DNA of 64,000 bases from Maritimibacter sp. DP1N21-5 (GTDB lineage Bacteria > Pseudomonadota > Alphaproteobacteria > Rhodobacterales > Rhodobacteraceae). Shown here piece by piece: positions 1-64,000 of the stretch. Position numbers and translations under genes: made by a program. The DNA is taken from NCBI RefSeq assembly GCF_019218295.1, contig NZ_JAHUZF010000006.1, positions 1-64,000 of the forward strand, written 5' to 3'. The notes beneath the pieces were generated by a model. It saw only the letters and a program-made list of their open reading frames with translations, was not told where the DNA came from and did no database searches. Positions within the stretch are counted from its first letter, which is position 1; every line of letters starts with the position of its first letter.

Positions 1-191
1 GCAGCGATGTCCCACGAGGCATCACCCAGACTGCGAAGAGAAGCGTGACCCGGATGAGTGACAACGGTCCCAAACAAAGAAGGAAAACGAGCTTGACCCA
101 AATGCCCAATTAGAGAAGCGGACATAAAGAAATCCTGCCAGCTTGCTTGAAATATGATTGAGCACGCAACATATCACTATCGAGTGAAGCG

Positions 192-267
192 AGGAGGTCC
201 TCGCAGGCGCCTGATAAGCGTCATGTGCCCGAAAGGGCATCCGGTTCGAGCCCGGTGCTCCCCGCCA
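192..267 (+). pseudogene. Degenerate tRNA-Ser(GCT)-like sequence
   Basis: The 3' two thirds folds like a class II tRNA. The anticodon stem is 206-210 paired with 218-222 around the seven-base loop CTGATAA at 211-217. A long variable arm, TGCCC-GAAA-GGGCA, lies at 226-239. The T arm is CCGG/CCGG around TTCGAGC at 241-255, and an encoded CCA sits at 265-267. The variable arm and discriminator G fit tRNA-Ser, and the loop differs by one base from the serine GCT loop CTGCTAA, so the apparent anticodon is GAT. No 5' strand pairs well with the acceptor GCTCCCC, and the D arm is disrupted. A broken tRNA or island attachment-site copy is the likeliest reading; a divergent functional tRNA is possible but less likely. 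Confidence 0.55.
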
Positions 268-300
268 AAGCCCGCTCTTCAGAGTGGGCTTTTATTTTTT
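268..300 (+). terminator. Intrinsic terminator after the tRNA-like sequence
   Basis: An 11-bp stem with one G-T pair (268-278 against 282-292) is followed by a T-rich run, TTTATTTTTT. It directly follows the CCA, as expected for a tRNA transcription unit, and suggests this piece was copied together with its native terminator. Confidence 0.7.
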
Positions 301-380
301 TGTCTCAAACCCGAGCCAATGCGCACGAAAGATGCTGTAGCATCGGTATTGCCGTGAAATTTTTCAAGGAATCAAACTAG

Positions 381-1130
381 ATGGAAGTCTTCTATTTCAA
401 AGGCCGCGTAGTCCCTGACCACGTACCGCTCACAGTGAACTACACTCCAAAATTCGAGCGGAAGCCAAGTGTGGAAACAGAACCCGAATCTGTCATCGAA
501 GTCTCGATTCTTGAGGGCGGGTTCCAAGTTAAAGTTGAGGTCGAGCAGTATACCGACGACAAAGCACTAGCGCTTTTCCAAGCGGCCTGGGACGCAGCTC
601 AACGCTTGGCGAATGCGGCAGGATTTATCAGTGCTATCCCTTATCAGATTGTTGTCGATTTTGTCGTGAGGCCAGACGGCTCCGTTAAAGCACTTGCACT
701 TGGTGATGCTTATCTGAGATCACTTGGTACTTTCACCGATGACGACATCGAGACCATCGCTGATCTTATGATTGCAGATCATGCATTTGGCGAAGCGGTA
801 GCAGATCTTCTATCGATGCTCAGCAAGACCCACTACGCTCCGATCAGCTATGGTAGAGTTGCGGAAAGCATCGCGCGACTCATAGCTCCAAATGAAAAGC
901 AAGGTGCCATGTGGGCTAAAGCGCGGAGCGAACTCAGGGTCAGCGAAGGTTATTTGAGAGCGCTGACGGAGGCATCAACTGATCCAAGACACGGAAATCG
1001 GACACCAGTTAGTGCGGCAACCAATCGGAAACTAAGTCAAATGGCATGGCTTCTAGTTCATCGCTATGTCCACTATCGTTTACGTGAAGGCAATCTACCA
1101 AAGGCTGAGTTTCCCGAGCTGTCTGGATAA
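381..1130 (+). CDS. Hypothetical protein, possible HEPN-like C-terminus
   Basis: A 249-aa soluble protein with no signal peptide or membrane segment. The first ~50 residues are beta-rich, with alternating charged and hydrophobic residues. The middle is helical. The C-terminal ~90 residues contain a PRHG motif followed by a long helix ending VHRYVHYR. That pattern recalls the Apea-like HEPN regions of proteins found near defence genes, but I am not certain of the match. Base composition is lower in G+C than the core genes after 6700, as in the large gene 200 bases downstream on the same strand. A short intergenic gap and shared composition suggest the two arrived together. Function unknown. 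Confidence 0.65.
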   Translation: MEVFYFKGRVVPDHVPLTVNYTPKFERKPSVETEPESVIEVSILEGGFQVKVEVEQYTDDKALALFQAAWDAAQRLANAAGFISAIPYQIVVDFVVRPDGSVKALALGDAYLRSLGTFTDDDIETIADLMIADHAFGEAVADLLSMLSKTHYAPISYGRVAESIARLIAPNEKQGAMWAKARSELRVSEGYLRALTEASTDPRHGNRTPVSAATNRKLSQMAWLLVHRYVHYRLREGNLPKAEFPELSG

Positions 1131-1329
1131 GTCTATTCTAGTTTTCCTCATCTTTTGTAGCAATCGTAGCCCATAACCGACCTCCACTAGATGATTGAAG
1201 CACTACGTTGCGGCCCGCCTTTCTGGACATTGCGTTCGCAATACCGGGCAATCTGACAAATTCATGTTTTTGCTCCACTCGAGTCCGAGTATGATAGGGC
1301 CATTCGAGCAAAAAAAATGTGGAAAATTA

Positions 1330-4300
1330 ATGACCGCAAGTCCCGAGGCAACAGGTGGCGTTGGCTACACCTTTGAAGATTCGGTAGTGGCTTCATATCT
1401 GACCAGCCTACTTGTTGAAGGCGGAGCGCGAGGGATCTCTGAAGCGATTACTGACGGCGTCCTTCTCCAGCGCGCGGCGCTTGGCGAGCCACTGGACGAC
1501 ATTATTGTGGAGGGGTCGGATCGATACGGCCAACCTTCCAAACTGGCTCTACAAGTGAAGCAAAGCCCAACGCTGAGTTCTGCTGAAACGAATACCGACT
1601 TTCGAGACGTTATTTCGGCTAGCTGGCGAGAATTCAAGAAAGACGGCTTCAGAATAGGTCGGGACCGTGTCGGACTAGCTGCTGCTAATATCGCCCAGTC
1701 CACACTCCGGGCAGCCCGCTCTACGCTTGAATGGGCTCGTACATCCAAGTCGGCAGACGATTTTTTTAGGCGGCTCGAAACCGAGAATTTCGCAAGCGAC
1801 GCACAAAGAAGGTTCGTGAGCGATGTCCAAGCTTTGCTCCCAGCAGACGCGCAAGATGAGGAAAATTCGTGGCAGTTTCTAAGGCGTTTTGTCATCCTCG
1901 TCTTTGACACGCTTTCAGAAGGAGCGTCAGGTTCGTTCGAGGCGATTGAACGTCTGAGGAATGCGCTACCAACTGGAGAGCGTCATCGTGCCGAAGAGCT
2001 TTGGGTACGACTTTCCCAGATATCACGACAAGCGTCCGGCGCAGCAGGTAGCTTTTCAAGGGCAACATTGGTTGAGCAGCTTTCGGGAGTGTTTGATCTT
2101 TCTTCTCTTCCAAGCATGCGCAGCGATCTGGTTAAGGTAGCAGAAGAAACAAGACACGCTCTTCAAGGTATCCGAATGGATATCTCTGGGCTGATTGTCC
2201 CGCGGAACAGTATTCTCGAAAAGATTAACGAAATTGATGACGGAAAGCGATTTATCCAATTAGCGGGCGAGGCCGGTTCGGGAAAGTCCGCGGTGTTACG
2301 CGCGCTGGCCGAAGAGCACGCCAGGCACGGTTTCGCTCTAGTTCTGACCGACAAGCGTCTCGTCGGCCCCGGCTGGCCCTCACTGGCCAAGCACTTGCGC
2401 CTAGAAGCGGAACGACTTGCTGACCTCCTTTTTGAGCTAGCCACACTTGGAAAACCAACTCTCTTCATCGACGGGATAGATCGCCTAGGAAATGAGACCC
2501 GTCAAACAATCTTGGATATCGTAACTATTCTTCTCGATGATCCAAGGCTTGCGGACTGGCGCGTTGTGGCATCTACCCGGTCGTCACACCTCGAGGACTT
2601 GAGAATATGGCTACCTCCTCAACTTGTTGAGGAGGGCCAAGCACACATCGTCGAGATCGATGGATTTGATGATAGTGAGGCTGGCATCCTTGCCGAGCGG
2701 TTTCCAGCGATGCACGAAGTCCTGTTCGCCGAGGGTCAAGAAAAGGAATTTGCAAGGCGCCCTTTCTTTGCTCAGGTTTTGGCACAGCGTTCAGTGGGCA
2801 CTGATGGAGCACCGGACAAATTTTCCGAGATTTCGCTGGCGCAGGTTTGGTTGGAAGGAGCGCAGGCTCTACAAGATAAAGCTTCTTCAATTGAACGCCG
2901 CCAAGCGATGGGTGAGCTAGCCGCGAGATGTGCTCAAGCAACCAATAGAAGCGCCGCAGTAGAAGGCATTTCCGCTCAAGCTCTGACGGAACTAGTACAA
3001 GAACGAGCGATAGCGGAGGTTGCGGGTAGCGGACGATATTCCTTTACCCACGACATATTTCTTGAATGGGCGATGTTCGGTTTGTGCCGCCAAAATGGTC
3101 CAGATTGGCCGAGCACCCTCACCGCCGCTGGAGACAGGCCAGGAATGATCCGGGTAGTGGAGCTACTGTCACAGTTTGAATTCGAGACCGGACACAACTG
3201 GTCAGAAACTCAATTGGCACTGGAGCAGCAGGAAGCGTGGCGTCATTGGAGCAGGGTTTGGCTCCTTGCACCATTTTCCTCGCCAGCGTTCTTTGACCGT
3301 AAAGACACGATTTCAGAATTCTTGAGGGAAGACCACCGGCTTATCAGGCTCCTTTCTTCTTTCCGCGCTCACAAAACTATCGAAAACCTTCTAGTCGTTC
3401 ATGGCGCTCTTGAACTCGGCGAGAAAACTAAGTTTGAAAAATTCAGACTAGCTGACTTCTTGTCTTGGCCCCGCCCTGTTCGGAATTGGAGGCGATTGCT
3501 GATCTGGTTGCTTTCGCTTGATTGGAACGAGGCAACGGCCGAGGACATTGTTGACACGTTCGAAGTATGGCTGAACCTGTTTCAAGATTATCCCGACAAG
3601 ATCAAAGATCGTTTTGCTGAACGAGTCGATCAGATATTGACTGAATGGGATGCCTACGACTATAGGGAACGGAGCAAAAAGATCACTCCATTAGGGTTTC
3701 GTAAGGATGGTTTCGGTCGCAAACTTCGACAGGCTTTCCTAAGATCCTCGCTCACTAACACGGACCTGCTAACTCGTAGGCTTCAAGCGTGGACAAGCGA
3801 ACGAATTGACGACAAGATCCAAACCAGCGTCTTTGCATGGAGCGTGCGCCTTGCCAGTGTTGTCCCTGAAGCCCTAGCCGACTTTTCCTTCCAAGCGTTT
3901 ATCGACCCATTACCATCAGAGTCAGCCAAGAGGTCGCGGGGGCAGATGATCGGTTGGTCGCCCCATATGAATGATTGGGATTCTCCGGGAATTTGCGACT
4001 ATTCGCGCCACTGCCATCCAGCCTCGCCTATTCAGCAACCATTCGCAGCCCTTTTCGAGCACGCGCCTCAAGAAGGTCTTCGTTTAGTTCGCAAGCTGCT
4101 CAGCCGGACCGTTGTCGCGTGGAGAGAGCTTCCCCAATACGACTATCGTAACCGAGAAATTCCGGTTTCATTTAGTGTGGAGTTCCCTTGGGGATCCCAA
4201 ACGTTTTGGGGCGGACGAAGGATTTATGGTTGGTATCGGGGTCTGTTTTCTTGCGACATCCTCGGGTCGGCACTCATGGCGCTGGAAGATTGGGCGTTCT

Positions 4301-6534
4301 CCGAGCTCGAAGCCGGACGTGACGTTGATGAGATCGTAGAGGAGCTTGTTACCGGACACGAAAGCGTGGCCACGCTGGGCATCGCTTTGGGAGTCTTGTT
4401 GGACAAGGATGCGCTGTCACCGGCGGCAGCCGCTCTGGTAGGCTGCCAGCACATCTGGGCCATGGACGAGTACCGCTGGCAACATGACGTCCAAGGCCTT
4501 CATTCAAACGAAATCGGAGCGAGCTTCGGCTTGTCTAACGATACAACTCACCTTGAAGCACTGAAACGCCTCAACTCGCGGCCTTCCCGGAAGAAGAACA
4601 TCAGATGGCTCGCGACAGCATTCATACTCACAGCTAACGACCAACGCGAAAAGGTGGCGGAAAAGCTTACTAGCTTTCCAAATGAGCTACCCTTCACCCA
4701 CGAAGGCCAAGAAGATGACGATAAGCTAGTCGCATATTTTCTGCATCGAGCCGAGGAGTGGGCCGCGATGGCAGACCTGTCGAACTATGCTCAGGTGGAA
4801 ACCGATGATGGGAAAGTCGGCGTTGCATTTCAGCCGTCAGACGAACGAGTGCAACAAGCTGAAGAAGCAGGTGAGCGGCTAGCCCATTGGAACGAAGGCT
4901 TCCAACTGCTGAACCAATGTGAGTCTTGGTTTGAGGGCGGCAAAATTGATGATCAGACGCGAGAGGAAATTGTAGCGCTCGCACGCCAGGTCGAAAACGA
5001 GGACCTGTTCAAATCTGGTTTTGATGCCGGAGACCCCGGCAGCCGCCGCGCTGGCGGAGTAGCAGCCGTGTCAGCAGCGATTCTGAGTTTGAAGCCCGAT
5101 CTTCCACGTGATCAAGTGGAATGGGCCGAAAGCGTTGCATTTCGCGCCGCCAGTACTGTTCCGGCAAACGATGAGTTTTTTCACGCTGATGCTCCTTCCG
5201 ACGACAGACCCGAAACGTTTGCATCGAAGGGATTGACGGCGATAGTCAAGAATGGCGGACCATTAGCAGGTTCAGCACAGGAAGAACTGGTTCGGTTGTG
5301 CTTTCATCCCTACAAGGGCGTGCAGTTGGCTGCGTTGGCAAATGCCGCATCATGTTGGCGAGAACACAAGGGCTTCGCTGACAAGTGCACAGCACTCGCT
5401 TTCAAGCTGACGACTCTCGAACTGGATCGTGGTTCACCTGATTGGTACCGACGACGCGATGAGAGAGAAAACAGTCTGGCGTCCGAAAAACAACGGCTGT
5501 TTGAGGCAACTATACGAGCTCTAGCTTCTGGCGAAGGAAAAGGGCTGTCTGAGACGTATGCCGAAATCGAGCCGGAACACTTAGATCAATGGCGGGTCAA
5601 GGATTTCGCGTCGGTGTTGTCGATCATCCCGAAAGACAGGTTCAACGAAGATCATGCTTTTCGTGACGACCTAATAGCTCTTCTGCATAGCTTCGTTGAA
5701 AAGCTCACTGCGGCAATTGGCGCAGCTGACGAAGCCGAGCACCGTTCAGGTTCAAGGCTAAGTTTGGAGTTTTCCAGTTGCATTTGGGACTTGGCAGCGC
5801 TGTGCGAGAAATTGCCAATTCAAAGTATTCGTAGTGCAATCATACCTATCCTGTCTCAGTTGCCCCATGAGCCGAAGAGCGAAGCTCTCTCGACTTTCGC
5901 AAATGCGTACTCCTGCATGCGACTTCTGGATTCACCGACAGTTCCAGCGGGCATTGTTGATGTTTTTCTCGACATCTTTGAGGCAGTCGCAGATGACCCG
6001 GATTGGAAGCGTCCGGAGTGGCGGGAGGACTATGGACTTCCCGAGCAGCTTCACAAATTGGTTCGTATCGCAATGGGGGCAAATTGGGATCGGCCAGCAA
6101 TGGGTGCGGCCCGCTTCGCTAACAATGATTGGTCCGATGCAAAGCTACTGGACCCATTGATTGATTGGATGCTCGAAAGATTTGGCCATCTACCGCAGGT
6201 CATGCAAGCATTCTTGCTCCATGTTGAAAGGTCATTCGATCACCGCAGCAGCGAATTCCTCGCTTCGAGGTTGGGAGGCATCGCGCCCGCAGTTTGGCAG
6301 TCTAGAGGGTTTTGGTCCGGGGGAAGAACTGCGCAACTCGCCGGTCTATTTCAATCCTTTGCCGAACGAGACGCCCCATTGCAGTCTGATGTCCACGTTC
6401 AGTTCTTGGAGATTCTCGATCACTTGACTGAACTTGGGGATCGTCGCGCAGCAGCACTTCAAATGAGCTCGCTGTTTGACCGGCCACGTTTCAGCAATCC
6501 GCCACAGGTCTTACAAATCGAAACTTCGCCGTGA
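1330..6534 (+). CDS. Avs-like STAND NTPase with N-terminal PD-(D/E)XK-like nuclease region
   Basis: The frame is open from 1195, but the first 45 codons look non-coding. The ATG at 1330 (MTASPEA) is the better start and gives 1,734 aa. The N-terminal ~170 residues hold an acidic pair (D56, D57), strand residues and Q75-V-K77, a D...(Q/E)xK pattern seen in Cap4/DUF4297-type nucleases; E16 lies in an early helix. A P-loop GEAGSGKS is at about 313-320, a Walker B LFIDGIDRL at about 378-386, and an ASTRS sensor follows, as in STAND/NACHT-like ATPases. The remaining ~1,200 residues are helical and rich in W, E and R, with no named domain that I recognise; this fits a repeat-type sensor arm. Antiviral STAND (Avs) proteins share this order of effector, NTPase and sensor, and several recognise phage terminase or portal proteins. 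Role in phage defence is inferred. Confidence 0.7.
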   Translation: MTASPEATGGVGYTFEDSVVASYLTSLLVEGGARGISEAITDGVLLQRAALGEPLDDIIVEGSDRYGQPSKLALQVKQSPTLSSAETNTDFRDVISASWREFKKDGFRIGRDRVGLAAANIAQSTLRAARSTLEWARTSKSADDFFRRLETENFASDAQRRFVSDVQALLPADAQDEENSWQFLRRFVILVFDTLSEGASGSFEAIERLRNALPTGERHRAEELWVRLSQISRQASGAAGSFSRATLVEQLSGVFDLSSLPSMRSDLVKVAEETRHALQGIRMDISGLIVPRNSILEKINEIDDGKRFIQLAGEAGSGKSAVLRALAEEHARHGFALVLTDKRLVGPGWPSLAKHLRLEAERLADLLFELATLGKPTLFIDGIDRLGNETRQTILDIVTILLDDPRLADWRVVASTRSSHLEDLRIWLPPQLVEEGQAHIVEIDGFDDSEAGILAERFPAMHEVLFAEGQEKEFARRPFFAQVLAQRSVGTDGAPDKFSEISLAQVWLEGAQALQDKASSIERRQAMGELAARCAQATNRSAAVEGISAQALTELVQERAIAEVAGSGRYSFTHDIFLEWAMFGLCRQNGPDWPSTLTAAGDRPGMIRVVELLSQFEFETGHNWSETQLALEQQEAWRHWSRVWLLAPFSSPAFFDRKDTISEFLREDHRLIRLLSSFRAHKTIENLLVVHGALELGEKTKFEKFRLADFLSWPRPVRNWRRLLIWLLSLDWNEATAEDIVDTFEVWLNLFQDYPDKIKDRFAERVDQILTEWDAYDYRERSKKITPLGFRKDGFGRKLRQAFLRSSLTNTDLLTRRLQAWTSERIDDKIQTSVFAWSVRLASVVPEALADFSFQAFIDPLPSESAKRSRGQMIGWSPHMNDWDSPGICDYSRHCHPASPIQQPFAALFEHAPQEGLRLVRKLLSRTVVAWRELPQYDYRNREIPVSFSVEFPWGSQTFWGGRRIYGWYRGLFSCDILGSALMALEDWAFSELEAGRDVDEIVEELVTGHESVATLGIALGVLLDKDALSPAAAALVGCQHIWAMDEYRWQHDVQGLHSNEIGASFGLSNDTTHLEALKRLNSRPSRKKNIRWLATAFILTANDQREKVAEKLTSFPNELPFTHEGQEDDDKLVAYFLHRAEEWAAMADLSNYAQVETDDGKVGVAFQPSDERVQQAEEAGERLAHWNEGFQLLNQCESWFEGGKIDDQTREEIVALARQVENEDLFKSGFDAGDPGSRRAGGVAAVSAAILSLKPDLPRDQVEWAESVAFRAASTVPANDEFFHADAPSDDRPETFASKGLTAIVKNGGPLAGSAQEELVRLCFHPYKGVQLAALANAASCWREHKGFADKCTALAFKLTTLELDRGSPDWYRRRDERENSLASEKQRLFEATIRALASGEGKGLSETYAEIEPEHLDQWRVKDFASVLSIIPKDRFNEDHAFRDDLIALLHSFVEKLTAAIGAADEAEHRSGSRLSLEFSSCIWDLAALCEKLPIQSIRSAIIPILSQLPHEPKSEALSTFANAYSCMRLLDSPTVPAGIVDVFLDIFEAVADDPDWKRPEWREDYGLPEQLHKLVRIAMGANWDRPAMGAARFANNDWSDAKLLDPLIDWMLERFGHLPQVMQAFLLHVERSFDHRSSEFLASRLGGIAPAVWQSRGFWSGGRTAQLAGLFQSFAERDAPLQSDVHVQFLEILDHLTELGDRRAAALQMSSLFDRPRFSNPPQVLQIETSP

Positions 6535-6557
6535 GGCCAGATCATAACTTCGTGTCC

Positions 6558-6634
6558 AAGGTCCGCTTTAAAGGGCTATGGCTTGCCCGTTTGCAACCGC
6601 AGCGAAGGTCCGCTTCGTCCGCACAGCGGACCTT
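6558..6634. repeat. Three copies of an 11-base element, two forming an inverted repeat
   Basis: AAGGTCCGCTT occurs at 6558-6568 and again at 6605-6615. The inverse AGCGGACCTT lies at 6625-6634, giving a 10-bp perfect stem with a nine-base loop (6605-6634). The element sits at the switch from the lower-G+C segment to high-G+C core sequence. It may be the terminator of the large upstream gene, a dispersed intergenic repeat, or a trace of the island boundary. Confidence 0.5.
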
Positions 6635-6726
6635 TCCAAATCGCGCGCAGGCATCACGACCGCGTGACGCCGCTTTATCCGTCGTGTTACCCTCTTACCT
6701 CAAAGGCAACCGCCAACTGAGGAGAC

Positions 6727-7224
6727 ATGAACATGACCACCTCACTGCCCCGCCGCACCGTTCTTGCCACCGGCTCCGCCGCCCTGCTCACCACCGGTCT
6801 TACGCTCCCTGCCCGCGCCCAGGGGATCGCCCCCACGCCCACAATGCGGGGCGGCGCCAACAATTACCGCCCCGGCGCGCCCATCATGGACCGCATCGGG
6901 GGTGGCGGCTTCCTGATGACAGGCACCGTTCTGCGCGCAGGTGACGGGGCACCCATTCCCAACGCACGCATCCAGATGTGGGCCCACACGACCGAAGGGC
7001 ACGAGCGCGACGAACGCAGCCATGGCGCCACGCTCACGGACGCGCAGGGCCGCTTCCAGATGGACATGCCCCAAATCGTGCCCGCCTTCGGCCAGCCACA
7101 CGGCCACCTCGCCTATGATGCAGACTACGACGACAACGGGTTCGAGACGGTGTTCCTGCGCCCGATCATGGCCAGCGCCTCCGACACAACGCTTGATGTG
7201 CAATTCGTGCTGGTCCCGGCCTGA
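6727..7224 (+). CDS. Tat-exported intradiol dioxygenase-fold protein
   Basis: A 165-aa protein with a twin-arginine signal (PRRTVLA followed by a hydrophobic stretch to ARAQG at about residue 35). The mature part has the beta-sandwich pattern of intradiol ring-cleavage dioxygenases: a carboxypeptidase-regulatory-like opening (TGTVLRAGDGAPIPNARIQMWAHT), DAQGRFQMD, then PHGHLAYDADYDDNGF. The family uses non-haem Fe(III), but the canonical two-Tyr/two-His set is not clearly complete here. It may be a secreted non-catalytic or altered member. The AGGAG at 6720-6724 lies too close to the ATG at 6727, so the in-frame ATG at 6733 is also a good start. The following membrane protein begins four bases later, suggesting co-expression. 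Confidence 0.75.
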   Translation: MNMTTSLPRRTVLATGSAALLTTGLTLPARAQGIAPTPTMRGGANNYRPGAPIMDRIGGGGFLMTGTVLRAGDGAPIPNARIQMWAHTTEGHERDERSHGATLTDAQGRFQMDMPQIVPAFGQPHGHLAYDADYDDNGFETVFLRPIMASASDTTLDVQFVLVPA

Positions 7225-7227
7225 TCC

Positions 7228-7851
7228 TTGTTGCGCGCCACTCTGATCTGGGCGGCGCTCGGCGTTGCACTTCTGGCCCCGATCACGGCAGCAGCGTTCA
7301 GCCCGCTTCTGCAATGGCGCGAGGGGATCTACATCGCCTCCGGCTTTGCCGGTATCCTCGGCATGGCGCTTTTGCTCCTGCAACCCTTGCTCGCGGCAGG
7401 TGACCTGCCCGGTCTGTCCCCTACGCGCAGCCGCCGCATCCACCGCATTACGGGCGCGCTACTTGTCCTTGCCGTTGTGGGCCACGTCGCCGGGCTCTGG
7501 ATCACCAGCCCGCCCGATGTGATCGACGTGCTGCTCTTTCGCTCTCCTACACCCTTTGCCATCTGGGGCGTGATCGCCATGTGGGCCGTCTTCGCCGCAG
7601 CTCTGATCGCCGCCCTGCGCAAACGCCTGCCCCTGCGCCCAACATCATGGCGCCGCCTGCACGCAGCGCTGGTGGTCACGGTAGCGGGCGGGACGGTTGC
7701 GCACGCCTTGCTGATCCAGGGCACGATGGAGCCGTTCACCAAATACGCCCTGAGCATCTGTGTTGGTCTGGCGGCCCTGCGCATCGCGTTTATCGGCGGC
7801 ATGATCCCGCGTTTACCCTTTGGCAACGCGTCGCAGCGCACGCACCGTTAA
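7228..7851 (+). CDS. Ferric reductase-like / cytochrome b-type membrane protein
   Basis: A 207-aa integral membrane protein with about six hydrophobic helices. Histidines in the membrane part (RRIHRITG, VVGHVAGL, RRLHAALV, TVAHALLIQG) are placed like haem ligands in the ferric reductase-like transmembrane domain (MsrQ/YedZ and relatives). It probably moves electrons across the inner membrane. It starts with TTG four bases after the Tat-exported dioxygenase-like protein, so a shared periplasmic redox job is plausible but unproven. It is not the usual MsrQ context because no msrP lies beside it. Confidence 0.65.
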   Translation: MLRATLIWAALGVALLAPITAAAFSPLLQWREGIYIASGFAGILGMALLLLQPLLAAGDLPGLSPTRSRRIHRITGALLVLAVVGHVAGLWITSPPDVIDVLLFRSPTPFAIWGVIAMWAVFAAALIAALRKRLPLRPTSWRRLHAALVVTVAGGTVAHALLIQGTMEPFTKYALSICVGLAALRIAFIGGMIPRLPFGNASQRTHR

Positions 7852-8018
7852 ACACGGATTTTGTGCCGGACCGGTGTACGGGGGGTGTACAGAGGGTGCA
7901 CGCCCGGTGCATCGCCCATATCCCTTGTTTTACGGGCGTTAACCCCCGATTCTCCACCAATCAGGAAAACAGCCCGTTAACCGTTGCGCGTACGGTGGTC
8001 GCCGGGCCATAAGCGCCC

Positions 8019-8792
8019 ATGCTCAGCTACCAGCACATCTATCACGCCGGAAACCTCGCCGACGTCCACAAGCACAGCCTGCTCGCCTGGATGCTCGCCT
8101 ACCTCACGCGCAAGGACAAACCGGTCAGCTACATCGAGACGCATGGCGGGCGTGCGCTCTATGATCTGGGGGCAGACGAAGCGCTGAAAACGGGCGAAGC
8201 TGCGCAGGGGATCGCGCGGGCGCGGGACTGGTTTGCGCCTGACCATCCTTACATCAAGTGCCTGACGCAAACCTCTGGCTTACATGGACAAAATGCATAC
8301 CCCGGTTCACCTCTGTTCGCCACCCAAATCCTGCGCGACACTGACAGCCTGACCATCGCAGAACTGCACCCGGCCGAACACAACGCCCTCGAATTGGCGC
8401 TGCCCACGGCCAAGGTTCACCGCGCCGACGGCTTTGCAATGGCGCACTCGATCCTACCGCCCACGCCGCGGCGGGGTCTGATGCTGATCGACCCCAGCTA
8501 CGAGATCAAGGACGACTACCAAACGATCCCCGGGCATATCCGAAAATACGCACGCGCCTGGAATGTGGGCATCATTGTGCTGTGGTACCCGATTCTGACA
8601 TCAGGCGCGCACAACAACATGCTGAAATCACTTGAGAAAGACCACCATGATGCCCTCAGGCACGAGGTCCGCTTTCCCCCCGCAAGACCGGGGCATGGCA
8701 TGGTGGGATCCGGCCTATTCGTGATCCGACCGCCCTTCGGTCTTGCCGAAGAAGCCGCAATTCTGAAAACTCATTTCGACCAGCTGAAGTGA
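8019..8792 (+). CDS. rlmJ: 23S rRNA (adenine(2030)-N6)-methyltransferase RlmJ
   Basis: A 257-aa protein that opens MLSYQHIYHAGNLADVHKH, matching the conserved RlmJ N-terminus. The class I methyltransferase fold is visible, with the catalytic DPPY motif present as DPSYE (LMLIDPSYEIKDDY); the proline-to-serine change still fits N6-adenine methyltransferases. A GSGLFVIRPPFGL region near the end is also typical. It methylates A2030 of 23S rRNA using S-adenosylmethionine. The stop overlaps the first codon of the next gene, which encodes a TerB-like protein. Confidence 0.9.
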   Translation: MLSYQHIYHAGNLADVHKHSLLAWMLAYLTRKDKPVSYIETHGGRALYDLGADEALKTGEAAQGIARARDWFAPDHPYIKCLTQTSGLHGQNAYPGSPLFATQILRDTDSLTIAELHPAEHNALELALPTAKVHRADGFAMAHSILPPTPRRGLMLIDPSYEIKDDYQTIPGHIRKYARAWNVGIIVLWYPILTSGAHNNMLKSLEKDHHDALRHEVRFPPARPGHGMVGSGLFVIRPPFGLAEEAAILKTHFDQLK

Positions 8793-9232
8793 CCAAAATG
8801 TTCGAACGCCTATTCCCCAAAAGACCCAAAGAAACCGCGCCCTTGCCGGAGCCAACACCGCAACTGGCCCTGGGCGCGCTGCTGGTGCGTGTGGCGATGG
8901 CCGATCGGGAGTATCAGGCCCCCGAAGTCGCCGCCATCGACAAGATCCTCGCTGCGACCTTCAACCTAAAGCCGCTTGAAGCCGCCAAGCTGCGTGCCAC
9001 GTGCGAGGCATTGGAACGACATGCGCCCGGCACACCAGAGTACACGGATATCCTCAGGGAAACAGTAGCTTACGAGGATCGACGCGGCCTCGCCGTGGCG
9101 ATGTGGCAGGTGCTTCTGGCCGATGGTGACCATGCCCGGATCGAAGAGGATGTGCTGCACCAGATCGAAGCCGCCCTTGCCATTACACCCGAAGACAGCG
9201 CCGCCATCCGAACGCAAGCGCTTGGCGACTAA
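8789..9232 (+). CDS. TerB-like protein
   Basis: A 147-aa acidic, all-helical protein. The repeated pattern LLVRVAMADREYQAPEVAAIDKIL and MWQVLLADGDHARIEEDVLHQI is the double-helix motif of the TerB/DjlA N-terminal fold, a likely metal-binding domain of unknown biochemical role. Short and cytosolic. Start is GTG 8789 overlapping rlmJ by four bases, or ATG 8798. A paralogue follows 24 bases downstream, so the two probably act together. Confidence 0.8.
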   Translation: MTKMFERLFPKRPKETAPLPEPTPQLALGALLVRVAMADREYQAPEVAAIDKILAATFNLKPLEAAKLRATCEALERHAPGTPEYTDILRETVAYEDRRGLAVAMWQVLLADGDHARIEEDVLHQIEAALAITPEDSAAIRTQALGD

Positions 9233-9256
9233 CGTATAGCGGCATATATCGCTCCC

Positions 9257-9691
9257 ATGTTCCAAGACCTGCTCAAACGGCTGATCCAGCCCGAACCCGC
9301 CCAACTTCCCGATGCTGACGCTCGACTGGCCCTCACGGCTTTGCTGGTGCGCGTGGCCCGGTCCGACAATGACTATTCCGGCGACGAACGGGTGCTGATC
9401 GACCAGATCGCGCAGGATCGCTACAGGCTTTCTGCAAGCGATGCCATAGCGTTACGCACCGAAGCTGAAGCCATGGAAGCCGAAGCCCCCGACACCGTGC
9501 GCTTCACCCGCGCGATCAAGGACGCCGTCCCGTACGAAGAGCGTCTGGCCGTGATCGAAGCGCTCTGGAAGGTGGTTCTGGCCGACGGGCAACGGGCACA
9601 GGAAGAGGATGCGCTTTTGCGGCTCGTCACCAACCTGCTGGGCATCACCGACCAGGACAGCGCCAAGGCACGCCAGCGCGTCAGCGGATGA
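9257..9691 (+). CDS. TerB-like protein, second copy
   Basis: A 144-aa paralogue of the preceding gene. LLVRVARSDNDYSGDERVLIDQIA and LWKVVLADGQRAQEEDALLRLV match the same two-helix motif with conserved acidic residues. The two proteins start with the same kind of short basic/amphipathic segment. Its stop overlaps the ATG of the next gene (9688) by four bases, so rlmJ, both terB-like genes and the PhnD-like gene look like one transcription unit. Confidence 0.8.
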   Translation: MFQDLLKRLIQPEPAQLPDADARLALTALLVRVARSDNDYSGDERVLIDQIAQDRYRLSASDAIALRTEAEAMEAEAPDTVRFTRAIKDAVPYEERLAVIEALWKVVLADGQRAQEEDALLRLVTNLLGITDQDSAKARQRVSG

Positions 9692-10425
9692 TCGCATCGC
9701 TCGGCATGTACGACATGCCGCACCTCCAACGCGCCCATGACCGGCTATGGGCTGGCATCCGCACTGCCCTTGGATATGGCCCCGACCACCTCACTCGGGG
9801 TGGTGATCCATGGGCGGAATGGCAATCCCCCGACCTGCTTCTGGCCCAGACCTGTGGCCTGCCGTATCGGGCACGGTTGCATGACAAGGTCACACTCGTC
9901 GGCACGCCGGATTATGACCTGCCGGATTGTCCATCGGGGTATTACTTCAGCTACCTGATCCGACGGCGCGACGACCCTCGGCCCTTGAGAGAGCTTTCGA
10001 AACAAGGGGTTATGGCCTACAACGAACCGCTATCACAATCCGGTTGGGCCGCTCCGGTGGCGCATTTGGCCGCGCGTGGGCTAAGACCGAAGCGGATCAA
10101 ACAAACCGGGTCCCACTTGGGAAGCATTAATAGTGTGCTGTTAAAAACAGCAGATTACGCAGCCATCGACGCCGTAACAATGCTCCTCTGGGGCGCTCAC
10201 GATATGGATGCGGTTGCTTATCTCGAAGCTTTCGACACGACCGAACCAACACCGGCACTGCCCTATATCACCGCACTGGATCGCGATCCCGCACCAATTG
10301 CGGATGCCGTACGCTCAGCCATCGCTGCAATGCCACACGAGGACCGGTGCGATCTGCGCCTCAAGGGGATGGTCGACATCCCGGCATCCGAGTACCTCGC
10401 CCTGCCCATTCCGCCCACGCCCTGA
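9688..10425 (+). CDS. PhnD-like phosphate/phosphonate-binding-fold protein, no signal peptide
   Basis: A 245-aa protein with the order of features of PhnD-type periplasmic binding proteins: DLLLAQTCGLPYRARL, a central SGYYFSYLIRRRDD strand, an NEPLSQSGW motif and a TGSHLGSI segment, then DAVTMLLWGAHD. No signal peptide precedes it, the start is fixed by the four-base overlap with the upstream gene, and no ABC permease lies next to it. It therefore probably works in the cytosol or as a non-classical binding protein. Ligand unknown. Confidence 0.7.
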   Translation: MIASLGMYDMPHLQRAHDRLWAGIRTALGYGPDHLTRGGDPWAEWQSPDLLLAQTCGLPYRARLHDKVTLVGTPDYDLPDCPSGYYFSYLIRRRDDPRPLRELSKQGVMAYNEPLSQSGWAAPVAHLAARGLRPKRIKQTGSHLGSINSVLLKTADYAAIDAVTMLLWGAHDMDAVAYLEAFDTTEPTPALPYITALDRDPAPIADAVRSAIAAMPHEDRCDLRLKGMVDIPASEYLALPIPPTP

Positions 10426-10550
10426 TCAATCCGGCCTCTCCCCACGTCAATTTGCGCAAAACGCAGGCAAAACGTCCCTTTTGCCCGTGGACAAGGCACA
10501 TCTTTTCCTCCCTTATACCGGCTGATCGAAACAGACGTAGCTGCCCACAC

Positions 10551-11324
10551 GTGTCCGACACCGCCGTTATCGAAATCCGCAACCTACACAAAGCCTATGG
10601 CACGCTCGAGGTGCTGAAAGGCGTGGATATTCGGGCGAAACGCGGTGACGTGGTGTCGCTGATCGGGTCATCCGGATCGGGCAAATCAACACTTCTACGC
10701 TGCTGCAACCTGCTGGAAGACAGCCAGCAGGGCGAGGTTCTGTTCAAGGGCGAACCGGTCACCTGGAAAGGCAGCGATCACGCCCGCCGCCCCGCCGACG
10801 CAAAGCAGGTTCTGCGTATCCGCACGAACCTGTCCATGGTGTTCCAGCAGTTCAACCTGTGGGCCCACATGACGATCCTGCAAAACGTGATGGAAGCGCC
10901 CGTGACCGTCCTGCGCCGCGACCCGGCAGAGGTCGAGCAGGCCGCCCGCAAATACCTGGACAAGGTGGGCATTGGCGACAAATGCGACGTCTATCCGGCC
11001 CAATTGTCCGGTGGCCAGCAGCAACGTGCGGCGATTGCGCGGGCACTTTGCATGGAGCCGGAAGCGCTGCTGTTTGACGAACCAACCAGTGCCCTGGACC
11101 CTGAACTGGAACAGGAAGTTGTCAAGGTGATCAAGGACTTGGCCGCCGAAGGGCGCACCATGCTGATTGTCACGCATGATATGAAACTGGCCCATGACGT
11201 GAGCGACCATGTCGTATTCCTGCATCAGGGCCTGATCGAAGAACAAGGGGCGCCCGACGATCTGTTCGGCGCGCCCAAATCGGAACGTCTGCGCGGGTTT
11301 CTGTCTGCAACCCACGCCGCGTAA
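10551..11324 (+). CDS. Polar amino-acid ABC transporter ATP-binding protein
   Basis: A 257-aa HisP/ArtP/GlnQ-type ATPase: Walker A GSSGSGKST, Q-loop FQQFNLW, signature LSGGQQQRAAIARAL, Walker B LLFDEPTSALD and switch His in VTHDM. The start is GTG at 10551 (VSDTAVIEIR); the longer upstream frame has no family similarity. With the binding protein and two permeases downstream it forms a complete importer. The insert between Walker A and Q-loop (KGSDHARRPADAKQV) is typical of the HisP branch. Substrate is probably arginine, histidine or a related basic compound. Confidence 0.92.
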   Translation: MSDTAVIEIRNLHKAYGTLEVLKGVDIRAKRGDVVSLIGSSGSGKSTLLRCCNLLEDSQQGEVLFKGEPVTWKGSDHARRPADAKQVLRIRTNLSMVFQQFNLWAHMTILQNVMEAPVTVLRRDPAEVEQAARKYLDKVGIGDKCDVYPAQLSGGQQQRAAIARALCMEPEALLFDEPTSALDPELEQEVVKVIKDLAAEGRTMLIVTHDMKLAHDVSDHVVFLHQGLIEEQGAPDDLFGAPKSERLRGFLSATHAA

Positions 11325-11351
11325 ATCAACACACCAACGGGAGTATCACTC

Positions 11352-12074
11352 ATGAAATCCATCCTTCTTTCGACGGTTGCGGTCGCGGTGACCGCCACGT
11401 TCGCCCTGGCCGACGGTCACTCGGTCGTGCGCATGGGCACCGAGGGCGCCTACCCTCCCTACAACTTCATCAACGACGCCGGTGAAGTGGACGGGTTCGA
11501 GCGTGAGCTGGGCGACGAACTGTGCGCGCGCGCCGAACTGACCTGCGAATGGGTCACCAACGAATGGGACAGCATCATCCCCAACCTGGTGTCCGGCAAC
11601 TATGACACGATCATCGCGGGCATGAGCATCACGGACGAGCGTGACGAGGTTATCGACTTCACTCAGAACTACACCCTGCCCGACCCGTCGGCCTATGTCG
11701 CCATGTCGGCAGATGTTGATCTGGAAGGCGGCGTACTGGCTGCGCAAGCCAATACGATCCAGGCGGCTTTCATCGCCGAAACCGGCGCGACACTGGTCGA
11801 ATTTGCGACACCCGAGGAAACGATCGCTGCCGTCAAAAACGGTGAAGCCGACGCGGTTCTGGCCGACAAAGCATTCCTGACACCCATCGCCGACGAAGAC
11901 GCCGACCTGATGATGCTCGACAAGGAAGAGCTGATCGGCGGCGGCATCGGTCTGGGCCTGCGTGAAAGCGACACCGAGCTGAAAGAGAAGTTCGACGCGG
12001 CCATCACCTCGATGAAGGAAGACGGCTCGCTGAACGAACTGATCGCCAAATGGGAAATCGGCGACGGTTTCTAA
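11352..12074 (+). CDS. Polar amino-acid ABC transporter periplasmic binding protein
   Basis: A 240-aa SBP_bac_3 protein with a cleavable signal peptide (to about residue 21, ALADG). Motifs include GTEGAYPPYNFINDAGEVDGFERELGDE, IIPNLVSGNYDTIIAGMSIT and ERDEVIDFTQNY, all standard for the HisJ/ArtJ family. Start ATG 11352 has GGGAG about eight bases upstream. It lies between the ATPase and permease genes and is followed by a strong terminator, which probably gives the binding protein higher expression than the permeases. Confidence 0.92.
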   Translation: MKSILLSTVAVAVTATFALADGHSVVRMGTEGAYPPYNFINDAGEVDGFERELGDELCARAELTCEWVTNEWDSIIPNLVSGNYDTIIAGMSITDERDEVIDFTQNYTLPDPSAYVAMSADVDLEGGVLAAQANTIQAAFIAETGATLVEFATPEETIAAVKNGEADAVLADKAFLTPIADEDADLMMLDKEELIGGGIGLGLRESDTELKEKFDAAITSMKEDGSLNELIAKWEIGDGF

Positions 12075-12086
12075 AGACCATTTAGC

Positions 12087-12117
12087 AGGGCGGAGGACAC
12101 CTCCGCCCTCCTTTTTC
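12087..12117 (+). terminator. Hairpin terminator between binding protein and permease genes
   Basis: AGGGCGGAG (12087-12095) pairs with CTCCGCCCT (12101-12109), followed by CCTTTTT. It is inside the transporter operon, so partial read-through or a stabilising role for the upstream mRNA is likely. Confidence 0.8.
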
Positions 12118-12125
12118 TGGCGTTC

Positions 12126-13010
12126 ATGTTTTCCTTCTGTACCGATCCAAGCACCCTGCCCGACTGGCAGTGGATGGCGTGCTACCTGACAACGGGCAAG
12201 CACATGTCGATCTATTGGTCGGTGCTGACTGTCTTTTTACTGTTGGCCATCACTGCGCCCGCGGCCCTGGCCTTTGGTTTTGCCGGAGCCTCGGCGGCTC
12301 GATCGCGTATTGCGCCAGTGTCCTGGCTCGGGCGCGGCTACATCGCGATTGTACGGGGCGTGCCCGATATCGCGTTTTTCCTGTTTTTCGTGATCGCGCT
12401 TGACCAGGCCATTGAATATCTGCGCCACCGCGCACTTTGCCCCGACTGGACCGACCCCATCCGCCAAGGCAACGATTTTGTGGTCTGTGCGGCGGCCAAG
12501 ATGCCCCTGGGCAATGCCCCGCAATGGATGCACGAAACTTACGGCTTTGGCCTTGCCGTTTTAACCTTCGCCATCGTGTTCGGCGCCTTCGCAGCCAATG
12601 TGCTCTACGGCGCCATGCGCGCCGTGCCCAAGGCGCAGCTCGAGACGGCAGAAGCCTATGGCATGACCACGCGCCAGACCTTCTGGCGGGTGATGGTGCC
12701 CCAGATGTGGGTTTTTGCCCTGCCGGGCCTGTCAAACCTGTGGATGGTACTGATCAAGGCGACACCCCTTCTGTTTCTTTTGGGTGTCGAAGACATCGTG
12801 TATTGGGCGCGCGAATTGGGCGGGACCAAGACCTCGCGCTTTACGGAGTACCCACATGGCGACTGGCGCATGTGGTACTTTCTCGCGCTGCTGATCTTCT
12901 ACCTGATGTTCACCCGCGCGTCCGAGATCGTCCTCGACAGGTTGATGGTGCGCCTGACGCATGGACAAGCGACGACAGGCGGTGAAGCACAGCGAAAGGC
13001 CGCCGCTTGA
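12126..13010 (+). CDS. Amino-acid ABC transporter permease
   Basis: A 294-aa inner-membrane permease of the HisQM family. It has about five to six hydrophobic helices and the EAA loop (ETAEAYGMTTRQTFWRVMVPQMW). A periplasmic-facing insert (HRALCPDWTDPIRQGNDFVVCAAAK) is longer than in E. coli HisQ/ArtQ. The ATG lies nine bases after the terminator T-run. The stop overlaps the next permease start by four bases, so the two are translationally coupled and likely form a heterodimer. Confidence 0.88.
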   Translation: MFSFCTDPSTLPDWQWMACYLTTGKHMSIYWSVLTVFLLLAITAPAALAFGFAGASAARSRIAPVSWLGRGYIAIVRGVPDIAFFLFFVIALDQAIEYLRHRALCPDWTDPIRQGNDFVVCAAAKMPLGNAPQWMHETYGFGLAVLTFAIVFGAFAANVLYGAMRAVPKAQLETAEAYGMTTRQTFWRVMVPQMWVFALPGLSNLWMVLIKATPLLFLLGVEDIVYWARELGGTKTSRFTEYPHGDWRMWYFLALLIFYLMFTRASEIVLDRLMVRLTHGQATTGGEAQRKAAA

Positions 13011-13816
13011 TGTCCTGCGCCCAGACCATCATGGACTACGGCCTGCGCTCCATCGGGATTGGCGAACGGCTCCTGCCGCGCGATGACTTCACGCTGTGCC
13101 AGCAGTTCACCCTGATCGGCTCTGGCATGATCTGGAACATCTATTTTGGCCTGCTCGCACTGGCTTTCGGCTTTGTCCTGGCCACGGCGGTCGCCATGGG
13201 CAAGAACGCGCAGTCGAAGCTGATCCGCAAGCCATCGGAATGGTTCATTTTCATCTTCCGAGGCTCGCCGCTCTTTATCCAGTTCTTCTTTGCCTACTTC
13301 CTGTTCCTGCAGCTCAAGGGCGTGCACCCCTTCTTTCATCCCTTCTCGGCCGCATGGCTGGGCGCGCTGATTGTCCTGTTCCTGAACACCGCCGCTTACT
13401 CAGCCGAGATTTTCTACGGCGCGTTGCAATCCATCCCCAAGGGCGAGGTCGAGGCCGCCGATGCCTACGGCTTATCCGGCTGGCCCCGCTTCAAGCGCGT
13501 CGTCTGGCCCACGATGCTGCGGCTGGGCTGGCCGGCCTATACGAACGAAGCCATCTTTCTGTTTCACGCCACGACACTGGTGTATTTCTCCGGCTTTCCG
13601 GCGTGGCAACAGCGGGGCGATGCGCTCTACTACGCGAATTACTTTGCAGACAAGACGTTCAACCCGTTTGTACCCTATCCCATCCTTGCAGGATATTTCA
13701 TCCTGCTGACGTTGATCATCATTGGCATCTTTGGCCTGGTGAACCGTCGCCTGAACCGCCATTTGCCAGCCAACACGCGCCAGAAGATGAAGCTGCGCAT
13801 GAACCTGATCCGGTGA
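13007..13816 (+). CDS. Amino-acid ABC transporter permease, second subunit
   Basis: A 269-aa HisM/ArtM-type permease: RGSPLFIQFFFAYF in the second helix region and the EAA loop GEVEAADAYGLSGWPRFKRVVWPTM. ATG overlaps the preceding stop (ATGA). Together with the ATPase and binding protein it completes the importer that precedes the gamma-glutamylation genes. Confidence 0.88.
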   Translation: MMSCAQTIMDYGLRSIGIGERLLPRDDFTLCQQFTLIGSGMIWNIYFGLLALAFGFVLATAVAMGKNAQSKLIRKPSEWFIFIFRGSPLFIQFFFAYFLFLQLKGVHPFFHPFSAAWLGALIVLFLNTAAYSAEIFYGALQSIPKGEVEAADAYGLSGWPRFKRVVWPTMLRLGWPAYTNEAIFLFHATTLVYFSGFPAWQQRGDALYYANYFADKTFNPFVPYPILAGYFILLTLIIIGIFGLVNRRLNRHLPANTRQKMKLRMNLIR

Positions 13817-13865
13817 AGGATTTTGTGCCTCCGGCGGGCATACTTGTCGGAACAATGAAAGACGC

Positions 13866-15203
13866 GTGATGCACGATTGGCTTACAGACAACCCTGAAAT
13901 CCGCGCGATCCGCGTGGCTGCTGCCGATCTGAACGGGGTGGCGCGGGGCAAACGGATGCCGGTGCGCTTTGCCGACAAGGTGGCGCGAGATGGCACGCGC
14001 TTTCCCATGTCCGTCCTGAACCTCGACATCTGGGGCGAGGATATCGAGGACAGTCCGTTGGTCCTTGCCTCGGGCGACCGCGACGGCGTCCTGCGTCCGA
14101 CCGAGCGTGGTTTCGTACCGATGCCGTGGCTGAACACACCCACCGGGCTGCTGCCGATCTGGATGTATCACGAAGATGGCCGCCCCTTCATGGGCGATCC
14201 GCGCCATGCCCTGGCCGACGTGCAAAAACGTTTCACAGACACGGGCTTGACCCCCGTTGTTGCAGTGGAGCTTGAGTTCTTCCTGATTGACGACGCAGGC
14301 AGCCGGTTGCGCGTGCCGCCGTCGCCGCGCTCAGGCAAACGGCGCGTGGCGGGCGAGATTCTGTCGATGCGCACCCTCGATGCCTTCGACGATTTCTTTA
14401 CCGAGCTCTACGATGCTTGCGAGGCAATGGACGTCCCCGCCGACACCGCCATTTCCGAAAGCGGTCTGGGCCAGTTCGAAATCAACCTGATGCACCAGCC
14501 CGACGCGCTGAAAGCGGCAGATGACGCGTGGCTGTTCAAGATTCTGGTCAAGGGACTGGCGCGCAAGCACGGGTTCGCCGCATCCTTCATGGCCAAGCCC
14601 TACCCCGACTATGCCGGCAACGGTCTGCACATGCACTTTTCGGTGTTGGATGCGGATGGCAACAACATCTTTGACGACGGCACGGACGCGGGCAGCGATG
14701 CCCTGCGCCACGCCATTCAGGGATGTCTAGCCGCCATGCCCGGCTCCATGCTGGTTTTTGCACCGCATGCCAATTCCTATGCCCGCCTCGTGCCCGGCGC
14801 CCACGCGCCCACGGGTATCGCCTGGGCCTATGAGAACCGAACGGCGGCGATCCGCGTGCCTTCCGGCCCCACCGCAGCGCGGCGCATCGAACACCGCCTT
14901 GCCGGGGGCGACGTGAACCCGTACCTGTCCATTGCCGCGGTCCTCGGCGCCGCACTGAACGGGATCGAGGATGCCACCGAGCCACAAGCGCCGATCACCG
15001 GCAACGCTTACGCGCAGGACCTGCCGCAGGTGCCGGGCACGTGGGACAGCGCGATAACCGCTTTTGAAAACAGTCCCGAGATCGCGCGCATTTTCGACGC
15101 CGAACTGATCCGCAACATGCTCATGACCAAGCGGCAGGAGGCAAAGCACATGGCCGACCTCAGCCCCGAGGAACAGACCGAAATCTACCTCGACAGCGTC
15201 TGA
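13866..15203 (+). CDS. Glutamine synthetase family ligase (PuuA-like)
   Basis: A 445-aa GlnA-type protein. The N-terminal beta-grasp opens at ADLNGVARGKRMP. The catalytic domain has VVAVELEFFLID (metal-binding Glu), ESGLGQFEINL, GNGLHMHFSV, the ATP-loop-like region PGAHAPTGIAWAYENRTAAIRVP and HRLAGGDVNPYLSIAA. It resembles gamma-glutamylpolyamine synthetases more than nitrogen-assimilation GlnA, which is usually longer at the C-terminus and carries an adenylylation Tyr. It probably joins glutamate to an amine using ATP. Neighbours (amidotransferase, second ligase, PuuB-like oxidase) support a Puu-type pathway. Confidence 0.85.
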   Translation: MMHDWLTDNPEIRAIRVAAADLNGVARGKRMPVRFADKVARDGTRFPMSVLNLDIWGEDIEDSPLVLASGDRDGVLRPTERGFVPMPWLNTPTGLLPIWMYHEDGRPFMGDPRHALADVQKRFTDTGLTPVVAVELEFFLIDDAGSRLRVPPSPRSGKRRVAGEILSMRTLDAFDDFFTELYDACEAMDVPADTAISESGLGQFEINLMHQPDALKAADDAWLFKILVKGLARKHGFAASFMAKPYPDYAGNGLHMHFSVLDADGNNIFDDGTDAGSDALRHAIQGCLAAMPGSMLVFAPHANSYARLVPGAHAPTGIAWAYENRTAAIRVPSGPTAARRIEHRLAGGDVNPYLSIAAVLGAALNGIEDATEPQAPITGNAYAQDLPQVPGTWDSAITAFENSPEIARIFDAELIRNMLMTKRQEAKHMADLSPEEQTEIYLDSV

Positions 15204-15242
15204 GCAGCACACTATCTTCGCCGCGCAACCATCGGGTGATCC

Positions 15243-15932
15243 ATGAAAATCGGCATTCTGCAAACCGGCCACGCGCCCGACGAAGTGTTGGGCAGCTTGG
15301 GCGACTACGACGCCATGTTCGCGCGCCTCCTGGACGGGCACGGCTTTGAGTTCCAAACCTTCAATGTCGTGGATATGGAGTTTCCCGACGGGCCGAACGC
15401 CTGCGATGGCTGGCTTGTGACGGGGTCGAAACATGGCGCGTACGAAGATCATCCGTTCATTCCACCGCTCGAAGACCTGATCCGCGCCATTCACGCCTCA
15501 GGCCGCCCCATGATCGGGGTCTGTTTCGGCCATCAGATCATAGCGCAGGCCATGGGGGGCAAGGTGGTCAAGTTTGATGGCGGTTGGTCTGTGGGACGGC
15601 GCGAATATGCATACAAGGGCGAAACATTGGCCGTGAATGCATGGCATCAGGATCAGGTTGTCGAATTGCCCCCGGCTGCAGAGGTCATTGGGTCCAACGA
15701 CTTTTGCGAATATGCTGCACTTGTCTATGGTGACCGCATCTGGACCGTTCAGCCGCATCCCGAATTCGGGGCCGACATGATCGACGCCCTGACCAAATAT
15801 CGTGCCCCGGGTGTGGTCCCTGACCCGCTGATTGAAACAGCCCGCGCGCAGCTCGACACGCCAACACAGCGCAACAGGATCGCCGAAGACATGGCGGCTT
15901 TCCTCAAACAGGGGGCCTGCGTCGATGTCTGA
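15243..15932 (+). CDS. Class I glutamine amidotransferase-like hydrolase
   Basis: A 229-aa GATase1 domain protein. The nucleophile Cys is in IGVCFGHQIIAQAMGG and the catalytic His-Glu pair in VQPHPEFG. It stands alone without a synthetase domain, as in YfeJ-like proteins. Within a Puu-like cluster it may hydrolyse a gamma-glutamyl amide, the PuuD step, although PuuD itself belongs to the C26 branch and this protein is nearer to the GMP-synthase-like branch. The stop overlaps the next ligase start by eight bases. Confidence 0.8.
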   Translation: MKIGILQTGHAPDEVLGSLGDYDAMFARLLDGHGFEFQTFNVVDMEFPDGPNACDGWLVTGSKHGAYEDHPFIPPLEDLIRAIHASGRPMIGVCFGHQIIAQAMGGKVVKFDGGWSVGRREYAYKGETLAVNAWHQDQVVELPPAAEVIGSNDFCEYAALVYGDRIWTVQPHPEFGADMIDALTKYRAPGVVPDPLIETARAQLDTPTQRNRIAEDMAAFLKQGACVDV

Positions 15933-17286
15933 ACACTGGACAGCCGGATTGCCCGAAGCGGCGCAGCTATACCTCGAAGGCAAACGGCTGGACGAGGTTG
16001 AATGCATCATCGCCGACCTGCCCGGCATCGCACGGGGCAAGGCGGTGCCCGCCAGCAAGTTCGCGCGCCAGGACTATTTCCACCTGCCGGACAGCATCTT
16101 CTACCAGACCATCACCGGCGATTGGGGAGAAGCCGCGGACGAGGACGGCTTTATCGAAAAGGACATGATCCTGAAGCCGGACATGTCCACCGCCACCGCC
16201 GCCCCGTGGACCGGCGACTGGACGCTTCAGGTGATCCACGACGCCTATGACCGCAAGGGCAACCCTGTGCCCTTCTCCCCGCGCAACGTGCTGAAACGGG
16301 TTGTTCAGCTGTACAAGGACAGGGGTTGGAAACCTGTTGTGGCGCCCGAGATGGAGTTCTTCCTGATCGCACGCAACCTCGATCCGGCGCAAGAGATCGA
16401 GCCGATGGTGGGCCGGTCCGGACGCCCGGCCGCCGCGCGGCAGGCATATTCGATGACGGCCGTGGACGAGTTTGGCCCGGTGATCGACGACATCTACGAT
16501 TTCGCCGAAGCGCAAGGGTTCGAGATCGACGGCATCACGCAGGAAGGCGGCGCAGGCCAGCTTGAGATCAACCTGCGCCACGGCGATCCGGTCAAGCTCG
16601 CGGACGAGGTGTTCTATTTCAAGCGTCTGATCCGCGAGGCGGCGCTACGCCACGATTGCTTTGCCACCTTCATGGCCAAACCCATCGCGAGCGAGCCCGG
16701 AAGTGCCATGCACATCCATCACTCGATCATCGACATGGAGACCGGCCAGAACCTGTTTGTCGGCCCGCAGGAAGGCGACACCGACGCGTTCTTTCACTTC
16801 ATAGCGGGCTTGCAGACCCACCTGCCCTCTGCCCTTGCCGTTATGGCCCCTTTCGTCAACAGCTACCGCCGCTACGTGAAGGACCATGCCGCCCCGATTA
16901 ACCTGGCCTGGGGCCGCGACAACCGCACCACCGGCATCCGCATCCCCCTGTCTGAACCGCAGGCGCGACGGGTTGAGAACCGCATCGCAGGGATGGACTG
17001 CAACCCTTACTTGGGTATCGCAGCGTCACTGGCCTGCGGCTATCTGGGCCTAGTTCAGGAAAAGCGGCCCTCGGCTCAGTTCCGGGGCGATGCCTACGAG
17101 GGGGATGGCGACATCCCTCGTGTTCTGGGCTCTGCTCTCGATCTCTTTGATCAGGCGACCGATCTGCACGAGGTGTTGGGAGAAGAGTTCGCCCGCGTCT
17201 ATTCCATCGTGAAACGGGCCGAGTATGACGAGTTCCTGCAGGTTATTTCCCCATGGGAGCGCGAGCATTTGCTGCTGAACGTCTAG
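15925..17286 (+). CDS. Glutamine synthetase family ligase (PuuA-like), second copy
   Basis: A 453-aa paralogue of the ligase at 13866. ATG 15925 (MSEHWTAGLPEAA) is preferred over the longer open frame, which would overlap the amidotransferase by 100 bases. Motifs: IADLPGIARGKAVP, VVAPEMEFFLIA, EGGAGQLEINL, GSAMHIHHSI, WGRDNRTTGIRIPLSEPQARRVENRIAGMDCNPYLGIAASLACG. This copy keeps features typical of PuuA (gamma-glutamylputrescine synthetase) more clearly than the first. Two ligases in one operon suggest different amine substrates or a heteromer. Confidence 0.87.
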   Translation: MSEHWTAGLPEAAQLYLEGKRLDEVECIIADLPGIARGKAVPASKFARQDYFHLPDSIFYQTITGDWGEAADEDGFIEKDMILKPDMSTATAAPWTGDWTLQVIHDAYDRKGNPVPFSPRNVLKRVVQLYKDRGWKPVVAPEMEFFLIARNLDPAQEIEPMVGRSGRPAAARQAYSMTAVDEFGPVIDDIYDFAEAQGFEIDGITQEGGAGQLEINLRHGDPVKLADEVFYFKRLIREAALRHDCFATFMAKPIASEPGSAMHIHHSIIDMETGQNLFVGPQEGDTDAFFHFIAGLQTHLPSALAVMAPFVNSYRRYVKDHAAPINLAWGRDNRTTGIRIPLSEPQARRVENRIAGMDCNPYLGIAASLACGYLGLVQEKRPSAQFRGDAYEGDGDIPRVLGSALDLFDQATDLHEVLGEEFARVYSIVKRAEYDEFLQVISPWEREHLLLNV

Positions 17287-17332
17287 GCGGCAACCCGGCC
17301 CTTCGGGGAGGATTTTTTGGAAACAGGGAAGC

Positions 17333-18631
17333 ATGGACCTTCTGACCGCCAATGATCAGCCCGGCGCGTATCCGGACAGTTGGTATGCGGCCACTGCTGA
17401 CATTCCGGATGTACGCGCGCCATTGCAGGGGCCAATGCAGGCCGATGTCTGCGTCGTGGGCGCAGGTTACACCGGATTGTCCGCCGCCCTGCATCTGGCA
17501 CAAGCCGGGCGGCGCGTTGTCGTGCTCGAGGCGCAGCGCGTTGGCTTTGGTGCCTCGGGGCGCAATGGCGGGCAGCTCGGGACCGGGCAGCGGGTCGAAC
17601 AGCCGTATCTGGAGCAGATGCTGGGAAAGGCGGATGCCCGTAAGCTGTGGGATCTGGGCCTTGAGGCAACCGATCTGGTCCGGCATCTGATCGATGCCCA
17701 TGGGATCGACTGTATGTATCGTCCCGGTGTGGCATGGACCGCCGAGAGTGACGCGGACGTTGTTGACCTGCATGCCTATGCAGACCACATGGACCGACAC
17801 TACGACCACCCGCTGGAGGTGCTGGACCGGGACGGGTTTCACGCCATCTGTCCGTCGCCTGCCTATCGCGGCGGTGTGATTGACCCGATGTCAGGACACC
17901 TTCATCCACTGCGCTTTGCCCTGGGCCTGGCGCGCGCGGCGGAAGATGCGGGTGTTACGATCTGCGAGCGCAGCACGGTAACGCGCATGACCGAAGGCGC
18001 AAAGGTCACGGTCGAGAGCGACGCAGGTAAAGTTACCGCAGACCACGTCATCCTCGCGTGCAATGGCTATCTGGGCACCTTGAACAGGCGCGTCGCCGCC
18101 CGCGTGATGCCGATCAACAACTTCATCGCCGCCACCGCGCCACTGGAGGAAACTGCACGCGTGCTTACGCGCGACATCGCCGTGGCCGATGATCGGTTCG
18201 TGATCAACTATTTCCGGCTCAGCCATGACAACCGGCTGCTGTTTGGCGGCGGCGAAAGCTATGGCTACCGCTTCCCGTCCGACATCGCGGCAAAGGTGCG
18301 CGCGCCCATGTCCGAGATTTTTCCCCACCTCGCAGATGTGCCCATCGACTACGCATGGGGCGGGACGCTGGCGATCACGATGAAACGCCTGCCCTATCTC
18401 GCACGGCTGGCGCCCAATGTGCTGAGCGCTTCGGGCTATTCAGGGCACGGCGTCGGGACGGCAACCCATGCCGGTATGTTGATGGCGCAGGCCATTCAGG
18501 GTCAATCGGATGGGTTCGACGCCATGGCGGCTATTCCGTCCATCCCGTTTCCGGGTGGCCCGCGCCTGCGCACGCCGCTCCTGATGCTTGCGATGACCTG
18601 GTACAGCCTGCGCGACAGGCTGGGAATCTGA
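17333..18631 (+). CDS. FAD-dependent amine oxidoreductase (PuuB-like)
   Basis: A 432-aa DadA/PuuB-type flavoenzyme. The Rossmann FAD motif VCVVGAGYTGLSAALHLAQAGRRVVVLEA is at about residues 38-66, and GFGASGRNGGQLGTGQ matches the PuuB family exactly in style. The C-terminal GYSGHGVGTATHAGMLMAQAI also fits. PuuB oxidises gamma-glutamylputrescine to the aldehyde. Its place right after a PuuA-like gene makes this role likely; a dedicated aldehyde dehydrogenase is not in the cluster. Confidence 0.87.
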   Translation: MDLLTANDQPGAYPDSWYAATADIPDVRAPLQGPMQADVCVVGAGYTGLSAALHLAQAGRRVVVLEAQRVGFGASGRNGGQLGTGQRVEQPYLEQMLGKADARKLWDLGLEATDLVRHLIDAHGIDCMYRPGVAWTAESDADVVDLHAYADHMDRHYDHPLEVLDRDGFHAICPSPAYRGGVIDPMSGHLHPLRFALGLARAAEDAGVTICERSTVTRMTEGAKVTVESDAGKVTADHVILACNGYLGTLNRRVAARVMPINNFIAATAPLEETARVLTRDIAVADDRFVINYFRLSHDNRLLFGGGESYGYRFPSDIAAKVRAPMSEIFPHLADVPIDYAWGGTLAITMKRLPYLARLAPNVLSASGYSGHGVGTATHAGMLMAQAIQGQSDGFDAMAAIPSIPFPGGPRLRTPLLMLAMTWYSLRDRLGI

Positions 18632-18720
18632 CCTCAATCCCGCCTTCGCGTCACAAAATCGTTTCCTTTTGCGCCTATCGGATTTAGAAAACCAAAAACC
18701 GAGCATAAGGATTCTGAAAT

Positions 18721-19899
18721 ATGGCCCTGCCCGATATGCACTCCGCCGAACCCATCCCCGCCGCTGCCCGAGCCGAGATTGACCGGCTCCTGACCTCCGG
18801 CGATCTCTTCCGCTACACCGCAGCGCAGGATGCGCCGGTCTCCCTGCTTGAAGCCGAGTTCGCCGAGATGATGGGCAGCAAGTTCGCGCTGGCCGTGTCC
18901 TCCTGCTCGGCCGCGCTGTTCCTGTCGCTCAAAGCGCTGGACCTGCCCCGCGATGCGCGCGTCCTGATCCCGGGCTTTACATTTGCTGCCGTACCCTCGT
19001 CCGTTCTGCACGCCGACTGCCTGCCGGTGCTTTGCGAAGTGCGCGATGACTACCGTATAGACATCGACGACTTCGTGGCCAAGCTGCCCACGGTGCAGGC
19101 CGTCATCATCAGCCACATGCGCGGCCACACCTCGGACATGGACGCGATCATGACCCTGTGCCGCGCGGCCCAAGTCCCGGTGATCGAGGATGCGGCACAT
19201 TCGCTGGGCACGCTGTGGAACGGGCAGAAGATTGGCACCATCGGCGCCATCGGCTGCTTTTCCTTCCAGTCCTACAAGATGATCAACGCAGGCGAAGGCG
19301 GCATCATGATCACCGATGACGCCGATCTGGTGGCGCGCGCGATCATCATGTCCGGCGCGTACGAGCACAACTGGAAGAAACACCCAGTGCTGCAGGACGC
19401 CTTTGCAAAACATCAGAACAAATGGCCGCTCTACAATCTGCGCATGTCGAACCTGAGCGCGGCTGTCATACGCCCGCAGTTGCCACACCTCGCGCAACGG
19501 GTCGAGGATGGGCGGCGCAACCACGACCACGTGGCAAACTTGTTGGAGGACAGCCCATACATCCACGTGCCCGCCCCCCTGCCAGGTGAGTTGCGTGCGC
19601 CGGATTCAATCCAGTTCAATCTGGTCAATGTCACCGACAATCAGGTCGCGGCCTTTGTGGAAGCTGCAGCACAGACCGGTGTCAAAGTTCAGGTCTTCGG
19701 CGCCAGCACGGACAATGCACGCGCCTTCTGGAACTGGCAGTTCATACCAGATCTGCCTGAACTGCCGCAAACACGGGCGATGCTGATGCGGGCTTGTGAC
19801 GTGCGCCTGCCTGTGCATCTTTCCGCTGACACACTCGACGCAGTGGCAGATGCGCTGCTCTTGGCCATTGCCTCAGCCACGGAACAGCGCGCAGCTTAA
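18721..19899 (+). CDS. DegT/DnrJ/EryC1/StrS-family PLP aminotransferase
   Basis: A 392-aa fold-type I PLP protein. The PLP lysine is K186 in CFSFQSYKMINAGEGG, preceded by VIEDAAHSLGT (PLP-ring Asp) and VLIPGFTFAAVPSSVLHADCLPV. Start ATG 18721 has AAGGA at 18707-18711. Family members transaminate sugars or inositol-type ketones; no sugar-nucleotide genes flank it. It could act on a scyllo-inosose-like substrate or on an intermediate of the upstream amine pathway. Substrate unknown. Confidence 0.85.
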   Translation: MALPDMHSAEPIPAAARAEIDRLLTSGDLFRYTAAQDAPVSLLEAEFAEMMGSKFALAVSSCSAALFLSLKALDLPRDARVLIPGFTFAAVPSSVLHADCLPVLCEVRDDYRIDIDDFVAKLPTVQAVIISHMRGHTSDMDAIMTLCRAAQVPVIEDAAHSLGTLWNGQKIGTIGAIGCFSFQSYKMINAGEGGIMITDDADLVARAIIMSGAYEHNWKKHPVLQDAFAKHQNKWPLYNLRMSNLSAAVIRPQLPHLAQRVEDGRRNHDHVANLLEDSPYIHVPAPLPGELRAPDSIQFNLVNVTDNQVAAFVEAAAQTGVKVQVFGASTDNARAFWNWQFIPDLPELPQTRAMLMRACDVRLPVHLSADTLDAVADALLLAIASATEQRAA

Positions 19900-20424
19900 A
19901 GGCCACTGCCTGCAACAACCTCCAACACCCGGCGCGCAGGTCTGGGTGTTGAGCCCCATCGTCCGTTTCAAGTGGTGGCGCATGCCTGCCGTAACGTCAT
20001 GCGCAAACAAGCGCCCAGACGCGGGCGAATTCGCGCTCACACCCCCAGCGCCGAATAAAATCCCGCATTCCAACCTATGCGGTGCCTTGCTACTGCTGCG
20101 TGTGTCGGCTGCGGTCGGCAAACTATTAGCGCGAAATATATTTTAGTAAGTTTTCCACGCCCGTCGGGGCACGCATGTTTGCGTGTCGCCATCACCAAGG
20201 GCACAGCGCCAGTTCGGTCGGGCTCATTCTTGCTTCGATCGAAGGCGGTGCACGGACGCACATCATAATTCAGACCAACCACTGTTTCAGTCTGCACTGA
20301 GCACGTTCGTGCTGCGCAAGCTTACATGTTTCCGCTTTGAAGACGTCCAGGCGATCAAACCGTCTTGGGCATTTTGACCCCATCCGGCGCGACAAAGGCA
20401 CCGGATATAAATCAGGAGCAATAG
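19900..20424. other. Long intergenic region upstream of the RTX gene
   Basis: 525 bases without a supported gene. An inverted repeat CAACACCC/GGGTGTTG (19923-19930 and 19944-19951) may end the aminotransferase transcript but has no T-run. The rest is mixed-composition sequence with short A+T-rich stretches near 20130-20150, where a promoter for the RTX gene could lie. An AGGAG sits just before the ATG at 20425. No RNA gene was recognised. Confidence 0.5.
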
Positions 20425-22035
20425 ATGAGTATCAAATTTCTCGAATCCACCAACGAAGGGCTGTTTTTCGAAGCCGATCCTGGCCCGTACGTGATCGATC
20501 AAGATGTCAGGATTTCCAACCAGCTCGGCGATCTTCCGGCAGCCTTGACAGTTGAATCGGCTCTCAATTTGAGTATCACGAATTTCGGCGTCATCGACGG
20601 GGTTGGCACCGGCATCAGTGCCTCTGTGTCGGACGGCATCATATACAACGAAGGCGGTGATATCGAAGGCACCGACATCGGTATCAATATGGTCGGTTCA
20701 GACAATTTGATCCTGAACTCGAAACCTGCAGATATTTCGGGCAACACCGGAATAAAGTCTGTTGGCTCAAACAACACCATTCTGAATTCGGGGAGCATTT
20801 CCGGCAATTTCGATGACGGAGTTGGCATATATGATGAGGGTGAAAACAACCTGATCGTGAACAACGGGTTCATTCGGGCCAAAACAGGTATTGTTGTTGC
20901 GTCGGATAATGTCGAAATTATCAACAATTTGAGCATCAATGGCGGTGTAACGGACGGCGTTGGCATTGAGTTCGCGGCAGGTGCCGTTGGCGGTATTGTA
21001 CGAAACAATGACATAATATCTGGCGGTAACCTCATCGACTCAATCGCGATCAAGGGAAACGACACCGGTCAAACGGTCATCAATAACGGCCTCATCATTG
21101 GCGATGTCCTTCTCGAAGGTGGCGATGACCTGTTTGATGCACGCAATAGCGAAACACGCAATCCTATCACACCCGATGTTGTCCACGGCGGCAGCGGAAA
21201 CGACACCCTGCTGGGCGGTGATTCCAATGAACGGCTCTCTGGTGATGATGGTGACGACGTACTGGACGGCGGCGCGGGCAATGATCTCCTCTTCGGCGGT
21301 GCCGGGGATGATATGATCTCTGGCGGTTCCGGCTTTGATCGTGTCTTTGCTGGCGATGGAGACGACAGCGTGGATGGTGGCGGCGCCAACGATCTCTTGT
21401 TCGGTGGCGCTGGCAACGACGTGATGAGAGGCGGCGGCGGCGGCGACAGACTCGACGGTGACGCCGGCAACGACACCTTGATAGGTGAAAATGGCGACGA
21501 CAGGCTCAACGGCGGCGCGGGCAATGATGAGCTCGACGGCGGCAATGGCAACGACACATTGCGAGGTGGCGCAGACGACGACAAACTCGACGGAGGTTCT
21601 GGCAAAGACAGGCTGTCCGGTTCAACCGGTAGCGATACCCTTGATGGCGGTGCGGGCGACGATCAACTGTTCGGCGGCGCGGGCAACGACATCATCACCG
21701 GCGGTACCGGTCGCGACGTGCTGAACGGCGGCGACGGCGAGGATATCTTTGTTTTCAACAGTGTCGCTGACAGTGCTGTGGCCTTTGGCGAGACTGATGT
21801 GATTGCGGATTTCGAAAAGGGCCAGGACAAGATCGACATCGCCGATCTTGGCGACGCTGGGGCGCTCCAACTGGTCGATAACTTTACAGGATCCTCAACC
21901 GCCGAGTTCCGCATCGTCACAATTGATGGCAAAGCGTCGCAAGTTCTTGTCGACGTCGACGGAGACGGCGTGGCAGACACCGGTTTTCTGGTTCGCGGCA
22001 CAACTGATCTGAGTATCGAAGACTTCATTCTGTAA
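20425..22035 (+). CDS. Beta-helix plus RTX calcium-binding secreted protein
   Basis: A 536-aa acidic, cysteine-poor protein. Residues about 40-235 are short repeats of the type NxGxIxG (NFGVIDGVG, ILNSGSISGN, NNGFIRAKTGI, NNGLIIGDV), fitting a right-handed beta-helix. Residues about 250-445 carry many RTX nonapeptides GGxGxDxLx. The last ~90 residues (DIFVFNSVADS, DVIADFEKGQDKIDI, STEDFIL-like end) are the usual C-terminal cap and type I secretion signal region. No signal peptide. RTX repeats fold on Ca2+ outside the cell. No ABC/MFP/TolC genes are nearby, so a shared type I system must export it. The beta-helix could bind or cleave polysaccharide, but no catalytic motif was seen. Confidence 0.88.
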   Translation: MSIKFLESTNEGLFFEADPGPYVIDQDVRISNQLGDLPAALTVESALNLSITNFGVIDGVGTGISASVSDGIIYNEGGDIEGTDIGINMVGSDNLILNSKPADISGNTGIKSVGSNNTILNSGSISGNFDDGVGIYDEGENNLIVNNGFIRAKTGIVVASDNVEIINNLSINGGVTDGVGIEFAAGAVGGIVRNNDIISGGNLIDSIAIKGNDTGQTVINNGLIIGDVLLEGGDDLFDARNSETRNPITPDVVHGGSGNDTLLGGDSNERLSGDDGDDVLDGGAGNDLLFGGAGDDMISGGSGFDRVFAGDGDDSVDGGGANDLLFGGAGNDVMRGGGGGDRLDGDAGNDTLIGENGDDRLNGGAGNDELDGGNGNDTLRGGADDDKLDGGSGKDRLSGSTGSDTLDGGAGDDQLFGGAGNDIITGGTGRDVLNGGDGEDIFVFNSVADSAVAFGETDVIADFEKGQDKIDIADLGDAGALQLVDNFTGSSTAEFRIVTIDGKASQVLVDVDGDGVADTGFLVRGTTDLSIEDFIL

Positions 22036-22052
22036 AGTCACAAGCGCACGAA

Positions 22053-22080
22053 CCCAGCGTTTACGAACGCTGGGCTTTCT
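22053..22080 (+). terminator. Intrinsic terminator of the RTX gene
   Basis: CCCAGCGTT (22053-22061) pairs with AACGCTGGG (22066-22074) across a four-base loop, followed by CTTTCT. It lies 18 bases after the RTX stop. Confidence 0.85.
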
Positions 22081-22288
22081 CGTCGCCACCGTAGGCGGCC
22101 AGGTCGCATCGTCTTCGAAGCGACACTGGTTTGTCGGCTTCGCGTCACGAACCGTTTGGATGATGGTTTCCTGTTTCTCGGTCAGGCCACGTATCGCAGC
22201 CATGCCATGCCGACACTCGCATTCATGGCGTTACCTTGTTCATCAAGCAGGTGGCGACGCAAAAGCGAACGGCTGAACGAAATATCCT

Positions 22289-22846
22289 TCAGGACAATTT
22301 CGACAGCTTGTCCTGCAACTCGGCAAGCTGCTTTTTGATGGCGTCCAGATCCTCACCGTCATCCTTGTCTTCGGCTTCCGGTGCGGGGCCCGACGATCCC
22401 CAAGCGGTTCCGAGCCCGCCCGTCATCGCCTTCATGAAGGCTTCCTGCTGGGCCTGCATCATCTCGAACCCCGGCATCTTGGCCATGGGGTTCATGGCGT
22501 TCATGTTCTCCATCACCTTGCTTTGCCCATCACGCAACATCTCGAACGACGCTTGCAGGAATTGCGGCACTACGGACGCCCCACCGCCCATGTAGCTGCG
22601 CACCAGATCGTTCAGCACGTCGACCGGCAGGACGCTCTCGCCACGGCTTTCATGCTCCGCGATGATCTGCAGCAAATACTGCCGTGTCAGGTCATCGCCG
22701 GTCTTGAGGTCCACGATCTGAACCTCGCGCCCATCCCGGATAAAACCCGAAATGTCCTCCAGCGTGACATAGTCGCTGGTCTCCGTGTTGTAGAGCCGTC
22801 GGCTGGCATACCGCTTGATCAACAAGGGTGCTGGTTTTTCTGTCAC
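22289..22846 (-). CDS. phaR: Polyhydroxyalkanoate synthesis repressor PhaR
   Basis: A 185-aa protein read from GTG at 22846, which has GGGGAGA about nine bases upstream; the longer frame to 22903 lacks family similarity at its start. The N-terminus LLIKRYASRRLYNTETSDYVTLEDI is the conserved PhaR DNA/PHB-binding domain, followed by QYLLQIIAEHESRGESVLPVDVLNDLVRSYMGG. The tail is acidic and ends in a coiled coil (KKQLAELQDKLSKL). PhaR represses the phasin gene until it binds PHB granules. Operator candidates lie upstream of the phasin gene at 25442-25479. Confidence 0.93.
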   Translation of the reverse strand: MTEKPAPLLIKRYASRRLYNTETSDYVTLEDISGFIRDGREVQIVDLKTGDDLTRQYLLQIIAEHESRGESVLPVDVLNDLVRSYMGGGASVVPQFLQASFEMLRDGQSKVMENMNAMNPMAKMPGFEMMQAQQEAFMKAMTGGLGTAWGSSGPAPEAEDKDDGEDLDAIKKQLAELQDKLSKLS

Positions 22847-22971
22847 GTGCCTGATCTCCCCGATGCCGCGTGCTGCAACGCAGCTTAGGCGGGGTGTGGA
22901 CAAAAAGAAAGGGTGTGTGCAGATGCGGCAAATCAGGCTGTTTGTTGCATCTCACCATACGCTTTCGTTTG

Positions 22972-23862
22972 CTAGGAGAGTGATGTAGCGATGGCATCCC
23001 GAACCGGTGTCTCGCGAAACTCCGGCAGCGCCGCGCGCAGCTTTGCACCGTCAACCTGATGCGGCCGGTGCCAGATATACTGCATCTCGACCACCTCGCG
23101 CATCAATGGCGACCACAGGCCCATCACGCCCACCGCCCACCAAGGCAAGCGCGATACACGCATTGGCTTGTCCATGACATCTTCCACCAGCGCGATCAGG
23201 TCATGGCCGGTCAGGGCATAGCCACCGAAACCGAACTCTTCAAACCCGTCGAACTCAAGCCGCCGCTCCGCCAAAGCCACCATGGCCCGAGCCATATCCG
23301 GCAGATAAGCCCAGGCGTGAACAAGGTGGCGCGGACCGGGATAGGTCAGCTTGCCCTGCCCCGCCTTGGGCGCGATATAGCTTTCAAACCAGTTGCCCGA
23401 CGCCTTGGTGTCCAGAAAATCACCGCCCCGCAGCACGATGGTCCGCACCCCGCTGTCCCGATAAGCCTCCTCCATACGGATTCGGATCTTGCCCTTTCGG
23501 GTTTCCGCCCCCCATGGGGTGTCTTCGGTCAGCATCGGGGGCATGTCGCGCCCGTAATTGTAGATGTTGCCCGGTATCATCACGGTGGCATCCGCCGCAC
23601 GCGCCGCCACAATGACGGCCTCCGTCACCCGCGGCACGGTGTCGGCCCAGTGATGGTAAAGCGGATTGACCGCGTTGACGATCACCTGATGGCCCGCGCA
23701 AGCCGACACCACGGCGGCGGTCTCCGTGGCATCGACGTCCACGCAGCCTTCTCCGCTCAATCCGCGCCCGGCACGAGTGACCCGCCACCCGGCCTCGGCA
23801 AAGGCATCCGCGGCCGCGCGTCCGAACCGGCCTTTCACGCCCAAAACAATCACTGACGACAT
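22972..23862 (-). CDS. NAD(P)-dependent epimerase/dehydratase family protein
   Basis: A 296-aa extended-SDR-like protein. The dinucleotide motif is VLGVKGRFGRAAADAFAEAG at residues ~5-24, with a GxxGxxG variation (GVKGRFG). NVxNPLYHHW and a YNYGRD segment follow where SDR proteins carry the catalytic Tyr region. It is divergently placed from a LysR regulator 102 bases away, which probably controls it. Substrate not deducible. Confidence 0.8.
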   Translation of the reverse strand: MSSVIVLGVKGRFGRAAADAFAEAGWRVTRAGRGLSGEGCVDVDATETAAVVSACAGHQVIVNAVNPLYHHWADTVPRVTEAVIVAARAADATVMIPGNIYNYGRDMPPMLTEDTPWGAETRKGKIRIRMEEAYRDSGVRTIVLRGGDFLDTKASGNWFESYIAPKAGQGKLTYPGPRHLVHAWAYLPDMARAMVALAERRLEFDGFEEFGFGGYALTGHDLIALVEDVMDKPMRVSRLPWWAVGVMGLWSPLMREVVEMQYIWHRPHQVDGAKLRAALPEFRETPVRDAIATSLS

Positions 23863-23964
23863 GGAACAGATCTCCTTAAAACGCTTGATCTGCCCCCTAT
23901 CTAAATCACCTATTTTCGAATATCATTTGGATCAAGATGACACGGTCCATACAAAATTGAATAG

Positions 23965-24837
23965 ATGACCCAACCTGACTGGTCCCAGATACAATCCTTT
24001 GCCGCCGTTGCGGAACACGGCTCGCTCTCTGCTGCCGCGCGCGCCCAGGGCAGCAGCCAGCCGACGCTCAGCCGGCATATCGCCCAGCTCGAAGCGACAC
24101 TCGGAACGCGGCTCTTCGACAGGTCGCGCGGCGGCATGATCCTGACCGATGAAGGCACAGACCTTCTCGCGCACGCCACCGCCATGGCCGACGCAGCAGC
24201 ACGCTTCGACACGACCCGCGATGGGCACGGCACCGACATTGCCGGCACGGTGCGGCTTACGGCCAGCCATGTGGTGGCGAACTTCATTCTGCCCCCGATC
24301 CTGTCGGATCTTCACACCACATACCCGGGGATCGAGATCGAGGTCGTCGCCTCGGACACCACAGAAAACCTGTTGCGACGCGAGGCGGACATCGCGCTGC
24401 GCATGTACCGGCCCACGCAGCCGGACGTGATCGCCCGGCACATCACCGACCTGCCGCTTGGTGCCTATGCCGCACCGGCTTACATCGAAAGGCACGGTGC
24501 CCCGGACACACTGCAAGACCTGCACCATCACAGCCTGGTCGGCTATGACCGCAGCACACTGATCATTGAAGCATTTGCACAGCGCGGGCTCAAAGTCGGC
24601 CGCGATTTCTTTGCGTTTCGCAGCGATGATCAGGTGCTGTGCTGGCACATGGTGATTGCCGGATACGGGATCGGCTTTGCGCCGCGGCGCGTCGGGGATG
24701 CCGACAGCCGCGTGATCCGCGTTTCACGGGATGAGGATGCAGGCACCATGCCGCTGTGGCTCACAGCACATCCAGACGTGCGCCGAATCCCGCGGGTGCG
24801 GCGGGTGTATGACTGGCTGGCGCGGCACCTCGCCTGA
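23965..24837 (+). CDS. LysR family transcriptional regulator
   Basis: A 290-aa regulator. The winged HTH (WSQIQSFAAVAEHGSLSAAARAQGSSQPTLSRHIAQLEATLGTRLFDRSRGGMILTDEG in overview) spans about residues 4-62, followed by a periplasmic-binding-like effector domain (GTVRLTASHVVANFILPPIL). It faces the epimerase-like gene at 22972-23862. The A+T-rich 102-base gap is the likely regulatory region for both. Confidence 0.92.
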   Translation: MTQPDWSQIQSFAAVAEHGSLSAAARAQGSSQPTLSRHIAQLEATLGTRLFDRSRGGMILTDEGTDLLAHATAMADAAARFDTTRDGHGTDIAGTVRLTASHVVANFILPPILSDLHTTYPGIEIEVVASDTTENLLRREADIALRMYRPTQPDVIARHITDLPLGAYAAPAYIERHGAPDTLQDLHHHSLVGYDRSTLIIEAFAQRGLKVGRDFFAFRSDDQVLCWHMVIAGYGIGFAPRRVGDADSRVIRVSRDEDAGTMPLWLTAHPDVRRIPRVRRVYDWLARHLA

Positions 24838-24926
24838 TCCAAAGGAAAAAGGCGGGCCAAATGTGGCCCGCCATAGTCACCGCGCCTTTCAGGGAGGAAA
24901 GTTGGCGCGATATATCTTTGTGCGAC

Positions 24927-25373
24927 TTACTTCGCAGCAGCAGCCTTCTTGGCCGCGGCGGTCATGTCGCCGGTGGCTTTCTTGACGGCTGCTTGCGCGT
25001 CTTCGCTCATGTCTTTGCCTGCGGCCATCATCAGCTCGACGGTGTCCATCTGCACTTTCTTGGCAACTTCAGCGAAGGCGGCCATGTGCTCGGCTGTCAC
25101 TTCAGCATAGGCCGATGCGAAATCGGTCATGGCTTTGGCGTAGTCGGCAGGCTCTGCCTTGGCTTTGGACATGTCGCCCAGTTTCGCCAGAGTTTCTTTG
25201 GTCCACTTCGAGGAAATCTCGGTCGACTTTTCAGCCGCGTCGATTGCCACGTGGCTCAGTTTTTCGTTCAGCGTGGTTGCTGTTTTGAATGCGTCTTCCA
25301 TGGCCGCTGTGTCCACGGGGAATGCACCCATCATGTCTTTGAACATTGCGGTCATGTCTTGTTGCTTAGCCAT
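24927..25373 (-). CDS. phaP: Phasin, PHB granule-associated protein
   Basis: A 148-aa all-helical, alanine- and lysine-rich protein starting at ATG 25373 (MAKQQDMTAMF), with AAGGA about nine bases upstream. The repeat-like amphipathic helices (DYAKAMTDFASAYAEVTAEHMAAFAEVAKKVQ) and the terminal AAAKKAAAAK fit phasins, which coat PHB granules. It lies downstream of phaC on the same strand. Two CTGC-N3-GCAG palindromes upstream suggest repression by PhaR. Confidence 0.9.
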   Translation of the reverse strand: MAKQQDMTAMFKDMMGAFPVDTAAMEDAFKTATTLNEKLSHVAIDAAEKSTEISSKWTKETLAKLGDMSKAKAEPADYAKAMTDFASAYAEVTAEHMAAFAEVAKKVQMDTVELMMAAGKDMSEDAQAAVKKATGDMTAAAKKAAAAK

Positions 25374-25438
25374 TGTCTTCAATCCTTTTGCGCCTGTGCC
25401 GGATCATCCCGGTGTTTCTGCGTCTGCACAAAATATAC

Positions 25439-25455
25439 ATGCTGCGCTGCAGCAT
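25439..25455. promoter_or_regulatory. Candidate PhaR operator 1
   Basis: Perfect palindrome ATGCTGC-GCT-GCAGCAT; the core CTGC-N3-GCAG at 25442-25452 matches the motif reported for Paracoccus PhaR. It lies 66 bases before the phasin start. Confidence 0.65.
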
Positions 25456-25462
25456 ATCAAGG

Positions 25463-25484
25463 TTTTTGCTGCAGTGCAGAAAAA
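25463..25484. promoter_or_regulatory. Candidate PhaR operator 2
   Basis: The core CTGCAGTGCAG at 25469-25479 is a second CTGC-N3-GCAG site, flanked by T5 and A5 that extend the dyad. It lies about 90 bases before the phasin start, 17 bases after operator 1, centre spacing 27. Confidence 0.65.
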
Positions 25485-25515
25485 ATAATTTCCGTAGCGG
25501 AAAGGATCAGGAATT

Positions 25516-27321
25516 TCAGGGTCTTGCCTTGACCGTCACGTAGGTTCCGGGCGCATCTTCCAGCACAGGGTGGGCAGAATCACCCGGCTCGCGGGCCTTG
25601 ACCATCGCCCCGCCCCGCTTTTTCAGCCAGGCGCCCCAGCGCGGCCACCAGGACCCTTCGTTGAAGTCCGCGGTCTCCTGCCAGTCTTTGTGATCGAGGG
25701 TAAGATCCGGGTTCGTATAGTGGCCGTACTTGTTCTTGCTGGGCGGATTCACGATGCCCGCGATATGACCCGATTGGGTCATGATAAAGGTCTTGTCCTT
25801 CGACCCCATCTGCTGGATCCCGCGGTAGCTGTCTTTCCACGGCGCGATGTGATCCGTCTGGCAGGCGATGGCGCACAGCGGCACGTCAATGTCCGACAAT
25901 TTCAGCGTGTGACCCAAAAGCTCAAAACCGCACTCGGCCAGTTCATTCCGCTGACACAGTCCGCGCAGATATTGCATCGCCATCTTCTCGGGCAGGTTCG
26001 CCCCGTCCCCGTTCCAGTAGAGCAGATCAAAGGCGGGCGGCGTCTCTCCCATCATGTAGCTTTTGATGGCGGGCGTATAGACAAGGTCGTTGGAGCGCAG
26101 GAACGTGAACGTCCGTGCCATGATGACGGATGGCAGGATGCCCTTGTCCGCGCATTCCGCTTCGATCCCGTCGATGAAGTCGTCGGTCAGGAACGGCGTG
26201 AACTCTCCCTGATCGCTGAAATCCGTCAGCGCGGTGAAGAAGGTGGCCGACTTGATCGACTTGTCCTTGCGCTGCTTCAGCAGGCTGAGCGTTAGGGACA
26301 AGGTCGTCCCGGCGATACAGTAGCCGATGGCGTTCACCTGGCTTTGGCCCGTGATGGCCTTGGCCTCCCGGATCGCCGCCAGGTACCCGTCCTCGACGTA
26401 ATCCTCGAGCCCGACCCCGGCATAGGCCGCATCGGGGTTGACCCAGGACACGACAAACAGGGTGTGCCCCTGCTCCACGATCCACTTCACCAGGCTGTTC
26501 TGCTGTTTCAGATCGAGGATATAGAACTTGTTGATCCAGGGCGGGAACAGCACGACGGGGGTCTTGTGTACCTTCTCTGTCGTTGGCGTGTACTGGATCA
26601 GTTCCATCATCCGGTTGCGGTAGATGACTTTGCCCGGCGTGGTGGCAATGTTGCCGCCCAACTCGAACGCCTTGTCATCGGCCAGCTTCACGATCAGCTC
26701 GCCATTGTTGGCTTCGAGATCGGAAATCAGGTTCTCCAGCCCGTCGATCAGGCTTTGCCCCTCGGTCGCGACGGCCTTTTCCAGCGCATCGGGGTTGGTG
26801 GCGAGGAAGTTGGTCGGCGCCATCATGTCCACGATCTGACGGGAGAAATAGGCGAGGCGCTGCTTTTCGACCGGGTCCATATCCGACACGTCCTCAACCG
26901 CCTGCGCGATCGCGTCCGCGTTGATCAGGTACTGCTGCTTGACGTAGTTGAAATAGGGGTGCGTGTCCCAGAGCGGGTTGGCAAAGCGGCGGTCTTTCGG
27001 TCCGGGATCGGCGGGGGCCTGCAACTTGCCCTGCGCCAGCGCCTGCTGCGCCTCGACGAAATGAGTGACGGATTTCGACCAGAACTGAAGCTGGTGTTCC
27101 AGCACCTTGGCCGGATCGCGAAAGGCTTCGGTCCAGTAGGCCGAAGCCGCTTTCTGAAACAATTCCTGATTCGGGCCATCAAGCGCCGCGTTGTGCGTGC
27201 TGCGGTGCGTCAAAACCTGGGTGAGTCGCTGTGTGAGCTCCTCAACCTTCCGGAGATTTGTGTTCAATTTATCGAGGTTTTCGCCTGTGACAGCACCATC
27301 GGTAGTGTCCTTGGTTGTCAT
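25516..27321 (-). CDS. phaC: Class I poly(3-hydroxyalkanoate) synthase
   Basis: A 601-aa synthase from ATG 27321 (MTTKDTTDGAV); the upstream 50 codons in frame are intergenic. The PhaC N-terminal domain is followed by the alpha/beta-hydrolase core with the lipase-like box GYCIAGTT. The nucleophile Cys is about residue 335. The catalytic Asp region (DHIAPWKD) and His region (SGHIAGIVNPP) are present. It polymerises 3-hydroxyacyl-CoA into PHB at the granule surface. Divergent from phaZ and upstream of phaP, so one granule locus encodes synthesis, coat and mobilisation. Confidence 0.96.
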   Translation of the reverse strand: MTTKDTTDGAVTGENLDKLNTNLRKVEELTQRLTQVLTHRSTHNAALDGPNQELFQKAASAYWTEAFRDPAKVLEHQLQFWSKSVTHFVEAQQALAQGKLQAPADPGPKDRRFANPLWDTHPYFNYVKQQYLINADAIAQAVEDVSDMDPVEKQRLAYFSRQIVDMMAPTNFLATNPDALEKAVATEGQSLIDGLENLISDLEANNGELIVKLADDKAFELGGNIATTPGKVIYRNRMMELIQYTPTTEKVHKTPVVLFPPWINKFYILDLKQQNSLVKWIVEQGHTLFVVSWVNPDAAYAGVGLEDYVEDGYLAAIREAKAITGQSQVNAIGYCIAGTTLSLTLSLLKQRKDKSIKSATFFTALTDFSDQGEFTPFLTDDFIDGIEAECADKGILPSVIMARTFTFLRSNDLVYTPAIKSYMMGETPPAFDLLYWNGDGANLPEKMAMQYLRGLCQRNELAECGFELLGHTLKLSDIDVPLCAIACQTDHIAPWKDSYRGIQQMGSKDKTFIMTQSGHIAGIVNPPSKNKYGHYTNPDLTLDHKDWQETADFNEGSWWPRWGAWLKKRGGAMVKAREPGDSAHPVLEDAPGTYVTVKARP

Positions 27322-27343
27322 GTTAACGTCTTCCCCGTAGTCT

Positions 27344-27358
27344 TTGCACGTGCAGCAA
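27344..27358. promoter_or_regulatory. TGC-rich palindrome between phaC and phaZ
   Basis: TTGCACGTGCAGCAA contains the perfect dyad TGCACGTGCA (27345-27354). On the minus strand it reads TTGCTGCACGTGCAA, close to but not identical with PhaR-type TGC-rich sites. It lies 23 bases upstream of the phaC start and might be a weaker PhaR site or another regulator's site. Confidence 0.4.
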
Positions 27359-27469
27359 ATGCGCGTGCGCGTGTTGGTTGTACATGTATGGTCGCATGTT
27401 TCAGGGGGCAAAGCGACAAACCGTCCAATGCGGGAGTGCGTACCCGCCCCTAGAGTGAAGGAGAGCGCC

Positions 27470-28744
27470 ATGCGCTACATGATGAGCTACGATCTCATGG
27501 AAACGGTCCGCAACACCAATCAATGGTTGGGAGCAACCGCACGGGCCATCGGCGCCTACCCCGCCTTCGCCGCCCTGCCCAACCCGGCCCTTCAGATGAT
27601 GTCGGCCTGGGGCGAGGTGACCGAACGCACCTTCGAACGCATGGTGGCCAAGCCTGACTGGGGCATCCGCACCTTCACCTGCGAAGACGGTCGCGACCAC
27701 CTCGTGAACATCGAGAAGGTGATGGAAAAGCCCTTCGGCGACCTCATCCACTTCAATGTCTCGGGCCGCAAGACCCAGCCCCGCAAGATCCTGCTGGTGG
27801 CACCCATGTCCGGCCACTACGCCACCCTCCTCCGCTCGACCGTCAAATCGCTGCTCGTCAATTGCGAGGTCTACATCACCGACTGGCACAACGCGCGCGA
27901 CATCCCCGTCAGCGCCGGCAAGTTCGATGTCGAGGACTACACCCTCTACCTCGTCGACTTCATGCGCGAGCTTGGCCCCGACACCCACGTGATCGCCGTG
28001 TGCCAACCCGCACCGCTGACACTGGCCGCCACCGCCTACCTGGCCGAGGAAGACCCCAAGGCGCAGCCCGCCTCCCTCACCCTGATCGGCGGTCCCATCG
28101 ACCCCGACGCGACGCCGACGGACGTGACCGACTTCGGCCGCCGCGTCACCATGGGCCAGCTCGAGGAAATGATGATCCAGCGGGTCGGCTTCAAATACAA
28201 GGGCGTCGGGCGCATGGTCTATCCGGGCCTGCTGCAACTCGCATCCTTCATGTCGATGAACGCCGAAAAGCACTCCAAGGCGTTCACCGACCAGATCGGC
28301 CGCGCCGCACGGGGCGAGGCGAGCGACCACGACAAGCACAACCGCTTCTATGACGAATACCTGGCTGTCATGGACATGACGGCTGAATTCTACCTGTCCA
28401 CGGTCGAACGCATCTTCAAACGAGGCGAGATCGCCAAGAACATGTTCACCGTCAACGGCAAGCAAGTCGACATCGGCAAGATCACCACCGTTGCGGTAAA
28501 GACCGTCGAAGGCGCGAATGACGATATCTCTGCCCCAGGACAATGCGTGGCAGCACTCGATCTCTGCACCGGCCTGCCGGACGAGAAAAAGGCGAGCCAC
28601 GTTGAGCCCGGCGCAGGTCACTACGGGATTTTCGCAGGCAAGAGCTGGCGCAACAACATCCGGCCTCTGGTTCTTGATTTCATCGACGCCAATTCACCGC
28701 CACCGCCAAGCAAGAAGGCTGCGAACAAGAACCAGGCGGCATAG
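27470..28744 (+). CDS. phaZ: Intracellular polyhydroxyalkanoate depolymerase
   Basis: A 424-aa protein from ATG 27470 (MRYMMSYDLMET), with GAAGGAGAG upstream. The opening and length match PhaZ1-type intracellular PHB depolymerases with the PHB_depo_C domain. The nucleophile is C178 in VIAVCQPAPLTLAA, a Cys instead of Ser as in this family. A C-terminal GAGHYGIFAGKSWRNNI carries the catalytic His. It breaks down native granules. Divergent from phaC with about 150 bases between the starts. Confidence 0.94.
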   Translation: MRYMMSYDLMETVRNTNQWLGATARAIGAYPAFAALPNPALQMMSAWGEVTERTFERMVAKPDWGIRTFTCEDGRDHLVNIEKVMEKPFGDLIHFNVSGRKTQPRKILLVAPMSGHYATLLRSTVKSLLVNCEVYITDWHNARDIPVSAGKFDVEDYTLYLVDFMRELGPDTHVIAVCQPAPLTLAATAYLAEEDPKAQPASLTLIGGPIDPDATPTDVTDFGRRVTMGQLEEMMIQRVGFKYKGVGRMVYPGLLQLASFMSMNAEKHSKAFTDQIGRAARGEASDHDKHNRFYDEYLAVMDMTAEFYLSTVERIFKRGEIAKNMFTVNGKQVDIGKITTVAVKTVEGANDDISAPGQCVAALDLCTGLPDEKKASHVEPGAGHYGIFAGKSWRNNIRPLVLDFIDANSPPPPSKKAANKNQAA

Positions 28745-28749
28745 TCGTC

Positions 28750-29331
28750 ATGGCGGGCGCGGATCTCCCCTTTGCCTGCGATTGTGGAAAACTGCGCGGC
28801 ACGCTTCTGGGCGTGTCACCGTCAAACGGTACGCGCGCCGAGTGTTTCTGCCACGATTGCCGCGCCACCGAACTTCATGCGGGCCAACCTGATCCGGCAC
28901 CGGGTGCCGTCCAAGTCTACCAGACCGTGCCGGATCGTGTGCGCTTTGACTCGGGCGAAGATCAGCTCGCCGTCTTTTCCCTTTCAGAAAAGGGGCTCCT
29001 GCGCTGGCACGCACGCTGCTGCGGGTCGATCATGTTCAACACTGCGCGCAGTCCGAAACTGGCCTTTGCCTCGTTTCGAACCGACCGGTTGAAAGATGAC
29101 AGTCCTCTCGGGCCGATCAAGGCGCGCGCATTTGTCCGCAAGGCCAATGGTAAACGCGGACACGAAGGCGGATTGAAGTTCCTGTTCTGTGTGATCGCCC
29201 GTGCGCTTCCTCGGCGTATTGGCGGGAAGTGGAAACAGACCCCGTTTTTCACGCCCGATGGGCAAGCGGTCCGCGACATTTATGTCCTGACAGACACTGA
29301 GCGCGCGGCGGTTTACCCACCGCAAGCCTGA
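28750..29331 (+). CDS. GFA-like zinc-binding protein (DUF6151 type)
   Basis: A 193-aa cytosolic protein with cysteine pairs CDCGKLRG, CFCHDCRA and RCCGSIMF, the layout of the GFA/CENP-V zinc fold. Members related to glutathione-dependent formaldehyde-activating enzyme bind two zinc ions; a substrate cannot be named here. Its ATG follows the phaZ stop by five bases, so it may be co-transcribed. Confidence 0.75.
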   Translation: MAGADLPFACDCGKLRGTLLGVSPSNGTRAECFCHDCRATELHAGQPDPAPGAVQVYQTVPDRVRFDSGEDQLAVFSLSEKGLLRWHARCCGSIMFNTARSPKLAFASFRTDRLKDDSPLGPIKARAFVRKANGKRGHEGGLKFLFCVIARALPRRIGGKWKQTPFFTPDGQAVRDIYVLTDTERAAVYPPQA

Positions 29332-29414
29332 TCACCGATTCCTCAGAAGTCTTGACGCAGCGGCCATTGGTGCTGCTAAATTCCCGCTATTGGTTAAATC
29401 TATTGAGGCGCGTC

Positions 29415-31526
29415 ATGGGAAGGCACCTGATCCTCGCCGTGCATGGCATTGGTGAGCAAAAACCGGGCGACACCGTGGATGCAATTGTCGGAGCAGCCAC
29501 AACCGACCTGGTCGATGGCGGTAGCAAGGAAATACCAAGAGAACGCAGAAGCAATGGACCCGTTGATGTCTACCGCGACCTGATCGAACTGCCCGAACGG
29601 GAATTCGACGGAAGCCCACGCAACGCCAAGCTGTTTCCTGTGAACCTGCGCCGCGTGCGACCAGCGCAAAGTCAGGATACCACAAACGAAACAGTCTTTG
29701 CCGAGGTGTTCTGGGCCGACAAGTCGCCTGCACCTCACGGATTTTTCCGCACCGCTTTTGATCTGCTCAGCGTCATTCTCGGGCTGGGATACATCGGCAT
29801 GGACAATGTCGAAAACACACGTACGAAGTCGTCTATCGCGCTGTTTCACGGGTTCACATGGGCGTTCTATGGGCTCGTCGCACCGCTGAACGCGATCCTG
29901 TTGATCGGGGCATTGTTGCTGTTGATCGACGTGACGCCGCTCGACATTGGCGTTCATGTCCCGACGGCACTTACCCTGCTGGGGCAGGGGCTGATTGCTC
30001 TGGCCATCGCCGGACTGATCCTGGCTGTTGCGCGGCTCAGCTATCTCATTCGAATATTCACCATCGGCCTTGCCGCTTTCGGCGCGCTGATCGTTCTGAT
30101 CTGGGTCGCATACCAGGTGCCGCTGATGGCGTGGCTCGCACACGGTATCGAAACGGCACACGCGTCCATACTGCCTTGGTTCGGAGGCGCCGGAGGGCCG
30201 CTCTGTTCGCCTCCCGCTGATGTACTCGACAGTTTTCGACAACGGGCAGACCCGAACGGATCCCTGGAGTGCGTCGTTACGTATACTGTGAAACTTCTTG
30301 AAGCATCCTGGTTTCTGACCATCACCCTGGGTTTCATCGTTCTGTTCAGCAGTTTTTTCCTGCCACGATCCCTGGATGCGCCGAAAAACGAACAATCCGA
30401 TACCCTTTACCCGGCGATCGTCGGCGCAATGATCATGTTCTGGATGACCTTCACATCGTCATTCTGGCTCCTGTTCCAAAGTCTGGTTGCCCGTCTCAGC
30501 ACAGAACGTGGGCACCCGCCAAACACCGCGATCAACGACGCCCACCAACCCGACGGCTTTTTGCACGGTGTCTTTCACCGCCAGTTCGGGGACGCACAAG
30601 ATACGCTTGGCCTGTCCATATACGCTTTGGGGATATTTCTGCTGGCGGCCTTTGCCCTGGTGTTCGTGCGCCGCTTCAGCCGCGGCAAACTGAGCGCCAA
30701 AGACCCCTCGCCATGGATCAGCCGGGTCATCCTGCATCCGTTCCTGTCATTTCTTCTGAAACTGTTCGTCGTCGCTGTATTTGTCTTGGCTGTCGCGCTT
30801 TTTCTTGAACGGTTCAGCTTTGCCTTCATGGCCGAGGGGACAATCGTCCGCGCGGCGATGGACCTTGTGGCCTTCAACGATGCCCGCAATGGCACCATCG
30901 GAGCGATCGCTCTGGGCTTGGGCGTGTTGATCTATAACTTTCCGTCCTTCGTGGCGGGTGCGCTGGGTGTGGTCCGCGACATAGTCTCCTATGCGGTGCA
31001 GGCGCGATGCATCTGCCGCGTGAAGACCGGAAAGTACCGCGCGAATTTCATTCTGCGCAACGACATCAATCGCCGTTTCACAAAGGTGCTGCACTACACG
31101 CTTCAGACGATGACACCATCGCGGATCACCATCATTTCACATTCGCAAGGCACGGTGATTTCGACCCAGATGCTGCAAAACTCTCGTGTCCATGACCTGC
31201 TTGCTGAGCATGGCAATCCGCCCATCACCCTGATCACCATGGGCTCGCCGGTAACGCAGGTCTATCGCCACTACTTTCCGCACGCGTTCAAGGTGACGAC
31301 GGACAAGATGCCGGATGGCCTCGTCTGGCACAACATCTACCGAATTGACGACTATGTCGGCACACGCATCGATGAAGACACGGGTGTGGCGCAGAACCTC
31401 GACGTCAACGCCGCGGGTCATTTGGGGTATTTCACCGACTACGAGGTCTGGACCCGCATGTGGGAGGACGTTGGGTTCGAACTGTTCGACCGGCCCCAAG
31501 GCAAAGTGGTGATCACATCCGGCTAG
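29415..31526 (+). CDS. Multi-pass membrane protein with alpha/beta-hydrolase-like ends
   Basis: A 703-aa protein; ATG 29415 (MGRHLILAVHGIG) with GAGG seven bases upstream is better than the longer frame. The N-terminal HLILAVHGIGEQKPGD looks like the first strand and HG loop of an alpha/beta hydrolase. The middle (about residues 140-510) has roughly eight transmembrane helices. The C-terminal ~200 residues have ITIISHSQGTVIS, a nucleophile-elbow-like SHSQG, then LITMGSPV and WHNIYRIDDYVG. The hydrolase fold therefore seems interrupted by the membrane domain. No family name recognised; a membrane-linked lipase or esterase is plausible. Confidence 0.75.
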   Translation: MGRHLILAVHGIGEQKPGDTVDAIVGAATTDLVDGGSKEIPRERRSNGPVDVYRDLIELPEREFDGSPRNAKLFPVNLRRVRPAQSQDTTNETVFAEVFWADKSPAPHGFFRTAFDLLSVILGLGYIGMDNVENTRTKSSIALFHGFTWAFYGLVAPLNAILLIGALLLLIDVTPLDIGVHVPTALTLLGQGLIALAIAGLILAVARLSYLIRIFTIGLAAFGALIVLIWVAYQVPLMAWLAHGIETAHASILPWFGGAGGPLCSPPADVLDSFRQRADPNGSLECVVTYTVKLLEASWFLTITLGFIVLFSSFFLPRSLDAPKNEQSDTLYPAIVGAMIMFWMTFTSSFWLLFQSLVARLSTERGHPPNTAINDAHQPDGFLHGVFHRQFGDAQDTLGLSIYALGIFLLAAFALVFVRRFSRGKLSAKDPSPWISRVILHPFLSFLLKLFVVAVFVLAVALFLERFSFAFMAEGTIVRAAMDLVAFNDARNGTIGAIALGLGVLIYNFPSFVAGALGVVRDIVSYAVQARCICRVKTGKYRANFILRNDINRRFTKVLHYTLQTMTPSRITIISHSQGTVISTQMLQNSRVHDLLAEHGNPPITLITMGSPVTQVYRHYFPHAFKVTTDKMPDGLVWHNIYRIDDYVGTRIDEDTGVAQNLDVNAAGHLGYFTDYEVWTRMWEDVGFELFDRPQGKVVITSG

Positions 31527-31553
31527 CGCGGAGTTTCAACTGACAGCCCGACA

Positions 31554-32264
31554 TTATCGCAGGATCAGCGGCTGTTTCAGCCAATCACGCAAGGCCCGCG
31601 TCGTTTCTGCCGGTGCCTCCAGCGTGGGTAGATGCCCCGCATCCTCCAGGATTTTCAACTCGGCGCCTGGAATCAACTCAGCCATGAACGTGTGCCGCTT
31701 GACCGGGCAAAGCGCATCATGTGCGCCGCACATCACGAGCGTCGGCACCTTGCACTTGCGCAGCGTCCCCTGCTGATCGCGACGGCGTTGCAACGCGCGG
31801 GATTGGCGCACGAACACCTCGGGGCCAAGCGCGTCGGCCATGTCCATGACCAGCGCCAGGATCTCGTCGACGTAAGGACCGGGGGCCAGGTAGTTCGGCT
31901 TCATCTCATCCCGCATCACCTCGTGCATCCGGCCCGTGCGCACCTTGACGATCTGCGGCTCGCGCGCGGCAGCGATCTGGGGTGTCTCGGCCAGCGGGTT
32001 GGTGTCCATCAGCGCGAGCCGTGTGATCCGGTCAGGGGCGCGGCGCAGAAGCTCCATCGCCACGATCCCGCCCATCGACAGACCCGCGAGCGCGAAGCGC
32101 TGGGGTAATTCGTCGAGCAGGCCGCTTGCGATCTCCTCGATCCGTTCCCCGCGGGTAACGGGCGCGACCATGACGGAGAACTCGGAGGACAGCTCGGCGA
32201 TCTGCGGGCCGAAGAGCCGCGCGTCGCACATCATCCCGGGAAGAAAAACAAGGGGTTCAGCCAT
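31554..32264 (-). CDS. Alpha/beta hydrolase
   Basis: A 236-aa protein from ATG 32264 (MAEPLVFLPGMMCD), preferred over a TTG 15 bases upstream. The oxyanion strand is LVFLPGMMCDARLF, the nucleophile elbow LAGLSMGGIVAM, and the late Asp/His are in MCGAHDALCP and EDAGHLPTLEAP. It resembles MhpC/PcaD-type esterases. Substrate unknown; it stands alone between a plus-strand membrane protein and the LysM-SBP pair. Confidence 0.85.
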   Translation of the reverse strand: MAEPLVFLPGMMCDARLFGPQIAELSSEFSVMVAPVTRGERIEEIASGLLDELPQRFALAGLSMGGIVAMELLRRAPDRITRLALMDTNPLAETPQIAAAREPQIVKVRTGRMHEVMRDEMKPNYLAPGPYVDEILALVMDMADALGPEVFVRQSRALQRRRDQQGTLRKCKVPTLVMCGAHDALCPVKRHTFMAELIPGAELKILEDAGHLPTLEAPAETTRALRDWLKQPLILR

Positions 32265-32369
32265 GCCCCTGCCCTGCAACTGCTGCCATCGTCTGCCTGT
32301 CTACGCCTTGTCGTTTACTTTTTGTTAACCATGACCCGACCGAACAGGCGCGGCAAGCCCTGCTGCGTC

Positions 32370-33422
32370 TCAGTTTTTGATCTGATCCCAGAACAGCGCC
32401 AAATGGCGGCTGACGATCTCGTTATAGCGCTCTGATTGCTTAAGTCGCGCAAGACCTGCGTTGAAGCGGTAGAGATGCGCGGTCCCCCGCCAATGCTTTT
32501 TCGAAATAAGGACATGCAAGCCCTCGACCGACACGGGCCGCGACAAGGGCGCGACCTGGTCGGTCAGATCCATCTCGAACATCTTCTGCACGCCCAGAAA
32601 CTCGTTCAAAGCCACCGCGTCGACCTCACCCGCGACCAGCATGTTGAAACAGTCATCGGGTGTGGCGGGCTGTTTCAGCATCACCAGCCCCTCGGACAAC
32701 CACCGTCTGTCGGCGCGGTCGAGGTCATGGGTAAAATAGCCTGCGGGACGACACAGCGTCTTGCCGTGCAGGTCGCTGTCCTGATCGAAGTTGAACGGGT
32801 TATCGCTGCGCGCAAAGAGCAGGATGACCAGATCAACCAGCGGGTCCGAGAAATGGAAATTTGCACAGCGTTCGTTCGACGGGTTGCCCGCGCAGTCGGG
32901 CTTGAACCACGGGAACCCCATGTCGAACTCCTTGCTGTCGAGCATGGGAAAGAGGTGCTTGGACCAGTCATTTTCCCATTCGATGGAGTATGTGAGCGGG
33001 TTCGGCGTTGCCTCGAACGCGGCATTGACCAGTTCGGTCAGCATCCCCTGCCCCGGCCAACTAAGGTCGGTGAAAGGCGCGTAGTTCGATGCGGTGACGA
33101 GCCTGATTTCCGCCTCGGTGTCCTGCTGCAATGGCTTGGGGTCTGCCTCGACCACCGGCGCGGGTGCTGCGGGCTGGGCGGCGACATTGGGGCACGGGAT
33201 CGACAGCACCGTCCCCGCGGGCAGGTCCAAGAGACTGCCGCCCTGGATGTCGGGATTGTTGTAGAAGATGAGCGACCAACGAGAGAGATCGCCCAAGTGA
33301 TCCTCGGCGATGGAAAAGAGCGTGTCGCCGGGCGCCACGACGACGGAGGGTTCGCACGCCATGGCGGCGGATCCGACACCGAGCGTGGCCGTTACCGACA
33401 AGGCGAAGGTGCGCAAGGACAT
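32370..33422 (-). CDS. LysM plus SBP3 secreted protein, copy 2
   Basis: A 350-aa exported protein. A signal peptide ends near AMACEPS (about residue 22). A LysM domain follows (VVVAPGDTLFSIAEDHLGDLSRWSLIFYNNPDIQ, ending LPAGTVLSIPC, about 27-77). A P/A-rich linker leads to an SBP_bac_3 domain from about residue 100 (IRLVTASNYAPFTDLSWPGQGMLTELVNAAF). The start shares one base with the stop of its paralogue upstream. LysM binds peptidoglycan, so the binding protein may be held on the wall. No ABC permease or ATPase is adjacent. Ligand unknown. Confidence 0.82.
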   Translation of the reverse strand: MSLRTFALSVTATLGVGSAAMACEPSVVVAPGDTLFSIAEDHLGDLSRWSLIFYNNPDIQGGSLLDLPAGTVLSIPCPNVAAQPAAPAPVVEADPKPLQQDTEAEIRLVTASNYAPFTDLSWPGQGMLTELVNAAFEATPNPLTYSIEWENDWSKHLFPMLDSKEFDMGFPWFKPDCAGNPSNERCANFHFSDPLVDLVILLFARSDNPFNFDQDSDLHGKTLCRPAGYFTHDLDRADRRWLSEGLVMLKQPATPDDCFNMLVAGEVDAVALNEFLGVQKMFEMDLTDQVAPLSRPVSVEGLHVLISKKHWRGTAHLYRFNAGLARLKQSERYNEIVSRHLALFWDQIKN

Positions 33423-34501
33423 CAGAACTCCGCCCAGATCTTGGACATGTGCCGGTCGATCACCTGCTGGTATTCGCCCGACAGCTTGATTGCGTCGAGG
33501 CCACCATTGATCGTCGATACGAGCGCATCGGCTTGCGGGTGATCCTTGTGAACCAGCACATGCAGCCCTTCGATGGAGATCGGGCGCCCCTGCACCACTT
33601 CGACCTGATCCTTCAGCCCCAGATCCTTGATCGCGGCGCGGCCTGTAAATTCGTTCATGGCGACTGCGTCGACCTCACCCGAGACGAGCATGTCAAAGCA
33701 CCCCTTGACGGTCTGCGGCTGTTTCAGGGTGATCTTGCCATCGGAAATCCAGCGGCGGTCGGCACGGTCGAGGTCGTGGGTGAAATAGCCCGCCGGACGG
33801 CAGAGCGTACGCCCTTCGATGTCGCTGTCCTGGGCGAAGGGGATGGGCCGCGCCTTGTCCACGAAAAGCAGGATCAGCATCTCGAACATCGGGTCGGAGA
33901 AGTGGAAGTTCGTGCAGCGGTAATTGTCGGGCGAGCCCGCGCAATCGGGTTTGTACCAGGGAAAGGCCATGTCCATCATCGCATTGGTCATCAGCGGATC
34001 GAGGTGCGAAGACCAGTCGTTGACCCAGTGGACGTTGTAATTGTCGGCCGATTGCGAGCTTTGCATGGCGGTGCGCACCACGTCAGTGATCAGCCCCTCG
34101 TTTTCCAGCGCCTGGTCGGTGAAGGGGGCAAAGTCACCGGCGGTCACGAGGTTGATGGACTGTTCCAGTTTGCGACGCGACGGGGCAGCAGCCGATGCTG
34201 TCTGGATCGCTGGCGCTGCGACGACGGGCGCATTGGCGCCCGGCAAGCCCACCGGCAGTCCATCAATGCAGCCCAGCCGCAATTCCATGCCCACGCGCAG
34301 TGCATTGGGGTTCTCGCCGATCACCGACAGATTGTTGCGGTGCACTTCGGTCCAGGTCGAGGCGTTCTTGTACTGCCGATCGGCAATCAGCGACAGGCTG
34401 TCACCGCGCTGCACCGTGTAGATACCCCCGCATGACTGTGCTGCTGCAACGGTAGCAGATGCGGCCAGCGCAAGCGCCGCCGCCCCCAAGAATCGTTTCA
34501 T
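33422..34501 (-). CDS. LysM plus SBP3 secreted protein, copy 1
   Basis: A 359-aa protein with the same design: signal peptide (to about residue 21), LysM (GGIYTVQRGDSLSLIADRQYKNASTWTEVHRNN to LRVGMELRLGC), a short linker, then SBP_bac_3 from about residue 115 (INLVTAGDFAPFTDQALENEGLITDVV). It is closely similar to the following gene along its length, including DSDIEGRTLCRPAGYFTHDLDRADRRW, so the pair arose by tandem duplication. A single promoter upstream of 34501 probably drives both. Perhaps a cell-wall-linked sensor or scavenger rather than a transporter part. Confidence 0.82.
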   Translation of the reverse strand: MKRFLGAAALALAASATVAAAQSCGGIYTVQRGDSLSLIADRQYKNASTWTEVHRNNLSVIGENPNALRVGMELRLGCIDGLPVGLPGANAPVVAAPAIQTASAAAPSRRKLEQSINLVTAGDFAPFTDQALENEGLITDVVRTAMQSSQSADNYNVHWVNDWSSHLDPLMTNAMMDMAFPWYKPDCAGSPDNYRCTNFHFSDPMFEMLILLFVDKARPIPFAQDSDIEGRTLCRPAGYFTHDLDRADRRWISDGKITLKQPQTVKGCFDMLVSGEVDAVAMNEFTGRAAIKDLGLKDQVEVVQGRPISIEGLHVLVHKDHPQADALVSTINGGLDAIKLSGEYQQVIDRHMSKIWAEF

Positions 34502-34625
34502 TGCCCGTTCCCCCAGGATCTATTTGGGCCATAAAATCCCTTATTTTGCTGGGCTGCGTCAACTCACAAACCAGATATTGTGCGCAAGTATATTGGTTGA
34601 CAGCTCGCGCACCGCGAGCACCGCA

Positions 34626-35258
34626 TCAGGGGTATGCGATTCCTCGGAACCGCGGGAAGTCTGCGTAGCGCCGCTGGCGTTGCTCCAAGGGCTCGGTTGG
34701 GTTTTCGCCCCTTCGCAGAAGCAGCCCCTTCGGCGCGATGTAGCTGCCGATCATGCGATGCGGGATGGGCCGCCAATCGAGATTGAACGCACAGAGTTTG
34801 GGAAAGAACCACATGCCCGAATACGGCAAGTGGTCGTGGATCCACCATGCGAGGTCCTGCCAGTCGCGGCCCTGTTCGTATTGATCCGTGAACCACGGGA
34901 TCGCGAGCGACGTGCCAGCAATGGCCTTGTCCCCGTCCGCCCAGTCCCAGATGTGGCATTCGATGGGGTTGTCGTTGCGCGCGCAGTTCAGCTTGTTGTC
35001 GTTGCCGTATTGATTGAGTTCGGGCGAGCGGTAGCCCGAGCGGATGGCAAGCCGTCCAAATGTTTCCTCGAGCGGGTCGAGGAGTTGGGTGCAAAGCTCC
35101 CGACCGTTTGCGATGGCAAGGTCCGGGTCGCGCGGCAGGTTCTGGATCTGGTGGTAGTTGCCGATCTCGGAATAGAGAAAATCGCGCATGTAGAAGTGTT
35201 TCGACAACCGGACGCGCCCGAGGTTTTCGAGGCTCCACATGCTGCCGGGGCGGCGCAT
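34626..35258 (-). CDS. Hypothetical protein, peptidase M15-like
   Basis: A 210-aa cytosolic-looking protein without a signal peptide. SGYRSPELNQYG and ECHIWDWADG resemble the metal-site neighbourhood of M15 D-Ala-D-Ala carboxypeptidases (SRGYRSP...H...D), and a late DWRPIPHRM could give the third ligand. The match is partial, so catalysis is uncertain. Its start shares a base with the stop of the hydrolase gene upstream, and both follow an MFS gene on the same strand. Confidence 0.6.
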   Translation of the reverse strand: MRRPGSMWSLENLGRVRLSKHFYMRDFLYSEIGNYHQIQNLPRDPDLAIANGRELCTQLLDPLEETFGRLAIRSGYRSPELNQYGNDNKLNCARNDNPIECHIWDWADGDKAIAGTSLAIPWFTDQYEQGRDWQDLAWWIHDHLPYSGMWFFPKLCAFNLDWRPIPHRMIGSYIAPKGLLLRRGENPTEPLEQRQRRYADFPRFRGIAYP

Positions 35259-36139
35259 CAGTCGAGCCCCCTGATCCAGTCGAGCATACCTGTGACTGCC
35301 GCATCCGTTTGTCCCGGCGACAGGATGTCCCCCACGACCACGTGGCTTTCGATGTCGTCCTTGTCTGTCAGGGCCGGGTGTACGGTTTGCTTCGGCGCGC
35401 CCCAGGCGGCGGCGATGGTTCTGGTGCGGTCCGACAGCACGATGTTGTCCTGTTCAGCATACCAGAAGAGCGCGGGGATCGTCTGTTTGCCGTGGTCCAG
35501 CGCGTGTACCCGATCGATCAGCGGCACCATCGGCATGACCGCGACGCTGGGGTAGTCGAGCGTCCAGTAGGTCGCGTGCCGGTCGCTGCGCGCAACGAAG
35601 GTGCGCCGCCTGCCGCCGATCCAGGGCAGCCAATGCCGGGCCAGCGGCCATTTCAGCAGCGGGGCCAGCGGGTTGTTGATGCCGTAGTTGGGGGCGACGA
35701 AGATGAAGCCTGCGACCCCCTCCATCACGTCAGTGTCTTGCGAGAGCGCCGTGACGATCGTGCCGCCGGTCGAGGTGCTGATGACGATGATCCTGTCGCC
35801 CACCGCCCGTGCGGCTGTCAGCGCTTCGGTGACGTCGTCGGTCCAGGCATCGGGCGTGGCTTCGGCCATGGCGTCGGGCGCGCGCCCGTGTCCGGCGAGC
35901 CGGGTGTAGACGAGGTTTGCGCCCAGCTCGTTCGCGATGCGGTCCGGGACGGGGCGGATTTCCTCGGACGAGGCGGAGAAGCCGTGGATGTAGACCACGA
36001 CCCAATCGGTGCGGGTGCCCGGTGCGGTGGCCCAGATCACCCGCTTTTCCGTGCCCGGCTTGATGTCGGTGAACTGCGCTTCGGTTTCGGCGAAATAGGC
36101 GTCGATGTCGGGGCCGATGCGGGTGGGGTCAAAGGGCAT
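35258..36139 (-). CDS. Alpha/beta hydrolase
   Basis: A 293-aa hydrolase with VVVYIHGFSASSEEIRPVPD (HG loop), VISTSTGGTIVTAL (nucleophile elbow S-T-S-T-G, an uncommon G-less first position), and DQ-type late acid region. It overlaps the end of the MFS gene by 11 bases and is followed by the M15-like gene without a gap. The three genes look like one operon that may import and hydrolyse a common compound. Confidence 0.78.
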   Translation of the reverse strand: MPFDPTRIGPDIDAYFAETEAQFTDIKPGTEKRVIWATAPGTRTDWVVVYIHGFSASSEEIRPVPDRIANELGANLVYTRLAGHGRAPDAMAEATPDAWTDDVTEALTAARAVGDRIIVISTSTGGTIVTALSQDTDVMEGVAGFIFVAPNYGINNPLAPLLKWPLARHWLPWIGGRRRTFVARSDRHATYWTLDYPSVAVMPMVPLIDRVHALDHGKQTIPALFWYAEQDNIVLSDRTRTIAAAWGAPKQTVHPALTDKDDIESHVVVGDILSPGQTDAAVTGMLDWIRGLD

Positions 36140-37475
36140 GGTCGGCTCCGAGAAGTGCGCGGGCGCGGGGGCGGTAGATCAGCAGGAGGCCGAGGATCGA
36201 GAGGGCGAGGATCAGTGCTGGGAGCAGCGTGATCGACAGGCGCAGGGCGCCGATGGCGGCGTCGGTCTGGTCGGTCACCCCTTGGGTCGTTTCCTGCCAG
36301 CCATAGGTGGCCAATACGAGGCCGAGAAGCAGGGGCGCTATGGCGTTGGCGACCTTCTGGCCGAAGATCCAGACGGCGGAGAACGCCCCTTCGATCGCGG
36401 CACCGGTCTCGCGCCGGGTGACGTCCATGAGGTCGGGGAACATGGCCCAGGGGATCTGTTGGTAGGCGCCGTTGGTCATGCCGGCCAGAACGAACATGCC
36501 GGCCATGAGCGTGGTGTTTGTGCTGGGCAGCAGGGTGTAGAGCGTGCTGAGCAGGGCGATGTAGAGCACGAGCCCGAGGATCAGGGCCTGAAGCTTGCCG
36601 AGCCGTCCGGAGGCGAGCACCCAGATCACCTGGCTGAGGATCGCGCCCACGACAAAGGCGGCAAAGAGCAGCGACAGCATCGACAACGCTTGCGCGGCGC
36701 CGCTGAGCAACGTGCCCCCGGGGTCCTGCACCAGGTAGAGCGCGGCAAAGGGCAGACCGGCGGTGATGGTCGAGACGGCGAGGGTCATGACGCCGTATAG
36801 CACAACCAGCGTGGCGAATGCCGGGTTTGAAAGGACAAGCCGCAGGGAGGCCAAGAGGCCGACCTGGCTGCTGTGTTCGATCCGGGGGGCCTTGCGCGTG
36901 AACCAGACCGACGCCCAAATGGGCAACACCATCAACGGGGCCGCGATCAGCATCGCACCGTCATAGCCCTGGCCCTGTGCAAGGCCGGGGATCACGGCGC
37001 CGCCGATCAGGATACCGATGGAGGCAAAGGCCATGCGCCAGCCGGTCATGGCAGAGCGTTCGCGGGGATCCTGCGTCATCTCCCCTGCCGTCGCGCCATA
37101 GGGGATAACGACCATGGTGAAGCCGATGGTCGCCACGACAAAGAAGCCCGCGACCCAGAGCGCGCCGGACATGCCTGTTGCGGGCGACATGAACATGGCC
37201 ACCGTCCCTGCCGTCATCACCACGGCGCCCACGATCATCCAGGGCGCCCGGCGGCCCCAGCGGCTTTGGGTGTTGTCCGACAAATAGCCCACGAGCGGGT
37301 CGGTGATGATGTCAAAGGCCAGAATGCCTGTCGTGATCATGCCAGCAATTCCAACCGGCACGCCCAGCACCGACGTCAGAAAGGCCAGCACCAGCAACTG
37401 CTTGACCACCACAAAGACCACGATGCCCATGTCGGCCAGGCCCCAGCCCGCCTTTTGTCCGCGCGACAGCGCCAT
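36129..37475 (-). CDS. MFS transporter, GPH (MelB-like) type
   Basis: A 448-aa protein from ATG 37475 (MALSRGQKAGWGLAD), with GGAGGGGACG just upstream. About 12 membrane helices. AFDIITDPLVGYLSDNTQSRWGRRAPWM is the signature of glycoside-pentoside-hexuronide/cation symporters. Likely an inner-membrane cation-coupled sugar or organic-solute importer. Its downstream overlap with a hydrolase suggests the substrate is an ester or glycoside, which is inference only. Confidence 0.85.
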   Translation of the reverse strand: MALSRGQKAGWGLADMGIVVFVVVKQLLVLAFLTSVLGVPVGIAGMITTGILAFDIITDPLVGYLSDNTQSRWGRRAPWMIVGAVVMTAGTVAMFMSPATGMSGALWVAGFFVVATIGFTMVVIPYGATAGEMTQDPRERSAMTGWRMAFASIGILIGGAVIPGLAQGQGYDGAMLIAAPLMVLPIWASVWFTRKAPRIEHSSQVGLLASLRLVLSNPAFATLVVLYGVMTLAVSTITAGLPFAALYLVQDPGGTLLSGAAQALSMLSLLFAAFVVGAILSQVIWVLASGRLGKLQALILGLVLYIALLSTLYTLLPSTNTTLMAGMFVLAGMTNGAYQQIPWAMFPDLMDVTRRETGAAIEGAFSAVWIFGQKVANAIAPLLLGLVLATYGWQETTQGVTDQTDAAIGALRLSITLLPALILALSILGLLLIYRPRARALLGADHAL

Positions 37476-37547
37476 ATCGTCCCCTCCCCAGGTCCGGTTT
37501 TGCGCCACCTTGTCCAAAATCGGCCTCAGCGCCAACAAAACGCGACG

Positions 37548-38300
37548 TCACGCGGAGAGTAGGCTAACCTCCTCCACCGCCTGTTCGATCAGGCGCAGGC
37601 AGGTGTCGTCGGAAAAGCGGTGGTCGGCATCCTTGACCAGCATCAGGCGCATGTCGGGGCTGTCGGCGTGGTTCAAAAGGCGGACGGCCGTTTCAGTGCT
37701 GACCGCCGTGTCGGCAGTGCCTTGCAGGGAGCGGACGGGGAATGGCAGGGAAAGTGGATCACGCAGGACCAGATTGTTGCGCCCATCTTCGATCAACCGA
37801 CTGGTGATGATGTAGGGCTCCATATAGTCCGAGGGCAAGGCGATCTGGCCGTTGGTCTCAAGCTCGCCCTTTTGCGCGTCGGTGAAGCTGGCCCAATAGC
37901 CGTCCTCGGTGAAGTCGGGGGCGGCAGCGATGGTGACAAGCCCCGCAACCCGATCGGGATGCGCGCGAGCATAAAGCAGCGATTGCCAGCCCCCCATGGA
38001 ACTGCCGACGACGATCAGCTTGCCGGTTGTCAGCGTGTTCAGAGCGTGCGCCGTGTCCTCGGCCCAGTCGCCGATGCTGCCCTCTTCGAACGTGCCTGAG
38101 CTTTCTCCGTGGCCTGAATAGTCGAACCGCAGAAAGGCACGGCCTTGCGCGCGGCACCATGCTTCGAGGTGGATCGCCTTGGTCCCCTCCATGTCGGATT
38201 TCAGACCACCCAGAAACACCACGCATGGTCCCGACCCATCGGCCCGGTGATAGGCCAGCCGCCGCCCCTGCGGCGTGTCGAGATAGTCCGGTCCGCTCAT
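37548..38300 (-). CDS. Alpha/beta hydrolase (serine aminopeptidase-like)
   Basis: A 250-aa hydrolase from ATG 38300 (MSGPDYLDTPQGRRLAYHR). CVVFLGGLKSDMEGTKA and FDYSGHGESSG match the carboxylesterase/monoacylglycerol-lipase group. The nucleophile is in VVGSSMGGWQSLL; the late His is in KDADHRFSDD. Divergent from the HTH-SRPBCC gene 122 bases away. Confidence 0.85.
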   Translation of the reverse strand: MSGPDYLDTPQGRRLAYHRADGSGPCVVFLGGLKSDMEGTKAIHLEAWCRAQGRAFLRFDYSGHGESSGTFEEGSIGDWAEDTAHALNTLTTGKLIVVGSSMGGWQSLLYARAHPDRVAGLVTIAAAPDFTEDGYWASFTDAQKGELETNGQIALPSDYMEPYIITSRLIEDGRNNLVLRDPLSLPFPVRSLQGTADTAVSTETAVRLLNHADSPDMRLMLVKDADHRFSDDTCLRLIEQAVEEVSLLSA

Positions 38301-38422
38301 GTCCACCCTCCTGCGTTTTGGCGGATCATCCGCAAGCATCTGGTGACTGTCCATCCCGGTCGTTGCAATTTCTATATGTTACCACCTTGTCACGTGACTA
38401 TTTACTCACATATAAGTATTCC

Positions 38423-39196
38423 ATGGATGATCTGTTCAAAGCCTTGTCCGACCCCGCCCGCCGCACGCTGCTTGATGCCCTGCGCGACCGCGACGGTCAG
38501 TCCCTGCAGGATTTGCAGGGCTTGCTGGACATGACCCGGTTTGGGGTCATGAAGCATCTGGGCGTGCTGGAAGAGGCCGGGCTGATCACCACGAAAAAGG
38601 TGGGGCGCTTCAAGCACCACTACCTCAACGCCCTGCCCTTGCAGGAAGCGATTGACCGTTGGATCGACCCCTACCGGGTCAAACCTGCGGCCCGAGCGGT
38701 ACTCGACCTAAAATATCAGCTTGAAGACGAAGGAGACCCCGAGATGTCAAAACCCGATTTCGTGATGGAGACATATATCAAGACCACGCAGGACCGTTTG
38801 TGGGACGTGCTGCTGGATGAAGATGCGATCCCGCATTATCACTTCATCTGCAGCAAGGCGACGCGCAATGGCGAAGCGATCACCATGCATTTTCCCGACG
38901 GCTCGCCCATGCTGACCAACCGGCTGCTGTCATCCGATCCCAAAAGCCGCCAGGAATGGACGTTCGAGCCGCATTGGGACCCCACGACCGAGATCCCAGC
39001 CAGCCGCGTGGTGTATTTGATGCGTCCCGAGGGTGATTTTGTCCGTCTGACCGTCGAACATTACGAATTGGGCGAACCGGCCGTGCCGGGTGAAGGGGTG
39101 GCCGATGGCTGGGTGCGCTGGGCGGCGGGCCTGAAAACCTGGCTTGAGACGGGCGAGGACGCCCATATCGGCCCCATGGACCGGGCGGAGGCGTAA
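38423..39196 (+). CDS. ArsR-type HTH fused to SRPBCC (AHSA1) domain
   Basis: A 257-aa protein from ATG 38423 (MDDLFKALSDPARRTLLDALRDRDG). The first ~95 residues form an ArsR winged HTH (LSDPARRTLLDAL, MTRFGVMKHLGVLEEAGLI, KHHYLNALPL). After a short linker comes an AHSA1/SRPBCC ligand-binding domain from about residue 105 (METYIKTTQDRLWDVLLDEDAIPHYHF to DGWVRWAAGLKTWLETGE). No metal-binding Cys pairs are seen, so a hydrophobic ligand rather than a metal probably controls DNA binding. It is immediately upstream of a MAPEG gene and divergent from a hydrolase; both are candidate targets. Confidence 0.85.
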   Translation: MDDLFKALSDPARRTLLDALRDRDGQSLQDLQGLLDMTRFGVMKHLGVLEEAGLITTKKVGRFKHHYLNALPLQEAIDRWIDPYRVKPAARAVLDLKYQLEDEGDPEMSKPDFVMETYIKTTQDRLWDVLLDEDAIPHYHFICSKATRNGEAITMHFPDGSPMLTNRLLSSDPKSRQEWTFEPHWDPTTEIPASRVVYLMRPEGDFVRLTVEHYELGEPAVPGEGVADGWVRWAAGLKTWLETGEDAHIGPMDRAEA

Positions 39197-39199
39197 GTC

Positions 39200-39616
39200 A
39201 TGGCGACCGAACTTGTTGTTCTCGGTATTCTCGCGCTGATGGCGGCCTCCCTCTGGATCCCGTACATCGTCGGCGTGAACACCGCGCCAGAAGGGTCAAT
39301 CCCCGCCGATGCGCCCGATGGGTTCATCCTGCCCCCTGACCCGAACGTCCACCGGCCTTGGGTGCGGCGGGCATACCGTGCGCATCTGAACCTGCTGGAG
39401 CAATCGGTGCCGTTTGCCGTGCTGGTGTTGCTGGTCGATCGCGTGGACGGGTTCACGGCGTTGACCTTGTGGGCCAGCATTGCCTTTCTGCTGCTGCGGA
39501 TCGCACATGCGGTGGGTTACATCACCGGCACGGCGCGCTTTCCGGGGCGTCCGCTGATCTTTACCGGCGGCTGGATCTGTTGCCTTTTGATGGGCTGGGC
39601 GCTTTTTGCGGCCTGA
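39200..39616 (+). CDS. MAPEG family membrane protein
   Basis: A 138-aa protein with four hydrophobic helices. The conserved Arg/Asn region PWVRRAYRAHLNLLEQSVPFAVLVLL and a late FTGGWICCLL fit the MAPEG family (eicosanoid/glutathione membrane enzymes). It starts three bases after the HTH-SRPBCC stop. A hairpin at 39623-39641 closes the unit. Confidence 0.82.
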   Translation: MATELVVLGILALMAASLWIPYIVGVNTAPEGSIPADAPDGFILPPDPNVHRPWVRRAYRAHLNLLEQSVPFAVLVLLVDRVDGFTALTLWASIAFLLLRIAHAVGYITGTARFPGRPLIFTGGWICCLLMGWALFAA

Positions 39617-39622
39617 CGCCGG

Positions 39623-39645
39623 TCCGCGCCCTTGACGGGCGCGGA
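39623..39645 (+). terminator. Terminator after the MAPEG gene
   Basis: TCCGCGCCC (39623-39631) pairs with GGGCGCGGA over a five-base loop and is followed by TTTG. The T-run is short, so termination may be partial. Confidence 0.6.
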
Positions 39646-39666
39646 TTTGCCGGTTTCTGTGTGCCC

Positions 39667-39738
39667 ATGAGCAACCGCATTACACACCCCTATTACTATG
39701 GCACGCATTCCCTGCGTGCTTTTGGTGTGACTGCATAA
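39667..39738 (+). CDS. Candidate 23-residue small protein or leader peptide
   Basis: A complete ATG-to-TAA frame of 24 codons coding for 23 residues that open MSNRITHPYYYGTHSLR and end GVTA. It sits between two hairpin terminators. Its stop is four bases before the second hairpin, and a GNAT gene follows. The HPYYYGTH core is unusual for random sequence. No Shine-Dalgarno is visible in the 15 bases upstream. It could be a free small protein or an attenuator-type leader for the GNAT gene. I cannot place it in a family from memory. Confidence 0.4.
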   Translation: MSNRITHPYYYGTHSLRAFGVTA

Positions 39739-39742
39739 CACC

Positions 39743-39767
39743 AAGGCCGCGTTCGAGCGGCCTTTCC
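39743..39767 (+). terminator. Hairpin between the small ORF and the GNAT gene
   Basis: AAGGCCGC (39743-39750) pairs with GCGGCCTT (39757-39764) over a six-base loop, ending in a CTTTCCC tail. Intrinsic-terminator-like, and well placed for attenuation. Confidence 0.65.
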
Positions 39768-39808
39768 CTGCCTTCCCGAACGCGGCGCGTTTGAGAGAGG
39801 AGGCAGAG

Positions 39809-40273
39809 ATGCCGATAACGATACGAAAGATGCGCGAGACGGACGTTCCCGAGGTCGTGACCATGATCAGCGGTTTGGCGGCCTGCCATGATGATGTGCC
39901 GGATATTGACCCGGACAGGCTGGCGCGAGATGCTTTGGGCAAAGATCCGTGGATGACCGTTCTGGTCGCCGACGGCGGGTCACGATTGGTTGGCTACGCT
40001 GCTCTGATGCGGGAGGCGCAACTCCACTTCGGAGCGCGGGGAATGAACCTGCACCACTTGTTTGTCTGTCGTGACGCGCGGGGCAACAATGTGGGGGCCG
40101 CCTTGGTGCGGGCCTGCCGGGAGATGGCCCATTCACAAGAGTGCAGCTTCATGACCGTGGGCACGCATCCCGACAATCACAAGGCCAAGCGCTTTTACGA
40201 GCGCGAGGGGTTCCTGCGCCGCAGCGGCACGGGACCGCGTTTCAGCGTTCGATTGGATCAGCCGCCTACGTAA
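39809..40273 (+). CDS. GNAT family N-acetyltransferase
   Basis: A 154-aa enzyme from ATG 39809 (MPITIRKMRETD), with GAGAGGAGG upstream. The acetyl-CoA-binding segment is LHHLFVCRDARGNNVGAALVRAC, with the pyrophosphate loop RGNNVGAA, and the C-terminal KAKRFYEREGFLRR is typical of GNAT proteins. Substrate unknown. Its end overlaps the convergent small gene at 40258 by 16 bases. Confidence 0.88.
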   Translation: MPITIRKMRETDVPEVVTMISGLAACHDDVPDIDPDRLARDALGKDPWMTVLVADGGSRLVGYAALMREAQLHFGARGMNLHHLFVCRDARGNNVGAALVRACREMAHSQECSFMTVGTHPDNHKAKRFYEREGFLRRSGTGPRFSVRLDQPPT

Positions 40274-40470
40274 GGACCCTTGGCGGGGCGGTAGAACGTC
40301 TTTTGATTGTGCAGCCGCCCCAACAGATCGTGGATCTGGCGGACATTGTCATTTGCCGCTTTCGAGGCGAGGTCGTCATTGATGGCGGCGTTCTTGGACG
40401 CGCGCAGCGCATCCTCGATCAGGTCCAGGTCTTCAACGGACAGTTCAAACGTCTTGTTGTACTTGGGCAC
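40258..40470 (-). CDS. Small conserved-looking hypothetical protein
   Basis: A 70-aa protein, helical, acidic first half (TFELSVEDLDLIEDALRASKN) and a basic end (LHNQKTFYRPAKGPYVGG). No signal or metal motif. The clean start, coding-like composition and convergent arrangement with the GNAT gene support it as real. Function not recognised. Confidence 0.65.
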   Translation of the reverse strand: MPKYNKTFELSVEDLDLIEDALRASKNAAINDDLASKAANDNVRQIHDLLGRLHNQKTFYRPAKGPYVGG

Positions 40471-40642
40471 TGCGCGTTCCTCTCGCGATCAGAAGTTTCC
40501 GATAGTGAACACCCTCTTACTTAAGGATTCGCGCGCGCCCGTCCAGTGCAAAAGGTCGGTTTTCGTCTGTTTTTTGTCGTTTTGCCTACATACATTTGTG
40601 TGTCGCATTGAAGCCGCCGCAATATGCACCATAACGGCGAGG

Positions 40643-41806
40643 ATGACGCCTCCATCCATACTTATTGCAGTCCTGTCCGCGTGTAATTTCCTGATCGGCA
40701 TGGGCGTCTTTGTCATTGTCGGCGTGTTGGAGCCTTTGGGTGCTGATTTCGGCATATCGGCTGCTTCTGCCGGAACGTTGATGACGGTCTATGCCCTGTC
40801 CTATGCGGTGCTGTCGCCTGTATTGGTGTCTTTGACGGGGGCAATGGGTCGGCGACGCGTTATGGCTCTCGGCTTGTCAATGTTTCTTGCGGCAGCTTTT
40901 TTGTCAGCTGTGTCGCCCAATATGACAGTGCTGAGTGCCGCGCGCCTTCTTGCAGCGGCCGGAGCTGGTTTGTTCACGCCTGTTGCTGCCGCGGTTGCTG
41001 CAGGCCTTTACCCCGCCGAGCAGCGCGCCCGAGTGTTGGCGGCTGTGTTTTTCGGTCTTTCACTGGCGCAGGTGATCGGTGTGCCTGCCGGCGGGTGGAT
41101 CGGCTATACCTTTGGCTGGCAATGGGCCTTCTGGCTTGTCGTCGGACTGGCGTTTCCCTGCATCGCCTTGATCTGGGTTCTCGTTCCAAGCGGACTTGCA
41201 TTTCAGCCTGTATCATTGCGTGACTTGATGGGCACGCTGCGGAACGGACGCATGATGCTCGCCGTGCTGTTCACCGCAACCTTTCTGGCGGCCGTCAACG
41301 TACTCTACACCTACATCGCGCCTTTGCTGAGCGAAACGATGGGCTACGGGCGGGACGGGATCACCTTGGTTCTCGTGGTGTTCGGTGGAGGCGCGGTCAT
41401 AGGGAACATCATGGGTGGCATTCTGGCTGACAGGATCGGATGGCACCGCACGCTCACTTTGTTGTGCATATTGCAGGCCTGTATCATGCCAACCTTTTCC
41501 CTTTTGCCGTTACCCGCTCCGTTCCTTTTGGCGCTGACCTTTGCATGGTCAATGTCCGGCTGGTCGTTCATGGCGGGTCAGCAGTTGCGCCTGATAGGGC
41601 TGGCCGGCCCACAGGCACCGGTTGTTCTGGCGTTGAACGCCGCCGCAATTTACGTCGGCATTGCAACAGGATCAGCGATTGGTGGCCTGGCTATTCTTGG
41701 ACACGGCATTTCCAGCGTCGGCATGGTCGCAGGGGCCGTGGCAGTGATGGCTCTTTTGCATCTCACCCTGTCCGCAAAGATCGGTCCTACCGCACAGACC
41801 GCTTGA
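40643..41806 (+). CDS. MFS transporter (AraJ/drug-export-like)
   Basis: A 387-aa protein from ATG 40643 (MTPPSILIAVLSACNFLIGM); longer frame upstream is intergenic. About 12 membrane helices. GAMGRRRVMALGLSMF is the MFS loop 2-3 motif and DRIGWHRTLTLL its second-half echo. AraJ/YdeA-like exporters fit best. Substrate unknown; it is isolated, next to thrS. Confidence 0.85.
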   Translation: MTPPSILIAVLSACNFLIGMGVFVIVGVLEPLGADFGISAASAGTLMTVYALSYAVLSPVLVSLTGAMGRRRVMALGLSMFLAAAFLSAVSPNMTVLSAARLLAAAGAGLFTPVAAAVAAGLYPAEQRARVLAAVFFGLSLAQVIGVPAGGWIGYTFGWQWAFWLVVGLAFPCIALIWVLVPSGLAFQPVSLRDLMGTLRNGRMMLAVLFTATFLAAVNVLYTYIAPLLSETMGYGRDGITLVLVVFGGGAVIGNIMGGILADRIGWHRTLTLLCILQACIMPTFSLLPLPAPFLLALTFAWSMSGWSFMAGQQLRLIGLAGPQAPVVLALNAAAIYVGIATGSAIGGLAILGHGISSVGMVAGAVAVMALLHLTLSAKIGPTAQTA

Positions 41807-41893
41807 CGCAGGCCCTCGCGCCTGTCACATCGCCCAGACACATACCCTAGCAACCGGGCGTTCCGTGGGCGCCAAACTGACGAGGATGCCGAT

Positions 41894-43852
41894 ATGGCCA
41901 AAGATCAGCACCAGATTTCCCTTACCTTTCCCGACGGCAATGCGCGCGCGTACGACGCAGGCGTGACCCCTGCCGCCGTGGCCGAAAGCATTTCCAAAAG
42001 CCTGTCCAAGAAAGCGATCAGTGCGACCGTCGACGGCCAGCACTGGGATTTGCAGTGGCCCATCAACGGCGATGCACAGATTGCCATCCACACCATGCAG
42101 GACGAAGCGCAGGCCAATGAACTGGTCCGCCACGACCTGGCACACATCATGGCCCGCGCCGTACAGGAGATCTGGCCCGACACCAAGGTCACCATCGGCC
42201 CGGTGATCGAGAATGGCTGGTACTATGACTTCGACCGGGAGGAGCCGTTTACCCCTGAAGACCTCGGCCTGATCGAAAAGAAGATGAAAGAGATCATCAA
42301 CAAGCGTGATCCCGTCACCACCGAGGTGTGGGACCGCGATGTGGCGATCAAGTATTACGAGGACCGGGGCGAGCCCTACAAGGTCGAGCTGATCGAGAGC
42401 ATTCCGGGCGATGAGCCGCTGCGCATGTACTGGCACGGCGACTGGCAGGACCTGTGCCGCGGTCCGCATTTGCAGCACACCGGGCAGGTGCCTGGCGATG
42501 CGTTCAAGCTGATGTCGATCGCGGGCGCGTATTGGCGCGGTGATAGCAGCCGCGCGATGCTGCAACGCATCTACGGCGTGGCCTTTACCGGCAAGGAAAA
42601 GCTGCGCGCGCATCTGAACATGCTGGAGGAAGCCGCCAAGCGCGACCACCGCAAGCTGGGGCGCGAGATGGACCTGTTCCACATGCAGGAAGAGGCGCCG
42701 GGCCAGATCTTCTGGCATCCGAATGGCTGGACCATCTACACCGGCCTGCAGGACTACATGCGCCGCAAGCAGCGCGCGGGCGGGTACAAGGAAATCAACA
42801 CTCCGCAGGTCGTGGACCGCAAACTGTGGGAAGCCTCGGGCCACTGGGACAAATACCAGGAGCATATGTTCATCGTCGAGGTCGAGGAGGAACATGCCAA
42901 GGAAAAGGCGATCAACGCGCTGAAGCCGATGAACTGCCCCTGCCACGTGCAGGTGTTCAACCAGGGCCTCAAGTCGTATCGCGATCTGCCGCTGCGGCTG
43001 GCCGAGTTCGGATCATGCTCGCGCTACGAGCCGTCAGGCGCGTTGCATGGCATCATGCGCGTGCGCGGGTTTACCCAGGACGACGCGCACATCTTCTGCA
43101 CCGAAGATCAGATCGAGTCGGAATGCGCGAAGTTCATCAACTTCCTGGCCGAGGTCTACACCGACCTTGGGTTCGAGCAGTTCGAGATCAAGTTCGCCAC
43201 CCGCCCCGAAAAGCGGGTGGGGAGCGAGGAATCCTGGGACCATGTGGAAGGCGCACTTGAAGCCGCGATCAAGGCCACCGGGCGTGATTTCACGCTGGAG
43301 CCGGGCGATGGTGCTTTTTATGGCCCGAAGCTGGACTTCTACCTGACCGACGCGCTGGGCCGTGTCTGGCAATGCGGCACCTTCCAGGTCGATCCAAACC
43401 TGCCCGAGCGGCTGGGAGCCACTTACATTGCGCCGGATGGGTCGAAACAGCGCCCCTACATGCTGCACCGCGCGTGCCTCGGGTCGTTCGAACGGTTCAT
43501 CGGGATCCTGATCGAAGAACATGCGGGCAAGCTGCCCTTCTGGCTCGCCCCGCGACAGGTTGTCGTGGCCTCGATCACCTCCGAGGCTGATGACTACGTG
43601 GCGGAGGTCGTCGAGACACTGCGCGCCGCTGGCGTGCGGGCTGAGGCCGACATTCGCAATGAAAAGATCAACTACAAGGTGCGCGAACACTCGGTCGGCA
43701 AGGTGCCTGTGATCCTCGCTGTGGGTGCGCGCGAGGTCGAGGAAAAGACCGTGTCGGTGCGCCGTCTGGGTGAAAAGCAGACCAGCGTGCAGGCCTTGGC
43801 CGATGTGGCCGCTCAACTGGGTGCAGACGCGACACCGCCAGACCAGCGCTGA
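41894..43852 (+). CDS. thrS: Threonyl-tRNA synthetase
   Basis: A 652-aa class II synthetase with an N-terminal TGS domain (to about 65). The editing domain has HDLAH at 80-84. The catalytic core contains the zinc ligand Cys348 in MNCPCH and motif 2 ([23 protein letters not shown]); motif 3 is in [18 protein letters not shown]. The last ~100 residues form the anticodon-binding domain. All expected parts are present, so it is functional. It charges tRNA-Thr. A hairpin at 43893-43920 ends the gene. Confidence 0.97.
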
Positions 43853-43892
43853 GGCGAATTCTGCAACAAAGCGCATTGGTGAATGCAACAAA

Positions 43893-43921
43893 GGGCCGGA
43901 ATCCAAGGGGATTTCGGCCCA
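43893..43921 (+). terminator. Terminator after thrS
   Basis: GGGCCGGAATCC pairs with GGATTTCGGCCC (12 bp, one G-T) over an AAGG loop, followed by a weak T stretch (ATCTTAT). Confidence 0.7.
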
Positions 43922-44043
43922 TCTTATGACATCTGATAACGGGTCTGTGACACACCGCCTCGTGAGTGGTAACTTGTCGGCAAGCCGTCTTATGTTCGGC
44001 TCACGAACACAGAGTAACCGATATCCGAAAGGGAAGTTTGAAG

Positions 44044-44352
44044 ATGTCGAAGACAATGAAATCCGTTGCAATTGTTGGCGCTGTTGCCGCCGCCATGACC
44101 GCCCATTCCGCCACGACCGCCGAAGCGGCAGGCAAAGAGAAATGCTATGGCATCTCGCTGGCTGGCGAGAACGATTGCGCTGCCGGCCCCGGCACCACTT
44201 GCGCTGGCACCTCGACAGTGGACTACCAGGGCAATGCCTGGACGCTGGTTGACGCCGGCACCTGCGCCGAGATCGACCTGCCCGCCATGGCAGACGGCAC
44301 ACCGCGCACCGGCTCGCTGGAAGAGCTGAACCGCGATCTGCCCTCCGCATAA
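44044..44352 (+). CDS. bufA: Bufferin precursor (BufA, DUF2282)
   Basis: A 102-aa RiPP-like precursor from ATG 44044 ([12 protein letters not shown]). A signal peptide (to about 29, AEAAG) precedes a core with four cysteines, C34, C45, C53 and C74, in KEKCYG, NDCAAG, TTCAGT and GTCAE contexts, as in bufferins. Bufferins are MNIO-modified, cysteine-derived copper-binding peptides exported to the periplasm. The next genes encode the MNIO enzyme, its DUF2063 partner and a DoxX protein. A longer in-frame start at 43966 is less likely. Confidence 0.92.
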
Positions 44353-44427
44353 GGCGCGTCACACGCCTGCGCCGGGCCCCACAGGGCCTGGCACCCCTGC
44401 CTGATCCCCTGCCCCCAAGGTTCCGAC

Positions 44428-45288
44428 ATGCTGGATGCGACATTGACACCGCCCCGCCTGCCCGCAGCCCCCGGCGTGGGATACAAGGCACAGCATTTTG
44501 CCGATCTGCGCGCGGCGCCCGGCCCAGTCAAGTGGCTGGAAATACACGCGGAAAACTACATGGGCGATGGTGGCCGTCCACATGCCCAACTGCGCGCGCT
44601 GCGCGAGGATTTTGCCATTTCGGTCCACGGCGTCGGCCTGTCGATCGGTGGCGAAGGGCGCCTGGATCCGGATCATCTGGCCCGTTTGAAGGCGCTGGTG
44701 GGCTGGCTGGAACCGGCCAGCTTTTCCGAACATCTGGCGTGGTCGACCCATGGGGCCGAGTTTCTGGATGACCTGCTGCCCCTGCCCTACACCGATGCGA
44801 CTCTGATCCGCGTTGCGGACCATATCGATGAGGTTCAGGACGTGCTTGGCCGCCGGATGCTCTTGGAAAACCCCTCAAGCTATCTGGCCTTTGCCGAAAG
44901 CACCTGGTCCGAAACCGATTTCCTGGCCGAGCTGGTGCGTCGCACCGGTTGTGGCCTGCTGCTCGACGTGAACAACGTGTTCATTTCAGCAACCAATCTG
45001 GATTACACACCGCAGTCCTATCTCGACGCCTATCCCCTTACCGCCGTTGGAGAAATCCATGTCGGCGGCCATGATGAGGACGAAGACGACCACGGCGCGC
45101 CGCTGCTCATCGATAGCCACGGGCGCGAGGCAGCAGAGCCGGTCTGGGCGCTGCTGGACCACGCGCTTGCCGGTACGGGACCTGCGCCTGTGCTGGTCGA
45201 ATGGGACAACGACGTGCCCGACTGGCCCACCCTGCGGGCCGAGGCCGACCGTGCCGCCAGCGCACTGGCCGCCGTCCCTGCCGGGTGA
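44428..45288 (+). CDS. bufB: MNIO family bufferin-modifying enzyme (BufB, DUF692)
   Basis: A 286-aa TIM-barrel protein. Metal ligands are visible in [48 protein letters not shown] and [11 protein letters not shown], the multinuclear iron site of DUF692/MNIO enzymes. It converts core cysteines of the peptide into heterocycles (thiooxazole-type in known bufferins). Start ATG 44428 has AAGG seven bases upstream; the gap to the precursor is 75 bases and to the next gene only four. Confidence 0.93.
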
Positions 45289-45292
45289 CGTG

Positions 45293-46051
45293 ATGACCAC
45301 CACGCAAGCCGACTTTCGCGCCGCACTCCTTGATCCGGAGCGCGCAGTGCCGGACGGGCTGACCGATCCGGCAGGTCAGCCGACAAAGCGCCGCTTCGCT
45401 GTCTATCGCAACAACGTCACCGTCGCACTGATCGACGCATTGCGCACCGGCTTTCCGGTTCTGTGCAAGCTGCTTGGCGATCAGAACTTCGATCAACTGG
45501 CTCGGGTCTTTGCGCGTGCGCACCCGCCGACGTCGCCGCTGATGATGCACTATGGCGCGGCTTTGCCCGCGTTTCTGGATGGGTTCGAACCGCTGGCGCG
45601 TATCGGCTACCTGCCTGACATCGCCCGCCTCGAACTGGCCTTGCGCCATGCGTATCACGCGGCGGACAGTACGCCGCTGGATGCAGCCCGGCTTGGCGCT
45701 CTACCACCGGAGGTGCTGATGCAGACCCGCTTGCACCTGTCTCCGGCCGTTCAACTGGTGCACTCCCGTTGGCCCATCCATGATATCTGGTGCTACAACA
45801 CCCGGGCGGGCGCGCAAAAACCACGCAGTATCGCTCAACCGGTTCTCGTCACGCGCGCTAAGTTTGACCCCGAACCGCACGCGCTGACGCCGGCACAGGC
45901 CGCGTGGATACAGGCCATAATCGATGGTGCAACGCTGGAAAACGCCGTGGATGCCGCGACTGCCATCGACGCGAATTTCGACCTTGGACCCCTGCTGACC
46001 CTTCTGATCCAGCACAACGCCTTGACCGACATCACCACTCCAAAGGACTGA
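45293..46051 (+). CDS. bufC: Bufferin partner protein (BufC, DUF2063)
   Basis: A 252-aa protein from ATG 45293 (MTTTQADFRAALLD). The DUF2063 N-terminal half is clear (RFAVYRNNVTVALIDALRTGFPVLCKLLGDQNFDQLARVF, then HPPTSPLMMHYGAALPAFLDGF). Partner proteins of this family bring the precursor to the MNIO enzyme. It follows bufB by four bases and precedes the DoxX gene by four, so the set is one operon. Confidence 0.9.
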   Translation: MTTTQADFRAALLDPERAVPDGLTDPAGQPTKRRFAVYRNNVTVALIDALRTGFPVLCKLLGDQNFDQLARVFARAHPPTSPLMMHYGAALPAFLDGFEPLARIGYLPDIARLELALRHAYHAADSTPLDAARLGALPPEVLMQTRLHLSPAVQLVHSRWPIHDIWCYNTRAGAQKPRSIAQPVLVTRAKFDPEPHALTPAQAAWIQAIIDGATLENAVDAATAIDANFDLGPLLTLLIQHNALTDITTPKD

Positions 46052-46055
46052 CCCC

Positions 46056-46619
46056 ATGACTGCCCTGACCCGCCTGCACGCCGCAATCTTTGGCCCGCTT
46101 GAACGCGCGGACTGGCTGTTGCCGACCCTTGCCCGTTTCCTGTTCGCCGCCGTGCTGGCCGTATATTTCTGGGTATCTGGCCTGACGAAGCTGGGCGACG
46201 GCATATTTGGCATCTTCCAACCATCGCTGGGGGCCTATGCGCAGATCTTTCCCAAGGTGATGGAAAACGTCGGCTACGACGTGACACAGCTGGGCGTTTA
46301 TCACTGGGCGGTCGTGACCGCGGGCACGGTGGCAGAGTTCGTGCTGCCCCTGCTGATTATCATTGGCCTGCTGACGCGGCTCGCGTCGCTGGGCATGATC
46401 GGATTTATCGTAGTGCAATCGCTGACCGACCTGAACGGCCACGACAAGTGGGGCGACGGGCTGGTGCTGGGGGCGTGGTTCGACGCGCCATCAAACAGCC
46501 TGATCATGGACCAGCGGTCCCTGTGGGTGTTCTTGCTGCTGCTTCTGGTGATCAAAGGGGCCGGGCCGATCTCATTCGATCGCGCCCTTGCCCCGAAGGC
46601 CGCGCCAGCCGCCGCCTAG
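46056..46619 (+). CDS. DoxX family membrane protein of the bufferin operon
   Basis: A 187-aa protein with four membrane helices and the DoxX pattern (RFLFAAVLAVYFWVSGLTKLGDG, TAGTVAEFVLPLLIIIGLLTRLASLG). DoxX-type proteins are common in bufferin operons, where their exact task is unclear. The last codons overlap the convergent ArsC-like gene by four bases. Confidence 0.85.
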   Translation: MTALTRLHAAIFGPLERADWLLPTLARFLFAAVLAVYFWVSGLTKLGDGIFGIFQPSLGAYAQIFPKVMENVGYDVTQLGVYHWAVVTAGTVAEFVLPLLIIIGLLTRLASLGMIGFIVVQSLTDLNGHDKWGDGLVLGAWFDAPSNSLIMDQRSLWVFLLLLLVIKGAGPISFDRALAPKAAPAAA

Positions 46620-46933
46620 TCCACGCCGAGGGCGGCTTGCACGTCCTTGGTCCAACCAAGGTGCAGGCTGCCGTTGGTCGCGATCAATGGCCGTTTCATC
46701 AGCGTGGGATGCGCCGCGAGCAAGTCCTTCGGCGCGCCCTTGCGCTCCTCCTCCGACAGCCCGCGCCATGTGGTGGAGCGCGTATTGACGAGTTTTTCGC
46801 CGAAAGTGGCGAGGGCTGCATCCATCACATCGGTGGGCACACCGTCGGCCCGCACGTCCACAAAATGCGCATCTGGCAAGGCCTTGATGGCCTTGCGGCA
46901 GGTGTCACAAGTTTTCAATCCGTATATTTCCAT
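46616..46933 (-). CDS. ArsC/Spx family thioredoxin-fold protein
   Basis: A 105-aa protein with the Cys motif TCDTCRKA (C9, C12) near the N-terminus, as in ArsC/YffB proteins, then VDVRADG and the STTWR and MKRPLI segments typical of the family. YffB-type members act as glutathione-dependent reductases; arsenate is not the only likely substrate. No ars genes are close by. Confidence 0.85.
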   Translation of the reverse strand: MEIYGLKTCDTCRKAIKALPDAHFVDVRADGVPTDVMDAALATFGEKLVNTRSTTWRGLSEEERKGAPKDLLAAHPTLMKRPLIATNGSLHLGWTKDVQAALGVD

Positions 46934-47118
46934 ATCTCGACCTCACTTTTGCGTAGAATTAAGCGGCATCTCGCGCGGAATGCGAGGCCCAACCTTGATT
47001 TTCCCGCACTGAGGGCAATCTCTGAATGAGCGGCGCAGTCGTTTTGACTGGGTTGTCCAAGGCCCCTGCCCGAACGACCGACGCGGGGGAGACTGCAAGG
47101 TAAAGGAGGCACGGGAAC

Positions 47119-47325
47119 ATGCCAACTGGCACCGTGAAGTGGTTCAACACCACGAAAGGCTACGGTTTTATCGCCCCAGACGAGGGCGGCAAGGACGTTT
47201 TTGTTCACATTTCAGCGGTGGAACGGTCTGGACTGACCGGGCTGGCCGACAATCAAAAAGTGAGTTTCGAACTGCTCGAAGGGCGCGATGGGCGCCAGAT
47301 GGCAGGCGAGTTGAAACTGCTCTAG
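47119..47325 (+). CDS. Cold-shock protein
   Basis: A 68-aa CspA-type OB fold with both RNA-binding motifs, KGYGFI and DVFVHIS. A strong AAAGGAGG lies about nine bases before the ATG, and ~185 bases of 5' region separate it from the divergent ArsC-like gene. It binds single-stranded RNA/DNA. Confidence 0.94.
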   Translation: MPTGTVKWFNTTKGYGFIAPDEGGKDVFVHISAVERSGLTGLADNQKVSFELLEGRDGRQMAGELKLL

Positions 47326-47342
47326 CGCCAAGACGCGAACAG

Positions 47343-47371
47343 GCGGCGCACGATATGCCATCCTGCGCCGC
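47343..47371. terminator. Hairpin between csp and the convergent small gene
   Basis: GCGGCGCA (47343-47350) pairs with TGCGCCGC (47364-47371) across a 13-base loop. There is no real T-run, so termination is uncertain; it lies where both convergent genes end. Confidence 0.4.
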
Positions 47372-47391
47372 TTGATCCAGGTGCGATCAGA

Positions 47392-47688
47392 TCAGTCGTA
47401 GGTGCAGCCTTTGGTCCCGACGGGGCAGCTGCTTTGGCGTACGTGGCGCACATGCTTCACACGTTTCTTGACCGGGTGCGCCAGCGCTTGCTGGTAGCTG
47501 ATGCCCTGGTTCGGACGACCGCAGCAAATCACGCCATCCATTGTCACCGGTTGAAGCCCGGCGGGGCAGTAGTTGTGCTGGCTGTGGTAGGCATAGATCT
47601 TGGGGCCGCCGTGGCTTTGGGCGAGTGCGGCGCCGGCGCCCAGGACTGCAAAAACTGTTGCTGTGGCCAATATTTTTTTGAATGGCAT
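47392..47688 (-). CDS. Small secreted cysteine-containing protein
   Basis: A 98-aa protein with a signal peptide (ATVFAVLGAGAALAQS, to about residue 25). The mature part has CPAGLQPV, VICCGRP and SCPVGTKGCTYD, five cysteines, and a basic patch KKRVKHVRHVRQ. Periplasmic or extracellular; disulfides likely. No family recognised. Confidence 0.7.
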   Translation of the reverse strand: MPFKKILATATVFAVLGAGAALAQSHGGPKIYAYHSQHNYCPAGLQPVTMDGVICCGRPNQGISYQQALAHPVKKRVKHVRHVRQSSCPVGTKGCTYD

Positions 47689-47857
47689 ATCTTCCCTCGT
47701 TCTCTCAACACACCACGAAATCTATGGGCACGATGCCCGTGATGTGATCACAAGTCCAGAATTTTTGGGAGATTTGCACGGCGCACGCATGATTTACTCA
47801 AATTTTGGGGAATTGTGACTAGGCTGGAAACAGTTTTCCAAAGGATCGGTGCCCAAG

Positions 47858-48097
47858 ATGACCGAACTGATGCGACTGTTGGCGCTGTATTATGCCTGTG
47901 AAGTCTCGGCCGAGACGACGTTTCCGTCGCCCACCGAATGGGCGCGGTGCATGGGGCACTACCACGCGGTCAAGGCGCATTTTGCGGGCGATCTGACCGG
48001 GCCGCAGGCGCAGATCGAAGGGTATCGTGCCTGGAAAACGTGGGAAGATCAGAACGGCGCGCTGGTCGCCCAATTGCGGGACCGCGCGATCCGCTAG
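47858..48097 (+). CDS. Small hypothetical protein
   Basis: A 79-aa protein from ATG 47858 (MTELMRLLALYYAC), or GTG 47849. Mostly helical with several aromatic residues. Its end overlaps the convergent gene at 48094 by four bases. The coding-like composition supports it; function unknown. Confidence 0.6.
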   Translation: MTELMRLLALYYACEVSAETTFPSPTEWARCMGHYHAVKAHFAGDLTGPQAQIEGYRAWKTWEDQNGALVAQLRDRAIR

Positions 48098-48372
48098 GTC
48101 GGATTTTCCGTTTCTTCCCAATGCTCTCCCATCGAGACGATGCATGAGGTGCCGCTGGCATAGCGCACCACCATGGCCCAGTCGCCACGCGCATCCGTCC
48201 ACACTTCCATCATCTGATCGGGCGCACGTATGCCGGAGGCCGTGCGGGCGGAATGGAACTGCTGTTCCAGCTTTTGCTGCATCTGTTTCGTGGGCGCGCA
48301 GAGGATGTCCGCGATGGGATTGGCCGCCACGGGCGCGGCCAGAAGGGTCATACATACGGCTGCTCTGATCAT
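48094..48372 (-). CDS. Small periplasmic hypothetical protein
   Basis: A 92-aa protein with a signal peptide (MIRAAVCMTLLAAPVAAN). The rest has two cysteines (DILCAPT and TSCIVS), consistent with a disulfide, and a compact beta/alpha pattern (MEVWTDARGDWAMVVRYASG). Function unknown. Confidence 0.65.
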   Translation of the reverse strand: MIRAAVCMTLLAAPVAANPIADILCAPTKQMQQKLEQQFHSARTASGIRAPDQMMEVWTDARGDWAMVVRYASGTSCIVSMGEHWEETENPT

Positions 48373-48401
48373 GTGCCCAACGTAACAGTTTTATGACGCG
48401 C

Positions 48402-48410
48402 TGTGGATAA
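48402..48410 (-). promoter_or_regulatory. DnaA-box-like site in the repeat region
   Basis: TGTGGATAA, the reverse complement of TTATCCACA, lies 29 bases after the small periplasmic gene's start and near the AAACTGC array. Confidence 0.35.
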
Positions 48411-48533
48411 GTATTTCCTTCATTTTGGTTAAAACCGGGCCGGAGTGTGAACGGTGTCTAAACACTGCGCGCCTTGTGTTTACCCATAGGGGATGGGGGC
48501 GGCGGAAGTGTCTGTGCGGCGGGATATGGGGGC

Positions 48534-48642
48534 AAACTGCACATTTTCGGGCGGAAACTGCGTGTTTTGAGGGGGCGGATTTCGGGGGAAATGAGCGTGT
48601 TTTGGGGAAACTGCACATTTTGGCGGTGAAACTGCGTGTTTT
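48534..48642. repeat. Five-copy array of a 14-base AAACTGC element
   Basis: Copies of AAACTGC-(ACA or GTG)-TTTT start at 48534, 48555, 48608 and 48629, with a variant AAATGAGCGTGTTTT at 48589. The ACA form occurs at 48534 and 48608 and the GTG form at the others. Spacing is 21, 34, 19 and 21 bases, and G-runs separate the copies. Confidence 0.75.
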
Positions 48643-48708
48643 TGGGGTGCTTGCGTGGATGGGGTCCGGGCGGTGGTTAATGCGGGTGATTTTTCTTGTG
48701 GTTGGGGT

Positions 48709-48894
48709 GGTGGGGTGGAACCCCACCCTACCGTTTTGGGGCGGATGGTCCGGGCTTGCGGGGATGGTTTGATAGGTGGGGATGGCGGGGTGAACCCCGC
48801 CCTACGGGTTGGCGGGGATGGTGCGGGCGGGGGCGAGGGTCGCTCTCTGTCCCGCCCGCTGGCATGTCTTGGTAGGGCGGGATTTCATCCCGCC
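48709..48894. repeat. Three REP-like hairpins
   Basis: Imperfectly repeated hairpins: GGTGGGG/CCCCACC (48709-48727), GGCGGGG/CCCCGCC (48784-48801) and GGCGGGA/TCCCGCC (48876-48894). Each is flanked by CCTAC or GTAGG, as in dispersed palindromic repeats. Orientation of the third differs from the first two. Confidence 0.7.
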
Positions 48895-49051
48895 GTCCGA
48901 CGTTTCGATCGTGCGCGGAGCCGGGGCAGCGCCGGGCCGCGGATTGGCGCAGCGACAGGCGTGCGGCGCGGTTTGTAGTTATGGTGTGAGCCAGGAAAAG
49001 AATAGAGCGCGAAAAGCCAGTTGACCGTTTCACACGCAACAAAGTTCTGTT

Positions 49052-49990
49052 TTAGGACTTCGCGCGTTCTGAAATGCACTCCCCCTCCCAAGGCAGATAT
49101 GAAGCATGGTTCAATCTCACTTCTGGAGCGCCAATTGACAGGCGAACTTTTGAAATCCAAGAAATCGCCTCACGTTCAAAAATATCCCCATCAACCTGTT
49201 TGTCCGAAAAGTCTATTTCAACAGCGTTTGATGCGGCTAGTTCGCGCATACCTAGTTCATATAACCGAACCCTCACTTCGCTTGGAAATATTGAGTACAT
49301 ATTTGTAATAAGATACGAGCTTGTACCAACAAAACACAGGTTGACAAAGAGCCAGTCGTGCAGCTTGTTCGGCGTATCTTCGTAGAACGACATCCCGTGC
49401 GGTAAAAGATTATGACCACCTAAATCTGTACGGCAGGGGTTTGTGCGAATTGCAAAAACCCGCCAATTTTCAGGGATTCTTGAATCCGAATAGAAGCCTT
49501 CATGGTCAACCGAAAATAATCGCCTTATTTGCCTTCGGTCAAATTGCCCGCTAACGTCCCCGACATTTAAAGCGGAGTCATCAAGTGCATTTCGGCAGTA
49601 GATAGTGAATAGCGAAACCCAGCGTGCCAGATCCTTCTGGTCACTGACCGACAAACTTACTGGTCCTATGTTATGAATCTTTGTAAATGGTTTTTTCGCA
49701 GCATTTTGTATATCACTCAGCCAACCATTGTTACAAGTGTTGCAAACGACGCCTGCCACCGTTCTGTGTAACCCGTGACCCGCTTTTGCGAATTCACCAA
49801 GTCTCACTACAAACTCTGTATCACTTACAGCTTGGTTTTCGAGATGATTGCGCCTGCCTTTTAAATTCTGGTTATAGCTGAACAACCCGCGTTGAAGCCA
49901 CTGCCCCAACACGTGTTCCTTGGAGCGGTAGAATTTACCTGTCGCTTTACCCCGGCAAAATATACACCGTTTATCTTTGTCATCATTCAC
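49052..49990 (-). CDS. HNH-like zinc protein, translationally coupled to thyX
   Basis: A 312-aa protein. Near the N-terminus it has [17 protein letters not shown] and then [14 protein letters not shown], the CxxC...EH...CxxCN layout of HNH-type zinc nucleases and related uncharacterised proteins. The remainder is not recognised. Start GTG 49990 overlaps the thyX stop (GTGA) and has a strong GGAGGT upstream inside thyX. Its base composition is far more A+T-rich than the neighbours, which suggests recent transfer. Possible nuclease linked to nucleotide metabolism or defence; unproven. Confidence 0.72.
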
Positions 49991-50892
49991 CTAATAACCT
50001 CCATAAACTCCCGCCATTCCCCCTTGGACATGCCGGAATTTTCCTGCGTGACCTCTTCACCTTTCAACATGCGCTGGATGCACCCCAGTGCAGTCGCCGA
50101 AAGTGTCGCCCCGCCCATCCGGTAATCCTCGAACGCTTTGTACGCCGCGGGCACCCAATCCTTGACCATGTCGCAGATCGCATCGGCATAGACGCGGATT
50201 TCGTATTGGGCGTGGGCGTCCGCGCGCAGGCGGAGGAAGTGGAAGAGGTTGTGCAGGTCCACTTTCCAGTACCATTGGGTGTAGACATTGGCAGGCAGGT
50301 TCATGCGGGCGAGTTCACGGGCGAGGCCCTGCTGGCCGTCCTGGGAAATCATCTCTTCATAATGGTCGTAGCAGCGCATGGCGTCGTCGCGCAGGTAGTT
50401 GAGGACGCGCTGTGCTTCGTCGCCCGTGAGTGCTTCGCCCCTGCCCTGGTTGTTGACGACCGATTGGGCGGCGAGTGCGTCCTGCGCGGGGATGTAGAAT
50501 TCGCGGTCGAGGATCGAGTAGCGCGCCGAGTATTCGTTCACGTTGGCGGTGCGGTGGCGGATCCACTGGCGGGCGACGAAGACGGGGAGTTTGACGTGCA
50601 GCTTGATCTCGCACATCTCGAACGGGGTCGAGTGCCAGTGGCGCATGAGGTAGCGGATCAGCCCCTCGTCATTTTGGACCGACTTGGTGCCCTTGCCGTA
50701 GCTGACCCGCGCGGCCTGGCAGATGGCGGCGTCGTCGCCCATGTAGTCGATGACGCGGACAAAGCCGTGGTCGAGGACCTCGTGCGCCTTATACAGGTGC
50801 GCCTCCATCCCCGGGACGGTGGCGCGGAGCGTTTGGGTGGACTGGGCGCGCAGGGCGTCGATTTCGGACTGTTGTTCGGGGCTGAGCGGCAT
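49987..50892 (-). CDS. thyX: FAD-dependent thymidylate synthase
   Basis: A 301-aa ThyX. The signature RHRxxxxxxxS is at residues 112-122 ([11 protein letters not shown]). The NAD(P)H/FAD-binding neighbourhood HSTPFEM and the late [30 protein letters not shown] are present. It makes dTMP from dUMP with methylenetetrahydrofolate and FADH2. A DnaA-box sequence TTATCCACA lies 13 bases upstream of the start (50905-50913). Confidence 0.95.
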
Positions 50893-50904
50893 GGGGCGCG
50901 TCCT

Positions 50905-50913
50905 TTATCCACA
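50905..50913 (+). promoter_or_regulatory. DnaA-box-like site upstream of thyX
   Basis: Perfect TTATCCACA. Single sites can regulate nucleotide-synthesis genes via DnaA; chance occurrence cannot be excluded. Confidence 0.4.
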
Positions 50914-51101
50914 GAATCTGTCGGGCCTACACCTTATCTTGGGGATGCCGACATGAGAACCGCTATATAAGGGCGGTTTTTTGGCAACGGTTCTTGGGAG
51001 GCGCGAATCGCCCCCCATACGAAAGCGTTGACTTTTGGGGGGTTAGCGCGGAGTCTTCAGCCAAAAGAGGCAGTTATATAAACCGCAAAGGTTTTTCGGG
51101 C

Positions 51102-52103
51102 ATGAAACGGACAGCAGCAGTGTTTGCGCTTGCCGCGCTTTTGGCGGCGTGCGGGGACGGCAACCCCTTTACGACAGAAGATACGGACGGAGGGGAAACG
51201 CCAACGACCCCGACGGAGCCGACCGAACCAACAGACCCGACCGATCCGACCGATCCGACGGACCCGCTGGCCGTGCCGGAGATCATCGCGAGTGATCTGG
51301 ACAGCATCAGCTTTGATGCCGACACGAACACACTGACGGTGACCGGCCTGACCCAGGATGGTGTGCCGCTGGTCAACGAGTACCGGCATGTGGCCACCAG
51401 CTTTGTCGATGGGTACGAGACCTTTACAGGTCAGAACGATCCGCTGGGCCGTCATGCGACTGCATTCGTGGCAAGCCGTGACGGCGTGCAGGCGGGTGTG
51501 GTTCTGACCGGTCCGCAGTTCAACACGTTCTTCGGTGGCGTCTATTTCGACAGGTCCGGCGCATATGTGGCCCCCACCGCGCCCGAGAGCCGGTTCGACG
51601 TGACCTACTACGGCAACTACGCCGCCGGTCTGAATGTCGACGGCCCGCGCACCGATATTTTCCCGACCCCTGGCGTGGACCCCAATGTGAACACGCCGAA
51701 CCAGGCAGGTTACGTGCATGGCCTGATGTTCGTGAACGTCGATCTGAACGAAATGTCGGTCGAGGGCGAGATCTATAACCGGACGGCCGTTACGGAAGTC
51801 GGGAACTTCGACATGCAGGATATCGTTCTGGTGGACGGGACCTTGACCGGTGAGGGCACCTTCAGCGGAAACATCGAAGTGGATACGACCGACCCGGCTT
51901 TCCCCGATTCGACCGAACGGACGGATATTGGTGATTTCGCCGGGGTAATCGGTGGACCGAACGGGGAGGTCATGGCGGGCGGCATCAACGCGACCGACGT
52001 TCTTGAAGACTTCGACAACGAGATCGAGATGGGTGTCTTTGTCCTGGACCTGTGCACCGCCGCAGACACCGACCCCGTCTGCGTAAACGCGCTGCAGCCG
52101 TAA
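51102..52103 (+). CDS. Slam-type surface lipoprotein (TbpB-like beta-barrel)
   Basis: A 333-aa lipoprotein from ATG 51102. The signal peptide ends in a lipobox LAAC with lipidated Cys17. A Thr/Pro/Asp/Glu-rich linker of TEP/TDP repeats (about 35-55) is the anchor. The rest is beta-rich, ending in GDFAGVIGGPNGEVMAGGI, the hallmark strand pair of TbpB/HphA-like barrel domains that Slam proteins export. Two C-terminal Cys (LDLCTAADTDPVCV) may form a disulfide. The next gene, six bases on, encodes a Slam. The ligand is unknown. Confidence 0.8.
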   Translation: MKRTAAVFALAALLAACGDGNPFTTEDTDGGETPTTPTEPTEPTDPTDPTDPTDPLAVPEIIASDLDSISFDADTNTLTVTGLTQDGVPLVNEYRHVATSFVDGYETFTGQNDPLGRHATAFVASRDGVQAGVVLTGPQFNTFFGGVYFDRSGAYVAPTAPESRFDVTYYGNYAAGLNVDGPRTDIFPTPGVDPNVNTPNQAGYVHGLMFVNVDLNEMSVEGEIYNRTAVTEVGNFDMQDIVLVDGTLTGEGTFSGNIEVDTTDPAFPDSTERTDIGDFAGVIGGPNGEVMAGGINATDVLEDFDNEIEMGVFVLDLCTAADTDPVCVNALQP

Positions 52104-52109
52104 GGCCCG

Positions 52110-53492
52110 ATGAAGCGCGCGCTTGTTGGTGCCTTGCTGACGCTCTGGGCGTCGGCGGGGGCCACGGACCCACAGTCCTCTGACGACACCCGAACCTTCA
52201 GCATCGAACAGGCGCGGGTTCTGGCACGGCAGGCGCTGTATGCGGGCCGGTTTGACCTGGCGCGTGACGTGGCCATGGTTCTGGTGCGCACCGATCCGGA
52301 GGATGCCTACGCCTACGGGGTGCTGGCCGCGGCGCATTCGCGGCTGAACGATCCGAAACTGGCCCGGGCGGCTGCGCGCCTGTCCTACAAGTACAGCGAA
52401 ACGCCCGAACAAAAGTTCGGTGCTGCGCGCACCGCAGCCAGCGTGGCGTTTCAGCAGAAACGGCCCACCGTGTCGCAAGGGTGGTTGCGACTGGCCGCGA
52501 CCCATGCAGATACGGATGCACAGGAGAAAGCGCTGGCGCAGGACTATGGCCGTGTGCGCGCAGCCAACCCGCTGCGCTTCAACATCAACATGTCCCTGGC
52601 CCCGTCAGACAATGTGAACAACGGCACCGACAACGTGCTCGAGGTGATCAACGGCGTGCCGACGCTGGGCGTCTTTCGACCCAGCTCGCGTGCCCTTGAC
52701 GGCATTGTCGGTACATTCGACGTGCATCTGCGCTACAGAGTTGCGCAGTCCGAAAAGAGCCAGACCACCGCAACGGGCCGCGTCTACACGCGGCGTGTCG
52801 ATCTGAGTGACGAAGCACAAGCCAGCGTGCCCGACCTGCGCAACAGCGACTTCGGGTCGACCTATGCCGAGACCGGGGTCGAACATACGTTTGCCCTGGG
52901 CCAGCGCGGCAACTTTGTGACGGTCGGTGGGGCCGTGGGCGCAAGCTGGTTCGGGGGCGACCGGTCCTATGACTTTGCCAAATTGTCGCTGAGCCGGAGC
53001 CTGAAGATGGGCGATGTGGGTCGCCTGACGCTGCGCGGTGCCGCCGAGCGGCGGTTTTCGACCCGCACCAATCTGCGCGATCTGGATGTGCTGACACTTG
53101 GTGCAACCTACAGCCACAAGCTTGAGCGGGGCGACCGGTTCAGCGTCGGACTGACGGTGCAGGATATTGCGGGCGATTTTGTCAACGCCGCGTATCAGAC
53201 GGCCAGCGTGCGGGCGAGTTACACCTTTGGCAAGCAGTTGGGCCCGATGGAAATCTCGACCGGCCTGACGATGGGTTACACCGATTACGATGAGTACCGG
53301 CTGGTCCGGACCGTGCAGGGCGGGCGACAGGACGAGAGCCTTTATGGTGACGTGTCGTTGTTCTTCAAGGACTATGACTTTGCGGGCTTTGCTCCGACCA
53401 TTCGCGTGCGGACGGGGCGCCGGACCTCGAACGTCAACCGGTTCGAGACCGATGAGACGACCATCACGCTTGGGATCCAATCAAAGTTCTGA
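52110..53492 (+). CDS. Surface lipoprotein assembly modifier (Slam) outer-membrane protein
   Basis: A 460-aa protein. Signal peptide to about residue 18, then TPR-like helices (residues ~25-150, ARQALYAGRFDLARDVAMVLVRTDPEDAYAYGVLAAAHSRL in overview). A C-terminal barrel of about 300 residues (DUF560) follows and ends in a terminal Phe (QSKF), the BAM-recognised end. Slam proteins move lipoproteins to the cell surface (type XI secretion). Its neighbour is the matching TbpB-like lipoprotein, so substrate pairing is inferred. Confidence 0.85.
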   Translation: MKRALVGALLTLWASAGATDPQSSDDTRTFSIEQARVLARQALYAGRFDLARDVAMVLVRTDPEDAYAYGVLAAAHSRLNDPKLARAAARLSYKYSETPEQKFGAARTAASVAFQQKRPTVSQGWLRLAATHADTDAQEKALAQDYGRVRAANPLRFNINMSLAPSDNVNNGTDNVLEVINGVPTLGVFRPSSRALDGIVGTFDVHLRYRVAQSEKSQTTATGRVYTRRVDLSDEAQASVPDLRNSDFGSTYAETGVEHTFALGQRGNFVTVGGAVGASWFGGDRSYDFAKLSLSRSLKMGDVGRLTLRGAAERRFSTRTNLRDLDVLTLGATYSHKLERGDRFSVGLTVQDIAGDFVNAAYQTASVRASYTFGKQLGPMEISTGLTMGYTDYDEYRLVRTVQGGRQDESLYGDVSLFFKDYDFAGFAPTIRVRTGRRTSNVNRFETDETTITLGIQSKF

Positions 53493-53563
53493 GAGGCGCT
53501 GGTGCCCGCCGGGCGCTATGCTAGGTTAGCGTCAACAATCACAGTTTGACGGAGACCTCCCCC

Positions 53564-53992
53564 ATGGCTTTGACCTATCTGCACACAATGGTTCGGGTGA
53601 AGGACCTGGACGCTTCGATGGCGTTCTACAAGCTGTTGGGGCTGGAAGAGACCCGGCGCCACGACAGTGAAGGCGGGCGGTTTTCGCTGATTTTCATGGC
53701 GCCGCCCGATCAACCCGAGTGCCCGGTCGAGTTGACGTATAACTGGGATGGCGACGATGAGTTGCCCAGCGACAGCCGTCATTTTGGCCACCTCGCTTAC
53801 CGCGTCGACAATATTTACGAGATGTGTCAGCACCTTATGGACAATGGTGTGACCATCAACCGCCCGCCGCGCGACGGCCACATGGCCTTTGTCCGGTCGC
53901 CGGACAATATCTCGATCGAGCTGTTGCAGGCCGGTGATGCCCTGCCCGCGCAGGAGCCATGGGCCAGCATGGAAAACACGGGCCATTGGTAA
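53564..53992 (+). CDS. gloA: Lactoylglutathione lyase (glyoxalase I)
   Basis: A 142-aa vicinal-oxygen-chelate protein from ATG 53564 (MALTYLHTMVRVKDLDASMAFYKLLGLEE). Metal ligands H7, E56, H73-type and Glu late (SIELLQAG) fit glyoxalase I, which turns the methylglyoxal-glutathione hemithioacetal into lactoylglutathione. GGAGA lies nine bases upstream. Its stop overlaps the following DUF1194 gene. Confidence 0.88.
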   Translation: MALTYLHTMVRVKDLDASMAFYKLLGLEETRRHDSEGGRFSLIFMAPPDQPECPVELTYNWDGDDELPSDSRHFGHLAYRVDNIYEMCQHLMDNGVTINRPPRDGHMAFVRSPDNISIELLQAGDALPAQEPWASMENTGHW

Positions 53993-54687
53993 GAACCGCG
54001 GCCTGCCTGGCCTTGTGCGTTGCGGCGTCCCCTGCCGCGGCGTGCAGACTTGCGCTGCTTTTGGCGCTGGACGTGTCGTCCTCTGTCGATGCGACAGAGG
54101 ACCAGTTGCAGCGCGGCGGATTGGTGGCCGCGCTGACGGCGCCCGAGGTGCGGGCCGCGTTTTTTGCCGTCGACGCGCCGGTGGCGCTGGCGGTGTATGA
54201 ATGGTCGGGCCGCTACAATCAGGAGGTCGTGCTGGACTGGACGCTGATCGACAGCCCCGCCACCTTGCTTGATGCCGCCGAGACCGTGGCGGCCAGCAAG
54301 CGGTCGCATAACGAATTTCCGACCGCCATGGGCTATGCGTTGGGCTTTGGCGCCGAGATGCTCGCGAGGGCGCCCGAATGCCTGTACCGCACCATCGACA
54401 TGGCAGGTGACGGTCAGAACAACGAAGGGTTCGGGCCGCAGCTTGCCTATCGCGAGTTCGCCTTTGACGAGGTGACGGTGAACGGGCTGGTGGTGAATGC
54501 GGCCGAGTTTACGTCGGAAACCATGCTGATCGAGTTTTACCAGAGCGAAGTGTTGCGTGGCCCCGGTGCGTTTCTGGAAGTGGCGCAGGGGTTCGAAGAC
54601 TACGAACGCGCAATGCGCCGCAAGCTGGAGCGCGAGTTGACACCGCCCATCATTGGCAGTCTCGACACCGGACAGCGCGGCGGATGA
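53959..54687 (+). CDS. DUF1194 periplasmic VWA-like protein, copy 1
   Basis: A 242-aa protein with a signal peptide (LACLALCVAASPAAAC). DVSSSVDATEDQLQ is a DxSxS MIDAS-type metal site of a von Willebrand A fold, and MAGDGQNNEGFG is a second conserved DUF1194 motif. The start is ATG 53959 (34-base overlap with gloA) or TTG 53986. It is followed by a paralogue that overlaps by four bases. Function unknown; Ca/Mg-dependent adhesion in the envelope is plausible. Confidence 0.8.
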   Translation: MGQHGKHGPLVRTAACLALCVAASPAAACRLALLLALDVSSSVDATEDQLQRGGLVAALTAPEVRAAFFAVDAPVALAVYEWSGRYNQEVVLDWTLIDSPATLLDAAETVAASKRSHNEFPTAMGYALGFGAEMLARAPECLYRTIDMAGDGQNNEGFGPQLAYREFAFDEVTVNGLVVNAAEFTSETMLIEFYQSEVLRGPGAFLEVAQGFEDYERAMRRKLERELTPPIIGSLDTGQRGG

Positions 54688-55436
54688 GGGGCGCCGCGCT
54701 GATCATGGCCTGTTGTGCGGCGATGATCGGTGCCAGTGCGCATGGTGCCTGTCGGCAGGCGCTGGCGTTGGGGCTTGATGTGTCGGGGTCGGTTGATGCG
54801 CTGGAGTATCAGTTGCAGATGGAGGGGCTGGCCGAGGCACTGGACAGCGGACGGGTGCGGCAGGCTCTATTGCAGATGCCATCTGCGCCGGTCAGTCTGC
54901 TGGTCTACGAATGGAGCGGGCCGGAAGACCCTGCCGTGATCCTGCCGTGGACCGACATCGACAGCGCGCCTGCGCTTGATGCCGTCATCGGCCATTTGCG
55001 CGCGACCAAGCGGCGGCAGGCCAGCCCGGGCACGGCACTGGGCCTCGCCATGCGCGAGGGTGTGGCGCATCTGATGGACCGGTCGGACTGCTGGAAGCTG
55101 ACGCTGGATATTTCTGGGGACGGGAAGTCGAACCTGGGCATCAGGCCGGTGGATGTGAAGCCGGAAGTGGCGCCCACCGGTATTACGATCAATGCGCTGG
55201 TCATTGGTGCGGACGCGCCCAGTTTCGGTGACGCGCGGCAGGCGGAGATTTCGAGCCTGTCCGCCTATTTCCAGAACAACGTCATCGTCGGCTCTGACAG
55301 CTTTGTCGAAACGGCGCTGGGGTTCGAGGACTATGCCGCTGCGATGGCACGCAAACTTGAGCGCGAGTTGGAAACGATCATTCTGGGCAAGGGGCCCCTG
55401 CCCCGTGTGCCCGATGCAGACCCGTCGTCAAAGTAG
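54684..55436 (+). CDS. DUF1194 periplasmic VWA-like protein, copy 2
   Basis: A 250-aa paralogue with signal peptide (ACCAAMIGASAHGAC) and MIDAS motif DVSGSVDALEYQLQ, then DISGDGKSNLGIR. Overlaps copy 1 by four bases. Both end with an ARKLERELE-type helix. The two probably act together, for example as a heterodimer. Confidence 0.8.
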   Translation: MRGAALIMACCAAMIGASAHGACRQALALGLDVSGSVDALEYQLQMEGLAEALDSGRVRQALLQMPSAPVSLLVYEWSGPEDPAVILPWTDIDSAPALDAVIGHLRATKRRQASPGTALGLAMREGVAHLMDRSDCWKLTLDISGDGKSNLGIRPVDVKPEVAPTGITINALVIGADAPSFGDARQAEISSLSAYFQNNVIVGSDSFVETALGFEDYAAAMARKLERELETIILGKGPLPRVPDADPSSK

Positions 55437-55439
55437 CGG

Positions 55440-55961
55440 TCAGTAGATATAGCGGATCTGGTCCGTCCAGTACCGTTCCATCCGCTTGAGCGATGCGGTG
55501 ATGTCGATGATCCCCTCGGGGCCGAGCACCCCCTTGGATTGCAGCCCTTCGGCATGGCGCAGGAACAATTCGTTCACCACGTCGCGGATCTTGCGCCCCT
55601 TTTCGGTCAGTTTGACGCGCACCGAGCGGCGGTCAATCTCGCACCGCTGGTGGTGCATGTAGCCCATTTCGACCAGCTTCTTGAGATTGTAGCTGACGTT
55701 GGAGCCCTGGTAGTAGCCGCGGCTTTTCAGCTCGCCCGCCGTCACCTCGTTATCGCCGATGTTGAACAGCAAGAGCGCCTGCACCGCGTTGATTTCCAGC
55801 ACCCCGACACGTTCGAATTCGTCCTTGATGACGTCCAGCAGCAACCTGTGCAACCGCTCCACCAGCGACAGCGCCTCAAGATACCCGACCATGAAGCCCG
55901 CGTTCGCTGCGTTTCGTTCGGCCATCCCGGGGACCTGGCCAATGGGGTCCTGAATGCTCAT
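55440..55961 (-). CDS. MarR family winged-helix regulator (LdtR-like)
   Basis: A 173-aa regulator. The wHTH is seen as EINAVQALLLFNIGDNEVTAGELKSRGYYQGSNVSYNLKKLVEMGYMHHQRCEIDRRSVRVKLTEKG in overview; the recognition helix is GSNVSYNLKKL. The overall type matches LdtR of rhizobia and liberibacters, which controls peptidoglycan LD-transpeptidation. Its gene ends four bases after the DUF1194 stop on the other strand. Confidence 0.85.
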   Translation of the reverse strand: MSIQDPIGQVPGMAERNAANAGFMVGYLEALSLVERLHRLLLDVIKDEFERVGVLEINAVQALLLFNIGDNEVTAGELKSRGYYQGSNVSYNLKKLVEMGYMHHQRCEIDRRSVRVKLTEKGRKIRDVVNELFLRHAEGLQSKGVLGPEGIIDITASLKRMERYWTDQIRYIY

Positions 55962-56039
55962 CCGTCTTCTCCGACCTGATCTGCTCGGATCAGAAGATGG
56001 GGATGATTCGGAAATATTCAGTTAAGTGCAGCAGAGCCC

Positions 56040-56306
56040 TTATTTTTCGGGCTGAAACGTGCGTGAGACATCTTCGATCAGGGCTGCGATATGGTCCGGC
56101 GCGGCCTCTTGACCCGTGACCCAGCGATAGAGATCCTGATCGTTTTCGTTCAGCATCGCGTCATAGGTATCAAGCTGGGCATCCGTCATGCCCGACAGAT
56201 GACGGCCCGCATAGGTCGACAGGATCAGGTCCATCTCCTTGATCCCGCGGCGCATGGAGCGCATGTGCAGCCGTTTGAGCCGGTGTTCGCGCGGTTCGTC
56301 AGACAT
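56040..56306 (-). CDS. sdhE: Succinate dehydrogenase assembly factor SdhE
   Basis: An 88-aa helical protein with the essential RGxxE motif R20-G21-I22-K23-E24 (RRGIKEMDL), needed for covalent flavinylation of SdhA. Length and start are standard. Its ATG overlaps the end of the XRE gene by eight bases, so both are one unit. Confidence 0.93.
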   Translation of the reverse strand: MSDEPREHRLKRLHMRSMRRGIKEMDLILSTYAGRHLSGMTDAQLDTYDAMLNENDQDLYRWVTGQEAAPDHIAALIEDVSRTFQPEK

Positions 56307-56697
56307 CAGCGGGGGCCTGCATTGCGGCGCGGAGTTTCTTTTCCAGACGTCCCAGTTGCTCTGCCCGCGCCAGCATGTCGGAGCGCATGTCGCGCACTTC
56401 GGTCAGCAGGTCGCGCATGTCTGCGGTCAGCGGCTCTTCCTCCACCGGCGCGTCGAGCCCTTCGCCTTCGCCGTTGATCAGCCACATCATCGAGACGTTC
56501 AGCAGACCAGCCATCATCGACAGGCGGTTGGCGCGGGGCTCGCTCAGGTCGTCTTCCCAGGATTTGAGGGTCGCAAGACGCACGCCCAGCCGCTTGGCGA
56601 GCTGTTTTTGCGTCATGCCCGCCTGTTCGCGCGCGCCTGCCACACGGTCGCCAAAGGTTGCCGCGTCGGCGCTGTACCAGTCCTGTAGATCGTCCAT
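56299..56697 (-). CDS. XRE family transcriptional regulator
   Basis: A 132-aa protein from ATG 56697 (MDDLQDWYSADAATFGDR), with AGGAGA eight bases upstream. The HTH is REQAGMTQKQLAKRLGVRLATLKSWEDDLSEPRANRLSMM in overview (residues ~23-62). The C-terminal half is a coiled coil (RDLLTEVRDMRSDMLARAEQLGRLEKKLRAAM) for oligomerisation. Neighbouring sdhE and the respiration link are conserved in this group. Confidence 0.88.
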   Translation of the reverse strand: MDDLQDWYSADAATFGDRVAGAREQAGMTQKQLAKRLGVRLATLKSWEDDLSEPRANRLSMMAGLLNVSMMWLINGEGEGLDAPVEEEPLTADMRDLLTEVRDMRSDMLARAEQLGRLEKKLRAAMQAPADV

Positions 56698-56772
56698 AGG
56701 GTCGTCTCCTTTTTGGCGTTGCGCTTGATCGCGTCCGAGGTGCCGCCTATGAGGGGCTGGATACCGCGCTAG

Positions 56773-57990
<1,218 letters not shown>

Positions 57991-58003
57991 CGAGGGACGG
58001 GCA

Positions 58004-58420
58004 ATGGGCGCGGAGCTTCCTGACTACTACTTCCGTGTGCGTGAGAACGGCGCTGCTGTGTTTCGGGTGGACACCGAGAACCGCCAGCGCCGCATCGAGA
58101 TGGACCAGATCGCGGTCGTGAATATCCGCAATGGCGAGATCAAGCCCCATGGTGACCGAACACTGTCACCTGATGATCTGGCGCGGATCGAGGCGTGGAT
58201 GGAGGACCGGGCCGAGGTGCTGGCCCATCGTGACATCGACGACATTCACCGGGCGGTGGACTATCTGAACCTGACGACCCAATGGGCGCAAAGCCGGGCG
58301 ACGGATGAGCAGTTGGAGAATGTCACCGACGCGCTGCTGCTGGCGATGCACGATCTGCGGTCGGTGCTGGTGCGTAAAAAGGCGGACCGCCTGATCAAGG
58401 GAAACGGCTCCGCGTCCTGA
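58004..58420 (+). CDS. Hypothetical protein
   Basis: A 138-aa soluble protein. A beta-rich N-terminus (YYFRVRENGAAVFRVDTENRQRRIEMDQIAVVNIRNGEI) and a helical C-terminus (ILNLTTQW-like segment, ALLLAMHDLRSVLVRKKADRLIKG). It follows the aminotransferase by 13 bases. No family recognised, though the composition is typical of a real gene. Confidence 0.7.
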   Translation: MGAELPDYYFRVRENGAAVFRVDTENRQRRIEMDQIAVVNIRNGEIKPHGDRTLSPDDLARIEAWMEDRAEVLAHRDIDDIHRAVDYLNLTTQWAQSRATDEQLENVTDALLLAMHDLRSVLVRKKADRLIKGNGSAS

Positions 58421-58588
58421 CCCCGTGCGCATCCGTTTGCGTGCGGCAATTCCCGACCGAAGTTATGTGTAGTTTTCGCCGGTTTTCGACGGAACTCCGC
58501 CGATACCGGAACGCTGCGCTCACCTCGCTTCGTGTCAGAGCTGGCGTATGCAAGGGGCGGAACGTGTACGAACAAAGGAGCCAGCGTC

Positions 58589-60289
58589 ATGCCAGCCATC
58601 ACACCCCCCTTGTCCCTTGAAACCATTACCGAGCTGACCGAAGCCGATCCCGGTCTGATCGCCAATGTCATTCCGTCAGAGATACAGCAGGGGGCCAACG
58701 CCGCCCGTCAGATGAACGACGTCATTGCGCAGGCGATAGCAGCCACCGGCGTCAATCGGGATGGCAAGCTGACGCCGGATGATCTTGTCATTTTGTCGGC
58801 GCATATCCGCGCCAATCCCGCGCTCTACGCGTCCTTCATCGAAGGCCACGGCGATGATGAGGGCAATCTCGAAACCGGGTTTCACCTGGTCCAGGGCGAC
58901 GGCGGCGCTTACATCTTTCAGGGGCGAGATTTCATAGACACCGTTGCGGACGCCATCTATCACGTGGGCTTTGCCATTGTGGACGGCCGGTTCCAGAACG
59001 AAGACGGCGATGCCAACGAGACGGTCGAGGATGTGGCCGGTTGGATGAACTTTTTCGTCAACGGCCAGAACCGTGTCTATGGCACCGAAGAGGGCGAAAC
59101 CCTGCATTCGGGCCATTACAGCTTTGATCTGGCCATCGGCCATGATGAGATCTTTCAGGCCTGGGGCGGAGATGACAGGATCTGGGCGGATGCCGGCAAT
59201 GATCGCATCTATGCAGGCGACGGCAATGACCGCGCCGGTGGTGGTGACGGCAATGACCGTCTCTATGGTGGCGCGGGCAACGACCAAATGAACGGCGACG
59301 CGGGCCATGACCGGCTGTACGGCGAGGACGGGAACGACACCCTCGGGGGTGGCGATGGCAAGGACCGGATCGAAGGCGGCGCCGGTGAAGACAAGCTTTA
59401 TGGCGATGCCGGGAATGACACGCTGCGCGGTGGTGACGATGACGACACCGTTTCTGGCGGCACCGGCGATGACTTTCTGGCGGGCGACGACGGGGATGAC
59501 CGTGTCTGGGGCAACGAAGGCGATGACCGTATGTTCGGCGGACGCGGCAACGACCGGGCCGATGGTGGCGACGGAAACGACAACATATGGATGAACGCGG
59601 GCGACGACGACGCCTATGGCGCGGCGGGCAATGACCGGATTGATGCCGGTTCGGGCGATGACACGGCGAATGGCGGTCTGGGCAACGATACCTTGCTGGG
59701 CGCGGCGGGCGACGATTCGCTTGGCGGGCAGGAAGGGTCCGACAGTCTTTTTGGCGGATCAGGCAACGACACGTTGCGCGGCGGCGATGATGATGACCGT
59801 CTGATCGGCGATGGCGGCAATGACAGCATGCGCGGGGATGCGGGCGATGACCGCCTGTCGGGCGGTGATGGCGCCGATGACATGCATGGCGGTGACGGGG
59901 CCGACACGCTGTCGGGCGGCAAGGGCAATGACACCGTGTCGGGCGGCAATGGCGAGGATGTCATCGCCGGGCGTGCCGGTGCCGATGTGCTGCTGGATTA
60001 CGAGGACATCGAAGCACGCGACATATTTGTCTTCAATCCCGGTGACAGCGGCGTGACCGAGGCGTCGATGGACGTGATCCGCGGCTTTACGTCGATCATC
60101 GACAAGCTGGATCTGACTGCATTCGGCGGGTTGACCTTTGTCGAGGGGGACACGTTCTCGGGCACGCAGGCCGAAGTGTTGTTTGACGGGGACTTCGTGC
60201 AGATCGACAGCGATGGCGATGGCAATGCCGACGAGATGATCGAGCTTGAATGGGTAAACGCAGTCGAAGCGGCAGACTTCATTTTGTGA
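58589..60289 (+). CDS. RTX calcium-binding secreted protein
   Basis: A 566-aa acidic protein from ATG 58589, with AAAGGAG upstream. The first ~170 residues are unrelated to the RTX part and contain an EF-hand-like loop ([11 protein letters not shown]) and [23 protein letters not shown]. From about 180 to 475 there are many GGxGxDxLx repeats. The last ~90 residues ([37 protein letters not shown] end) are the cap and secretion region. No signal peptide; exported by a type I system not in the window. Shares repeats and cap with the RTX protein at 20425, but not its beta-helix. Confidence 0.88.
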
Positions 60290-60305
60290 CTGCGAACGCT
60301 GGTCT

Positions 60306-61703
60306 TCACCCCGCCTGCGGGGTGGAGACCGCCGCCGCGCGCTTCGGCTGACGCAGAGCAGGCACCGATACAGCCCAGAAGCGCCACATGAGTGCGACAC
60401 CGGCACAGGCCAACCCCAGCACGAGGCCCAGCCAGACCCCTGCCCCGCCCCACCCCAGAACAAAGCCCAGAACGTAAGACGCGGGCATGCCCACCAGCCA
60501 GTAGGAGACTGCCGCCAGCACCATGGGCACAGTCGTGTCCTGCACCCCGCGCAAGAGCCCCAGCGCAATCACCTGCGCCCCGTCCACAAGCTGGAACAGC
60601 GCCGCGAGGGCCAGAAGGACAATCCCGATCTCGAGGATCTGGTCCCGCGCTGGCTCGTCCCGTTCCATGAACAGGGAAATCAGCGGCTCGGGCAGCGCGA
60701 TGAACAGGATGATCGTGGCCAGCGCCATGGCCAGGCTCATCACAATGACTGTGCGTGCGCCGCGCAGCATGTGGTCGAGGTCGCCGCGCCCATAGGCGTT
60801 GCCTGCCCGGATCGTCGCCACGTTGCTGAGCCCCAGATGCACCATGAACGTGATCGAGGCCAATTGCAGCGCGATGTTATGGGCCGCAAGCGGGATCGTT
60901 CCCAGCCAGCCCATCATGAATGCGGAGGCGGCAAAGAGGCCCACTTCGCTCAGATTGGTCAGCCCGATGGGCCAGCCGAGCCGGAAAACCCGGCCCAGCA
61001 TCTCCCAATCGGGGCGCCAGAAGCGCTTGAACAGCTGGTGTTGCGGCAGTGCGATCAGCGCGTAACCGACGATCCCCGCCAGCATCACGAACTGGGTCAC
61101 AAGCGACGCCACGGCAGCCCCTGCGATACCCCAGGCCGGAGCGCCCCAATTGCCGAAGATGAAGGCGTAATTCGCAAGCGCATTGGCCAGCGCCGCGATC
61201 AGTGTGATCCAGAGCACGATCTGCGTCCGCTCGAGGGCAGCAAGATAGCTCTTGATCGCCATCACCATCAGCGCGGGCACGATCCCCCAGCCCGCGATGG
61301 AGAGGTAGTCGGCCCCAAGTGCCGCCACCTGTTCGGTCTGCCCCAGTGCCAAGAGTACCCGTTCGGACATCAACATCACCGGCAGGGCCAGCACGGCAAA
61401 GCCGAGGCTCAGCCAAATCCCCATGCGCGTGGCGCGCCGCAGGTTGGTCTCGTCCCTTTCCGCATGGAAGGAGGCCACCATGGGCATGACCGCCCAGGCA
61501 AAGCCGGACCCCATCAGGAACAGAACAAAAAACAAGCTGCCCGCGACCCCGAGCGCCGCGAGTTCCTCCACCCCGTACCAGCCGAGCATGACCGTATCCG
61601 TCACGCCAATCGCCACCTGCCCGAGATGCCCGCCGATGAGCGGCAGACCGAGGACAAGGACCGCACGTGTGTGGGCCAGATATGACATCTGCTGGGTGGA
61701 CAT
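60306..61703 (-). CDS. MATE family efflux transporter
   Basis: A 465-aa protein with twelve membrane helices. LGLPLIGGHLGQVAIGVTDTVMLGWYGVEELAALGVAGS is the MATE N-lobe opening, and the repeated second half starts near VFRLGWPIGLTNLSEVGLF. NorM-like exporters expel cationic drugs with Na+ or H+. It is convergent with the RTX gene, 16 bases apart. Confidence 0.92.
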   Translation of the reverse strand: MSTQQMSYLAHTRAVLVLGLPLIGGHLGQVAIGVTDTVMLGWYGVEELAALGVAGSLFFVLFLMGSGFAWAVMPMVASFHAERDETNLRRATRMGIWLSLGFAVLALPVMLMSERVLLALGQTEQVAALGADYLSIAGWGIVPALMVMAIKSYLAALERTQIVLWITLIAALANALANYAFIFGNWGAPAWGIAGAAVASLVTQFVMLAGIVGYALIALPQHQLFKRFWRPDWEMLGRVFRLGWPIGLTNLSEVGLFAASAFMMGWLGTIPLAAHNIALQLASITFMVHLGLSNVATIRAGNAYGRGDLDHMLRGARTVIVMSLAMALATIILFIALPEPLISLFMERDEPARDQILEIGIVLLALAALFQLVDGAQVIALGLLRGVQDTTVPMVLAAVSYWLVGMPASYVLGFVLGWGGAGVWLGLVLGLACAGVALMWRFWAVSVPALRQPKRAAAVSTPQAG

Positions 61704-61786
61704 GCTCCACCCTTACGCCTGCTTTTTGAGCAAGTGAAGACCTCGCGTGATGCTGGTGACGGGATGCCGCCCTTCGGGGCCGTCGA

Positions 61787-62677
61787 TCAGAGCAGCGGCA
61801 GGACCAGCGTCGTGGCGATCAGGGCGATCAGGGCACCGGCCACGACCTCGATCAGCCCCATGGCGCGCACGGCCCCTGCCCCGGACCAACCTGCAAAGGT
61901 CGATTGGCGTGCCCCGACGGCGGCGAGCGCCACCAGCACCGTCACGCTGGCTGTGCCAAGGCCCATGACAAAGGCTCCGGCAATCCCCGCAAGCGGAATG
62001 CCGAGGCCGAAGCACAGAATCAGGAGGAAGACCGCCCCCGTACAGGGCCGGATCGCGATGGAGCCGATGATGGCCGCTGCGTCGCGCCAGGACGTTACCG
62101 CCGCTGCCTGCGCCGGCGTTGGCGCATGTGCATGGCCGCAGGTGCTGCAATGCCCGTGATCATCGATCTCGTGCGCGTGCGTGCGCGCGCCACGCGCGCG
62201 GCGCAGGCCGCGCACCACCAGCCACAGCCCAACAAGCGCAATCGCGATATAGCTTGCGGGCGCAAGCACCTTTTCGGCGGTATCCGTCATTTCCGTCCGT
62301 CCCCAGCCCAGCACAAAGGCGCCGAGTGTCACGAGGACAATCGCCGCCAGCGCCTGCGCCAGAGACGAGGCCACGGCGAGCCATGACAGCCGCCAGGCCG
62401 TCACCTGCTCGGCCGCGCCATACCCGCCGATCACCAGCTTGCCATGTCCCGGCCCCGCAGCGTGGAAGAAGCCGTATGCGCCGCAGAGGCCCATCAGGCC
62501 GAGCCAGGCCCCCGGCTCGCCCGCACGGACCGCGCGCAGCCCGCCCGCCAGCGCATTCTGCGCGTCACGCTGTTGCGCCGCGGCCCATTGACCGATGTCC
62601 GAAGCACCGCCAAAGCCGAAGAGCCAGAGCAGTGCCGCAACGACGGTCAGAAGAACGCCGATCCTCAGCCAGAGCAT
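61787..62677 (-). CDS. NicO/RcnA-like nickel-cobalt transporter
   Basis: A 296-aa membrane protein, about six helices. GFFHAAGPGHGKLVIGGYGA carries the conserved metal-site H(x)n-GHGK of the NicO family. The cytosolic loop THAHEIDDHGHCSTCGHAHAP is histidine-rich, with two Cys, for metal binding. It overlaps the DUF1007 gene upstream by 13 bases, a common pairing. Direction (import or export) not deducible. Confidence 0.87.
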   Translation of the reverse strand: MLWLRIGVLLTVVAALLWLFGFGGASDIGQWAAAQQRDAQNALAGGLRAVRAGEPGAWLGLMGLCGAYGFFHAAGPGHGKLVIGGYGAAEQVTAWRLSWLAVASSLAQALAAIVLVTLGAFVLGWGRTEMTDTAEKVLAPASYIAIALVGLWLVVRGLRRARGARTHAHEIDDHGHCSTCGHAHAPTPAQAAAVTSWRDAAAIIGSIAIRPCTGAVFLLILCFGLGIPLAGIAGAFVMGLGTASVTVLVALAAVGARQSTFAGWSGAGAVRAMGLIEVVAGALIALIATTLVLPLL

Positions 62678-63300
62678 GACAGCGTGACCGTGTCGGCAAA
62701 GGCTTCACCCACCTCTGGATAGGCATCCTCGACCTCTGCTGACGGGGTGGCGTAGAGCAACTCCTCGACCAGGGTGTAGGCTGCATCCAGGTCGGCAGGC
62801 TGGATCGCGGCGTTGCATGGCCCTTCGACCGCAACGGGGCCGATCAGATCGTAGGCCGTGTAGAATGTCGGGTCGTAGGCCTTGAGCACCAGACCGTCCG
62901 CTGTTGCCTTGGCCGGCCGGAAATGCACGGTGGTGATCCGCCCCGCTTCTACCGAGGTCCCGCGCCCCTGCGGTTTGCCGAGCTTGACCGTCTTGCCGTT
63001 CCGAAGCGCGTAGCTGTCACCTTCGAACCCGGCGATCCACTGCAGGTCGAACCCATCGAGACGCCGCAGCTCGTTCTCGGTCAAGCGACCATCGCCATCA
63101 TTGTCGAGACCATAATCGGTCAGCAGCAGCAGGGAATAGAAGTCGTCATAGGTCCACTGCACCTCGACCCCTTGAAAGACACCGTCATCGCCAACCACCA
63201 CCCGCAGTTTCGTGTCCACGAACACATGTGGGTGTGCCGCCACCATGGTGGCGGGCAAGGCAATGGCCGACGCGAGGGCGAGTGAGCGCATGAACCGCAT
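62665..63300 (-). CDS. DUF1007 periplasmic protein paired with the NicO transporter
   Basis: A 211-aa protein from ATG 63300 (MRFMRSLALASAIALP); ATG 63291 is possible. The signal peptide is followed by AHPHVFVDTKL, a histidine-led mature start typical of DUF1007 metal-handling proteins. An EF-hand-like loop DNDGDGRLTENEL is at about 75-87. It probably binds nickel or cobalt before transport. Two Cys (GPCNAA, LSCSG). Confidence 0.83.
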   Translation of the reverse strand: MRFMRSLALASAIALPATMVAAHPHVFVDTKLRVVVGDDGVFQGVEVQWTYDDFYSLLLLTDYGLDNDGDGRLTENELRRLDGFDLQWIAGFEGDSYALRNGKTVKLGKPQGRGTSVEAGRITTVHFRPAKATADGLVLKAYDPTFYTAYDLIGPVAVEGPCNAAIQPADLDAAYTLVEELLYATPSAEVEDAYPEVGEAFADTVTLSCSG

Positions 63301-63486
63301 GAGACCAGACTTAGGCGCAGGCGGGTGCGGCCTCAACCCCGATCTGCCATCTGCGCGAAGCTGCGCTGCATTGCATCCCAGGATTGCAGCACGAGACACT
63401 GCTTGCACTCGGAAATAGCTCTGTCACAGTGGCGTTATCGTTTACGAACGTGTTACCACAGGTTGAATTTGCCAAAGGATTTCTTG

Positions 63487-64000
63487 ATGACTGCGCTTCG
63501 CACCCCTGCTTTGGCCCTTGCCACAACTCTTGCGGCTGGTGGCGTTGCAGGCAATCCGATTGACCAGATCCGGCCTGATGCCCCTGAACTTGCACCTTAC
63601 GGCCCGTTGCCCATCGGTGTGCAAACCCTCGAGGTGACGATCCCGGACAGTGTCGATGTGCTGAATGTCGACGAGGGTGTCATCCCAAGATACGACCGCC
63701 CCCTGACGCTGGAAGTCTGGTATCCGGCGGCGGAAGGCACCGAACAGGGTGGCTCATACACCGCGATGCTGCGTGACGGTGCAACAGAAGTCACGTTGAC
63801 CGGTCGAGCCGCCCGTGATGCAACCCCGGCAAGCGGCACCCGCTATCCGTTGGTCATCATCAGCCACGGCTATCCCGGCAACCGCTACCTGATGAGCCAT
63901 TTGGGTGAGAACCTGGCCTCGAAGGGTTACGTCACCGTGTCCATCGACCACACGGACAGCCTGTATTCCGATCAGGCGGCCTTTGGCTCCACCCTTTACA
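63487..64000 (+). CDS. Secreted dienelactone-hydrolase/PAF-AH-like protein (cut by window end)
   Basis: Partial, first ~171 residues from ATG 63487 (MTALRTPALALATTLAAGG), with a signal peptide ending near residue 22. PLTLEVWYPAAEG and YPLVIISHGYPGNRYLMSHLGENLASKGYVTVSIDHTDS in overview are the first strands and HG loop of an alpha/beta hydrolase of the PAF-acetylhydrolase/dienelactone-hydrolase type. The nucleophile elbow must lie beyond the window. GGATTTC precedes the start. Confidence 0.8.
   Translation, partial: MTALRTPALALATTLAAGGVAGNPIDQIRPDAPELAPYGPLPIGVQTLEVTIPDSVDVLNVDEGVIPRYDRPLTLEVWYPAAEGTEQGGSYTAMLRDGATEVTLTGRAARDATPASGTRYPLVIISHGYPGNRYLMSHLGENLASKGYVTVSIDHTDSLYSDQAAFGSTLY

Follow-up and report, generated by a model that had tools for sequence, protein, structure and literature searches.

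An Avs4-like STAND protein with a Cap4-type nuclease domain in Maritimibacter sp. DP1N21-5

In the window (the whole stretch of 64,000 nucleotides analysed here), positions 1330-6534 form one open frame, which encodes a real, intact receptor of 1734 amino acids from the ATG at 1330, as the single gene proposed in an earlier note had implied. The protein is likely a single-gene anti-phage STAND receptor of the Avs4 type carrying an exchanged effector. Most likely, known parts have been put together here in a new way, and the sensor itself is not of a new kind. Its architecture follows the order nuclease, STAND ATPase and sensor that the earlier note had read from the sequence, an assignment that is virtually certain.

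Domains and conserved residues of the window protein

The mechanically called ORF starts at a TTG at 1195, ahead of the ATG at 1330. Among the close relatives, 13 have a complete N-terminus; 11 of these begin at the residue that 1330 encodes, and the other two, P0006 and P0014, begin 12 residues before it. In the 1734-aa protein, Pfam found only NACHT above its cut-off (residues 309-457, 31.3 bits, cut-off 26.7) and no named domain C-terminal of it, so that the long C-terminal part remains without a named domain, as had been described. The parts of the protein and the features around the gene are collected in Table 1.

Table 1. Features of the locus and of the encoded protein, in window coordinates
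Feature	Position	Strand	Remark
Block common to the window and Roseovarius L035	116..6622	.	94% identity over 116-1398, 89% over 6401-6622
tRNA-3'-end-like element with terminator-like hairpin	about 195..301	+	one copy in the genome
P0002, 249 aa, no family	381..1130	+	no match up to E 1 in Pfam, PADLOC or NCBIfam
Avs4-like STAND protein: Cap4-type nuclease, NACHT/WHD, Avs4-type sensor arm, 1734 aa	1330..6534	+
PD-(D/E)XK (Cap4/DUF4297-like) nuclease domain, N-terminal, residues 1-255	1330..2094	+
Putative catalytic D56-D57...Q75-x-K77	1495..1560	+	D56, D57, Q75 and K77 identical in 70/70
NACHT ATPase, winged helix and helical domain, residues 285-640	2182..3249	+
P-loop GEAGSGKS, residues 313-320	2266..2289	+
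Walker B, LFIDGIDR region, residues 377-385	2458..2484	+	D381 and D384 in 70/70
F-T-H-D-x-x-x-E-W motif of the winged helix, residues 572-580	3043..3069	+	H574, D575, E579 and W580 in 29/29 rows of alignment A1
Alpha-solenoid sensor arm, C-terminal, Avs4 fold, residues 641-1734	3250..6531	+
Family hairpin FPWGxQxFWG within the sensor arm, residues 948-961	4171..4212	+

The N-terminus is a PD-(D/E)XK domain of the Cap4/DUF4297/HamA/LmuA kind. The earlier note had made its reading depend on a PD-(D/E)XK fold, and this fold, with D...QxK, was found. The best Foldseek match of the N-terminal model was Avs3 (PDB 8DGC, E 6.5e-10), whose N-terminus we take to be Cap4-type. Up to E 1, neither DUF4297 nor any nuclease of Pfam matched the N-terminus. 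The PADLOC candidate model DUF626_VIII matched residues 5-270 of the window protein (P0001) at E 9.2e-11 and was found in 27 of 29 family members. The PADLOC candidate model PDC-M54A spans residues 12-581 and was matched by 22 of the 29, with no match inside the sensor arm of P0001. Aligned by hhalign to the N-terminus of Avs4, presumably an Mrr-like nuclease, the domain gave Prob 0.1 over 14 columns and is therefore not homologous to it by profile. Fusion to a STAND receptor and the lack of a Pfam DUF4297 match distinguish the window protein from Cap4 of CBASS, HerA-DUF4297, LmuA of Lamassu and the Hachiman nucleases (8zue chain A is presumably HamA).

A residue check located E16, LDDI (55-58) and LQVK (74-77) in the window protein; D56/D57, Q75-K77, the P-loop and Walker B lie at the residues where the earlier note had placed them. 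P-loop, Walker B and a winged helix with a conserved His-Asp are all present, as in STAND/NACHT proteins. The motif at 572-580, which we take to occupy the MHD-like position of the winged helix, has the counterpart THD.YEEWA in Avs4. G313, G318 and K319, as well as R417, H574, D575, E579 and W580, are as invariant across 70 aligned long members as the nuclease and Walker B residues in Table 1. In the 29-row family alignment A1, whose rows were chosen without regard to motif, D56 and D57 are Asp in all 27 rows with letters, K77 is found in 28/28 and Q75 in 27/28, the exception being P0032, a relative without this nuclease; G313, G318, K319, D381 and D384 are likewise identical in all A1 rows with letters at these positions (27 or 28 of 29), and H574, D575, E579 and W580 in 29/29. 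Since these residues are identical in all 70 members and in nearly all unselected rows, they are not there by chance. The scan of genome contigs used HDIFLEW-like and FPWGxQxFW patterns, so their conservation within L029-L106 is in part a product of the selection, a bias from which the counts in A1 are free.

The contig ends 1.3 kb upstream of the gene, as might be seen with a decayed, non-functional copy. Nevertheless, the frame is full-length, all motifs are intact, and full-length relatives exist at 84-91% identity (94% in L029), which makes decay very improbable.

The sensor arm and its kinship with Avs4

The model of the sensor arm has the Avs4 fold along its whole length, conserved across 1003 residues, and the arm aligns to the Avs4 family by profile at 13% identity. 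The STAND (NACHT-like) ATPase is homologous to that of Avs4 (hhalign Prob 97.9, E 4.4e-13). Kinship with Avs, as the earlier note had proposed, was thus confirmed. Its suggestion of a possible new recognition class for the long arm is not supported by the fold, and a new sensor fold was rejected. The fold of the arm is that of Avs4; a different ligand is possible.

The curated NCBIfam model of Avs4, NF041815, was matched by 29/29 family members (best E 6.1e-31). The window protein scored 73.9 bits on it, where the cut-off is 1500; because this score falls so far below the cut-off, the protein was filed as Avs4-like rather than as Avs4. Both this score and the 13% identity count against the Avs4-type reading. 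Compared with Avs4 (AVAST type 4; PDB 8DGF), the window protein shares the arm fold and the ATPase, but it carries another nuclease and an additional hairpin, FPWGxQxFWG, and is ~160 residues longer than the Avs4 used for comparison (1570 aa). The nuclease-STAND order is common to Avs3 (PDB 8DGC) and the window protein; Avs3 was not among the best 50 matches of the sensor model, which proves no difference. Animal NLRs (NLRC4, NLRP9, NOD2) differ in both effector and sensor domains.

The strands of the hairpin were assigned to positions 374-378 and 381-386 of the sensor model. F952, W954, W960 and G961 are present in 29/29 rows of A1; the strict pattern occurs in 60 of 66 rows, with W954, W960 and G961 in all 66. 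The hairpin lies in stretch 895-1015, one of the two most conserved of the arm. None of 40 Avs4 proteins contains the pattern, which also counts against the Avs4-type reading. As far as tested, the hairpin is family-specific.

A FastTree phylogeny was computed for 70 members of the family together with 10 Avs4 proteins, and a single branch with full support splits the two sets. Going outward from the five Roseobacter-type members, the smallest set marked with a star adds L102 and the ten Avs4 proteins to them (98*), so the group of the window protein may be closer to Avs4 than the remaining family is, although the tree is unrooted and long-branch joining was flagged.

These data bear on whether the Avs4-type machine has been kept with its arm drifted to another phage protein, such as terminase or another part of the virion, and with the hairpin in the new reading surface. 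The 13% identity of the sensor, the fully supported branch and the conserved hairpin stretch missing from the 40 Avs4 proteins are consistent with such drift, as is the change of ligand within an Avs family described in PMC12724215, where one Avs2 binds terminase and Ksap1. Against it, the fold is conserved over the 1003 residues, and portals are recognized across <5% sequence similarity (PMC11249213), so low identity of the receptor alone does not indicate another ligand. Drift to another phage protein is unlikely. A widespread clade beside Avs4, with a nuclease of another kind and a phage-reading mode of its own in which the nearly invariant hairpin would touch a different ligand or another face of the portal, is possible but doubtful.

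Family, modular fronts and genomic context

A search of ~5.8 billion proteins gave 31 relatives at E 1e-3 (7990 candidates scored), and a sensor-profile search gave 206 at E 1e-10, of which the best 120 were listed (7993 scored); in both, the candidates scored were those sharing most words. Close relatives, including named proteins of Phaeobacter inhibens, Roseibium album and Tateyamaria, form a tight group at 84-91% identity. Two further relatives are at 51-56%, and the broad set is at ~25-35%. The GTDB collection has 152 stretches that code for relatives, from which 78 loci were kept. These are mostly from Proteobacteria, with Negativicutes, Myxococcota, Nitrospirota and Fibrobacteres among others. 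The tree requires 30 changes of taxonomic class, a raw count over 69 loci, some of them labelled by phylum only or unlabelled; this would fit horizontal transfer. Among 50,697 phage records there was no relative at E 1e-10, and 20 of 72,556 plasmid records had relatives at E 1e-20, one of them covering >=80%. Within the bacterial family, 17 of 295 genomes matched at E 1e-3: eight matches are short ones in the P-loop region, with E no better than 6.8e-5, and nine are convincing (E 1.7e-21 or better), two of these only in ~551-aa frames. The seven other genomes of the genus had no match.

The ATPase and nuclease profiles both exceeded 30 bits in 124 of the 135 proteins P0001-P0135, and nine have the ATPase profile without this nuclease. 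The two without an ATPase profile match are P0002, an unrelated neighbour, and P0033. Seven of the nine nuclease-less relatives start inside or slightly before the ATPase. The other two, P0032 and P0131, have this ATPase and sensor behind an unrelated N-terminus of ~240 residues, in which a His-Asp-Ser arrangement looks trypsin-like by eye and Pfam found nothing named. AVAST proteins with fused trypsin-like proteases are described in PMC12799240. P0033, the last of the 31 relatives with a match covering only 22%, has the same nuclease (189.9 bits) on a NACHT with a HEAT/TPR arm; its nuclease may be inactive because QVK reads QVT by eye.

The gene lies in a segment of lower G+C, as had been noted (52.5% in 116-6621 vs 61.1% in 6622-64000). 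The match with Roseovarius L035 ends at both borders of the common block, although little flank could be compared (115 bases to the left and 336 to the right of L035), and the block is likely a transferred unit. The low G+C, the block shared with L035 and the absence from the 7 other genomes of the genus agree with a foreign, mobile context; the receptor is probably mobile. The flank downstream shows no conservation within the genus (a single match of 26 bases, in 1/7 other genomes), so no empty site could be demonstrated. In L035 a dnaE2-like gene precedes the block by eye; dnaE2-like matches in the source genome lie on other contigs, apart from one short match at 2.03 Mb of the same contig.

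The earlier note had placed a tRNA-like sequence at the edge. By eye, the element at 195-301 has a T-arm-like stretch, CCA and then a terminator-like hairpin, and it recurs in L035 at about 8868-8973. This part of the note's observation is weaker than the rest: the element resembles a tRNA 3' end, and a tRNA was rejected, as ARAGORN found none in the 64,000-nt window. In a search of bases 1-1500 up to E 1, Rfam gave only rnk_pseudo, at 32.9 bits against a gathering score of 55, and an rnk leader was likewise rejected.

P0002 adjoins the receptor at only 2 of the 78 loci, the window itself (L034) and L035. It was rejected as an obligate partner and is a passenger rather than a conserved one. 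A conserved accessory gene was also rejected, as with the clustering used no neighbour cluster occurs at more than 10/78 loci. The commonest (10/78) is found 409 to 6616 bases away from the gene; five of its ten members were scanned, and all five are tyrosine integrases. Any tRNA occurs at 15/78 loci; in L031-L033 a tRNA-Phe lies 73-86 bases 3' of the gene, and in L029 a tRNA-Ala lies 956 bases ahead of it. A satellite-like island was seen at 3467-15377 of L032, where an integrase is followed by a primase-polymerase gene, the receptor and then tRNA-Phe, and the primase-polymerase gene of L033 is very similar by eye. Given the integrase and primase-polymerase gene beside the receptor, the gene seems to ride an integrative element in L032 and L033.

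Neighbours were scanned in 289 of the 456 ORFs within 5 kb at loci L029-L079, as raw counts, and family matches are the best 25 of 146, 148, 125 and 98. CBASS, Gabija, Septu, AriA and AbiE models are among the PADLOC matches listed at E 1e-10; Pfam gave at least nine Phage_integrase proteins (5 and 4) and many ordinary genes. The earlier note had named orthologues in housekeeping surroundings without defence genes as evidence against its reading; by these raw counts, defence genes lie near some orthologues. The many ordinary genes do count against a defence role, and STAND ATPases include regulators, so that a regulator or stress switch with no part in phage defence has to be weighed. The invariant nuclease motif, the absence from the 7 other genomes of the genus, the low G+C, the block common with another genus, the integrases and defence genes near some relatives and the scattered taxonomy on the tree argue against such a housekeeping role, which is highly improbable.

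Two other genes of the window were recorded. A 312-aa ORF at 49052-49990 (minus strand), in the lowest-G+C kilobase (45%), has an HNH-like CxxC...EH look with no Pfam match at E 0.001, and adjoins a ThyX-like gene by eye. An RTX calcium-binding repeat protein of 536 aa (20425-22035) has nine stretches matching Pfam HemolysinCabind.

Proposed mode of action and significance

By analogy with characterized Avs proteins, an anti-phage role is very probable for the window protein, and its ligand is likely to be the phage portal protein. At rest, the protein would be held with ADP by the NACHT-WHD with its conserved His-Asp. Once portal protein is produced by an infecting tailed phage, the sensor arm would bind it and ADP would be swapped for ATP. 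The ATP-bound protein would then oligomerize, and the nuclease domains brought together in this way would cut DNA, so that the cell would die or stall ahead of phage release (abortive infection). The gene would travel as a cargo cassette, beside tRNAs and integrases in some genomes.

According to PMC12724215, Avs4 senses portal and Avs1-3 terminase, and ATP-dependent trimerization is described for Avs2; in PDB 8DGF there are four Avs4 chains. The nucleases of Avs1-4 kill by cutting phage and host genomes, according to PMC12931631. Differences of ligand within Avs families, of the kind mentioned above for Avs2, count against certainty about portal here.

A combination of Avs4-type arm and Cap4-type nuclease was not found in the open-access literature, a search that the primary Avs paper lay outside; that paper reportedly lists many N-terminal effector types. 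For Roseobacter and AVAST, nothing was found in the open-access literature searched. Where the listed relatives are named, the names run along the lines of 'ATP-binding protein', 'NACHT domain-containing protein', 'AAA family ATPase' or 'hypothetical protein'; surveys of Avs may therefore miss this branch.

The results suggest that use of the Avs4 sensor chassis extends far past the curated Avs4 family, and that two unrelated front ends at least, and probably three, work with it. A direct question can now be approached: does the fold of the arm set the choice of ligand, whatever nuclease is attached?
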